Shown here one piece after another: positions 1 through 37,839 of a stretch of 37,839 nt of DNA (position 1 is the first letter of the stretch; every line of letters starts with the position of its first letter). The notes beneath the pieces were generated by a model. The model searched no databases. It was not told the origin of the DNA and was given only the letters and a program-made list of their open reading frames with translations. Made by a program: the position numbers and the translations under genes. Source of the DNA: a virus; the IMG/VR virus record IMGVR_UViG_3300014913_000034, positions 1-37,839 of that record. One strand, written 5' to 3'.

Positions 1-26
1 CTATAAGTGTGTGCGGAGGAAACATA

Positions 27-293
27 ATGGATACTGAAGAATACGTTTGTTTACCTGAAGGAAGTATCTGCGAATCTTGTATTTACTGTATCACGAGACT
101 TATAGAACCATTGGATGACGAAGCATACGAAATCATGACTCAGGAGGATATTGAGAACAACATATTTGTACACGCTTGCTGCATGCTACTTGACATAGAC
201 TTGCATGATCACGTTGTCAAGGGCTGTAATCAATATGAATGTAATATTGAGGACAATCCGTTCCTCAACAACAAGTTTTTAAACGGAAACTAG
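27..293 (+). CDS. Small cysteine-rich hypothetical protein
   Basis: The protein has 88 residues and I do not recognise a family. It is rich in cysteine: a CxxCxxxC-like cluster near residues 15-21, a CC pair near the middle and two further cysteines in the C-terminal third, which could bind a metal. It is acidic and lacks a signal peptide or membrane segment. I place the start at ATG 27 because GGAGG at 15-19 lies 7 bases upstream; the open frame extends back to a GTG at 9, which would put the Shine-Dalgarno inside the gene. It is the first gene in the window and runs in the same direction as all the others. A cytoplasmic metal-binding accessory role is a guess only. Confidence 0.7.
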   Translation: MDTEEYVCLPEGSICESCIYCITRLIEPLDDEAYEIMTQEDIENNIFVHACCMLLDIDLHDHVVKGCNQYECNIEDNPFLNNKFLNGN

Positions 294-313
294 GAAAGGA
301 GATTTATTGTATT

Positions 314-787
314 ATGGCTTATGATGAAAGTCAATTTATAATGACCAATTTCGATCTACTGGATAACGAAGAGTTTCTTAGAAAAAATAGGTGCAAGTAC
401 ATATTGTATCTATTAATAAGAAGATCGTCAGTTAGAAAGCCACATAAAGGAGACTTAGGACTATATAAAAATTTCTGGAAAAAAGGATATGTGGCAGCAT
501 CAAGACCGGTGTCTAAACTAGCAGAGCTGCTCGGATATAAGAGCAGCTCTTCTGTTAGGAAGTGGATAGACGAGCTGGTGAGAGATAAGGTGTTTGTCTT
601 GGGCGAAGTGTATGTAAATCCAGGTCGGCCGCAGAATGTATTTATATTGGGAATACACAATTCTGCTCCAAAACCGGACTATAAAGAATATTTTTATATA
701 GATAATCCAGGACTGATTGACGAATTTGGTATTGGTGGTATGGTAGATTTTTACAAACTGCTCAAATCTGGCAGTTCAAAGTGCTAA
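314..787 (+). CDS. Winged-helix DNA-binding protein (regulator or replication initiator-like)
   Basis: The protein has 157 residues. Residues about 28-110 look like a winged helix-turn-helix: a helix CKYILYLLIRRSS, a second helix SKLAELLGY followed by SSSSVRKWIDELV as the likely recognition helix, then a wing DKVFVLGEVYVNPGRPQNVFIL. This layout is common in phage replication-initiation and regulatory proteins. ATG 314 follows AAGGAG at 296-301. The last codons overlap the first copy of a 16-bp repeat (769-784) that recurs at 792-807, next to a TATAAT box and a dyad. This suggests that the protein binds there, either to control its own region or as an initiator on iterons. The fold is inferred from the helix pattern, not from a database hit. 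Confidence 0.65.
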   Translation: MAYDESQFIMTNFDLLDNEEFLRKNRCKYILYLLIRRSSVRKPHKGDLGLYKNFWKKGYVAASRPVSKLAELLGYKSSSSVRKWIDELVRDKVFVLGEVYVNPGRPQNVFILGIHNSAPKPDYKEYFYIDNPGLIDEFGIGGMVDFYKLLKSGSSKC

Positions 788-820
788 TATTTGGCAGTTC
801 AAAGTGCCATATATTGGCAC
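769..820 (+). repeat. Phased 23-bp direct repeats with internal dyads (operator or iteron candidate)
   Basis: The 16-mer TGGCAGTTCAAAGTGC occurs perfectly at 769-784 and 792-807, and a partial third unit (TGGCA) starts at 815, so the period is exactly 23 bp. The second unit runs into a perfect dyad: GTGCCA at 804-809, TATAT, TGGCAC at 815-820. Each full unit is itself a near-dyad (GGCA...TGCC). The array starts inside the 3' end of a winged-helix gene and ends in front of a TATAAT box. Repressor operators or short iterons would both look like this. Confidence 0.6.
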
Positions 821-827
821 ATATAAT
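798..827 (+). promoter_or_regulatory. Putative sigma70 promoter overlapping the operator-like dyad
   Basis: A perfect TATAAT -10 box lies at 822-827. The best -35 candidate is TTCAAA at 798-803 (four of six consensus positions) with an 18-bp spacer. The dyad GTGCCA/TGGCAC at 804-820 fills the spacer, a typical position for a repressor site. Transcription would start near 834, at the first base of a hairpin-rich leader before the gene at 951. The -35 is weak, so activation or a different box is possible. Confidence 0.45.
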
Positions 828-833
828 AAAGAA

Positions 834-933
834 CCCCTTTCAGGGGAATAAAGAACCTGAATAGATACTGCAGACCTACCGGTCTCCAGGTCTTTCTTCG
901 AAAGACAATCTTTAGCAAAGACTTTTTAAAGTC
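834..933 (+). promoter_or_regulatory. Hairpin-rich leader upstream of the 951 gene
   Basis: The 163-bp gap between 787 and 951 holds four local hairpins: CCCCT/AGGGG (834-846), AGACC-TACC-GGTCT (872-885), GTCTTTC-TTC-GAAAGAC (890-906) and GACTTT-TT-AAAGTC (920-933). A second AAAGAC at 917-922 could pair with GTCTTT at 890-895, which would break both of the last two hairpins. Mutually exclusive pairings of this kind occur in attenuators and regulatory leaders. No uridine tract follows, so a classical terminator is not evident. The gap holds no credible small gene. Confidence 0.45.
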
Positions 934-950
934 GTGTCGGGAGAAGGAAT

Positions 951-1184
951 ATGGGATATAGATCTACTGATTTATATATCTTTAAAAACCAATTAAGGGA
1001 AACAAGCTCTGTTGGATTCTCGACGAACTTCGTTACGATATGGAAAGGAATAGTGTTATCGTTCGTCTATGATGAAATAACAAAAACAGTGGTTTCGACC
1101 AGTTATCCGCACGAGATAAGCCACGAAGAATTCATGCTAATGGCGGATATGGTATATTGGTATTTGAATAAGGAGGCGGAATAA
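951..1184 (+). CDS. Hypothetical protein, 77 aa
   Basis: I do not recognise this 77-residue protein. It is a mixed alpha/beta small protein without cysteine clusters, signal peptide or membrane segment, and its C-terminus (SHEEFMLMADMVYWYLNKEAE) looks helical and amphipathic. ATG 951 follows GGGAG at 939-943. It is the first gene after the hairpin-rich leader, and its stop overlaps the first base of the next start (1184), so the two are translationally coupled and probably co-transcribed from the putative promoter at 798-827. Confidence 0.65.
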   Translation: MGYRSTDLYIFKNQLRETSSVGFSTNFVTIWKGIVLSFVYDEITKTVVSTSYPHEISHEEFMLMADMVYWYLNKEAE

Positions 1185-2275
1185 TGGCAGATGGAACTAA
1201 AGATATTACACCTATTGATGATAGCATCAAAGATCTTTCAATCAAGAGGGTGGATGAATTAATAGACAAGGATAACAAGTTCTTACAGATATTTACGAGG
1301 GCAGCTGACCCAAACACAAATTCATTAGTTGAGTTTCATGCTATTGATGAAAAAGCCTTGGCAAAAATCGCAAAAGATATGCCTGAAATCAACCGTGCGT
1401 GTAGGGTATTTGGTCGCCAAAACTCACAAGCTACCGGAAAGCTCATGTCATTGAGCATGATAGCACAATCACCTTACAGAAGATTGAAGCAGTGTTTAGC
1501 TAAGATTGAACGTAAGCGTGGCGCATTAAAGGAAAATATATTTAAGCTGCGCCGTGAGAAAGTTGAGCTGAACAAGCTTCTGCGTAAGAAAAATAAAATA
1601 GCAGAGAAGATTAAATCTGTTCCCGAAGGTCAAGATTATTACGAAGAAGAAATTGGCGATAGAGTAGTAGCAGTGGACTTAGAAGACCTTTTCTCTGACC
1701 TGGAATTGGTACAGATTGATATAGAAGAGAAAGTTGCAAATATTTCAGATACTAACATTTACACCGAGGGCGCTTTGAAAGAAATTGGTATGTATCAGGA
1801 CGCCTATAAAGAAATCATGGAAACATATGACATTCCAGAAAATTGGGATGAAGCCGATTTCGAAAGAACAGAGGTAGAGGAGCATGTAAAAACTGCTTTT
1901 CTGCATGCTGTCCGTGATGTTCAGATGACCGGCAGGCTCAACGTAGGTACATGCGAATATCTAGAGCAGTTCGGTGTAAGTCCTGCAATAGCATTTAAAC
2001 ATGTCCAGATCTATTTGCAGGAGGTGGATGGTTCGGTAATGTTGAACGAAAAAGGAGAGTTATCGTCCACATCTAATATCGATCATCTGTATGATTTCCT
2101 AGACAAAATGTATCTAAAGTACGGTAAAGAATACAAAAAATCAGCAGCACGTATCGGTTTAAAGGATTACATATCTGAGGATTTCTTGTATAAGGATAAA
2201 AATAGAGAGAAGGATAGAGAAAGTGAAGAGCAGTTTTATAAAGATATTATTGATGAGCTAGTGGATGATAAATAA
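1184..2275 (+). CDS. Conserved phage coiled-coil protein of unknown function
   Basis: The protein has 363 residues and opens with ADGTKDITPIDDSIKDLSIKR. Residues about 90-130 (KQCLAKIERKRGALKENIFKLRREK and onward) are strongly basic and heptad-like. An acidic region around 140-165 follows, then a helical middle with DIPENWDEADFE, then a C-terminal helical part. There are no membrane segments and no catalytic motif that I recognise. From memory this domain arrangement recurs in unclassified phages, but I cannot name a function. The start overlaps the previous stop, and the gene after its stop is an HNH endonuclease beginning on the very next base, which looks like an insertion between this gene and the glycosyltransferase at 3039. 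Confidence 0.75.
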   Translation: MADGTKDITPIDDSIKDLSIKRVDELIDKDNKFLQIFTRAADPNTNSLVEFHAIDEKALAKIAKDMPEINRACRVFGRQNSQATGKLMSLSMIAQSPYRRLKQCLAKIERKRGALKENIFKLRREKVELNKLLRKKNKIAEKIKSVPEGQDYYEEEIGDRVVAVDLEDLFSDLELVQIDIEEKVANISDTNIYTEGALKEIGMYQDAYKEIMETYDIPENWDEADFERTEVEEHVKTAFLHAVRDVQMTGRLNVGTCEYLEQFGVSPAIAFKHVQIYLQEVDGSVMLNEKGELSSTSNIDHLYDFLDKMYLKYGKEYKKSAARIGLKDYISEDFLYKDKNREKDRESEEQFYKDIIDELVDDK

Positions 2276-3034
2276 ATGAAGATTTGTTGGGATACGTTGA
2301 ATAATTTGGTACTCACTAAGCGTGGTAAGTTTAGGAAGGGAAATATTATATACGTTGAACGTACTGCGTGTAGCGTATGTGGTGATGCCTATTTAACCAG
2401 AAATAGTAATCCTAGTATTTTTTGTGGAAAATCTTGCAGTAAATCCGGAAATCATAATCCTATGTACGGAAAAAAGCCGTCTAAGATGTCCAATATGTTG
2501 CGGTCTATTTCACTAAAGGGTATATCAAGACCTAAACATGTGTGTGATAAAATATCTAGGTCTAATACAGGTAAGAAAAGAAATGTAGAGGCAAAAACTA
2601 ATATGTCGGTTTCTGCACGCAATAGGGTTGTAAATTATTGGACGGGTAGAAAACGTTCTGCCAACACAAAAGATAAAATATCTCGTAGTTTGAGTGGCCG
2701 TTTTTCCGGCCCCAACAATCCAATGTATGGTAGACGTGGTCATATGAGCCCGTCCTGGAGAGGTGGTGTGTCATCACATATGTATTGTGTTGTGTGGCGT
2801 TATAATTCTTGGAGAGAGATAATTTATAATCGTGATTCTGATAAGTTCTGTTGGAATCCTCAATGTTCTGGTAATGGCACGAAAGAGACATTGCATCACA
2901 TAAATTACAACAAAAAAGATTGTAGTTTAAATAATATAATAAAAATCTGTAATTCATGTAATTCGACTGCAAATTTCAATAGATCTTGGTGGCAGTCGTT
3001 CTACACAGCATTAATGTATAGGAGGGGGCTATAG
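2276..3034 (+). CDS. HNH homing endonuclease with NUMOD3-type repeats
   Basis: This is a 252-residue free-standing HNH endonuclease. An N-terminal zinc-finger-like unit has C32, C35, C50 and C54. NUMOD3-type DNA-binding repeats follow: NPMYGKKPSK near 61-70, KHVCDKISRSNTGKKR near 88-102, TKDKISRSLSGR near 131-142 and NPMYGRRG near 148-155. The C-terminal HNH domain has H207-H208, N219/N220 and a second cysteine set C192, C197, C225, C228. The usual last histidine of CxxCHxxxH is not obvious (CNSCNSTAN), so activity is uncertain. Such enzymes nick or cut intron-less or intergenic sites to spread themselves. It abuts the previous stop with no spacing, and the next gene's ribosome binding site lies inside its 3' end. 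Confidence 0.88.
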   Translation: MKICWDTLNNLVLTKRGKFRKGNIIYVERTACSVCGDAYLTRNSNPSIFCGKSCSKSGNHNPMYGKKPSKMSNMLRSISLKGISRPKHVCDKISRSNTGKKRNVEAKTNMSVSARNRVVNYWTGRKRSANTKDKISRSLSGRFSGPNNPMYGRRGHMSPSWRGGVSSHMYCVVWRYNSWREIIYNRDSDKFCWNPQCSGNGTKETLHHINYNKKDCSLNNIIKICNSCNSTANFNRSWWQSFYTALMYRRGL

Positions 3035-3038
3035 AGGA

Positions 3039-3701
3039 ATGGAAAAGAAAATAACTTTAAACTTATTTGTTGGAACTCCCGCTTATTCAAGCCTTGTGCA
3101 TACTGATTATCTACACTCTATTATGTCGTATCATGAAATAAAACTACCTGTTACGATTATGACACTTGGGAACGAGTCACTTATAACAAGAGGTAGAAAC
3201 ACTGTAATATCTTATTTCTACTATGATAAACGATTTACACATCTATTATTTTTAGATGCTGACATCTATCTTCATGCGAATGAACTTATAAAACTTATTG
3301 CGCACGAGAAGGATGTTATAGGAGCACCGGTAAGGCTTAAAGGTTATAATAAATTCGATAATTCGCCTATATACAACACCGGAAATTTAATAGAGAATAT
3401 AGGTGATGGACTTGTCACAATGGACCGTTTGGGCACAGCCGTTCTAATGTTATCTCGAAACGCAGTGGATGCGTTGGTAGAGAAGGCCATTAAGGATGGT
3501 GATGTTTACGGTGGAAATACACATACACGTGGTGACGCTAATGACGAGATTACGCAGTATGATATCTTCAAGACCGGTGTATTTGACGGCGAATATCTAT
3601 CAGAGGACTATTATGTCTGTCGAGTTCTGCGTGAGTTGGGATTTCCTACATATGTAGACACTAATGTTCAGACAAAGCACAACGGCATGTTTTCGTTTTA
3701 G
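3039..3701 (+). CDS. GT-A family glycosyltransferase
   Basis: The 220-residue protein has a GT-A-type layout: an N-terminal beta strand ITLNLFVGTPAY, the ESLITRGRNTVISYFYY helix, then THLLFLDADIYLH, whose DxD motif (D73-A-D75) would hold the metal and nucleotide sugar. A later LSEDYYVCRVLRELGFPTYVDT segment matches the acidic 'ED' region that often supplies the catalytic base in family 2-like enzymes. ATG 3039 follows GGAGGGGG at 3021-3028, inside the HNH gene. The substrate could be phage DNA bases, virion protein or host surface glycan; nothing in the sequence decides this. It is cytoplasmic, with no membrane segments. Confidence 0.82.
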   Translation: MEKKITLNLFVGTPAYSSLVHTDYLHSIMSYHEIKLPVTIMTLGNESLITRGRNTVISYFYYDKRFTHLLFLDADIYLHANELIKLIAHEKDVIGAPVRLKGYNKFDNSPIYNTGNLIENIGDGLVTMDRLGTAVLMLSRNAVDALVEKAIKDGDVYGGNTHTRGDANDEITQYDIFKTGVFDGEYLSEDYYVCRVLRELGFPTYVDTNVQTKHNGMFSF

Positions 3702-3712
3702 AGCATTATAGA

Positions 3713-3762
3713 ATCACCCGACATACTGAGATATTGGGTTTGAATCCGATTTCAGGGGTGAT
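3713..3762 (+). promoter_or_regulatory. Long hairpin covering the ribosome binding site of the 3766 gene
   Basis: Three nested stems fold the 50 bases before the 3766 start: ATCACCC (3713-3719) with GGGTGAT (3756-3762), CTGA (3726-3729) with TCAG (3752-3755), and ATTGG (3733-3737) with CCGAT (3746-3750, one G-U), with loop GTTTGAAT. On the 3' arm 16 of 17 bases are paired. The Shine-Dalgarno AGGGG (3754-3758) lies in the stem, 7 bases before the ATG. The structure would block ribosome entry until it is opened, as in translationally timed phage mRNAs. Confidence 0.6.
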
Positions 3763-3765
3763 AAT

Positions 3766-4371
3766 ATGCCACGAAAAATGTCTCCTAAGGAGAAAGAGCG
3801 TGCAAAGAACTGGACAAATAAGTTCAAGAGAGAGCCGGTTGTTTATAATGCTCAGTATGGCAGACCAAGGGACGTCAGAACATTTATTTTTGATAGAAGT
3901 TACATACTTACTGATGTAGTTAAGAAAAATAAACTTATTGGTAAGAATGATGATGACACGATTTATAGAATTTTGATGTTTGTAATGAGGAATCTTAAGT
4001 ATACAGGCGATCAGAAGACTAAAGGACAAGCAGAGTTCTGGCAGAATCCAGAGGATACGGTCACATTAATGAAAGGCGACTGTGAAGACGGCGCAATACT
4101 GATAAAGTCTCTATCTTTGATTGCTGGAATTCCAGATTATAAGGTTCGTATAGCAGCAGGGATGGTAAAAGGCGGCGGCCATGCATATGTTCTCTATCTT
4201 AGAGACGACGACACACAGTGCATCTTGGATTGGTGTTATTGGCCAAACAATCTACCTATAAATAAAAGAAAAAAGTTTGCTGATGAGCCAAATTATTACG
4301 ATATATGGTTTTCTTTTAATAGGAATTTTACTTTTGCTCGTCAAAAAAGAAAGTATGGTCCTAAAAAGTAG
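3766..4371 (+). CDS. Transglutaminase-like cysteine protease/peptidase-fold protein
   Basis: The 201-residue protein carries the transglutaminase-like core. The nucleophile region is LMKGDCEDGAILIKSL with C106, the histidine is in VKGGGHAYVLYL (H139) and the acid is in ILDWCYWP (D155), so the C-H-D triad is complete and correctly ordered. An N-terminal basic segment (MPRKMSPKEKERAKNW) and a basic C-terminus could bind nucleic acid or pack inside the virion. Phage members of this superfamily occur as predicted proteases or cross-linkers, usually without proven function. Translation is probably gated by the hairpin at 3713-3762. A strong promoter starts two bases after its stop, so it closes an upstream transcription unit. 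Confidence 0.78.
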   Translation: MPRKMSPKEKERAKNWTNKFKREPVVYNAQYGRPRDVRTFIFDRSYILTDVVKKNKLIGKNDDDTIYRILMFVMRNLKYTGDQKTKGQAEFWQNPEDTVTLMKGDCEDGAILIKSLSLIAGIPDYKVRIAAGMVKGGGHAYVLYLRDDDTQCILDWCYWPNNLPINKRKKFADEPNYYDIWFSFNRNFTFARQKRKYGPKK

Positions 4372-4372
4372 C

Positions 4373-4400
4373 TTGACATTATTGAAAAAATGATTATATT
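4373..4400 (+). promoter_or_regulatory. Strong sigma70-type promoter
   Basis: A perfect -35 TTGACA (4373-4378) is followed after 16 bp by TATATT (4395-4400), five of six matches to the -10 consensus. Transcription would start near 4407, a few bases before the recurrent TAACCT hairpin (4411-4430). It would drive the small gene at 4445, then ClpP and the genes beyond. This is the best host-type promoter in the window. Confidence 0.75.
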
Positions 4401-4410
4401 GTTATTAGGG

Positions 4411-4430
4411 AATAAACTAACCTGCTTATT
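4411..4430 (+). repeat. Recurrent TAACCT-loop hairpin, copy 1
   Basis: The element AATAAACTAACCTGCTTATT forms a stem of AATAA with TTATT, one A-C mismatch and a closing C-G pair around loop TAACCT. It sits at the extreme 5' end of the transcript expected from the 4373 promoter. The following bases TAGAAGAAGACCAT resemble those after copy 2, and here the ATG of the next gene is part of GACCATG. Three further copies are at 14992, 17281 and 21830. Confidence 0.6.
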
Positions 4431-4444
4431 TATAGAAGAAGACC

Positions 4445-4630
4445 ATGATTAAATGGGCGAAAGATTACGAGAAAAAGTTATCTGGTGATGAGATGGTGGC
4501 GCTGAAGGTTAGTGCTGCTTCTTTGGCCAGGGCTTATGGGCTCGAGAATAAGTATTATGTTTGGGTAGTGGATTTAAATGGTGAGTTGTATTTTGTAGAG
4601 CATAATCCACATGATGATGCGGATCGCTAG
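4445..4630 (+). CDS. Small hypothetical protein, 61 aa
   Basis: I do not recognise this 61-residue protein. It has an amphipathic helical N-terminal half (MIKWAKDYEKKLSGDEMVALKVSAASLARAYG, given here in part) and a beta-hairpin-like second half with KYYVWVVDLNGELYFVEH. There are no cysteines and no membrane segment. It is the first gene behind the strong promoter at 4373 and the TAACCT hairpin. Its ribosome binding site is only AGAAG-like, so the short leader itself may matter for initiation. ClpP follows 44 bases after its stop. A small adaptor or regulator of the downstream protease is possible from position alone. Confidence 0.6.
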   Translation: MIKWAKDYEKKLSGDEMVALKVSAASLARAYGLENKYYVWVVDLNGELYFVEHNPHDDADR

Positions 4631-4674
4631 ATCCGGGACAGGATTAACAAAAATAAAGGAAAGGATTAAGAATT

Positions 4675-5262
4675 ATGTCAGGTATTCCGTACGTTATCGA
4701 GAGAGATGAGAAAAATCGGGAAAGGGTTTACGATCTTTATTCACGTCTTTTGAAGGATCGGATTATTTTTGTTGAACGCGGTTTTAATGATGATATGGCA
4801 AACGCTGTCGTAGCACAGCTTTTGTTCCTGGAGTCCGCTAGCAAAGAGCGTGATATTTATATGTATATCAATTCTCCAGGCGGTTGGATCACGTCTATGT
4901 ATGCCATTTATGATACTATGCAATATGTGACCCCAGATATCATTACGGTCGGTTTCGGCCAGGTAGCTAGTGCAGGTAGCTTCATACTGACAGCAGGCAC
5001 CAAGGGGAAACGTTTTGTACTTCCTAACACTGAGGTCATGATTCACGAGCTTAGTGGTGGATATCAGGGCAAGGCAACAGATATGGAGATCCATCTGAAG
5101 CAGTCTCTCAAATTGCGCGACCGCATGGCGCATCATTACGTTGACATGACAGGACAGCCGCTCGACAAGATTAAGAAAGATATGGAGAGGGACTATTACA
5201 TGTCTGCACAAGAGGCCGTGGACTATGGCCTTGTCGATGCTATTCAGACAAAGAAGAAGTAG
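4675..5262 (+). CDS. clpP: ClpP-like serine protease, full length
   Basis: The 195-residue protein aligns with bacterial ClpP over its whole length. The catalytic triad is complete: Ser99 in GQVASAGSF, His124 in VMIHELSGG and Asp173 in MERDYYM. The oxyanion strand YINSPGGWITS and the handle-region pattern GYQGKATDMEIH are also present. ClpP forms two stacked heptamers that degrade proteins fed by ClpX or ClpA/C. The N-terminus begins at the position of mature ClpP, so no propeptide is visible. No Clp ATPase gene occurs in this window, so it would use a host unfoldase or one encoded elsewhere. It stands about 12 kb before the head genes, which favours a role in host protein turnover over a classical prohead protease, but virion processing cannot be excluded. 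Confidence 0.93.
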   Translation: MSGIPYVIERDEKNRERVYDLYSRLLKDRIIFVERGFNDDMANAVVAQLLFLESASKERDIYMYINSPGGWITSMYAIYDTMQYVTPDIITVGFGQVASAGSFILTAGTKGKRFVLPNTEVMIHELSGGYQGKATDMEIHLKQSLKLRDRMAHHYVDMTGQPLDKIKKDMERDYYMSAQEAVDYGLVDAIQTKKK

Positions 5263-5277
5263 GAGGTTTTATGTTTT

Positions 5278-6060
5278 ATGGAGTATAGAAAAGAGGTACG
5301 TAATAAGCCTGGGCGCCAGTTAGGTACGTCCAGTCCTAGAGATGTACGTAGACGCCAGCAAGAAAAAGGATCAGATGTGGCGTTGATAGTAGAGCTCCAA
5401 AGACAAATCTCCGATCTAAGAGATCAGTTTAAAGTTGGTACTGGCGGAATCACGCCAGAGGATGTGGACGCAGAGATTAGAAAATCTGTGAAAGCAGCAG
5501 TCGCAGAAACTAAAGCATATTATGAGCCTCTTCTCGCCGAGTCTAAGCGTAGGGAAGAGGTTTTGCGCGAAAAGCTTAAGAATCTGAAAGATCAAGCTGG
5601 ATTATCTCTTAGTGAAGAGCGCGAGAGCCATAGACAAGAGGTGGAGAAGAGGACAAGAGATCTTCAAGAGCGTTATAACAGTAAAGTTAGTAGCTTAGAA
5701 GACAGATTGAGAATTGCAGAGGATAAACTTGAGGATAAACAGCGGCAGCTCGATGATGTAAAGGCTGAGAAGGACGAGATGATTAAGAAGCTGTTGGAGG
5801 AGCACACTAAAAAACTAGAGGCACTTACCGAGAGAGTTTCTATGGAGAAATTGGGCGTGGATGATCCAGATAGACCTTCTATGGAGGACGTATTTGTCGA
5901 TCCTCTGGAGGATGGTGCAGGATCGGATTTAGAGGCACATATAAAGTACGAAGAGGAAGTATATCTGGAAGATGCTTCTACCAAGAAGAAGAAAAATATG
6001 TCCAGCAAAGTTAATAGATTGAGAGATTTGATGGGGTCTTTTGCTGACAAGGAGGATTAA
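5278..6060 (+). CDS. Long coiled-coil protein, possible partner of the actin-like ATPase
   Basis: The 260-residue protein has a basic N-terminus (EYRKEVRNKPGRQ and DVRRRQQEKG), which could bind DNA. A nearly continuous coiled coil runs from residue about 35 to 190, then an acidic linker around 190-235 and a basic tail ending in RLRDLMGSFADKED. I see no enzymatic motif. Its start follows AGGAGG just after clpP, and the ParM/actin-like gene begins three bases after its stop with a ribosome binding site inside this gene. The pairing of a DNA-binding-like coiled-coil protein with an actin homologue resembles a segregation adaptor plus filament, but that role is inferred from order only. A structural or scaffold role is also possible. 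Confidence 0.7.
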   Translation: MEYRKEVRNKPGRQLGTSSPRDVRRRQQEKGSDVALIVELQRQISDLRDQFKVGTGGITPEDVDAEIRKSVKAAVAETKAYYEPLLAESKRREEVLREKLKNLKDQAGLSLSEERESHRQEVEKRTRDLQERYNSKVSSLEDRLRIAEDKLEDKQRQLDDVKAEKDEMIKKLLEEHTKKLEALTERVSMEKLGVDDPDRPSMEDVFVDPLEDGAGSDLEAHIKYEEEVYLEDASTKKKKNMSSKVNRLRDLMGSFADKED

Positions 6061-6063
6061 AGG

Positions 6064-7059
6064 ATGAGCAATAAAGGTTTAGATGTTGGTACCAACATGT
6101 TAGTTGCTGCTCATATGGACAAGGAAGGAAATATCAAATATAAGATGCAGCGCGACGCCTTCTACAAAATTGTACCAAAATCACAAGTTAATGAGAACAG
6201 CATAAAAACATCGTTGGAAAAGAGAGGCGCCAATTTCATCCGCAACAAAGAGGGTGAATTTATTGTCGTCGGAGAAGATGCGTTAGAAATAGCCATCGAA
6301 AGAAACGACATTGCAAAAAGACCTTTGCGCAAAGGCGTTTTGTCGCCAAGAGAAAAAGACTCTTTGCCAATGTTAAAACTCATAATTGAGAGTTTAGTTG
6401 GTCAAGGAGCCGAAGGCGATAAGGTCGTTTATTCAGTTCCTGCCCGGCCGGTAGATGGTAAATTCGACATCGTATATCACACCGTAATGTTAGAAAATTA
6501 CCTTAATGGTATGGGCTATCAAGCACAACCAATCAACGAAGCATTTGCTATTGCACTATCAGAACTTCTTGATGATGGTTTGACAGGCATATGCCTAAGT
6601 TACGGTGCAGGAATGACAAACACAGCTGTTGTACATCAAGGTGATCCACTCGTGGAATTTAGCTTGACGCGAGCAGGCGATTATATTGACACGGCAGTTG
6701 GTAATGCGTTGGATATTTCTCCTAGTTTAGTACAGTTAGAGAAAGAGGCTGGAATAGATCTTATGAATCCTAAGGATAAGATAGGAGAAGCTGTATCTGT
6801 ATATTATACTACACTAATAAACTATACACTAAAGAACATCGCATTCGAGCTTGAAAAAAGAAAGAAAGACCTTCCTGTGTTTAGGAAGCCAGTACCGATA
6901 GTGGTATCTGGTGGCCTTACGCTGGCAGAAGGTTTTGTAGAAAAGGTTGTTAAGTCCTTAGAAATCATACCTTTTCCAGTAGAAATTAAGGAGGTAAGAA
7001 GGGCAGAAGATCCGATGAGGGCCGTGGCAACCGGCGCATTATTGGGTTCTCAGCTCTAA
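6064..7059 (+). CDS. Actin/ParM-like ATPase
   Basis: The 331-residue protein shows the actin-Hsp70-ParM ATPase layout: phosphate-1 loop GLDVGTNMLVAA (5-16), connect-1 helix near 155-168 (QPINEAFAIALSEL), phosphate-2 SYGAGMTNTAVV (179-190), adenosine motif IVVSGGLTLAEGF (279-291) and connect-2 EDPMRAVATGALL near 315-327. The usual aspartate in phosphate-2 is replaced in LSYGAG, which is unusual. Such proteins polymerise with ATP and move plasmid or phage DNA, or position it in the cell. AAGGAGG at 6049-6055 supports ATG 6064. The coiled-coil gene upstream is the natural candidate partner. I infer a filament-forming role; a non-filament Hsp70-like role is less likely given the length. Confidence 0.85.
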   Translation: MSNKGLDVGTNMLVAAHMDKEGNIKYKMQRDAFYKIVPKSQVNENSIKTSLEKRGANFIRNKEGEFIVVGEDALEIAIERNDIAKRPLRKGVLSPREKDSLPMLKLIIESLVGQGAEGDKVVYSVPARPVDGKFDIVYHTVMLENYLNGMGYQAQPINEAFAIALSELLDDGLTGICLSYGAGMTNTAVVHQGDPLVEFSLTRAGDYIDTAVGNALDISPSLVQLEKEAGIDLMNPKDKIGEAVSVYYTTLINYTLKNIAFELEKRKKDLPVFRKPVPIVVSGGLTLAEGFVEKVVKSLEIIPFPVEIKEVRRAEDPMRAVATGALLGSQL

Positions 7060-7067
7060 AATGAGAC

Positions 7068-7295
7068 ATGCCTAAAACTTATGATAAGAAAATAAAAAGC
7101 ACGGCCACCTCAGGTGATAAAGGTCACAACCCTACAGTCACTGAGTATTTTGATAGTTCGGGCAATATGGTACGTAGAGAGGAGGCCTATGCTGACGGCA
7201 CAACTTGGTTTCAAACAATCTCAGGTTCTAATTTCGCACAGAACTGGCCTTCGTATACAGACGTAGTTGTATATGATCCTTGGAGTGAAGCGTAA
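7068..7295 (+). CDS. Hypothetical protein, 75 aa
   Basis: This 75-residue protein is unknown to me. It starts with a basic segment (MPKTYDKKIKS) and then becomes polar and rich in Thr, Ser and aromatic residues, predicted to be beta-rich. There is no signal peptide. A clear ribosome binding site is missing, so it may depend on translation of the actin-like gene that ends 8 bases upstream. Its stop overlaps by one base the start of the M15 peptidase gene, so the two are coupled; a role linked to lysis is possible only by position. Confidence 0.6.
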   Translation: MPKTYDKKIKSTATSGDKGHNPTVTEYFDSSGNMVRREEAYADGTTWFQTISGSNFAQNWPSYTDVVVYDPWSEA

Positions 7296-7687
7296 TGCCT
7301 AAGTTTGGTAAGAGATCACTCGATAATTTAAATACGTGCCATCCAGACCTGCAGAGGCTGTTTAATGAGGTTATAAAGTATTATGATTGCAGTGTGTTAT
7401 GTGGCCATAGAACCAAGGAGGAACAGGACGCTGCTTATCATGATGGCAGATCTAAGGTTCAGTGGCCAAATGGAAAGCACAACAGTATGCCGTCTAAGGC
7501 GGTTGATGTAGCTCCATATCCAGTGGATTGGTCTGATACTAGGCGTTTTTACATGTTTGTTGGTATTGTACGTGGTATAGCAGCCATGATGGGAATAAAA
7601 ATTCGTGTTGGCGCAGATTGGGATGGCGACATGGAAGTCAAGGATCAGAATTTTCATGATTTGCCTCACGTGGAGCTTATGGATTGA
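7295..7687 (+). CDS. M15-family peptidoglycan peptidase (likely endolysin)
   Basis: The 130-residue protein matches the M15 (VanY/L-Ala-D-Glu endopeptidase) fold seen in phage endolysins. The zinc ligands appear as H62 and D71 in KHNSMPSKAVDVAPYP and H125 in HDLPHVEL, with D122 or E127 as the likely general base. An N-terminal helix and HRTKEEQDAAYHDG precede them, as is usual in this family. It cuts peptide bridges in peptidoglycan. There is no signal sequence and no cell-wall-binding domain, so export would need a holin; the 3TM holin candidate is about 7 kb downstream at 15049. A virion-associated lysin is the alternative. The start overlaps the previous stop by one base. Confidence 0.85.
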   Translation: MPKFGKRSLDNLNTCHPDLQRLFNEVIKYYDCSVLCGHRTKEEQDAAYHDGRSKVQWPNGKHNSMPSKAVDVAPYPVDWSDTRRFYMFVGIVRGIAAMMGIKIRVGADWDGDMEVKDQNFHDLPHVELMD

Positions 7688-7695
7688 TTTAAATT

Positions 7696-8313
7696 ATGTA
7701 TGGTGTAGTATACAAAATAACAAACACTGTAAACGGCAAAGTGTGTATCGGACAAACGATACAGAATTTTGTGGATTATATATATATTATCACAAATATA
7801 ATGCATTACATCGCGGTAGTAAACGTCACCTACATTGTGCTATAAGAAAGTACGGTTGGAAAAATTTTGTGTGTGAGATTATTGAGGAGTGCAATTCAAA
7901 AGACGACCTAAACGCGAAAGAAATATATTATATAGAGAGATATGACTCCTTTGAGTTAGGCTACAACAGTACTAGAGGAGGTGATTTCAATCCTATGAGC
8001 TATAAAGAAAATCGCCGTAAGGCCTCTAAATCACTGAAGGGTGTTGCCAAGTTGAAAGAACACAGAAAAAATATAAGCAAAGCTGCAAAGAGATATGCCA
8101 AAACCGAGGAAGGTAAAAAACATTATAAGACGATGATGGCAGATTTGAGGAAGCTCAACACCGGAAGGAAAAAAACCGTTGGGTTTTGGAGATAATGTAG
8201 CAGAGCATAATAGAAAAAGGGTTTTATCTGAAGAATCAAGAAGGAAGATGAGCGTTGCCAGGAAACTTTGGTGGGAGCGCCATCGAAAGCAAAACACAGC
8301 TTTACAAAATTAG
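7696..8313 (+). pseudogene. GIY-YIG homing endonuclease, broken by two frameshifts
   Basis: Three segments in two frames together encode one GIY-YIG endonuclease. Frame 1 from ATG 7696 gives MYGVVYKITNTVNGKVCIGQ, the GIY and YIG half. The middle, in the other frame from about 7790 to 8180, gives NALHRGSKRHLHCAIRKYGW, then EIYYIERYDS and a GYNSTRGGD stretch typical of this family. The last segment, back in frame 1, gives VLSEESRRKMSVARKLWW, a NUMOD3-like DNA-binding tail ending at 8313. The first shift falls at or near (TA)5 at 7777-7786 and the second near A7 at 8169-8175. An extra TA and an extra A would explain both. It may be decayed, misread in sequencing, or rescued by slippage. Confidence 0.85.
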
Positions 8314-8326
8314 GAGGTATTTTGAC

Positions 8327-8548
8327 ATGGGCGAAAGATTTAGCGGAGTAGTGAAGTGGTTCAGCAATGAAAGGGGATATGGCTTCGTTTTAAAAGACGG
8401 AGTGAGCGACAACGGAGAGTATTTTGTACACTTTTCTTCAATTATCATGGAAGGGTACAAAACACTAAAAGCTGGACAGAAATGTACATTTGAGCTCAAG
8501 GATACGGACAAGGGAACTCAGGCAGTGAACGTCATGCTAGAGGACTAA
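8327..8548 (+). CDS. Cold-shock domain protein
   Basis: The 73-residue protein is a single cold-shock domain of the normal CspA length. RNP1 is KWFSNERGYGFV (10-21) and RNP2 is YFVHFSSI (32-39), with the basic and aromatic surface that binds single-stranded nucleic acid. Csp proteins melt RNA secondary structure and bind ssDNA. ATG 8327 follows AGGAGG at 8312-8317; an upstream in-frame extension lies inside the GIY-YIG gene and is not supported. A cold-shock protein is of interest here because the window holds several RNA hairpins that could block translation, but a direct link is only inference. The homing endonuclease immediately upstream ends in the same ribosome-binding region. Confidence 0.92.
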   Translation: MGERFSGVVKWFSNERGYGFVLKDGVSDNGEYFVHFSSIIMEGYKTLKAGQKCTFELKDTDKGTQAVNVMLED

Positions 8549-8595
8549 TAATAGCAGGCGGCTGCTCTATATCACCTCAACTGACTTAAAAAATC

Positions 8596-8621
8596 AAGGT
8601 CTTAGTCAGTGACCTTATAAT
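8596..8621 (+). promoter_or_regulatory. Dyad next to a TATAAT box upstream of the 8640 gene
   Basis: AAGGTC (8596-8601) and GACCTT (8611-8616) form a 6-bp dyad with a 9-base centre, and a perfect TATAAT follows at 8616-8621. No good -35 element lies at the right distance. It may be a terminator-like hairpin after the cold-shock gene, or a regulated promoter with an operator over the spacer. Confidence 0.35.
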
Positions 8622-8639
8622 AAGAGGAGGAGATAGAGG

Positions 8640-9494
8640 ATGATGTATAAAGAAAGATTTATAGCTGTAATCAAATATAATGGTAAGGTACTAAGGGAGC
8701 GTAACAATATCGTAAAGCTTCCTTTTGGTTCTGAATACTCCATTATGTTGAAGAATTTAGAATCGCGAAAGGCAGTTGTCAACGTAAGTGTTGACGGAGA
8801 GGACGTACTGGATGGAAAAAAGATTATCGTGGATGCCAATTCCGAGATGGAATTAAAAGGCTTCATGAAAGGAATTAGTGTAAGAAATAGATTTAAATTC
8901 ATCCAGAAAACAAAAGAGATCTCTGATTATAGAGGAGATCGCTTAGACGACGGTATTGTAAGGGTGGAGTTTACCTTCGAGAAAAAGAAGGTTACTCAAA
9001 TCGTCGAAGAAACAAAGGTTTACACCACCGAATGGCCAAAGGTTTGGCGGTACTGGACTTGTCCAGGTTGCGGTACCTGGCCATGTATATGTTCCAAATG
9101 GTGGAGCTCCGATCATTATTATCTGAATAATCCAAGTAATGGTTCTGGAGGTTTTAGTTGTAGTTCTGGTGATAGTGGGACTATAAATTGTTTTCACAGC
9201 TCATCAGATCTAAACAACATGAGTTTCACAGATAGTGGAGTAGGAGCACCCCTTGATGATGAAGGAATAACAGTAAAAGGCTCTAAGACACGACAGGATT
9301 TTTCGTATGGTCATACAAGAGGGCTGGAGGAGGAGTCATCTGTTATTATTCTTAGGTTGAGAGGCATCAATAAAAAAGGAACAGTGGTGAAGAAACCAGT
9401 AACAGTAAAGACGAAATTGACATGCCCGACTTGCGGCAGGAAATCAAAATCAACTAAGAGATTTTGTGGAAATTGCGGTACTTGTTTAGAGTAA
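8640..9494 (+). CDS. Phage protein with C-terminal zinc ribbon
   Basis: The 284-residue protein has a beta-rich N-terminal domain (residues 1-130) with FGSEYSIMLKNLESRKAVVNV and EMELKGFMKGISVRNRFKFI. A tryptophan/cysteine-rich patch with CPGCG near 139-155 follows, then a Ser/Gly/Asn-rich linker, a third segment GAPLDDEGITVKGSKTRQDF, and a zinc ribbon with C262, C265, C276 and C279. From memory the N-terminal domain recurs in other tailed phages as a conserved protein of unknown role. I infer a virion or assembly protein. AGGAGG precedes the start, and a second ATG follows at 8643. The gene is flanked by the 11-bp inverted repeat. Confidence 0.75.
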   Translation: MMYKERFIAVIKYNGKVLRERNNIVKLPFGSEYSIMLKNLESRKAVVNVSVDGEDVLDGKKIIVDANSEMELKGFMKGISVRNRFKFIQKTKEISDYRGDRLDDGIVRVEFTFEKKKVTQIVEETKVYTTEWPKVWRYWTCPGCGTWPCICSKWWSSDHYYLNNPSNGSGGFSCSSGDSGTINCFHSSSDLNNMSFTDSGVGAPLDDEGITVKGSKTRQDFSYGHTRGLEEESSVIILRLRGINKKGTVVKKPVTVKTKLTCPTCGRKSKSTKRFCGNCGTCLE

Positions 9495-9536
9495 GTTGGG
9501 TGTGACGTGGTGAGCAGCCGCCACAAGGAGATTTAA

Positions 9537-9977
9537 ATGCTTTTAGCAGAAGTATTGATAAGGAAAAGGGATATTGAGAAAAAAGTATCAGGTCTTAAAG
9601 AGCATCTACGTCAGTTGGCTTTAGATGGTTCTAAGGAGGACACGTCTGAGGTAGACGAGATGGTTACGAAGATTTATGCTCTTTTGGATGAACACCAACA
9701 ACAAGTTTTTACAATAGATCGTCTGAATAGCTCTGTTAAAATACAGATAGGGAACTCTACCACTACGCTAGCTTCTGCAGTGCGTTTGAGAGAAACTATA
9801 GAGAGAAAGATTAGTGTGTTGGACGGTCTTATAGAAGCTGTTTCTTGTAATACGCGCAGTAAGTTTTCTATATCGGAGTTGTTTGATAATAGAGACAAGC
9901 TTCTTACGGAGTATAACATCCTGACGTCCGCCATACGGACTAAGGATTGGACAGTGGAGCTGGATGATGGTTCATAA
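9537..9977 (+). CDS. DIP1984-family (septicolysin-like) protein
   Basis: The 146-residue helical protein matches the DIP1984 family pattern that I know from bacteria: an N-terminal LAEVLIRKRDIEKKVSGLKE, the central RLNSSVKIQIGN followed by TTLASAVRLRETIERKI, and a C-terminal ILTSAIRTKDWTVELDD. The family consists of small coiled-coil, often oligomeric proteins. One member was named septicolysin, but the biochemical function of the group is poorly defined. There is no signal peptide. ATG 9537 follows AAGGAG. The next gene overlaps its 3' end by 14 bases in another frame, so the two are coupled. Confidence 0.7.
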   Translation: MLLAEVLIRKRDIEKKVSGLKEHLRQLALDGSKEDTSEVDEMVTKIYALLDEHQQQVFTIDRLNSSVKIQIGNSTTTLASAVRLRETIERKISVLDGLIEAVSCNTRSKFSISELFDNRDKLLTEYNILTSAIRTKDWTVELDDGS

Positions 9978-10239
9978 GGATAAATTGTGGGTAAAATTTG
10001 ATGAAAACCTTGACATCGAGTGTTTCTGTGCTTATAATAATAGAAGGTGTCCTAAAGAAAAAAGAGAAGGTTGTCTTCTGTATTTAGCGAAGTTTATACA
10101 GATAGATGATGTCCAAAGACACGACGAGCGTGTAAAGCTTGCCAAGAAGGCTACAAGTACTTTAGAGGCAAAGTTTAAACGCGAGCAGAAAAAATTCGAG
10201 TCGCAGGTTAAACGAAGCATTAAGAAATTCAAGATTTAG
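9964..10239 (+). CDS. Hypothetical basic protein, 91 aa
   Basis: This 91-residue protein is unrecognised. Its N-terminal half carries three cysteines (ECFCAYNNRRCPKEKREGC, with a fourth at its end) that could form a small metal site. Its C-terminal half is a very basic helix rich in Lys and Arg (LEAKFKREQKKFESQVKRSI), likely a coiled coil or nucleic acid contact. It overlaps the DIP1984-family gene by 14 bases, and the dNMP kinase starts 11 bases downstream behind AGGAGG. The start could be either of two adjacent ATG codons (9964 or 9967). Confidence 0.65.
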   Translation: MMVHKDKLWVKFDENLDIECFCAYNNRRCPKEKREGCLLYLAKFIQIDDVQRHDERVKLAKKATSTLEAKFKREQKKFESQVKRSIKKFKI

Positions 10240-10250
10240 GAGGATTTACA

Positions 10251-10850
10251 ATGATTGTCGGCGTCAGTGGTAAGGCTCGGTCGGGAAAGAATGTGTTCGC
10301 AGAGATGTTAGCTGAGGAGTTATACAAGCGAACAGGCCAAGCGTATGTTATGATGGCATACGCGGATGAACTAAAGGAAATGGCTCAGAAAGAGTTGGGT
10401 CTGACTTGGGATCAGCTCTGGGGTGATGACAAGGAAGTGAAAGACAAGAGGTATATGAAGTGGCTTCCAGAAGACGAAGTTTATGTTCCTTGGACGGCAC
10501 GTGAAATTATGCAGTCTCTGGGAGATTTTTACCGGGGTTTTGACCCACAATACTGGGTTAAGAGACTTTTTAAGAAAATCAAAGAAAAAGAATACGAGAA
10601 TGTTATTATCACAGATGTTCGGTTTCCGAATGAGGTAGATCTGGTTGTGGAGAACGGCGGTTACCATATACGTGTTAATCGACCAATAGATAATAAAATC
10701 CATGGCAAAGCGCATGCCTCAGAGACAAGTCTGGATGCGCCATATAAAGTGGACTTTAGTATCGTAAACTCCGGCACATTGGATGACCTGAGGAAACTAG
10801 CTGGAGACGTGGCTAATGGCATGATACAGCTACAAAAATTTGGGAGGTAA
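10251..10850 (+). CDS. Deoxynucleoside monophosphate kinase
   Basis: The 199-residue P-loop kinase resembles T4 gp1-type dNMP kinases. The Walker A loop is GKARSGKN (residues 7-14), with Asn in place of the usual Ser/Thr. The segment AREIMQSLGDFYRGFDPQYWVKR matches the substrate-binding part where phage and host dNMP kinases read R...LG.......W. A second strand IITDVRFPNEVDLV carries the conserved DVRF(P)NE. The enzyme phosphorylates dNMPs to dNDPs for phage DNA synthesis, sometimes including modified bases. It is cytoplasmic. AGGAGG at about 10239-10244 supports ATG 10251. Confidence 0.88.
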   Translation: MIVGVSGKARSGKNVFAEMLAEELYKRTGQAYVMMAYADELKEMAQKELGLTWDQLWGDDKEVKDKRYMKWLPEDEVYVPWTAREIMQSLGDFYRGFDPQYWVKRLFKKIKEKEYENVIITDVRFPNEVDLVVENGGYHIRVNRPIDNKIHGKAHASETSLDAPYKVDFSIVNSGTLDDLRKLAGDVANGMIQLQKFGR

Positions 10851-10855
10851 GAACC

Positions 10856-11161
10856 ATGGCATCAAAGAAGAAAGACCTTAAGCTCAACATCAAGGCAGAC
10901 GAGATTATGCATTTCGGTATGTCCGTATCCAAAGACGGATATAAATCTGCTAGAGTAATCGTCAAAAAAGGCGACAAAGAGTATATGAGTATTGGATATG
11001 AATGGGAAGGTGAAGGTGTTCCGGATTTTGTTATGAATCTTATGGGCTTTGTAAAGGCCAATGAGGAAGAAATAGAAACAGCTTCTGAAGCACTGACAGA
11101 AGACGACAAAGAGTATGCCAAGAAGAAATGTGGCGGCGGAAAGAAAAAAGGTAAAAAATAG
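10856..11161 (+). CDS. Hypothetical protein with Lys-rich C-terminus
   Basis: The 101-residue protein is not recognised. Residues 1-60 look like a small beta-sheet domain (LNIKADEIMHFGMSVSKDGY and KSARVIVKKGDKEYMSIGY). Residues 60-90 form an acidic helix, and the C-terminus ends in KKKCGGGKKKGKK, a basic, glycine-containing tail likely to be disordered and able to contact nucleic acid. ATG 10856 comes after GGGAGG near 10841. It lies between the dNMP kinase and another small gene, in a tightly packed operon. Confidence 0.65.
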   Translation: MASKKKDLKLNIKADEIMHFGMSVSKDGYKSARVIVKKGDKEYMSIGYEWEGEGVPDFVMNLMGFVKANEEEIETASEALTEDDKEYAKKKCGGGKKKGKK

Positions 11162-11172
11162 GAGGCTAATTA

Positions 11173-11415
11173 ATGCCAATACCAATCGAGGAGTTCGCAA
11201 ATCCTGAGTTTACGAGGTATAGAGAGGGTTATACGATTGCCCGTATTACCACACCTACGGCCAAGTATTCTGAAGTAACGTGGATGGAGCAGAATGAGAC
11301 GAGAAGGTATAGGAATGGGCAATGGCCTCGAGCAGGATACAATCCAAATAGGAATGCTACTCGAGTAGAGAGGGTGAGGATAACGAGTGATACGTTGACA
11401 TTAGATCCTTATTAG
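11173..11415 (+). CDS. Hypothetical protein, 80 aa
   Basis: The 80-residue protein is unrecognised. It is polar, with many Arg, Thr and Tyr residues and short beta-like stretches (YTIARITTPTAKYSEVTWM), and a basic C-terminal half (ETRRYRNGQWPRAGYNPNR). There is no membrane segment and no cysteine. AGGAGG just upstream supports ATG 11173. It precedes the HD-domain gene by 16 bases and is probably in the same transcript. Confidence 0.6.
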   Translation: MPIPIEEFANPEFTRYREGYTIARITTPTAKYSEVTWMEQNETRRYRNGQWPRAGYNPNRNATRVERVRITSDTLTLDPY

Positions 11416-11431
11416 AAAGGAGATTTATCGT

Positions 11432-11992
11432 ATGGTTTCTCGAGAGGAAAGGATTAAAGTATTTGAGAAGGAGCTCGACTTAATTCTAGAGGAGAGCGTT
11501 AGAAAGTTTACAGAGGTTTGTTTGGGCGTTGCGCCGGATTATTTTTTCACAGATTGCCCAGCATCCTCTACAGGAAGATACCATCCTATCGATGAATTGA
11601 GTTGGGACGGAACAATTTTACATACAAAAAAGGTAGTTACAACTGCTTATGAGTTGTGCAGGGGTCTTGGTTGTGAACACCATCGCGACGAGATTATTAG
11701 TGCTTGTATTATACATGACCTTCTAAAGCAGGGACGGGAGAAGAGTGGTCACACTACAAAGGATCACCCAGCACTCGCAGCGGGGCTGGTAGACGAGGTT
11801 CAGAGGGACACGCAGATGCTTGATGAGGAGGCATACAACATAATTAAGTGTTGTGTGGGTTTTCATTATGGTTTGTGGTCTCAAAGGCCTTGGCAAAAAA
11901 GCCTTGATGAGTATACACCAGAGGAGTTGTGTGTATATATCAGCGATTATGTGGCGTCAAAGAGGTGTGTGAGTGTAGACTATAGAAGATAA
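11432..11992 (+). CDS. HD-domain hydrolase
   Basis: The 186-residue protein has the HD-superfamily metal ligands in order: H64 in ILHTKKVV, the defining H95-D96 in ACIIHDLLKQG, H112 in KDHPALAAGL, a further His at FHYG near 145, and D172 in YISDYVASK. HD proteins are metal-dependent phosphohydrolases acting on nucleotides, dNTPs, cyclic nucleotides or (p)ppGpp; the substrate here is not evident. The length fits a single HD domain. It follows the dNMP kinase by three genes, so nucleotide metabolism is a plausible context. AAAGGAG supports ATG 11432. Confidence 0.82.
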   Translation: MVSREERIKVFEKELDLILEESVRKFTEVCLGVAPDYFFTDCPASSTGRYHPIDELSWDGTILHTKKVVTTAYELCRGLGCEHHRDEIISACIIHDLLKQGREKSGHTTKDHPALAAGLVDEVQRDTQMLDEEAYNIIKCCVGFHYGLWSQRPWQKSLDEYTPEELCVYISDYVASKRCVSVDYRR

Positions 11993-12006
11993 CGGGGAGG
12001 ATTAAG

Positions 12007-12312
12007 ATGCAGGTAGATAAGAACTTATTGAAGAATCAAGATCTTGGCATCGGAGAGTTAAGCCCCGGTTCTACAAAGCCAAGATACGAGCCTGAGGGAG
12101 GCTGGAATAAACATAGGGAAAGAATACACAGAGAAAGTAAGCAGGCAGACGCCAAGAATTTGCCCTTTACATTTTCAAAACCAAAGAGACACAGGAGACA
12201 CACGACAGTAAAGTGTAAGAATTGTGGCCATTTAACCTCTGCGCCGATAAACACTGTCGGAATTATTTGCAATGAGTGCAAAAAATACTCTGCTGTGGAG
12301 GTGTTAGATTAA
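12007..12312 (+). CDS. Small zinc-ribbon protein
   Basis: The 101-residue protein has a disordered, basic N-terminal half with NLPFTFSKPKRHRRHTT leading into a zinc ribbon: CKNC (about residues 71-74) and CNEC (about 90-93). This basic-linker plus treble-cleft or ribbon form suggests nucleic acid or protein binding, and similar small proteins recur next to terminase genes in related phages as far as I recall. ATG 12007 follows GGGGAGG. Its TAA overlaps the ATG of the next gene by one base (TAATG), giving coupling into the packaging block. Confidence 0.7.
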   Translation: MQVDKNLLKNQDLGIGELSPGSTKPRYEPEGGWNKHRERIHRESKQADAKNLPFTFSKPKRHRRHTTVKCKNCGHLTSAPINTVGIICNECKKYSAVEVLD

Positions 12313-12728
12313 TGGGTAAAAGAGGCAGACCGCTTGGACACAAGCTCAGCGAAGAAAGTAAGAGAGCAATTGCTGAATCAAAGAGGGGACAACGGCAAAA
12401 GCCTGAAACTAAGGATAAGATATCCAGATCTCTAATATTATATTTTAGTCAGTTTAACTCTCTCAGCGAAGAAATAGAGAACAGATATTGTCGAACCGAC
12501 AATGATGAAGTTTGTAACTGGGCAAACGATGTGAGGGACGAATTAGATAATTCAGAGGATGTGCTTACCAGGAAAACTATGAGGAATAAAAGGGCAATGG
12601 AATTAACCAGCGGTCACAATATCGAGTTCCACAGCCACAACATGACGCCGGAATTTATGTTATTGATTAAGGAAGTGGTTGAGACCGGAGGCCCTGGTGC
12701 TATAGAACTTTTGGAGGATATACTTTAA
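12312..12728 (+). CDS. NUMOD3-motif protein upstream of the terminase genes
   Basis: The 138-residue protein begins GKRGRPLGHKLSEESKRAIAE and continues SKRGQRQKPETKDKISRSL. The GRP is AT-hook-like, and LSEESKRAIAESKRG and PETKDKISRSL are like the DNA-binding repeats in NUMOD3 homing endonucleases. No GIY-YIG or HNH catalytic core is present. The rest is helical and acidic. I start at ATG 12312 (TAATG with the previous gene) rather than upstream, where the frame overlaps the zinc ribbon. It could be a terminase accessory or small-subunit-like DNA-binding protein, or a domesticated homing-endonuclease DNA-binding domain. The next start overlaps its stop by one base. Confidence 0.65.
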   Translation: MGKRGRPLGHKLSEESKRAIAESKRGQRQKPETKDKISRSLILYFSQFNSLSEEIENRYCRTDNDEVCNWANDVRDELDNSEDVLTRKTMRNKRAMELTSGHNIEFHSHNMTPEFMLLIKEVVETGGPGAIELLEDIL

Positions 12729-13255
12729 TGGCAAAGGTTGGCAGACCAAAGAACCCACCGACACATAGAGAGGTTCTTAAGAATATTTTACCTATAGAGG
12801 AAATTCTTGAAGAGGATGAGGCAAAGATATATGAGTCACTCGTAGATGTATATCTTGAGGACTTCGATGAGGGTGACCTAACGTCTAGCGATATGGATGA
12901 CATATTGTCTATGGCAATGAACCGTGTTTTGGAGTTGAGACTTTTCAAAAGCAGCAAAGGTTCGGCAGAAAAGTATTTGGATGTGGCCGCAGCAGTGGAG
13001 AAGCTACGAAAGCAAACCGAAAAGATAAAAGAAAACCTTTCTTCGAGACGTAGGGACAGAATTAATCCTAATGAATTTAAAGGATTCTCTATAGTGGACT
13101 TGGCAGTTGCCTTTGATGCGGACAAGAAGAAGATCTTGGAGGAGAAAACCAAGCAGCTTCGAGCTGAGGAGGAGGAAGCCCTTCTTAAACGGGAGAATTA
13201 CCATGGCAACCGCTATGATACAGAGACAGAGGCCGATAAGGAAGAGGAGGACTAA
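12728..13255 (+). CDS. Putative terminase small subunit
   Basis: The 175-residue protein has a GRPKNPP AT-hook-like N-terminus. A helical region follows (residues 16-100) with acidic and hydrophobic helices, then a coiled-coil-like stretch near 85-105 (AAAVEKLRKQTEKIKENL) and a charged C-terminal helix ending in an acidic tail. It immediately precedes the terminase large subunit, separated only by a stop and GAGGAGG, and its length fits a small terminase. There is no sequence motif that proves it; small terminases diverge too far for that. The preceding 12312 gene is the alternative candidate. Confidence 0.5.
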   Translation: MAKVGRPKNPPTHREVLKNILPIEEILEEDEAKIYESLVDVYLEDFDEGDLTSSDMDDILSMAMNRVLELRLFKSSKGSAEKYLDVAAAVEKLRKQTEKIKENLSSRRRDRINPNEFKGFSIVDLAVAFDADKKKILEEKTKQLRAEEEEALLKRENYHGNRYDTETEADKEEED

Positions 13256-13259
13256 TTGA

Positions 13260-14993
13260 TTGGATTTAGAAAAAAGGAACCTGGATGTAGTACAATCTTG
13301 TGGTAAAGAGCTTATAGAGTTCTATATAAATCATCCGTGTATAGCGGCCTACGATTTATTAAATGTGGATTTGGCTCCTATACAGCGCATTGTTTTTCAA
13401 GATATGTGGTTCAAAAACTATGTTATTACAGTTGCCGGTCGAGGCGTCGGCAAAACTTTTTTATTGGGCCTGTTATCCACACTGAGCTGTATGTTGTATC
13501 CAGGCTATCGTGTTGGCCTTATCGCACCCGTTTTTCGTCAGTCTAAGATGATATTTTCAGAAGTTGAGAAACTCTACGCAAAATCATCCCTTCTAAGAGA
13601 AGCCTCCGAAAAGAAACCTACTCGAGGATCCGATACATGTTATCTTAAATTTAAGGCAGTCGGCGGTTTTAATGGCTCATATATCGAAGCGCTACCCCTT
13701 GGTGATGGTTCTAAAATTCGTGGGTCTCGTTTCTATTTAATTATTGTAGATGAGTTGGCCCAAGTACCGGATAAGGTTCTGGATATGGTCGTACGTCCCA
13801 TGGCGGCCACTACACTAGAGCCAATGGAAAATGTTCGCAGATTAGAGCGTCAGAAGAGATTGATAGACGCAGGCCTTGCTACAGAGGATGATTTTCAAGA
13901 CGAAACAGTTAATAAAATGGTGATGGCTTCTTCTGGCTACTATAAATTTAACCACATGTGGCGCCGAATGAAGGACCATTGGTCTCAGATGGACGAGTAT
14001 GCTGATACATCGCCTTATGTTGTACATCAAATACCATACTGGGATATGCCTCCTGGCTTTTTGGATATTAAGAATATCGAGGAAGCTAAGCGTATAATGT
14101 CAGAGGCAGAGTTCCGCATGGAGTATGAGGCTGCCATGATTTCCGATTCAGAAGGGTTTTTCAAGGCCTCTTTGTTGGAAGCATGTACTATGAATAGTGG
14201 TTTTAGCCTAGAGTTGAAAGGTAGGACTGGAGAACAATACGTACTTGGTATTGATCCAAACCAGGGCGGAAATGCAAGTTGTGGCATAGTTGTAATTAAG
14301 TTGGGCCATATTAATAAGATAGTTAATGTATTAGAATTAAAGAAAAAGACTACACAACAGCTAACGAAAGCAGTACAAGATCTTTGTGATCAGTATAATG
14401 TAGCGAGAATATTTATGGATAAAGGAGGCGGCGGCAAAGCCATATGTGATTTGTTGGAAGAGGGTTATGATGGTTATGAGCCTATTATTGATACCACAAA
14501 CAAGGAGAACGAGCTTAAAGAAGGTCGTCATATCTTGGAGCTGGTGAATTTCAATCCAGCATGGATTTCAGACGCTAATTTCACAACAAAATCTTTGCTG
14601 GAAAACAAAACACTAAGGTTCCCTGAACCCCCTTTATCGACTTTGGATATCGAGGGAATCACGTATGAAAGAATTAACACAATGAAGTCGCAGATGTTGA
14701 ATATTGTAGTCACACAAACACCGAGCGGCTTACTTCACTTCGACACACCAAAGAAAGGTCAAAACAAAGACCTTTATTCCGCTATAATACTAGCAGCCCA
14801 CGGCGTTCGTCTTTTTGAAAAGATGAATTTCGAGGACACCAACATACAGGTTTATAACACTGGTATGGTTCGCCAACACCAAGAAGGCGCGCGATTTGCG
14901 CATTCGGGCGGCCAAGCGACTGTTAAGCCTGGCGGCGGCATAATAAATCCTATGCAGGCAGCGCTGCTAAAGCCACGAAAAAAGAAACGATAA
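13260..14993 (+). CDS. terL: Terminase large subunit
   Basis: The 577-residue packaging motor has both domains. The ATPase part shows Walker A AGRGVGKT (59-66) and Walker B LIIVDE (160-165), with the glutamate of the hydrolytic site. The RNase H-like nuclease carries its three metal-binding acidic residues: D332 in VLGIDPNQGG, D387 in RIFMDKGGGG and D504 in NKDLYSAIILAAHG. It cuts concatemers and pumps DNA through the portal. I start at TTG 13260 because GAGGAGG (13244-13250) lies 9 bases upstream, and the first in-frame ATG is about 50 residues downstream, near the Walker A loop. Its stop overlaps copy 2 of the TAACCT hairpin. Confidence 0.95.
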   Translation: MDLEKRNLDVVQSCGKELIEFYINHPCIAAYDLLNVDLAPIQRIVFQDMWFKNYVITVAGRGVGKTFLLGLLSTLSCMLYPGYRVGLIAPVFRQSKMIFSEVEKLYAKSSLLREASEKKPTRGSDTCYLKFKAVGGFNGSYIEALPLGDGSKIRGSRFYLIIVDELAQVPDKVLDMVVRPMAATTLEPMENVRRLERQKRLIDAGLATEDDFQDETVNKMVMASSGYYKFNHMWRRMKDHWSQMDEYADTSPYVVHQIPYWDMPPGFLDIKNIEEAKRIMSEAEFRMEYEAAMISDSEGFFKASLLEACTMNSGFSLELKGRTGEQYVLGIDPNQGGNASCGIVVIKLGHINKIVNVLELKKKTTQQLTKAVQDLCDQYNVARIFMDKGGGGKAICDLLEEGYDGYEPIIDTTNKENELKEGRHILELVNFNPAWISDANFTTKSLLENKTLRFPEPPLSTLDIEGITYERINTMKSQMLNIVVTQTPSGLLHFDTPKKGQNKDLYSAIILAAHGVRLFEKMNFEDTNIQVYNTGMVRQHQEGARFAHSGGQATVKPGGGIINPMQAALLKPRKKKR

Positions 14994-15017
14994 CAATAAA
15001 GTAACCTGTTTATTGTT
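14992..15017 (+). repeat. Recurrent TAACCT-loop hairpin, copy 2
   Basis: Arms AACAATAAA (14992-15000) and TTTATTGTT (15009-15017) pair perfectly over 9 bp around loop GTAACCTG, the longest stem of the four copies. The terL stop codon (14991-14993) lies at its 5' edge. It is followed by TAGAAGACCAT and a 13-nt palindrome GACCATAATGGTC (15022-15034), then the holin's ribosome binding site. Confidence 0.65.
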
Positions 15018-15048
15018 AGAAGACCATAATGGTCGAGGAGGTGTTATT

Positions 15049-15474
15049 ATGGCATGGTTTAGTGCTATCCCAATAGTAGGCAAAGTACTGGAGGGCGTAA
15101 TTGGGTTGGTCGATCAGTCCATTGAAGATAAAGACAAGGCCAACGAACTCAAGGCCCAATTAGAGCATGTATTCAGAAACGCCGATCTCACGAAGTTCAC
15201 AGAGCAAATCCGCGCACAGAGAGATATCATTGTTGCAGAAGCGCAGAGTGATTCTTGGTTGGCCAGAAATTGGCGCCCAGGTATCATGGCAATATTTGGT
15301 GTCATAATAGCCAACAACTATATTTTGAACCCATGGTTGAATGTGATGTTCGATATTAATGTTGTGATGGATATTCCGCCTCAAATGTGGCAGTTGCTTA
15401 AGATAGGTCTTGGCGGCTACGTCGTAGGCAGAAGCGCAGAAAAAGGCCTAAAGATCTGGAAAGACAAGAAATAA
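15049..15474 (+). CDS. 3TM holin (GTA_holin_3TM-like)
   Basis: The 141-residue protein matches the three-transmembrane holin family (GTA_holin_3TM). The N-terminal amphipathic hydrophobic part covers residues 4-21. A charged helix with the characteristic DSWLARNWRPGIM pattern comes next, then TM segments at about 79-97 and 113-128 and a basic C-terminus. Holins time lysis by permeabilising the inner membrane so that endolysins reach the wall; the M15 peptidase at 7295 is the candidate partner. ATG 15049 follows GAGGAGG at 15035-15041. Placement between terminase and portal, rather than with the lysin, is notable but not unique. The TAACCT hairpin and a 13-nt palindrome sit in its leader. Confidence 0.85.
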   Translation: MAWFSAIPIVGKVLEGVIGLVDQSIEDKDKANELKAQLEHVFRNADLTKFTEQIRAQRDIIVAEAQSDSWLARNWRPGIMAIFGVIIANNYILNPWLNVMFDINVVMDIPPQMWQLLKIGLGGYVVGRSAEKGLKIWKDKK

Positions 15475-15491
15475 TATAAGGAGTTACGGAA

Positions 15492-17285
15492 ATGAGAAAG
15501 GACACAATGCAAAAAGTCACAGCAGAGCTAAAGGAGAAATATCCTGAGATAGGTCTGCATGCGATTGAGGTCGACGATAAGTCGGGCAAGGCAACTTTCT
15601 ATATGGAGCCCACCAAAAAGACTTTGGCACATCTTCCGCCTGAAAAGGCCGCAACTATTACTCGAGACCCTATTGATCGTCAGGTTCTGGATCTTATCAA
15701 AAAAGATCCTTATACCGAAGACTATAAAGAATCTTTTTCTCGTGCCATTAAATATTATTATACCGAGCCGGAGGTTGGTTCAGTGGTTAATTTACTGACC
15801 AACTTAGCACAGAAAGGTTTCGAGAATGACATTGACGATGACAATATTAGGAGCTTCTATGATCTGTGGGCATTCGATGTAAAGCTCACTGAGATTCTGG
15901 AGTGGATATTCTTGGACTTTTTTAAGGTTGGACACGTTACTACATATAAGGCTATAGCCAAGTATGAGCCCAGAGTATCATATCTTTCTCCGGTTCCAGG
16001 TCAGAAGATAAAATCACCTAAGAAGTCTACAGGTCAGGAATCTGGCGCCAAAAAGAATATTTGGTCTAAGGGTCATATGCCTATAGCATATACCGTTCTT
16101 AATCCACTTTTAGTCACAGTGGATGGTAGCCTTTTATTTGATCAACAAAAAATAACTTTGGAGCCACCTCCAGAGTTGCGTGCTCTTTTAAATAAACCCC
16201 AGGGCGAACTCAGCCTCTCTGAGAAGGAACTTATAAAGATATTGCCATCTGACTTAAAGAAAACAGCACAGGAAGGAGGAAACATCATATTAGACCCGCG
16301 CCTGGTTGGTCAGATTACATATAGAAAACAACCTTACGAGAGATATGCTAAGCCTAGATCCACTAGGATTTTTGAATCTATCGAATATAAGAAGTCCCTT
16401 AGAGAAGCAGACTTGAGCACCCTGGATGGTATTTCTAATTATATTCTAAAGATTACAATTGGTTCTGATGAGTTCCCTGTTACGACACAAACTGAGTTGG
16501 AGGCCGTAGCCGAACTTTTCAACACGCCTTCAAAGAGTTTCGATGTTGTTTGGAACCATACTTTGGACATACAGAAAATTGTTTCTCCAGAGATTGGAGA
16601 TATTTTAGGCCAAGATAAATATAAACAGGTTAATGAGGATATCTCTGGTGGCCTAGCAGTATCAAGGGCACTGATCGACGGCGTATCAAATGTGACAGCA
16701 CCAGAAGCTGCTTTGATGGTTAAAGGCCTTATGGAGGAAATTCGTTACGCAAGAAATCAGGTAACGCGTTGGATATACGATGAATATCGCCAGATTGCCG
16801 AAGTTATGGGTTTTGATAGATTTCCTAAAGTCAGATGGGACGACGCAGTCTTGAGAGATCCGATTCTTTATATGTCCACGGTATCTAGTTTGGTGGATAG
16901 AAGGATGCTCAGTTACAGAACAGCGCTCGAGGAGCTCGGATTTGACTATCCCAATGAACTTAGGAACATGGAAGAAGAGTTTCCACTGGTCGAGGACGGA
17001 ACTTTTGGTATTATTGGTTCGCCGTGGCAGCAGTCTAAAACACAACCCACACAGGCCGCTCCTACCGGTACGCCCTCTAAGGGCAGACCGACAGGAAAAC
17101 CGGCCAGCAAGAAAACACCAGCCAAACCACAGAAACAGATTAAGACAAAAACGAAGGTGCCCCAGAAGAAACAAGAGAGCAGTTTTGATAAAGTAGTTAA
17201 GGAAATGTCGGATGAGGAGTATTTAAGCATGCTTCGAAGAATGGTCGACGTGCGAAGGGAAGTACCTGAAACAGAAGAAGAATAA
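15492..17285 (+). CDS. Portal protein
   Basis: The 597-residue protein has the size and position of a portal. It lies directly after terminase and holin and before a prohead protease-like gene and the capsid genes. A wing/clip-like middle (DLWAFDVKLTEILEWIFLDF, VGHVTTYKAIAKYEPRVSYL) precedes a long helix near 410-450 (ALMVKGLMEEIRYARNQVTRWIYDEYRQIAEVMG, shown in part) that matches the stem/tunnel helix of large portals. The last 90 residues are a low-complexity Pro/Lys/Thr-rich linker and a charged helix. A ring of twelve would form the DNA entry vertex. AAGGAG at 15478-15483 supports ATG 15492. Copy 3 of the TAACCT hairpin overlaps its stop codon. Confidence 0.88.
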   Translation: MRKDTMQKVTAELKEKYPEIGLHAIEVDDKSGKATFYMEPTKKTLAHLPPEKAATITRDPIDRQVLDLIKKDPYTEDYKESFSRAIKYYYTEPEVGSVVNLLTNLAQKGFENDIDDDNIRSFYDLWAFDVKLTEILEWIFLDFFKVGHVTTYKAIAKYEPRVSYLSPVPGQKIKSPKKSTGQESGAKKNIWSKGHMPIAYTVLNPLLVTVDGSLLFDQQKITLEPPPELRALLNKPQGELSLSEKELIKILPSDLKKTAQEGGNIILDPRLVGQITYRKQPYERYAKPRSTRIFESIEYKKSLREADLSTLDGISNYILKITIGSDEFPVTTQTELEAVAELFNTPSKSFDVVWNHTLDIQKIVSPEIGDILGQDKYKQVNEDISGGLAVSRALIDGVSNVTAPEAALMVKGLMEEIRYARNQVTRWIYDEYRQIAEVMGFDRFPKVRWDDAVLRDPILYMSTVSSLVDRRMLSYRTALEELGFDYPNELRNMEEEFPLVEDGTFGIIGSPWQQSKTQPTQAAPTGTPSKGRPTGKPASKKTPAKPQKQIKTKTKVPQKKQESSFDKVVKEMSDEEYLSMLRRMVDVRREVPETEEE

Positions 17286-17300
17286 ACTAACCTGTTTATT
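17281..17300 (+). repeat. Recurrent TAACCT-loop hairpin, copy 3
   Basis: AATAAACTAACCTGTTTATT is a perfect hairpin: AATAAAC pairs with GTTTATT around loop TAACCT. The portal stop codon (17283-17285) lies inside the 5' arm. The 50 bases after it lead to the protease gene and contain GGGACTAT, which may be a variant of the GACCAT seen after copies 1 and 2. Confidence 0.65.
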
Positions 17301-17350
17301 AATGAGGGACTATTGCTTTTTTATGACAACGATTCAAGGAGGTTTTGCGA

Positions 17351-18481
17351 GTGGAAAATAAAATATATTTGGAAGCTGATATTGAGCTTCATAAGGAGAC
17401 AGCAGCGCTACGTGAGCGCGCTTCAAAGATAATAAGCTTGCCTGATGAAAAGTCTAAACAGCCGGATTTGCAATATTTTTCGGCTATTTTTGTTTCTTCA
17501 GGTGAAAACCTCAATCACGCCTACTTCCAACCCTCCGAGCTAGTCAAAGCAGAAGGAACAATTATAAATAAAGCATTGGATGTAGAACACAAAGAAGAAG
17601 AAATTATTGGTCATATCTATGAAAGAGCATTTATGGATAAAGATGGAAATCCACTACAGCTTGAGGAACTGGCCAGCAGGAATGATATTGACAACCAAGA
17701 AATCCATGTGGCCATAGCAGGAATTTTATATAAAGCAAGATTTCCCAATATTGCAGAAGAGGTTGCCTCCGGCCAATGGAAAGTCAGTATGGAGGCTTAT
17801 TATACAGATTATGACGTTAAAGTAGGCGATCTTATTGTTAGTAGAAAGGAAGCCGAAGCCTTGGGCCTAACATCGCAGGCCGATAATGCAATCGGTAGGT
17901 TAGCCAAGGTTATAAAGAATGGTAAGGAAATAGCCGCAGGTACACTGGCCAGGGTACTTCGCGGTATTGTTTTTTCTGGTTGCGGCATTGTAAAGAACCC
18001 TGCCAATCCACCATCTGTTATTCTGGAAACCGCCAAGTCCAAGAAGTTGGAAACGGATGATGGCGTATTGGTGTTCACTGTTGACGACGACAATAAAGTG
18101 ACCTCTATAGAAGTTGAGGAGGTAGATAATAAGTTGAAAAATAAAGATAAATCAGAAATAACAAGAGATGACACCACTGGTATTTGTGTCAGCTACAAGA
18201 GATGGATCTATGGCGATACATTCAAAGGTCCAAACTCAGAAATTATTCACGAAAATTGGTGTACGTTGTATGATGAGGGCTGCACCTCATTTTCCAGAGA
18301 TACAACCGATCCAAAGTGTTTAAAAAACCAACGTGATAGGGTTGCCTACGTTTCTAAAGTAGCCAAAGCGCACGCCGAAAAACTTCTAAAAAAAATCGAA
18401 CAAAATGACAAGAGAGAAGTTCTGGTGGATAAGCTAGTTGCTGCTTTGGATAAGGCAGCAAAATATCAAAGAAGGAGGTAA
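17351..18481 (+). CDS. Putative prohead protease (XkdF/herpes-fold type) with C-terminal Cys-rich extension
   Basis: I start at GTG 17351 because AAGGAGG (17336-17342) is 8 bases upstream; TTG 17345 is too close. The 376-residue protein contains NKALDVEHKEEEIIGHIYERAF with H80, and QWKVSMEAYYTDYDV with S146. This H...S arrangement fits prohead serine proteases of the XkdF/DUF2213 or herpesvirus-assemblin fold. They self-cleave and trim the scaffold and capsid during head maturation. The C-terminal 110 residues form a separate domain with SYKRWIYGDTFKGPN, several cysteines and a basic helical tail, perhaps for shell or DNA binding. Position between portal and scaffold/capsid supports the call. 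Confidence 0.75.
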   Translation: MENKIYLEADIELHKETAALRERASKIISLPDEKSKQPDLQYFSAIFVSSGENLNHAYFQPSELVKAEGTIINKALDVEHKEEEIIGHIYERAFMDKDGNPLQLEELASRNDIDNQEIHVAIAGILYKARFPNIAEEVASGQWKVSMEAYYTDYDVKVGDLIVSRKEAEALGLTSQADNAIGRLAKVIKNGKEIAAGTLARVLRGIVFSGCGIVKNPANPPSVILETAKSKKLETDDGVLVFTVDDDNKVTSIEVEEVDNKLKNKDKSEITRDDTTGICVSYKRWIYGDTFKGPNSEIIHENWCTLYDEGCTSFSRDTTDPKCLKNQRDRVAYVSKVAKAHAEKLLKKIEQNDKREVLVDKLVAALDKAAKYQRRR

Positions 18482-18487
18482 AAGGTT

Positions 18488-18904
18488 ATGCCACAAGCAC
18501 TTTCTGGAACGAGAAGGAGTGTGCCTAAGATTTGTAGAATCAATGGTGATGACAATATGACCATGGTATTTAAGAATCTTGGCAATAACCATGCCGTTCC
18601 CTTCGTATGGGGCGACCAAGCTACCTTGGTTTCTGGTACCAGCTCATTGGTTGTAGCGAGTGGTATCAAGTTCCACGGTAAGACACTTGCCTCCCACGGA
18701 AATGTAACGGCAAGCCCTATGTCAGACGTAGGATCGAGATGGTGGATTGAGAAAGATACTACAGACAACAGAATTCTTCTGAAGTCTGAATCTGCAGTCG
18801 CAGACGATGTTGACTTTGATCTTCACTTCATGCTCGGTGATGCACCTGACATGGAAGCCCTCTATTGTAGAGGTAACAGGGGCGCTATGCCCAGCTATCC
18901 GTAA
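18488..18904 (+). CDS. Small head-region protein (decoration candidate)
   Basis: The 138-residue protein is beta-rich with no catalytic motif. It has a Gly/Ser-rich middle (VSGTSSLVVASGIKFHGK), a WWIEKDTTDNRILLKSE strand pair, and ends in MEALYCRGNRGAMPSYP. There is no signal peptide. AGGAGG at 18474-18479 supports ATG 18488. It lies between the protease and the scaffold and ends in a hairpin at 18904. Genes there are often head decoration or stabilisation proteins, so I assign it by position; I do not recognise the family. Confidence 0.6.
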   Translation: MPQALSGTRRSVPKICRINGDDNMTMVFKNLGNNHAVPFVWGDQATLVSGTSSLVVASGIKFHGKTLASHGNVTASPMSDVGSRWWIEKDTTDNRILLKSESAVADDVDFDLHFMLGDAPDMEALYCRGNRGAMPSYP

Positions 18905-18923
18905 AAACTAGTACGCTAGTTTT
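18904..18923 (+). terminator. Hairpin after the 18488 gene
   Basis: AAAACTAG (18904-18911), TACG loop, CTAGTTTT (18916-18923) is a perfect 8-bp stem starting at the last base of the stop codon. The A-rich 5' side and T-rich 3' side make it terminator-like, although the uridine tract is only four bases and within the stem. It may reduce read-through into the scaffold gene, or set expression ratios. Confidence 0.5.
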
Positions 18924-19021
18924 GGTATAGGGAAAAGGAATTTATGTTTTAAGAGCAAACGCATTAGGTTGGTATTTGTATGTATGTTACACTAAATTTA
19001 TTTCGAGGAGGTATTACTTCT

Positions 19022-19843
19022 ATGGATGAAAAGCTGAAGAAGGATATCGAGGCTCATGTGGCTGCTATCTTTTCTGAAAAAGAAGAAGCTGAAATGAGAA
19101 AACAGACCGAAGAAGCCCTTCATAAAGCTGCTGCGACCATCGAAGACCTTACGAACGCTCTCGAGGAGAAAAGCGCAGAAGCTGAAGAGCTTGAGTCTAA
19201 ACTCTCTGAAAGTGATACCAAGGTTTCTGACCTCGAATCCGAGCTTGAGGCGGCGAGGAAAGAGGTTGAATCTGCGAAGGAACAGTTGACTGAAAAGGAA
19301 ACTGAACTGGAGGAGATTAAGAAAGATAGAGCTGCTGATGTCAGAATGGCTGACCTGGAAGAAGCTGGTGTTGTACATCGTAATGATGAGGCCAAGGAAG
19401 CCCAGGTTGCTAAAGTTAGAGAGATGTCCGATGAAGATTTTGCAGCATATAAAGATGAGCTGATATCTATCAGGCAGGCCGTTCTTGACGAACTGGCAGC
19501 CGCAGCTGACAAAGAAGAGACCGTAGAAGAAGAGAAGGAAGAAGCCGAAGAGAAAGAAGAGGCAGAGGAAAAAGAAGAAGCTGAAGCTGAAACGGAAGAA
19601 GAAAAAGAAGAAGCTGGCGAAGAAGCTGAGGAAGAAAAAGAAGAAGCTGGCGAAGAAGAAGCTGAAGAGAAGGAAGAGGCTTCCGAAGAGGAAGAATCTG
19701 AAGAAACTCCTCCTGCCCAAATTGATCACGGCAAAGCGGTCTTTGCAATGCTGAATATGGAACATCGTCCTAGCAACGATATGATTGAGAAGTATGCCGA
19801 ACTAGGCAAAGCAATGGCAGAGGAAATGACTAAATCTCGCTAA
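19022..19843 (+). CDS. Scaffolding protein
   Basis: I start at ATG 19022, which follows GAGGAGG (19005-19011). The 273-residue protein has residues about 20-110 as a continuous coiled coil (EEALHKAAATIEDLTNALEE and following). The central part (about 165-228) is a highly acidic low-complexity run made of short EEKEEAEE and EEAGEE repeats. The C-terminus has a compact helical segment with HGKAVFAMLNMEHRPSNDMIEK. Such coiled-coil, acidic proteins that lie just before the capsid gene are scaffolds which assemble the prohead and are then degraded by the prohead protease at 17351. No enzymatic motif is present. Confidence 0.75.
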   Translation: MDEKLKKDIEAHVAAIFSEKEEAEMRKQTEEALHKAAATIEDLTNALEEKSAEAEELESKLSESDTKVSDLESELEAARKEVESAKEQLTEKETELEEIKKDRAADVRMADLEEAGVVHRNDEAKEAQVAKVREMSDEDFAAYKDELISIRQAVLDELAAAADKEETVEEEKEEAEEKEEAEEKEEAEAETEEEKEEAGEEAEEEKEEAGEEEAEEKEEASEEEESEETPPAQIDHGKAVFAMLNMEHRPSNDMIEKYAELGKAMAEEMTKSR

Positions 19844-19867
19844 TATGAATTAAGGAGGAAAAAGGAT

Positions 19868-20503
19868 ATGTTTATTCCAAGACATCCTGTTGTAGAAAAC
19901 CAATTTTGCAGCTACGCTGAAAATACCTCTTTTGGTTCTGCCGGCGTAGGTGGCGTCATTGCTTATGCAGGTTCCGTTGTATTCCTGGATCCTAGTGCTA
20001 GTAATGAAGAACCAATGGTGAAGAAAGTATACTACAACTACGGTGAGGCACCATTCGGTTTGATTGAGCAAAAGGTTAAAACTGGTTATCACCAGGTACA
20101 TCCTACTGGATTCTATATGCCTGGAGATTTGGGTTCCAGCGACGTTATTGCGCAGGCTTATTATGATGCAAACGGTGACATTGCTGGTCACAAATCAGCA
20201 CCAGTTGGCGTTGCTCACTTAGGCATTTGGGATACGGTACACTACACCTGTAAGCAAGACGGTTCCGCCGGCACGGTCGATTCTGGTTTCCACATGAAAC
20301 CTGGAATGAGCCTTTTCCCTGAAAACGAAAACGCTAAACTCACAAACTCAACTACAGATGCGACAGCGTTGGGTGATAATCAGGGTGAAAGATGTGACAC
20401 GACTGTCGTGGCCAGAGTGTGTAAAGGTGCTAGCGCAGAAAAATGTGAAGCTAACATTGGTAACACAACTCTTTACCCAATTAGGGTAAAACTGCTTATT
20501 TAA
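19868..20503 (+). CDS. Putative capsid decoration protein
   Basis: The 211-residue protein is beta-rich, with several cysteines (near residues 14, 134, 181, 190, 195), and has a Gly-rich start GSAGVGGVIAYAGSVVFLD. There is no signal peptide or membrane span. It is placed between scaffold and major capsid, where many phages encode a head decoration or stabilising protein such as the lambda gpD or Psu type. AAGGAGGAAAAAGG supports ATG 19868. The name is by position only. Confidence 0.55.
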   Translation: MFIPRHPVVENQFCSYAENTSFGSAGVGGVIAYAGSVVFLDPSASNEEPMVKKVYYNYGEAPFGLIEQKVKTGYHQVHPTGFYMPGDLGSSDVIAQAYYDANGDIAGHKSAPVGVAHLGIWDTVHYTCKQDGSAGTVDSGFHMKPGMSLFPENENAKLTNSTTDATALGDNQGERCDTTVVARVCKGASAEKCEANIGNTTLYPIRVKLLI

Positions 20504-20533
20504 TAAGCTTTTTAAAAAAAGATTAACGGATAA

Positions 20534-20555
20534 AGACACTGAACTCATTGTGTCT
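20534..20555 (+). promoter_or_regulatory. Weak hairpin in the capsid gene leader
   Basis: The 84 bases before the major capsid gene contain AGACAC (20534-20539) and GTGTCT (20550-20555), a 6-bp stem with a 10-base loop. AAGGAGG sits close to the start at 20588. I do not see convincing promoter boxes here. The hairpin could stabilise the abundant capsid message or be a processing site. Confidence 0.3.
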
Positions 20556-20587
20556 CCACAACTACATGTTAAGGAGGAAGAGTAGAC

Positions 20588-21658
20588 ATGGATAAGCGCG
20601 AAATGCAAGAACTATTTAAGGCAACCGCTGAGATTAATACGCCTGAGGGTCTTGCTGCCTACAGAGCTTTCGCAGCTGCTCTTACTACTCCGATTCTTCA
20701 GAAGATTGAGCTGGAATCAATCATGAGAAAACTGTTCGCAGTTGAAAGATTGGCTCCGGGTGCACAGGCTGTTTATCCTGTAGCAGAGGATTTTGAGATC
20801 CCTGTATGGGTTCTCCCAGGATTGGGCTATATGGCACAGAACTTCATCGAAGGTATTGGAGAAGAAGTTTATGTCCCAACATTTGCTATCAACGCAAGTG
20901 CGGACTGGAAAGTAACGTATGCAAGAGACTCTCGCGTGGACATCGCCCAGAGAGCTGCCGCTCGAGTAGCTAAAGACTTGGCCAATTACGAAGAAGAGTG
21001 TGGATGGAGAGTTATTATGCCAGCCGCCACCTCCTCTTTCTCTGGTAAAGGTCTTTTAGGTCCTCGGCCAGCTCCTATCTACGAAATATCTCCGGGTGCA
21101 ACAGGCGCCGGTTATCTATCAAAAGAATTGATCAACAAAATGATTGTTGGTTTTAAAAGAATTGGTAGAACATTGACTGACCTGTACATTTCACCTGAAG
21201 ATGCTGCGGATATCAGAGAATGGACTGATACCGACATCGATCCAGTGACCAGACGTGAGATTTTCCAGGCAGCAGGAATGGGTTCCCTTTGGAACGTGGC
21301 TCTGCACGAGGTACAACATCTCGGAGCAACTGGCCTGTACAATATTAACGGATATGGTTCTGGATTTGGTAAGTTTGTAGCCGATAGTGGTAACGCTTAC
21401 AACAGCTACACGCTGGACAATCCGAACATTACAAGTGCTGATGGTACAGTAAGTACATTGGGCGAAACACAGGTTTTAGCTTTTGACCTTAGTGTTAATG
21501 ATTCTCTTGTAATGCCGATCCGTAAAGAATATGAAGCACATGAAGATCCAACTCTGCTCCGTGTCCAAAAGGCAGGTTTCTTTGGATGGGCCGAGCTTGG
21601 TTTTGCATGTCTCGATTCTAGAATGCTCGGAATGGGTGTTATCGACAGGTCCCTATAA
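20588..21658 (+). CDS. Major capsid protein (HK97 fold)
   Basis: The 356-residue protein has the size and features of HK97-fold capsids. There is an N-terminal helical arm (residues 1-60), an E-loop-like segment near 66-90 with IPVWVLPGLGYMAQN, a spine helix near 125-140 (DSRVDIAQRAAARVAKDLA) and a P-domain/A-domain region. The A-domain contains NINGYGSGFGKFVADSGN and the late strand PIRKEYEAHEDPTLLRVQKAGFFGWAELG is typical of phage capsids. Position after protease and scaffold, AAGGAGG, GC-richer codons and a strong terminator-like hairpin directly behind it all fit a highly expressed capsid gene. No N-terminal protease cleavage site can be assigned. Confidence 0.88.
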   Translation: MDKREMQELFKATAEINTPEGLAAYRAFAAALTTPILQKIELESIMRKLFAVERLAPGAQAVYPVAEDFEIPVWVLPGLGYMAQNFIEGIGEEVYVPTFAINASADWKVTYARDSRVDIAQRAAARVAKDLANYEEECGWRVIMPAATSSFSGKGLLGPRPAPIYEISPGATGAGYLSKELINKMIVGFKRIGRTLTDLYISPEDAADIREWTDTDIDPVTRREIFQAAGMGSLWNVALHEVQHLGATGLYNINGYGSGFGKFVADSGNAYNSYTLDNPNITSADGTVSTLGETQVLAFDLSVNDSLVMPIRKEYEAHEDPTLLRVQKAGFFGWAELGFACLDSRMLGMGVIDRSL

Positions 21659-21682
21659 TAAATGTTCTATGAATATTATGCT

Positions 21683-21720
21683 TTATAGTACCCTGCGCTT
21701 TTGCGCGTGGGGTACTATAA
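21683..21720 (+). terminator. Strong hairpin after the major capsid gene
   Basis: An 11-bp perfect outer stem, TTATAGTACCC (21683-21693) with GGGTACTATAA (21710-21720), encloses an inner GCGC-TTTT-GCGC stem. It is the most stable hairpin in the window. A uridine tract is missing, so it may be a Rho-independent-like pause/terminator or an mRNA 3'-end stabiliser for the capsid message. Confidence 0.65.
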
Positions 21721-21766
21721 TAGTATTTGGGATATGGAGAATTAACACTACTTTAGGCAGGTAAAT

Positions 21767-21825
21767 CCTGGGTAACCGTGGCGACCCGTCCGGTTACCAT
21801 TAGCTGACGAGCCGGCCCCAGGGTC
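21767..21825 (+). ncRNA. Unassigned structured RNA candidate between capsid gene and copy 4 hairpin
   Basis: This GC-rich 59-base stretch has P2 GGTAACCG (21771-21778) with CGGTTACC (21791-21798), an 8-bp perfect stem. An outer P1 pairs CCTGG (21767-21771) with CCAGG (21818-21822). The P2 loop contains GACCC (21783-21787), exactly complementary to GGGTC at 21821-21825, so P2-loop/3' pseudoknot pairing competes with or follows P1. A CTGACGAG string resembles the hammerhead core, but GAAA and the right stems are absent. No known riboswitch or ribozyme class fits. Confidence 0.4.
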
Positions 21826-21829
21826 TGTC

Positions 21830-21849
21830 TATAAACTAACCTTCTTATA
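21830..21849 (+). repeat. Recurrent TAACCT-loop hairpin, copy 4
   Basis: TATAA (21830-21834) pairs with TTATA (21845-21849) around ACTAACCTTC. The outermost pair is T-A where copies 1 and 3 have A-T, a compensatory change. It lies directly after the structured element and about 85 bases before the 21935 gene. AAAGACCAT further down resembles the GACCAT after copies 1 and 2. Confidence 0.55.
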
Positions 21850-21934
21850 TATAGAGGAGGGTTAACTACCTTAAATGGAAAAGGAAAAGACCATTTTATC
21901 ATAGTCCATCAGACAAGGAAAAGGAGGAATACTA

Positions 21935-22417
21935 ATGAATGGATATGTTAGAAATAAAGGTATTACATGGACACACGCCATGAAGAGGGCCATTAGGCCC
22001 GGACAAAAAATTCCTCTAGACGAGCTGTATCAAGAATACGGCGTTAAGCATGACTTGGCAGAAGGGGAGGAATTCATAAACTGGCTTAGAACTGTTAAAC
22101 TTAGGAATACCGATCTCTGGGAAATCGTATTTCACGGAACGGAAGAAATAAAAGAAGAGGAACCGGAAGAAGTTCCACAGGAAGAAGCACCACAAGGTAC
22201 CGAAATGGAGACAGACGAAGTAGAGGCCCCCATTAAAGAAATGACGGTAAGGGACGTAGTCCGGCTGTCGGTAAGGAGGGGAAGAGAGGTCTTACCAAAG
22301 GTAATGGATTTGAATTTATTGAAGTATGCACTTCAAGAAGCAAATCAGCTTACAGGTAAGGACACTCTTTGTAGAATGCTAAGAAAGCGTATTATGGAAT
22401 TGGAGATTTCTAGGTAG
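21935..22417 (+). CDS. Putative head-tail connector or accessory head protein
   Basis: The 160-residue protein starts NGYVRNKGITWTHAMKRAI and is helical, with a Glu/Pro-rich acidic linker (residues about 72-100) and a basic helical C-terminal domain (VRDVVRLSVRRGREVLPKVM and after). There is no catalytic motif or signal peptide. The position directly after the major capsid gene suggests a connector or a head-completion protein. The long, structured leader (21659-21934, 276 bases with terminator hairpin, GC-rich element and TAACCT hairpin) sets it apart from the capsid gene. AAGGAGG supports ATG 21935. Function not recognised. Confidence 0.5.
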   Translation: MNGYVRNKGITWTHAMKRAIRPGQKIPLDELYQEYGVKHDLAEGEEFINWLRTVKLRNTDLWEIVFHGTEEIKEEEPEEVPQEEAPQGTEMETDEVEAPIKEMTVRDVVRLSVRRGREVLPKVMDLNLLKYALQEANQLTGKDTLCRMLRKRIMELEISR

Positions 22418-22458
22418 TCTAAAAACCTTTAGCAAAATAACAAGGGGGTAAATCAATC

Positions 22459-23733
22459 ATGGCTAGAAGTTTACTAAGACAATTAGAACAAATTAGACGT
22501 TCTGCTACCTACGACGACGCTGTATCAAATATCAATACTTCAGCAGTCGCCGAACCAACAGTATCCGGATCTCTTGAAGACGATATGAACGTTGTTCGTT
22601 CATTGATGAAGCAAGTCAAGGGTACAACAAATTGGTATGATGATTTAGGTACATATTGGGATCCTACCGCTACCGATTCTGGTAATGGTACAACCAAGCA
22701 GATGGACCTAAATAACATCATGGGTAAAACTACTGATTCACAGACAGTATTGATCGCTGTAAGAGAGGACAACTCTGGATCTTTCCACGCTGTCGCTTCT
22801 GGTACATCCGACATCGCTAACGTGGCTATTACGACTCGGTATGCTACTAACACAGACAGAACTGGTCTTCCAATTTACAACGATGGAACGGTAGGCTCCA
22901 CAGACATGCGTGTTTGTCGTGTTGACGTTATTGACGCCAATACAGACGCAGAGTTTGAAGACGGCTCAGGAAATACTGTATTCGCATTGTTAACTGCAGG
23001 TGGAACAGGATCTGGAACAGACGTAAACTTTGACTTTTACGTAAATGATTCTTCACCAACACCTTATACGTTTGACGGAAGCGAAGGTGTGTCTAGTGTA
23101 TACTTTATCTACCCACAGAGAAAGGTCATGGCAGACGTCGCAGAATATGAATGGATGCGTACAGACTTTGTCTCTTCTTGGGAAGGTGACGTAGAGCTCG
23201 TAGAAGACATCTCAAACTTGTGGTCATTCACAGGTGCAGGCGATAATTTAACCTCACCTACTTGGACAAATACCACTGGAAATTACCCACTAAGTGGCAA
23301 CCCAAGTGATCTTGAGGCCGCTATTAACGCACTGAACGATGCTATTGACGACATGACATTTACAGAGGACAACTACATCGCTGACGGCGACACAGTAGCT
23401 GACGCTCTGGATAAATTAGACCAGGCATTGAAAGATGTCGAAGAAAGCGTAACAGCTGGCGTAGCAGATAAGTACGTAGAATCTATTTCCTCAGGTTTCA
23501 GTGCTGGCACACTACACTCACTTCCATACAGCATTACCTACACACCAGATGCAACAGCTGGTACCGAAGGTTCTAACATGGATGTGTTCGTAGATGGTCA
23601 GTTATTGGCGGCAAGCACAGGCTCAGCCGGTGCCAATGCCGATAGAGACTATGCGGAGACTACGGCTTCCGGTATTACATTCCACTTTGACATACAAGTG
23701 GGCAGAAACATCACCTATATGGTAAGACAGTAA
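22459..23733 (+). CDS. Virion structural protein, paralogue of the 23858 product
   Basis: The 424-residue protein starts MARSLLRQLEQIRRSATYDDAVSN. It contains KGTTNWYDDLGTYWDPTATD, a conserved YPQRKVMADVAEYEWMRTDFVS region and a C-terminal MDVFVDGQLLAAST ... DRDYAETTASGITFHFDI ending in a beta strand YMVRQ. Nearly all of it aligns with residues about 366-795 of the 23858 product, so the two arose by duplication. From memory the family occurs widely in tailed metagenomic phages as a probable fibre or neck protein. No enzymatic motif was seen. Its start follows AAGGGGG, the same leader form as the paralogue (AGGGGGTAAAT). Confidence 0.7.
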   Translation: MARSLLRQLEQIRRSATYDDAVSNINTSAVAEPTVSGSLEDDMNVVRSLMKQVKGTTNWYDDLGTYWDPTATDSGNGTTKQMDLNNIMGKTTDSQTVLIAVREDNSGSFHAVASGTSDIANVAITTRYATNTDRTGLPIYNDGTVGSTDMRVCRVDVIDANTDAEFEDGSGNTVFALLTAGGTGSGTDVNFDFYVNDSSPTPYTFDGSEGVSSVYFIYPQRKVMADVAEYEWMRTDFVSSWEGDVELVEDISNLWSFTGAGDNLTSPTWTNTTGNYPLSGNPSDLEAAINALNDAIDDMTFTEDNYIADGDTVADALDKLDQALKDVEESVTAGVADKYVESISSGFSAGTLHSLPYSITYTPDATAGTEGSNMDVFVDGQLLAASTGSAGANADRDYAETTASGITFHFDIQVGRNITYMVRQ

Positions 23734-23766
23734 AATATAGGTATATTTCTAATTGTCAGGCCATAA

Positions 23767-23786
23767 GGGGTCAGCTTGCTGGCCCC
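23767..23786 (+). terminator. GC-rich hairpin between the paralogous structural genes
   Basis: GGGGTCAG (23767-23774), loop CTTG, CTGGCCCC (23779-23786) forms an 8-bp stem with one G-U. It is strong but lacks a uridine tract. It follows the 22459 gene by about 33 bases and may end or stabilise its message. The rest of the 124-bp gap shows nothing else recognisable except the RBS of the next gene. Confidence 0.5.
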
Positions 23787-23857
23787 CTGATATAAAAAGC
23801 CGGCAATCCACTTGTACATTAATATTTCCACCAAAACAACATAGGGGGTAAATAAAT

Positions 23858-26245
23858 ATGGGTGTCAATTATACTAACATAACGTATGATACCGGTTATC
23901 CGACAGCCCCAGCCGTTCAAGTAAACGACTCTGATATAGATATCGTTGTTGATGGTCTCGACGTTAATGTTTCTTTACTCGGACCTGATGCTTGGACGCC
24001 TACGCATTATAAGTTGTGGAATATTAATGGAGTCACTACTTCGGGAGCTGCATCGTGGGAAACCTATGCAACTAGAGTATCTGGAACACTGATTAATCAA
24101 TCCGGAAAACAGTACATTTATGCACAGTTTAAGGATGCTTCCAATGAAACAGGTGCAGTTACATCAAGTGGTGTAACATTCTCATGGTCAGAACCTACCG
24201 TACATTCTAGCGCTAGCTGGGGAACCGACTGGGCTAGTGAAAACTACGGAAGTGCCAGTAGTGCTACGTTAAGCAACGCAACTTATAACACAGACATTGT
24301 ATTAAGTAAGAGTAATATACCTGGTCTAGAGTTTGGCGGTAAAGACTTTTCCGATGTTCAATTCGGATCTAATTTTATAAGAGGCTCATCTTCTGGTTAT
24401 TTGGCCGGCCTATTAGCAGGCGGCGGCTCTTTGAGCGTAACAAAGGTGATGCCAACCGATAGTGGTCCTTTGGTTTGGTGTGATAAGGATGAAGATGGTA
24501 CTAAGGTAACAATCACGAAGTATGGTGGTGGAGAAAAGACTGGTCTTGCTGGTGACTACCAGGGCCGTTTGGCTAATTTTAGTTGGACTCCTGGAACCAA
24601 GACATTAACCTTCGACATCACCGAGTTCTCTCAGTACGGTTTCACAGTCGTAGATTCTGTTGAGTTTACTACGGACTCCACATCTGGTGGATACAACGGT
24701 AACTCAATTACGCTGAAAGTTCTTGTAAAAGATGAAGTAGGCGAAGAAGTCGAGAATGCTCCAGTGACTATCACCAAGATCAGTGGAGACACTATTGGAA
24801 ACTTCTCATCTAATCCAGTGAACACTGATGCCAACGGCATCGCGACGTTCACACTGAACTTGACTGCAGTAGGAACATGTGAATTCCAAGCTTCTTGCGA
24901 CGGTGTAACTGACAGCAAGACACATTGGTCTATAGATTATAACACCGATAATAGTAGAAGCCTGTTGCGTCAGTACGAACAGATCCGCTGGTCTGAGACA
25001 TACGACGACGCCATATCTAATCCTAATTCTGCATCTGTTGCAGAACCTACAGTGACGTCTGGTTCAGAGATGAGACTTGAACACGACATGAATGTGTTCC
25101 GCACATTGGTGAAGCAGTTCAAGGGTACTACAAATTGGTACGACGATCTGGGAACGTATTGGGATCCAACAGCTACGGATTCTGGAAACGGTACAACCAA
25201 GCAGATGAGTTTGAACAACATCATGGGTAAAACCACAGACTCTCAGACAGTTCTGTTGGCCGTGAGTGATGATAACTCTGGTTCTGGTTTTACGACCGCT
25301 TCTGGTTCAGCTGGTATATTGGCTTCCATTACAACTAGATATGCAACACACGACAACCGTGTTGGTTTACCAATATACTCCAGCACAGGTGGAGACTATC
25401 CAGATGAGGGTGGAAGTGACGACGTATGTGTCGTAGATCTTATCGATAGAGACACCGGCGGAGAATTTGTAGATGGTTCTGGAAACATCATCTTCGGCAG
25501 ACTGCATGATGCAGCCGACCACGGCGGAACAGGCTCATTGACTGATGTCTATGTCAAATTCTACACCAACGCCGGCGCGTATACCTTTGAAGCAACAGAT
25601 CCTACAGACATAGCTATTGTTTATCCTCACCGAAAGGTAATGGATAATGTCTATGAATGGGAATGGTCTAGAACTGACTTTGTAAGTTCATTCGAAGGCG
25701 ACGATGAGTTGATAGAAGACATCTCAAACTTGTGGTCATTCACAGGTGCAGGTAATGATGTAACTTCCCCAACCTGGACAAACACGTCCAACAACTATCC
25801 GTTGAGCGGAAACCCATCAGATCTTGAAGCTGCCATCGACGATCTCAATGATGTTATAGACGATCAAACATTTACAGAAGACAACTACATAACTGATGGC
25901 GACTCCGTAGCAACATCTTTGGACAACTTGGATATGGCACTACAGGATGTTGCTGATAGTGTTGCAGCAGGCTTGGAAGATATATATGTAGAAGAGTTAT
26001 CGGCTGATGTAACTGCCGGAACACTTCATTCATTACCAACTGGAATCACATACACACCTGATTCCACATCTGGAGAAGAAGGAAGCAACATGGACGTCTT
26101 CTTAGATGGTCAGTTATTAGCCGCTAGCACAGGCGCCAATGGCGTCAATGAAGATAGAGATTATGCCGAAACCACTGCGTCCGGAATCACATTCCACATG
26201 AATGTATACCAATACTCAAACGTCACCTACAGGGTGAGACAATAG
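23858..26245 (+). CDS. Large virion protein with Big_1 Ig-like domain and duplicated structural domain
   Basis: The 795-residue protein has three parts. Residues 1-260 are a beta-rich N-terminal region, with an SSASWGTDWASENYG segment, a possible adhesin domain. Residues about 265-365 match a bacterial Ig-like Big_1 domain (ITLKVLVKDEVGEEVENAPV, VNTDANGIATFTLNL). Residues 366-795 repeat the 424-aa product of the gene upstream, with SLLRQYEQIRWSETYDDA and the same YAETTASGITFH end. This looks like a domain fusion after gene duplication, adding a surface adhesin to a structural core. It probably forms appendages on neck, head or tail. AGGGGGTAAAT supports ATG 23858. Confidence 0.7.
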   Translation: MGVNYTNITYDTGYPTAPAVQVNDSDIDIVVDGLDVNVSLLGPDAWTPTHYKLWNINGVTTSGAASWETYATRVSGTLINQSGKQYIYAQFKDASNETGAVTSSGVTFSWSEPTVHSSASWGTDWASENYGSASSATLSNATYNTDIVLSKSNIPGLEFGGKDFSDVQFGSNFIRGSSSGYLAGLLAGGGSLSVTKVMPTDSGPLVWCDKDEDGTKVTITKYGGGEKTGLAGDYQGRLANFSWTPGTKTLTFDITEFSQYGFTVVDSVEFTTDSTSGGYNGNSITLKVLVKDEVGEEVENAPVTITKISGDTIGNFSSNPVNTDANGIATFTLNLTAVGTCEFQASCDGVTDSKTHWSIDYNTDNSRSLLRQYEQIRWSETYDDAISNPNSASVAEPTVTSGSEMRLEHDMNVFRTLVKQFKGTTNWYDDLGTYWDPTATDSGNGTTKQMSLNNIMGKTTDSQTVLLAVSDDNSGSGFTTASGSAGILASITTRYATHDNRVGLPIYSSTGGDYPDEGGSDDVCVVDLIDRDTGGEFVDGSGNIIFGRLHDAADHGGTGSLTDVYVKFYTNAGAYTFEATDPTDIAIVYPHRKVMDNVYEWEWSRTDFVSSFEGDDELIEDISNLWSFTGAGNDVTSPTWTNTSNNYPLSGNPSDLEAAIDDLNDVIDDQTFTEDNYITDGDSVATSLDNLDMALQDVADSVAAGLEDIYVEELSADVTAGTLHSLPTGITYTPDSTSGEEGSNMDVFLDGQLLAASTGANGVNEDRDYAETTASGITFHMNVYQYSNVTYRVRQ
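24953..26245 (+). repeat. Duplicated 420-residue coding module (paralogue of 22459-23733)
   Basis: From codon 366 of the 23858 gene, starting at SRSLLRQYEQIRWS, the encoded sequence repeats the full product of the 22459 gene. The KGTTNWYDDLGTYWDPTATD stretch is identical and IMGKTTDSQTVL is conserved. The nucleotide sequences differ widely at synonymous sites, so the duplication is not recent. Confidence 0.8.
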
Positions 26246-26258
26246 GAGGTAATATAAT

Positions 26259-26666
26259 ATGTCATATACACCACCTGACGGAGACGCTGTAAATTTTAGT
26301 TTTGAAGGCGGATACTCCGCTCCTAACGGCGATGAAGTACATTTCCTTTTTGGAATTGTAGCCGTTATAACCGTTAACTCCATATCTAGATCTACCATCG
26401 GTAATACAGCAGGTTTTGATAAGTCAGTTATAAATTGGCAAAGCTCTGCTGCTGGAGAATATTCTTTGGAGATGGGCGGAACTGGTGTTGGCACCGGTGA
26501 TGTTGTGGCTTCTGGAATTATTGGAGCCAACGCGGCCATCAATACAGAGATTACTGATGATGACATTACTGGAGCAGACGGATATTCAGGAGAGCAAGAG
26601 TACCGTTTTAACATTTATGTGCAGAGTTCGGACGGAATTTGGACACCATACGGCTATAGCGGCTAA
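26259..26666 (+). CDS. Small structural protein with YTPPDGDxVxFxF repeats
   Basis: The 135-residue protein begins with two tandem beta units: YTPPDGDAVNFSF and YSAPNGDEVHFLF. The same type of motif occurs in the fibre protein at 36667 (SYTPASGTLNISF, HSSPDADDVDFIF). The remainder is a beta sandwich-like Gly/Ser-rich region and no catalytic residue is visible. Such repeats are typical of extended fibre or spike stalks. AGGAGG just before the start supports ATG 26259. A GC-rich hairpin follows at 26685, closing this unit. Confidence 0.65.
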   Translation: MSYTPPDGDAVNFSFEGGYSAPNGDEVHFLFGIVAVITVNSISRSTIGNTAGFDKSVINWQSSAAGEYSLEMGGTGVGTGDVVASGIIGANAAINTEITDDDITGADGYSGEQEYRFNIYVQSSDGIWTPYGYSG

Positions 26667-26684
26667 GTTTAAATTTGATATACA

Positions 26685-26710
26685 GCGAGGAGCTCTTTTG
26701 GGCTCCTCGC
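26685..26710 (+). terminator. Strong hairpin terminator-like structure
   Basis: GCGAGGAGC (26685-26693), loop TCTTTTGG, GCTCCTCGC (26702-26710) is a perfect 9-bp stem. It comes 19 bases after a stop codon and before the next ribosome binding site. No uridine tract follows, so it may be a pause or stability hairpin. Confidence 0.65.
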
Positions 26711-26742
26711 ATTACCATCAACAGGACAAGGAGGATTTAAAG

Positions 26743-27306
26743 ATGTTAGAGGACAGAGCAGTCAGGAATAAAATAAGACATGTTGTTATAAAAGCAGAGA
26801 AAGACGAGATTATTACCAAAGAGGAAGTTGCTTTTATCATAGCTCTTATTGAAAAGGGCAGGAAAGAGATAGAGCACAAAGCGTCCAGACTTAACATGCT
26901 GAAGGGTGAAATTGCTCAGTTAAAAGAAAATAATGTTCTTGTCGCAGAGACTAGAAAGGACGGCTCTCTTGTTGGTAGCGATAGAATAGCGGCTTTATTC
27001 TCCAACAAATTTACAGATGAACTTGATAAAAAGAAAGTTCATATGGACATGTTGCGTGGGGAACTTGCACAATTAAGGTCAAACGAGGCAGCGATTGTGG
27101 GTTTGGTAGAGAACCTTATTAAAGCAAAAGAAAGGGATATAGCTAGACAAGAGACTGCAGCTAAACTACGTGAAGCTAGAGCAGCACAAGCAGAGAAAAC
27201 AAAGAAAATAAAGAAAGCTCTTACAAAAGAACAAGCAGATAAAGCAGAAGAAACAAAGAAGGATGTTACAGATAAATCTGGCATCCATGAACCAAAAGAC
27301 AACTAA
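26743..27306 (+). CDS. Coiled-coil hypothetical protein, 187 aa
   Basis: I start at ATG 26743, behind AAGGAGG, not at the upstream frame that lies across the 26259 gene. The 187-residue protein is almost entirely helical with three coiled-coil stretches (AFIIALIEKGRKEIEHKASR, LNMLKGEIAQLKEN, HMDMLRGELAQLRSN). The two QLK/QLR units suggest an internal repeat. It ends in a Lys/Ala-rich basic tail. There is no signal peptide. It precedes the fibre cassette, where fibre assembly chaperones or tail-spike adaptor proteins often lie. Function unknown. Confidence 0.65.
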   Translation: MLEDRAVRNKIRHVVIKAEKDEIITKEEVAFIIALIEKGRKEIEHKASRLNMLKGEIAQLKENNVLVAETRKDGSLVGSDRIAALFSNKFTDELDKKKVHMDMLRGELAQLRSNEAAIVGLVENLIKAKERDIARQETAAKLREARAAQAEKTKKIKKALTKEQADKAEETKKDVTDKSGIHEPKDN

Positions 27307-27394
27307 TCATAAACTTTACACAACATAGTGTCAACATACTAACGACACACTTGATTATTTTGTCTTCTAAAATTTGAATAAGGATAGAGACGCT

Positions 27395-27541
27395 ATGGTA
27401 GATAACATCCATGAGTGGGAAAATATCTATACGTATACCCATTTTTTATGGACCGGTATAAAACCGGATAACAGAACTCAATCCTTGCGTGAATACAATA
27501 GCCCACCATCAGAGTATCCTGTTGGTGGGTTTATTTTTTAG
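27395..27541 (+). CDS. Possible small protein, 48 aa
   Basis: In the 258-base gap between 27306 and 27565 an ATG at 27395 follows AAGGA (27380-27384) by 10 bases and opens a 48-codon frame ending at 27541. The product starts MVDNIHEWENIYTYTHFLW and ends in a Gly-Phe strand; it has no recognised family. Its 3' end overlaps the terminator hairpin at 27502. Expression is uncertain. A chance frame is possible. Confidence 0.35.
   Translation: MVDNIHEWENIYTYTHFLWTGIKPDNRTQSLREYNSPPSEYPVGGFIF
27502..27539 (+). terminator. Intrinsic (Rho-independent) terminator
   Basis: CCCACCA (27502-27508) and TGGTGGG (27523-27529) form a 7-bp GC-rich stem with a 14-base loop, followed by TTTATTTTTT (27530-27539). 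This is the clearest classical terminator in the window. It separates the structural block from the fibre cassette that begins at 27565, so that cassette should have its own promoter or be expressed by read-through. Confidence 0.8.
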
Positions 27542-27564
27542 GAGAATAAGGGACTTACCGGTCT

Positions 27565-28239
27565 ATGATTATATTACGCAAGCCAAAAACAACTGCAGGG
27601 GTTATCATACTTGGCGAGACACCGTCTGGTATTATCAACGGTTCTAACCAGACGTATACAACTGCGTATAATTATAGGCCAGGCAGAATTCAGGTATATT
27701 ACAACGGTCAAGCACTTCATAGCCCAGACGATTTCGCCGAGACAGGATATAATGAGTTTACTCTGACTCATATGCTTACAGATAATACTGATGAGCTCCG
27801 GGTTACATACGAAGTTGATGGTTGTGTGGGTCCTGCACCATCCAACTGTCTCACTGAAGAAGATCACGAAGACATACCACATTATTTTTTAGATTTAGAA
27901 GACACGCCTCCCACTTACAGTGGGTCAGAAAGCCAAGTAGTTACGGTAAATTCTACAGGCACAGGGCTGGTTTTTACAGTAGCCAGCGGAATTTTAAACG
28001 AGCAGTATGGTATAGAGCCTATACCAAATGGAGCAGACTCAGTGAATGTGATCTTTCCCAGAACGTTCAATGACTCAGATTATACGTTGTCCACAGACAT
28101 TGAGAACTTAGTCGATTCTAAGCCATCGGTTTTTGCTTCTATAATATCTGCCAAGTCGAATTCTGGATTTACAGTAGTATTCTCCGGAGATATCGATACA
28201 TCGAATTATAAATTAAATTGGCTTGCCAAGAAGAATTAA
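27565..28239 (+). CDS. Fibre protein with FLDLxDTP module and shared C-terminal domain
   Basis: The 224-residue protein has an N-terminal beta domain (about 1-100, with GSNQTYTTAYNYRPGRIQVY typical of fibre attachment), then FLDLEDTPPTYSGSESQVVTVNSTGTGLVF, quoted here only as a module (residues about 107-136). A C-terminal domain follows (PRTFNDSDYTLSTDIENLVD to GFTVVFSGDIDTSNYKLNW) that closely matches the C-terminus of the 28263 product. It is probably a short tail fibre or spike component. The gene follows the strongest terminator of the window and opens the fibre cassette. AAGGGA at 27548-27553 is a moderate ribosome binding site. Confidence 0.68.
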   Translation: MIILRKPKTTAGVIILGETPSGIINGSNQTYTTAYNYRPGRIQVYYNGQALHSPDDFAETGYNEFTLTHMLTDNTDELRVTYEVDGCVGPAPSNCLTEEDHEDIPHYFLDLEDTPPTYSGSESQVVTVNSTGTGLVFTVASGILNEQYGIEPIPNGADSVNVIFPRTFNDSDYTLSTDIENLVDSKPSVFASIISAKSNSGFTVVFSGDIDTSNYKLNWLAKKN

Positions 28240-28262
28240 AATAAAACAAGGAGGACATCTAG

Positions 28263-29285
28263 ATGGCTAAATTTCAGGATAAACACCTAAAACTGAGATA
28301 CAATCAAAGAGCCTATTTTGGTGACAATGATGATTGTAGTATCTGGCACGACGGTGCCGGGATGCGTATATCTTGTACCATTAGCGGTGTTGATCCTCAG
28401 GAAGATTACCACCTTACTACTAAGCAATATGTAGATGGTCAGACATTTCTTGATTTACCTGATACACCCGCTACGTATTCTGGTTCCGCCGATTATCTTG
28501 TTACTGTTAAGCAGGGAGAAGATGGTGTGGAATTCACACCGTTGGGCAACATTCCTGGTGTTGTAACAATAACAGGAACACAGACAATCACTGGTGATAA
28601 GACTTTTGACAACACGCTAACCACTTTTTTAGGTGATGTGTTCTTTGATGGAATCACTATTACCATGAGTGGTACTACGTTAAATACAGAATCAAATCCA
28701 GTATTTAACTTTGATTCTACGTCAGAAATAAATTTTGGTGGAGATGTAAACTACCTGGACGGATCGACAACCGTTCATGAGAGTGGTTCTACCGAGATTT
28801 ATGAAGGTGGCTCTGTTGTAACATTTAGCGGAACTACAACCTTCAATTCAAGTACAACATTTAATGGCCCAACCTCTGGAATCTGTCATTCTGACTTAGA
28901 TTGTTTGGACAACGACGATCATACAATCTATGTGCCAGTTGATGGAAGTAGGGGTTTTACGGCTACTGTAAGTGGTATAACTCCAACGCAGGACAATGAT
29001 CTTGCTACTAAGTGGTATGTTGACCAGGTAACTGGAATGCACAAAGAGACTGGAAGAGAAGCCTTGGCTTTAAATGATTCATCCAAAGCTGTAACTTTTA
29101 GCACTGCTTTTGGCGATACCAACTACAGTGTCAGCACCATGTTGAATAACACTACGGACGCAAGTCCATCGATTTATCCTATGATTATTACCAACAGGAC
29201 ATCGACAGGATTCACTGTGTTGTTTTCAGGTGACATTGACTCAAATAATTATGAATTGGAGTGGATTGCAGTAGACGATGATTAA
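28263..29285 (+). CDS. Tail fibre protein with repeated beta strands
   Basis: The 340-residue protein opens with KHLKLRYNQRAYFGDND and HDGAGMRISCTISG, a module shared with the 29313 product. Then FLDLPDTPATYSG is followed by a Thr/Ser/Gly-rich stretch with GTQTITGDKTFDN and repeated short beta-hairpin strings (GGSVVTFSGTTTFNSSTTFNG), typical of a trimeric shaft. A second dock-like repeat (TVSGITPTQDNDLATKWYVD) precedes a C-terminal domain (SSKAVTFSTAFGDTNYSVST to GFTVLFSGDIDSNNYELEW) shared with 27565, likely the tip. It has no catalytic site. Strong AAGGAGG precedes ATG 28263. Confidence 0.75.
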   Translation: MAKFQDKHLKLRYNQRAYFGDNDDCSIWHDGAGMRISCTISGVDPQEDYHLTTKQYVDGQTFLDLPDTPATYSGSADYLVTVKQGEDGVEFTPLGNIPGVVTITGTQTITGDKTFDNTLTTFLGDVFFDGITITMSGTTLNTESNPVFNFDSTSEINFGGDVNYLDGSTTVHESGSTEIYEGGSVVTFSGTTTFNSSTTFNGPTSGICHSDLDCLDNDDHTIYVPVDGSRGFTATVSGITPTQDNDLATKWYVDQVTGMHKETGREALALNDSSKAVTFSTAFGDTNYSVSTMLNNTTDASPSIYPMIITNRTSTGFTVLFSGDIDSNNYELEWIAVDDD

Positions 29286-29312
29286 AATTTTGTAATATAA
29301 GGAACTTTACGT

Positions 29313-30563
29313 ATGGCTAGAATTAAAGGGAAAGACATATATCTGAAGCATGACGATCAGATCTATTTTGGCGACAATCAGGAGGCAGCCCTGTGGTTCG
29401 ATGATAATGAGTTGCGTCTAAACCATACGATTAGCGGGACTGCAGCGACACAGGGCTACCACCTGGTTAGGTTAGATCAAGTCCCAGACGACTTTCTAGA
29501 TCTGCAGGACACACCTTCTAGCTACAGTGGTTATGGAAACTATTATGTCTCTGTGAAGTCTACTGAAGATGGTCTAGAGTTTACTACCGTATCTGGTGGA
29601 GAAAAAGGAGAAACTGGACAAGGTATATTTGCGTTTGCACGTGTTGATGGTGACGGAACAGTCAAAGACAGCTTAAACATGAACGTTTCCAGGACTGCTA
29701 CAGGAACATATAGTTGTACTTTTGTAATTACGCCTCAGGACGCGTATTATGGTGTACATTCTCAACCTTATCAGACGGTAACAGATACCAACGCTATGGT
29801 GTCTAATGTAACCACTGCAGGTTTTACCTTGACAATAGGACAAGGTGATAATGGCTCTACTCCCGATGTATTATCAGACACCAATTTTTCCGTATTGGTA
29901 TATCATTCCGAGGGTTATCCAGAAACTACGGCTTCCGGCTTATTATTTACACAGCTTATAGATACACCTGGTACATACCAAGGATCGGAAGGCTATGTTG
30001 TAACAGTAAACGATGCTGGTACTGGGTTGGAGTTCGTTGAAGCAAATACATTGGCAAGTGGTATAGAATATAGAGATTTTCCTGCGAATTCTTTGATTAG
30101 AGCACCAGCCGGATCAAGGCCCGGGAGAAGGTTTTTAGGCCCTGTGGCCGGATTAGCTTTCGATGATAGTTCTGACGAATCTGTTTATGGTTCGTTTAGA
30201 GTTCCGGAAAATATAAGAAGCGGTGAAGACGCAATACTAAGAATATATGCCTTAAATAATAATGCACAAACAGCAATAAGAACATGTAAGTGGTGTCTAG
30301 ACTACCACTCATATGCTGATGGAGATAACTACACAAATAAAACTACAACAACTGTGTGTGCATCTGAGACTTTTCAAAATAACGCGCCAGCAGGAGATCA
30401 CGTACAAACAGATATAACGCTCAGTTTTAATGACGCCAACAATCCTCTTACCAATGAGATGGTGTCATTTAGATTATATAGAGATGCAAACGACGTGGCG
30501 GATACATTAATAGGTGATGCTGTAATGACGCTAGCATCATTTAAATTCTTAACGGAGGGATAA
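29313..30563 (+). CDS. Tail fibre protein with two FLDLxDTP-type modules
   Basis: The 416-residue protein shares the N-terminal module with the upstream gene (DDQIYFGDNQEAALWFDDNELR). It has a complete FLDLQDTPSSYSG module near residues 61-95, a short collagen-like GEKGETGQG hinge, then a beta domain with FVITPQDAYYGVHSQPY. A second, variant module follows, FTQLIDTPGTYQG near residues 211-243. The C-terminal domain from 250 on has DYHSYADGD and a jelly-roll-like set of strands, a possible receptor-binding head. AAGGAAC is a weak ribosome binding site. Modules of this type are assembled by recombination between neighbouring genes. Confidence 0.72.
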   Translation: MARIKGKDIYLKHDDQIYFGDNQEAALWFDDNELRLNHTISGTAATQGYHLVRLDQVPDDFLDLQDTPSSYSGYGNYYVSVKSTEDGLEFTTVSGGEKGETGQGIFAFARVDGDGTVKDSLNMNVSRTATGTYSCTFVITPQDAYYGVHSQPYQTVTDTNAMVSNVTTAGFTLTIGQGDNGSTPDVLSDTNFSVLVYHSEGYPETTASGLLFTQLIDTPGTYQGSEGYVVTVNDAGTGLEFVEANTLASGIEYRDFPANSLIRAPAGSRPGRRFLGPVAGLAFDDSSDESVYGSFRVPENIRSGEDAILRIYALNNNAQTAIRTCKWCLDYHSYADGDNYTNKTTTTVCASETFQNNAPAGDHVQTDITLSFNDANNPLTNEMVSFRLYRDANDVADTLIGDAVMTLASFKFLTEG

Positions 30564-30566
30564 TAG

Positions 30567-31166
30567 ATGGGTCTATTTGATCCTATACAAGAAGATTTTA
30601 TTTCTTTAGAAGATACGCCAACTACTTATAGTGGAGGTAATGCCAGGTATGTAAGGGTAGACGAGTCTGGCCAACGCGTATATTTTAATACCGTGATAGG
30701 TGGTACTATAGTTAGTGGTACAACTCCACCAGACTCAGAAGAAGCGTCTTTATGGTATAATAATGAAGATCTAATTATATACCACTGGGATCAAGATAGA
30801 AATTTGTGGTTGAGTAATGATTTACACAATTACCTATTCACGTACCAAGGTAATTGTGACGGCCTATATTTGTCTATTGGAGATTTGAGGCACGCGTATG
30901 CACACTATCCAATACCAAGACCGTCAGCTATCACAGGGATAATTGCTGTTGCAGAGAGAAGAAATAATTCTTCAAAAGGATTTGAAATTAGAGACGGTGG
31001 TTCCACACTATCGTCATTTAACTTAAGTAACTGGCTATATTCAAATATGAATGCAAATATTGCTTTAGATGAAGATACAAAGCTGCAAATATTTTGTAGC
31101 GCTGCGGGTGGCAGGTGTAGAAATCCAGCAGTCACATTGGAAGTGCGTTGGAGGTACGAACCATAA
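30567..31166 (+). CDS. Short tail fibre protein
   Basis: The 199-residue protein has the FISLEDTPTTYSG module near residues 11-40, a TPPDSEEASLWYNNEDLIIYHWDQD segment (a WYN..D tail-fibre knob motif seen in other phages) and a C-terminal beta sandwich domain. It lacks enzymatic motifs. GGAGG follows the previous stop, and its own stop overlaps the ATG of the next gene (TAATG). It could be the trimeric tip of a short fibre or a partner of the tailspike encoded next. Confidence 0.68.
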   Translation: MGLFDPIQEDFISLEDTPTTYSGGNARYVRVDESGQRVYFNTVIGGTIVSGTTPPDSEEASLWYNNEDLIIYHWDQDRNLWLSNDLHNYLFTYQGNCDGLYLSIGDLRHAYAHYPIPRPSAITGIIAVAERRNNSSKGFEIRDGGSTLSSFNLSNWLYSNMNANIALDEDTKLQIFCSAAGGRCRNPAVTLEVRWRYEP

Positions 31167-33739
31167 TGGGTTTTATTATTGCAAAAAATATAACATCTAG
31201 TGGTATAAATATCCCAGATTTATCTGGCGTGTACATAGATGCTTATGGACAGGTAGATTTACTAGAGTTTTTTACGCTAGATGAGATAGACAACTCTTTA
31301 GATTTAGATGACGCTATTATAAATGATACAATAATTATAAATGACGGTACACGTGATCTATCTAAAGAAGATTCTTTGAAAAACACATCTTTGCCTACAG
31401 TATATGAAGTTCCTGACGAGTTTTTGGATTTAAACGACACACCAACAACGTATAGTGGATTGAATTATGTATTTCTAAAAGTAAATGATGAAAAATCTGG
31501 TGTTGAATTTACGCCTATAAATTTTTATGATTTAGCAGATATACCAACATATAGCGGACATGCTGGAGAATTAGTACAAATTAATAATAATGAATCAGGA
31601 ATAGACTATACACACATAGAATCAATTTTAAGTACGGCCAGCGGCATAAGGAATGTTATATATGTTGCTAAAAATGGAAATGATTCATCAGGAACAGGTA
31701 CGTACAATAATCCATTTTTGTCAGTAAAAAAGGCGCTAGAGTCAATCACTGATAATGACCAAGACAATAGATATATTATTTTGGTTGCTCCAGGTGTTTA
31801 TATTGAGGACAACCCTATACAATTAAAAGATTATGTTAATTTATTTGGTATTGGAGGAATGACTCCTTCTATATTAAAAGCACAAAACAGTGATGAAAAT
31901 TTACTAGTTGGTAGCATTAGTGAGATAGCAGGTTTACAATTAACAGGAACAGAAACCTCAAGTGCTATTTACGTAGATTCTGAGGTCTTATTTCGTTTAG
32001 AAAATATTGTTTTTTACGACTGCAAAGATGGGATTCATATAAATAGTTCAAATGCATCTGTAACTGCTTATGATTTTACTGGTTTTACCGTTAGTGGTAC
32101 AATAGATAATTTAGTAAAAGTTAGTGCTGGACAGTTAGATGTTCATACTTTTGCGATTCTTGGAAATGCAGATATTAATACTATATTTAAATGTGAAGGT
32201 TCTAATTCAATATTAAAGATATTTAATGGTGTTTTTGACACCTCAGACAGTGTAATTAATGCTCTATATGCTGATAATTCAGCTATTATTCACATACAAG
32301 ATGCCGAATTTAATAATGTAGAAAATGTTGTAAGAGTGGATAATGGATCAGAAATTAAACTAATAGGTTGTTCTGCTAATGATAGTTGTGAAAAACATAT
32401 TTTTGTAGAAGATTTAAATTCCTATGTTTATTGGATTGGTGGGTATTTAAATAGAGAAAAGGTTTTTTACCCTGATGGTTACGATAATGATCTTTTATTT
32501 TTCCAAGACAGTGTAAGCAAAACTTTAACTGTACATGGCGACTTAAATATAGGCAGGGTTGAAAAAGGCAGAAGTGTTTCAATTGGGGAAGGAGCTTCAT
32601 ATACTAGAGGAATGGTAGTTCTGACCACTGACAATACCGCTACTAGTACGTCAGACGGTGGAAATATTGTAGATATTTCTGATAACGCTGCTTCTACCAT
32701 TTCTGGAACAACTTTTGGTTTTCAAGGAACAAATGCAAACCACACCATTTTATTTAGCTCTGAATTATCTTCTGTATATGATTCTCTAGATAACATAAAA
32801 ATAAGAGGTTTGTATATTAATCAAAAATTAGCAGCTGTAGAAAATGTAAAACGTTCTTTTGTTTTAGAATATTGGAATGGCGGCATGTGGAAAGAAATTT
32901 CAACTATGGCTACACATAGTAATTATTTTTATCCATACGCTAATGAGATTTTTATAAGAGCCGATAGTGAGGAACATATATTTTTATCTGAGCCGTCTGA
33001 TTGGGCTAAAAAAACAATTAATGGTAAAAATTTATATTGGTTTAGGTTTAGAATAAAACACAACCTGGTTTCAAATCCTGTGTTTAATTACTGCAAACTA
33101 CTTACGTCTAAAACAAAAATAGGAAGAGATGGCTATACAGTTTATTTTGGTTTGGGTAAATTTAGACAAACTTTATTAGGTACTGGTAATATTTTTGGAG
33201 AGTCTGGAGGAGTTAGTTCGTCGTATGTGGATATTGGGTCTGGAGGGGTTCCTACTGGCTGGTACCATTCTATGAAAAACAACCAACTTAATGGAACTGG
33301 AGACGCAATACATTTTCAAATATCCTTACCGAAGGGGATATGTACAGCGTCACCTTTAAAAATTATTGTTGTTGGGCATCCTGAACAGTCTGGAAGTTCC
33401 AATAATGGTGTTATGAAGATATCAGCTTTGCCTTTGGAAGTGCAGGGTGTGCAGGTTGCAGACCCAAGCGGTGGTATTATGCCTGTATCGAGGGATTTAT
33501 CTAATACAGAAACTTTTAATGCTAAACAAGCACAAGTTACAGTATATGATATACCTCTTAGTACTAATAATAAATTGCAAAGTTTTGAATCTGATGATAT
33601 AGATATTTCTAATTATTATGAGGGAGACATGGTTGCCATTAGAATTGAATTTGATGATGATGGTGATTGTAAAGATTATATAGTTTGGTCGGTAGAAGTA
33701 TCTGGGGTTAAATGGACACATGGTGAGAGGATAGACTAA
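31166..33739 (+). CDS. Beta-helix tailspike-like protein
   Basis: The 857-residue protein starts at ATG 31166, behind GGAGG (31150-31154); a TTG in frame upstream is less likely. Residues 86-118 hold the FLDLNDTPTTYSG module, followed by a second, variant unit YDLADIPTYSG. At about 160-230 a DUF1565-like segment starts a right-handed beta-helix (VIYVAKNGNDSSGTGTYNNP, YIILVAPGVYIED). Repetitive strands run to about 450. The C-terminal 400 residues hold further beta domains with GMWKEISTMATHSNYFYPYA. This form is typical of polysaccharide-binding or -cleaving spikes; I cannot point to catalytic acidic residues. It is the AT-richest gene in the window. Confidence 0.75.
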   Translation: MGFIIAKNITSSGINIPDLSGVYIDAYGQVDLLEFFTLDEIDNSLDLDDAIINDTIIINDGTRDLSKEDSLKNTSLPTVYEVPDEFLDLNDTPTTYSGLNYVFLKVNDEKSGVEFTPINFYDLADIPTYSGHAGELVQINNNESGIDYTHIESILSTASGIRNVIYVAKNGNDSSGTGTYNNPFLSVKKALESITDNDQDNRYIILVAPGVYIEDNPIQLKDYVNLFGIGGMTPSILKAQNSDENLLVGSISEIAGLQLTGTETSSAIYVDSEVLFRLENIVFYDCKDGIHINSSNASVTAYDFTGFTVSGTIDNLVKVSAGQLDVHTFAILGNADINTIFKCEGSNSILKIFNGVFDTSDSVINALYADNSAIIHIQDAEFNNVENVVRVDNGSEIKLIGCSANDSCEKHIFVEDLNSYVYWIGGYLNREKVFYPDGYDNDLLFFQDSVSKTLTVHGDLNIGRVEKGRSVSIGEGASYTRGMVVLTTDNTATSTSDGGNIVDISDNAASTISGTTFGFQGTNANHTILFSSELSSVYDSLDNIKIRGLYINQKLAAVENVKRSFVLEYWNGGMWKEISTMATHSNYFYPYANEIFIRADSEEHIFLSEPSDWAKKTINGKNLYWFRFRIKHNLVSNPVFNYCKLLTSKTKIGRDGYTVYFGLGKFRQTLLGTGNIFGESGGVSSSYVDIGSGGVPTGWYHSMKNNQLNGTGDAIHFQISLPKGICTASPLKIIVVGHPEQSGSSNNGVMKISALPLEVQGVQVADPSGGIMPVSRDLSNTETFNAKQAQVTVYDIPLSTNNKLQSFESDDIDISNYYEGDMVAIRIEFDDDGDCKDYIVWSVEVSGVKWTHGERID

Positions 33740-34137
33740 TGCCAGGGAAATTTAAACTTTTATATGCACATTCTTTTTCATCAACAGATAATATAGAAAT
33801 TACACACAATCTTGGTTTGGAATACATTAAAGTTATTATTGTAATAGACCAAAAACCAAGATCTGATTTGGTAGAATATGTTGTTCCTGACTCTTCTGAT
33901 CCAACTAATAAATTGCGTATCGGGCTTGTCAGTCCTCAAAGCGGTAAAGTTTATATATATGATTCAGATTTTATGTCTCCTAATAGTTTTTCTGTTAGTA
34001 ATATTGTTAAAGTTCCTAATTCCTTTTTGGATTTAAACGACACACCAACAACGTATAGTGGATTGAATTATGTATTTCTAAAAGTAAATGATGAAAAATC
34101 TGGTGTTGAATTTACGCCTATAAATTTTTATGATTTA
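31421..34137 (+). repeat. Perfect 114-bp direct repeat in two neighbouring fibre genes
   Basis: The 114 bases at 31421-31534 recur identically at 34024-34137, in the same frame of the 31166 and 33739 genes. They encode the FLDLNDTPTTYSG module through NFYDL. Synonymous positions are identical too, whereas flanks differ at once on both sides. That indicates recent duplication or gene conversion between the two. Confidence 0.95.
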
Positions 34138-35241
34138 TATGATGTTCCTACATACAGCGGGTTTGGAAATTATATACCCAGGGTAAATGCTGATGCCTCT
34201 GGTTTAGAGTTTGTATCCGCTGAAAACGTACTGTCGTGTTCTGGAAATTTTTTTGATGCATATTCTACTGCAGGCAATGTTTACATAAATTCTGGTTGGA
34301 CAGACGTACCTCTAAATGTTGAAAGACAAAAAACAGCATACTTCTCACATAGTACAAATTCCGCAGAAGTAACTATAACAAGCAGCGGAACATACGTAGT
34401 TGCTGCTAGAGTAACAGTAAACCAGGTTTCTGGAAATTGTAGATCAGATGCAAAGATGCGACTTCTAATTGATAGCGGCTCTGGTTATGGCGAAATAGAT
34501 GGAACATATGGTTACATGTACAGCAGAAACATAAGTACTGGGGAAAATAGTGCCACTGTAGTAATTACAGATGAATTTTCTGCTGGATCAAAACTAAAAG
34601 TGCAAGCATCAAGAGATTCAGGTGGTGGAAGTTTACGTCTTATGCCGGAAGGAAGTTCACTATCAATATTTACAACTAAGGGCCCAAAAGGCGAAAAAGG
34701 CGACCCAGGCTCTGGAACACAGATAGTTATAAAAGATGAAGGAGTAAGTGTTGACAACACACCACACGGCACAATAAATTTTGTAGGCCCAGGAGTAACT
34801 GCAGAGGATGCAGGGCCAGACACAGTGACTGTAACTGTACCAGGCAGTGGCGATTCCGGTATTTTTGGGTTCAATCATAGTGAGGTTAGTTCTGATTCAT
34901 CTTCGTACACAACGTCTACTAACTATGTACAAAAGATAAGGATGTCTTTGATGGATTTGCCATCTGGCAAATATAGAATAGGGTGGTCATTTGAGTGGGC
35001 TATGGATAACTCTAATTTCAGATTTATGGCCCGTGTTCAAGTTGATGACTATACAACTATATCTGATATATCAGCTAGACCATCATTAAGCTCTTGGAGT
35101 GCTTGGCATCCAGCGTCTGGATTTTGTTATTTAGATCTAACTTCTGGTAGTCATTATATAGATTTAGATTATAAATCAACACACCATTGCAAAACAGCAG
35201 GTATAAGGAGAGCAAGAATTGAATTTTGGAGGATTTCATAA
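33739..35241 (+). CDS. Tail fibre protein with C1q-like and collagen-like parts
   Basis: The 500-residue protein has four parts. An N-terminal beta domain (1-90) is followed by the FLDLNDTPTTYSG module (96-128) and its YDLYDVPTYSG variant. A C1q/TNF-like jelly roll covers about 171-312 (GNVYINSGWTDVPLNVERQK, SSGTYVVAARVTVNQVSG), and a short collagen-like stretch GPKGEKGDPGSG is at 315-326. The C-terminal 170 residues are a further beta domain with WSAWHPASGFCYLDL. C1q-like heads in phages bind receptors. The start overlaps the last base of the upstream stop, and its last bases overlap the ATG at 35241. Confidence 0.72.
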   Translation: MPGKFKLLYAHSFSSTDNIEITHNLGLEYIKVIIVIDQKPRSDLVEYVVPDSSDPTNKLRIGLVSPQSGKVYIYDSDFMSPNSFSVSNIVKVPNSFLDLNDTPTTYSGLNYVFLKVNDEKSGVEFTPINFYDLYDVPTYSGFGNYIPRVNADASGLEFVSAENVLSCSGNFFDAYSTAGNVYINSGWTDVPLNVERQKTAYFSHSTNSAEVTITSSGTYVVAARVTVNQVSGNCRSDAKMRLLIDSGSGYGEIDGTYGYMYSRNISTGENSATVVITDEFSAGSKLKVQASRDSGGGSLRLMPEGSSLSIFTTKGPKGEKGDPGSGTQIVIKDEGVSVDNTPHGTINFVGPGVTAEDAGPDTVTVTVPGSGDSGIFGFNHSEVSSDSSSYTTSTNYVQKIRMSLMDLPSGKYRIGWSFEWAMDNSNFRFMARVQVDDYTTISDISARPSLSSWSAWHPASGFCYLDLTSGSHYIDLDYKSTHHCKTAGIRRARIEFWRIS

Positions 35242-36134
35242 TGCCAACAGCTACACTATATAGATACAATTTATCAGAAACACCTAATGACAAAGTAGAA
35301 GCCAACAGATTAGTGGCCGAGATAAGAGATTCAGATATTGTTATATCTCTGGATCATATAGATTTAGGGTCATATTATTGTGATATATGGTTTAAAGACG
35401 AACTTTCGTATGAGTGTGAGGCTACATTGAGTGGTGTATTTACATCCCACACAGGTGAAGAGTATTATCAAGGACCACCTCTAATGCCTGACGGAAGACC
35501 TATTGTTCGTTCCGACACACGTCCATTAGGAACTCAAACATATTTTACGTGTGCAGGCGACAAGGATCATGAAACCATTGGTGAAGGCAAGCCTTGGGTG
35601 TGGGATTTTTCAAATGACGACGATTTATATAATTCAGCTACTATAGAAAATGGCCCCACAATTGCCAGTGGGTTAAAAGCAAAGATTGTAAGGACTTGGT
35701 TTAACGAACCTGTTCATATAAAAGATGGAGCAATATACTTTGTAGATGCTACGTTTGGAAGCTATTTATCTATGTATGTTACAATCCCATCTGGTAATTA
35801 TTACCCAAACGCAAGCGGAACATATCCTGCATCCGCCTTGGGCCTTGACGGCAACGAGATGTACGCATATGCTACAAACGATGTATTATATAGTTGTTAT
35901 GTAAATAAACACTACATGCTTGGCGATTGTCCAATGGGCGACGAGCTGAACGCCGAAGCTTCTTCTGTGGATGCAATACCGGCCGGTTGGGCTGTAACCT
36001 GTTTGGTTGTAACAGATGAAGATAATGATGCTTTAAAGGGGCATGGTAGTCTAGAACTATATAGATATAATACCACTGTGTTACCAGGAGGTGCATTTAA
36101 TGGTGTCTACTCTAGTGAGCAGCAATATATTTAA
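35241..36134 (+). CDS. Fibre-cassette protein of unknown function, 297 aa
   Basis: I start at ATG 35241 (TAATG overlap) rather than at the upstream TTG; GGAGG precedes it. The 297-residue protein is beta-rich with no FLDLxDTP module. It has EECxxxLSG-like elements (DELSYECEATLSGVFTS), a GPPLMPDGRPIVRSDTR segment and a C-terminal domain with AGWAVTCLVVTDEDNDALKG. It contains several cysteines (near residues 47, 55, 104, 218, 229, 255), which could form disulfides outside the cell. No known family. It overlaps the hydrolase gene at 36100 by 35 bases in another frame. Confidence 0.6.
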   Translation: MPTATLYRYNLSETPNDKVEANRLVAEIRDSDIVISLDHIDLGSYYCDIWFKDELSYECEATLSGVFTSHTGEEYYQGPPLMPDGRPIVRSDTRPLGTQTYFTCAGDKDHETIGEGKPWVWDFSNDDDLYNSATIENGPTIASGLKAKIVRTWFNEPVHIKDGAIYFVDATFGSYLSMYVTIPSGNYYPNASGTYPASALGLDGNEMYAYATNDVLYSCYVNKHYMLGDCPMGDELNAEASSVDAIPAGWAVTCLVVTDEDNDALKGHGSLELYRYNTTVLPGGAFNGVYSSEQQYI

Positions 36135-36666
36135 ACCAGCAGACATTATGTTGGTGTATACTGGATCGTCCTACGGCGCTCTAGTTTTAATGACATTGAA
36201 TCTTTTACAAAAAGACGAAGTCAAGTTTAGTCATGTGATTCTTATTTTGGACGATAAAAAAGGTATAGAAGCGTTAAGTAGTGTAAAGTACACGGATTTA
36301 GAAGAACGCATAAAAGGCGTAAAATCATATAAGATAATAAGAAATAATAAACTTACAGATGCACAAAGAGTGGCTATTACAAAGAAGGCAGAGAAATTAT
36401 TTGGTTTTAGATATGGAGTGTTTAGAATTGTTTTACAACTTTTAGATCAACTATTTAAGACTAACTATTTTACCAAGCTAGTTAAGGATAGAAAGAATCA
36501 GATATGCTCAACTTTGGTATCTTGGGCATATCACGTTGTAGCTGGTGTAGAATTTAATGGCGTCCCATGGCAATCGGTTGAGCCTGATGATATAGACGAT
36601 GAGTCTATTAGAAATACAGAGGATTGGGATGTAGTGGACGCATCCATAGATATGTGGAGGTTGTAA
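36100..36666 (+). CDS. Permuted NlpC/P60-like (YiiX/YaeF-type) cysteine hydrolase
   Basis: I start at ATG 36100, since AGGAGG (36086-36091) is 8 bases upstream; a GTG at 36091 overlaps that box. The 188-residue protein shows the circularly permuted NlpC/P60 pattern: H45 in KFSHVILIL, E57 in KGIEALSSV and C136 in NQICSTLVSWAYH. Bacterial relatives include YiiX and YaeF, and poxvirus G6R shares the fold. Members are predicted thiol peptidases or acyl hydrolases; the substrate is unknown. A fibre-cassette position is unexpected and suggests a virion-associated or lipid/peptidoglycan-directed role. There is no signal peptide. Confidence 0.72.
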   Translation: MVSTLVSSNIFKPADIMLVYTGSSYGALVLMTLNLLQKDEVKFSHVILILDDKKGIEALSSVKYTDLEERIKGVKSYKIIRNNKLTDAQRVAITKKAEKLFGFRYGVFRIVLQLLDQLFKTNYFTKLVKDRKNQICSTLVSWAYHVVAGVEFNGVPWQSVEPDDIDDESIRNTEDWDVVDASIDMWRL

Positions 36667-37218
36667 ATGGCAAGAAGTCGTCTAAGGGAAGATCAGATGT
36701 TGGATGCTGACGTTCTTACAGAGGAAGAGCATCTTAATTATACACACTATTTCAGAGACTTAGGTGATGTTCCAACCATTAGTGGTAATGGAGGAAAACT
36801 TCTTCGTGTAAAGAACGATGGGACTATTCTAGAGTTTGATGGCTGGGAGGAACTATATCCCAGAAGCTACACACCGGCATCAGGGACATTGAACATTAGT
36901 TTCGATGGAGGCCATTCTTCACCAGATGCTGACGATGTGGATTTTATATTTGATATATATTACAACATGTTAAACGGTGATAGAGTTTTTGTAAACTCAA
37001 ATGATAGAGATTTCAATTTGATTTTGCCGCCAAATCCAGTTATGGGCACCTTTGTTTCATTTATAGATGGAGGGGGATACTGCGCATCTAATAACGTGAC
37101 TATATCTGGTTCTGGAAAGAAAATAATGGGCTCATATAGTCCATATATTGTTGATGAGAATTTTGAGTCGTTTGATTTAATTTTTTATAATGATGATAGC
37201 GGCTGGATTAAAAAATAA
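36667..37218 (+). CDS. Fibre protein with attachment-type N-terminus
   Basis: The 183-residue protein starts ARSRLREDQMLDADVLTEEE, then HYFRDLGDVPTISG, a variant of the recurrent module. The phage-fibre N-terminus RSR...D.D.L(S/T)EEEH is typical of proteins that dock on a baseplate or tail. The middle carries the SYTPASGTLNISF and HSSPDADDVDFIF pair found as YTPPDGD in the 26259 product. The C-terminal 90 residues form a beta sandwich with NGDRVFVNSNDRDFNLILPP, a common fold in phage adhesin tips. It starts directly at the stop of the hydrolase gene. ATG 36667 follows GGAGG. Confidence 0.7.
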   Translation: MARSRLREDQMLDADVLTEEEHLNYTHYFRDLGDVPTISGNGGKLLRVKNDGTILEFDGWEELYPRSYTPASGTLNISFDGGHSSPDADDVDFIFDIYYNMLNGDRVFVNSNDRDFNLILPPNPVMGTFVSFIDGGGYCASNNVTISGSGKKIMGSYSPYIVDENFESFDLIFYNDDSGWIKK

Positions 37219-37233
37219 AAGGAACTGTATGCT

Positions 37234-37758
37234 ATGATTAAAGTAGACAAAAATGAAGAATTTCCAGTTTCTGTTGCTCTATTTGATGAGTGTGCCGGAG
37301 AGTTGTCTTCAGGGCAGACGGTCTACTATGACATCAGAGATGCAAACACAGACGTGTCCTTGGTGCCTGCTATAAACGGAATCATGGCCGAGTCTTCTGC
37401 AGAGCCCGGTGTCTATAAAGTAGTAGAGAGCATACCTACAGCCGGAGAATTTTTGTTTTACGCGACGTGCTCAGGGTTTGTTCCAAACACGGAAGACATA
37501 GTGGTGAATGAAGAAAGTCTTTACGATCTCACTAAAGCACACAACGTTTCTGTTGAGGATGTACCGAGAACCAATGCGACACCAACAGCATCGCAAATCG
37601 TAAGAAACGTTGGATTGAATAGAACGGATTATATAATCCACAGGATAAAGGATGATTCAGACCCAGACTGGACGACAGCTACTGTCTCTGGAGTCATATA
37701 CGCACACTACAGAAGCACGGACGATAGCCTTCCATATAAAATGGCAGGGCCATTCTAA
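37234..37758 (+). CDS. Virion protein with an Ig-like N-terminal domain
   Basis: The 174-residue protein has an N-terminal beta sandwich (EFPVSVALFDECAGELSSGQ, TVYYDIRDANTDVSLVP, GVYKVVESIPTAGEFLFYA) that looks like an Ig-like domain of the carboxypeptidase-regulatory type. A helical linker (LYDLTKAHNVSVEDV) and a C-terminal segment rich in Arg and Asp follow. No enzymatic motif. Such domains decorate tail and fibre proteins and aid weak carbohydrate contacts. A further start of a GIY-YIG gene lies 12 bases downstream, so this gene may be next to a homing insertion. Confidence 0.6.
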   Translation: MIKVDKNEEFPVSVALFDECAGELSSGQTVYYDIRDANTDVSLVPAINGIMAESSAEPGVYKVVESIPTAGEFLFYATCSGFVPNTEDIVVNEESLYDLTKAHNVSVEDVPRTNATPTASQIVRNVGLNRTDYIIHRIKDDSDPDWTTATVSGVIYAHYRSTDDSLPYKMAGPF

Positions 37759-37769
37759 GGAGATATGGC

Positions 37770-37839
37770 GTGATAGTGTATAAAGCAACTAATAAATTGA
37801 ATGGTAAAAGCTATATAGGCCAGACCACTTATACCATTA
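37770..37839 (+). CDS. GIY-YIG endonuclease, 5' part only
   Basis: A GTG at 37770 follows AAGGAG (37757-37762) by 7 bases. It opens a frame encoding VIVYKATNKLNGKSYIGQTT and then runs off the window. VIVYKATNKLNGKSYIGQ is the GIY-YIG strand pair of this nuclease family. It is a second, more intact copy of the kind of gene seen broken at 7696. The catalytic Arg and Glu are beyond the edge, so integrity is unknown. Confidence 0.8.
   Translation, partial: MIVYKATNKLNGKSYIGQTTYTI

Follow-up and report, generated by a model that had tools for sequence, protein, structure and literature searches.

The gene pair at positions 5278-7059 of a tailed-phage genome fragment (the window, that is the whole stretch of 37,839 nucleotides analysed here, in which terminase, portal, major head protein, holin and endolysin genes are recognisable) encodes a phage branch of the known volactin family of actin-like proteins together with its own adaptor, and the new point is a short C-terminal tail of the adaptor that is shared with the volactin partners of other lineages. 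We propose, with a probability of about 60%, that the two proteins form a filament module, most likely a late one, in which the adaptor would grip volactin with this tail and hold a cargo at its N-terminus.

The preliminary description of this DNA had placed a coiled-coil gene directly before an actin-like gene, and this layout is confirmed: both frames are open on the plus strand, three bases (6061-6063) lie between the stop codon of the first and the ATG of the second, and an AGGAGG ribosome binding site for the second gene is found inside the first. The pair is part of a run of co-directional genes that also holds those for lysis, packaging and the head, and inspection of the DNA within 1 kb of it for local repeats revealed nothing remarkable. 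About 40 related viral contigs have the same two genes in this order, which is therefore not a chance arrangement. Positions 1-25000 of the window gave no megablast match in the phage collection. The genes and elements of the module are as follows.

4675-5262, plus strand: ClpP, canonical ATP-dependent protease subunit subfamily (Pfam PF00574, E=1e-74; NCBIfam PRK00277 above cut-off)
5278-6060, plus strand: adaptor gene, 260 amino acids, with a basic N-terminal motif, a long coiled-coil rod and a conserved C-terminal tail
5284-5358, plus strand: adaptor N-terminal motif Y.K....GR.L...PRD..R, residues 3-27, likely cargo-binding end (conservation)
5455-5847, plus strand: rod, predicted as one continuous helix, residues 60-190 (AlphaFold2)
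5872-6036, plus strand: C-terminal tail RP.ME.VFVDP....LEAHI....V.RLRDLMG, residues 199-253, proposed volactin-binding element (conservation, tail profiles)
6050-6055, plus strand: ribosome binding site AGGAGG for the volactin gene, within the adaptor gene (sequence)
6064-7059, plus strand: phage volactin (actin-like ATPase), 331 amino acids (PF25216 over residues 3-327)
6595-6621, plus strand: phosphate-2 loop LSYGAGMTN, a volactin hallmark (S179, G181, G183 and N186 invariant in 42 volactins)

Judged by its sequence, the product of 6064-7059 is a member of the Volactin family and not of ParM, with which it had first been compared. It matches PF25216 over its full length with 208 bits (cut-off 35, E=3e-61), while the ParM and StbA models of Pfam and NCBIfam gave no match at E<=1. 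As a specificity control, the PF25216 cut-off was exceeded in only one of 14 control genomes, that of Haloferax volcanii, and all 42 aligned relatives of the phage protein also match the model. Neither the actin nor the adaptor has a family in PHROGs at E<=0.01. Membership of the MreB/MamK family was rejected, the MreB_Mbl model reaching 24.9 bits, under its curated cut-off of 27. The predicted fold is nearest to the MamK filament (Z 27.6, rmsd 2.8, 291 aligned), followed by BeeR (26.2) and MreB (about 25); a PDB profile search likewise returned MamK and MreB, and a fold search against BFVD yielded mostly distant Hsp70-type matches. The nucleotide-site residues that form invariant columns of the volactin alignment (GLD.GT, Glu159, S.G.G..N and GG) are present in the phage protein. 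The changed phosphate-2 loop, which had been read as the sign of a diverged family, is indeed found as LSYGAG at residues 178-183, followed by MTN, but it is no oddity of this phage: Ser179, Gly181, Gly183 and Asn186, together with Glu159 at the catalytic position, are invariant across the 42 aligned volactins, phage and archaeal, so that the altered loop is a mark of the whole family.

The first 30 residues of the adaptor carry a net charge of +6, in agreement with the basic end reported for the coiled-coil protein, and contain a motif with the clade consensus YNK..GR.L..GPRD.Q.R, in which Y, K, P and R are conserved at 97%, 95%, 92% and 89%, respectively; the N-terminus is predicted to be disordered. 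The coiled-coil nature is also borne out, residues 60-190 being predicted as a single helix with pLDDT mostly above 95. The rod varies in length among the relatives, whole proteins having 193-450 amino acids, and its PDB coiled-coil matches, which are many and unrelated, were dismissed as carrying no meaning. The tail of about 55 residues follows the pattern FIDP...LESHI...V.KLK.LLG, with P209 and L248 conserved at 100%. Pfam gave no DNA-binding family for the adaptor at E<=1 and no match to PF23600 (DUF7139), and only the tail is common to the adaptor and the DUF7139 proteins. Of the segregation-like adaptor and filament first suggested, an actin with a coiled-coil adaptor was retained and the ParM family was not; the adaptor has no recognisable ParR-type DNA-binding domain. 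The volactins of three loci (L019, L020 and L022) have an N-terminal extension, FNKT.GPQ..PK, which is similar to the adaptor motif YNK..GPRD.Q, as if volactin and adaptor docked to the same thing.

Within the window clade, an adaptor homologue occupies the position immediately before volactin in 39 of 42 loci, with inserted genes among the exceptions seen, and ClpP is found two or three genes before volactin in 38 of these loci; the ClpP gene next to the cytoskeletal module is conserved before the adaptor. A profile search with the adaptor, in which a closer subset of the adaptor sequences served as query, the full alignment being too variable, returned 11 relatives, all 11 of them on contigs already known to carry volactin. 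In loci L065, L077, L190, L218, L254 and L025, homing-endonuclease-like or other foreign genes are inserted between partner and volactin, and adjacency therefore understates the pairing.

The tail could also be followed into other lineages. When the 5259 ORFs of other loci were scored with the window-clade tail profile, the top ORF was adjacent to volactin in 34 of 81 loci, with 5.2 expected, and a profile trained on nine large-phage partners ranked an ORF at most 1.5 kb upstream of volactin first in 53 of 64 held-out contigs, with 6.6 expected; the window-clade profile ranked the upstream ORF first in 26 of the same 64. A single tail scores low across lineages, and the case is one of enrichment among loci that are not independent. 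Ahead of the tail the partners differ: some have a coiled coil, those of L048, L061, L063, L066, L052 and L055 have one membrane helix, those of the large phages have a small N-terminal domain, and those of haloarchaea and Methanosarcinales have the membrane domain DUF7139. The large-phage partners share no family in PHROGs or Pfam, and their module lies among genes that look structural. In the Omnitrophota loci (L090-L104), the gene preceding volactin encodes a coiled coil with an IDNPLLQS motif, whereas the ORF that scores best with the window-clade profile, and holds the tail-like sequence, is another one, located some 1.5-2.6 kb downstream of volactin. In one large-phage group (L073, L081, L084, L189, L203, L204 and others), a gene of about 220-260 amino acids with the motif W..PT.Y....GPP..P ... 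DNLLQ..ADKHE.FVYLL.QR often lies between the tail-bearing partner and volactin.

The haloarchaeal test set comprised 49 genomes, 33 of them with a strong volactin. By our own reading of the scan results, DUF7139 lies directly upstream of volactin on the same strand in 25 of the 33, and all 25 of these volactin-linked proteins bear the tail, usually twice (one was missed by the pattern and is evident by eye). In the eight genomes in which the genes are unlinked, one DUF7139 paralogue bears the tail, and none of the 23 DUF7139 proteins in 15 volactin-free genomes does so. Tail profiles trained on phage sequences only split the DUF7139 proteins that go with volactin from the volactin-free class with AUC values of 0.999 and 0.998, and the real haloarchaeal tails score above their own residue shuffles. 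The tail-bearing DUF7139 proteins are probably one paralogous group, and the genomes are consequently not independent. At the level of sequence, what the tail tracks is volactin, rather than the DUF7139 domain or the adjacency of the two genes.

Volactin relatives are numerous among viral contigs, with 497 found in one profile scan and at least 573 in another, the two sets overlapping. Many are on contigs of 200-500 kb, which agrees with the likeness first drawn to the filament systems of large phages, and a further two relatives come from huge-phage records of 485 and 595 kb. On a phage contig of 297 kb there are two volactin genes, and a separate tail-bearing partner stands before each of them. 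In the genome scan, cellular volactins were found in Halobacteria, Methanosarcinales, Omnitrophota, Planctomycetota, Magnetococcales, Desulfobacterales and others. In several Halobacteria (G048, G051, G055, G066 and G068-G070), an open frame of unusual length, 767-1258 amino acids, gives another volactin match that is more divergent than the first, and may encode a large fused protein.

In the proposed module, volactin is expected to polymerise with ATP; dynamic volactin filaments in cells have been shown for Haloferax only (PMC10869688). The tail, ending in a short amphipathic helix, would grip volactin, probably in a hydrophobic groove or at the filament end, by likeness to the ParR-ParM and arcadin-2-crenactin pairs; ParR and arcadin-2 bind their own actins in a hydrophobic groove, arcadin-2 by its C-terminal helix (PMC5173319). 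The coiled coil may dimerise or act as a spacer, and the basic, disordered N-terminal motif is the likely cargo end. From its place among the genes for lysis, packaging and the head, the pair would most likely act late, positioning capsids, DNA or an assembly site. Models of the adaptor alone and of a read-through adaptor-volactin fusion were compared by pLDDT and secondary structure; the tail helix has a pLDDT of 85 in the fusion and 77 in the adaptor alone, a weak difference, and a short strand at adaptor residues 219-221 appears in the fusion model only. The recurrence of the tail beside or with volactin in hundreds of viruses and in haloarchaea points to a shared way of hooking filaments to cargo. 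Tentatively, and at slightly less than even odds, we suggest that one short tail is a general volactin-binding element in phages, archaea and bacteria, a docking tag that is reused on coiled coils, on membrane anchors or on virion-associated domains, and that large phages organise infected cells by means of volactin filaments with adaptors that bear this tail, in parallel to the PhuZ tubulin spindle.

Other roles for the pair have to be weighed against a filament module that tethers cargo. The adaptor could regulate polymerisation by sequestering or capping volactin, in the manner of arcadin-2 towards crenactin. Arcadin-2 is built to the same plan, a variable region followed by a conserved C-terminal helix, with its gene next to that of the actin (PMC5173319), and this speaks for such a regulator; we consider this role unlikely, as the N-terminal parts of the partners are conserved within clades and are swapped for membrane helices or other domains between lineages, which suggests tethering. 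It is also conceivable that the phage pair disturbs the host cytoskeleton, volactin or the tail competing with host volactin or MreB, since volactins occur in Omnitrophota, Planctomycetota, Desulfobacterales, Magnetococcales and archaea. The tree of 96 proteins, though, places the window volactin in a clade of 38 members, all of them viral (support 100/98), which is distant from the cellular volactins and has its own partner, and we regard such interference as very improbable. A further role, plasmid-style segregation of the ParMRC or AlpACS kind, would have volactin move phage DNA via the adaptor on a centromere-like repeat, and two features near the start of the window bear on it.

314-787, plus strand: gene of a winged-helix/HTH-like protein, with its end inside the repeat array; candidate for a DNA-binding partner or for a late activator (weak HTH matches)
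754-822, no strand assigned: three tandem 23-bp units, each palindrome-centred (TGCCAATATTTGGCA type), then a TATAAT element

A search for a centromere-like repeat did find this tandem palindrome array, which may equally be a late-promoter operator. Matches of the 314-787 product to HTH families are weak in the window, and relative L034 has an HTH_36 match at 8e-6. In related phages (L007, L010, L013, L015, L019-L022, L024, L027, L028, L030, L034 and L037), the HTH-like gene is likewise followed directly by 2-3 palindromic units of 22-25 bp, unrelated in sequence from phage to phage, and in most loci of the window clade volactin lies 2-5 kb downstream of the array. A strict array score picks out 9 of 20 loci and none of 458 other gene ends, and misses the array of the window, which carries mismatches. 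The palindrome of a 189-kb relative is found nowhere outside its array, and a 144-kb relative has two further sites, with two mismatches. Such an array after an HTH-type gene, and the operon of adaptor and actin itself, would suit segregation, as would the position of alpS, which likewise lies in the promoter region of its own operon (PMC5539076). On the other side, the adaptor is without a known DNA-binding domain, the partners in other lineages are membrane proteins, and TATAAT follows the array in 11 of 20 loci (44 of 458 other gene ends) ahead of a long co-directional operon, which makes a late-promoter operator the simpler reading. The array by itself could be a late-promoter operator or else a site of the centromere-like kind, and as a role for the pair we hold segregation to be quite unlikely.

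The paper that named volactin described its binding factors as unknown (PMC10869688); the tail now provides a candidate volactin-binding element, and the tail-bearing DUF7139 protein that accompanies volactin becomes a candidate partner in an archaeon amenable to experiment. Large phages commonly carry volactin genes, and the open-access literature searched describes only tubulin-based cell organisation for them. If true, the docking-tag reading would join the phage and archaeal cytoskeletons by a common docking rule.

Among known systems, Volactin itself (VolA, HVO_2015, Haloferax volcanii; PF25216) belongs to the same family over its full length and has the same invariant nucleotide-site residues, including S.G.G..N, but the phage member is 33-34% identical to the haloarchaeal volactins and has a coiled-coil adaptor instead of a DUF7139 membrane protein. 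ParM-ParR-parC of plasmid R1 resembles the proposed phage module in combining an actin, an adaptor whose C-terminus docks on it and possibly an iteron site, and differs in its actin family and in that the phage adaptor has no known DNA-binding domain. AlpC-AlpA-alpS of prophage CGP3 also comprises a phage-encoded actin and a co-transcribed adaptor, and AlpA too is without homology to ParR (PMC5539076); the phage volactin matches Volactin and not the ParM-type family, a contrast drawn from that match. Crenactin and arcadin-2 offer a variable protein with a conserved C-terminal helix in the gene cluster of an archaeal actin, a likeness in plan without an established sequence relation, and arcadin-2 depolymerises crenactin. 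The PhuZ spindle of nucleus-forming jumbo phages is, like the proposed module, a cytoskeletal filament of large phages, although it is built of tubulin and not of actin.
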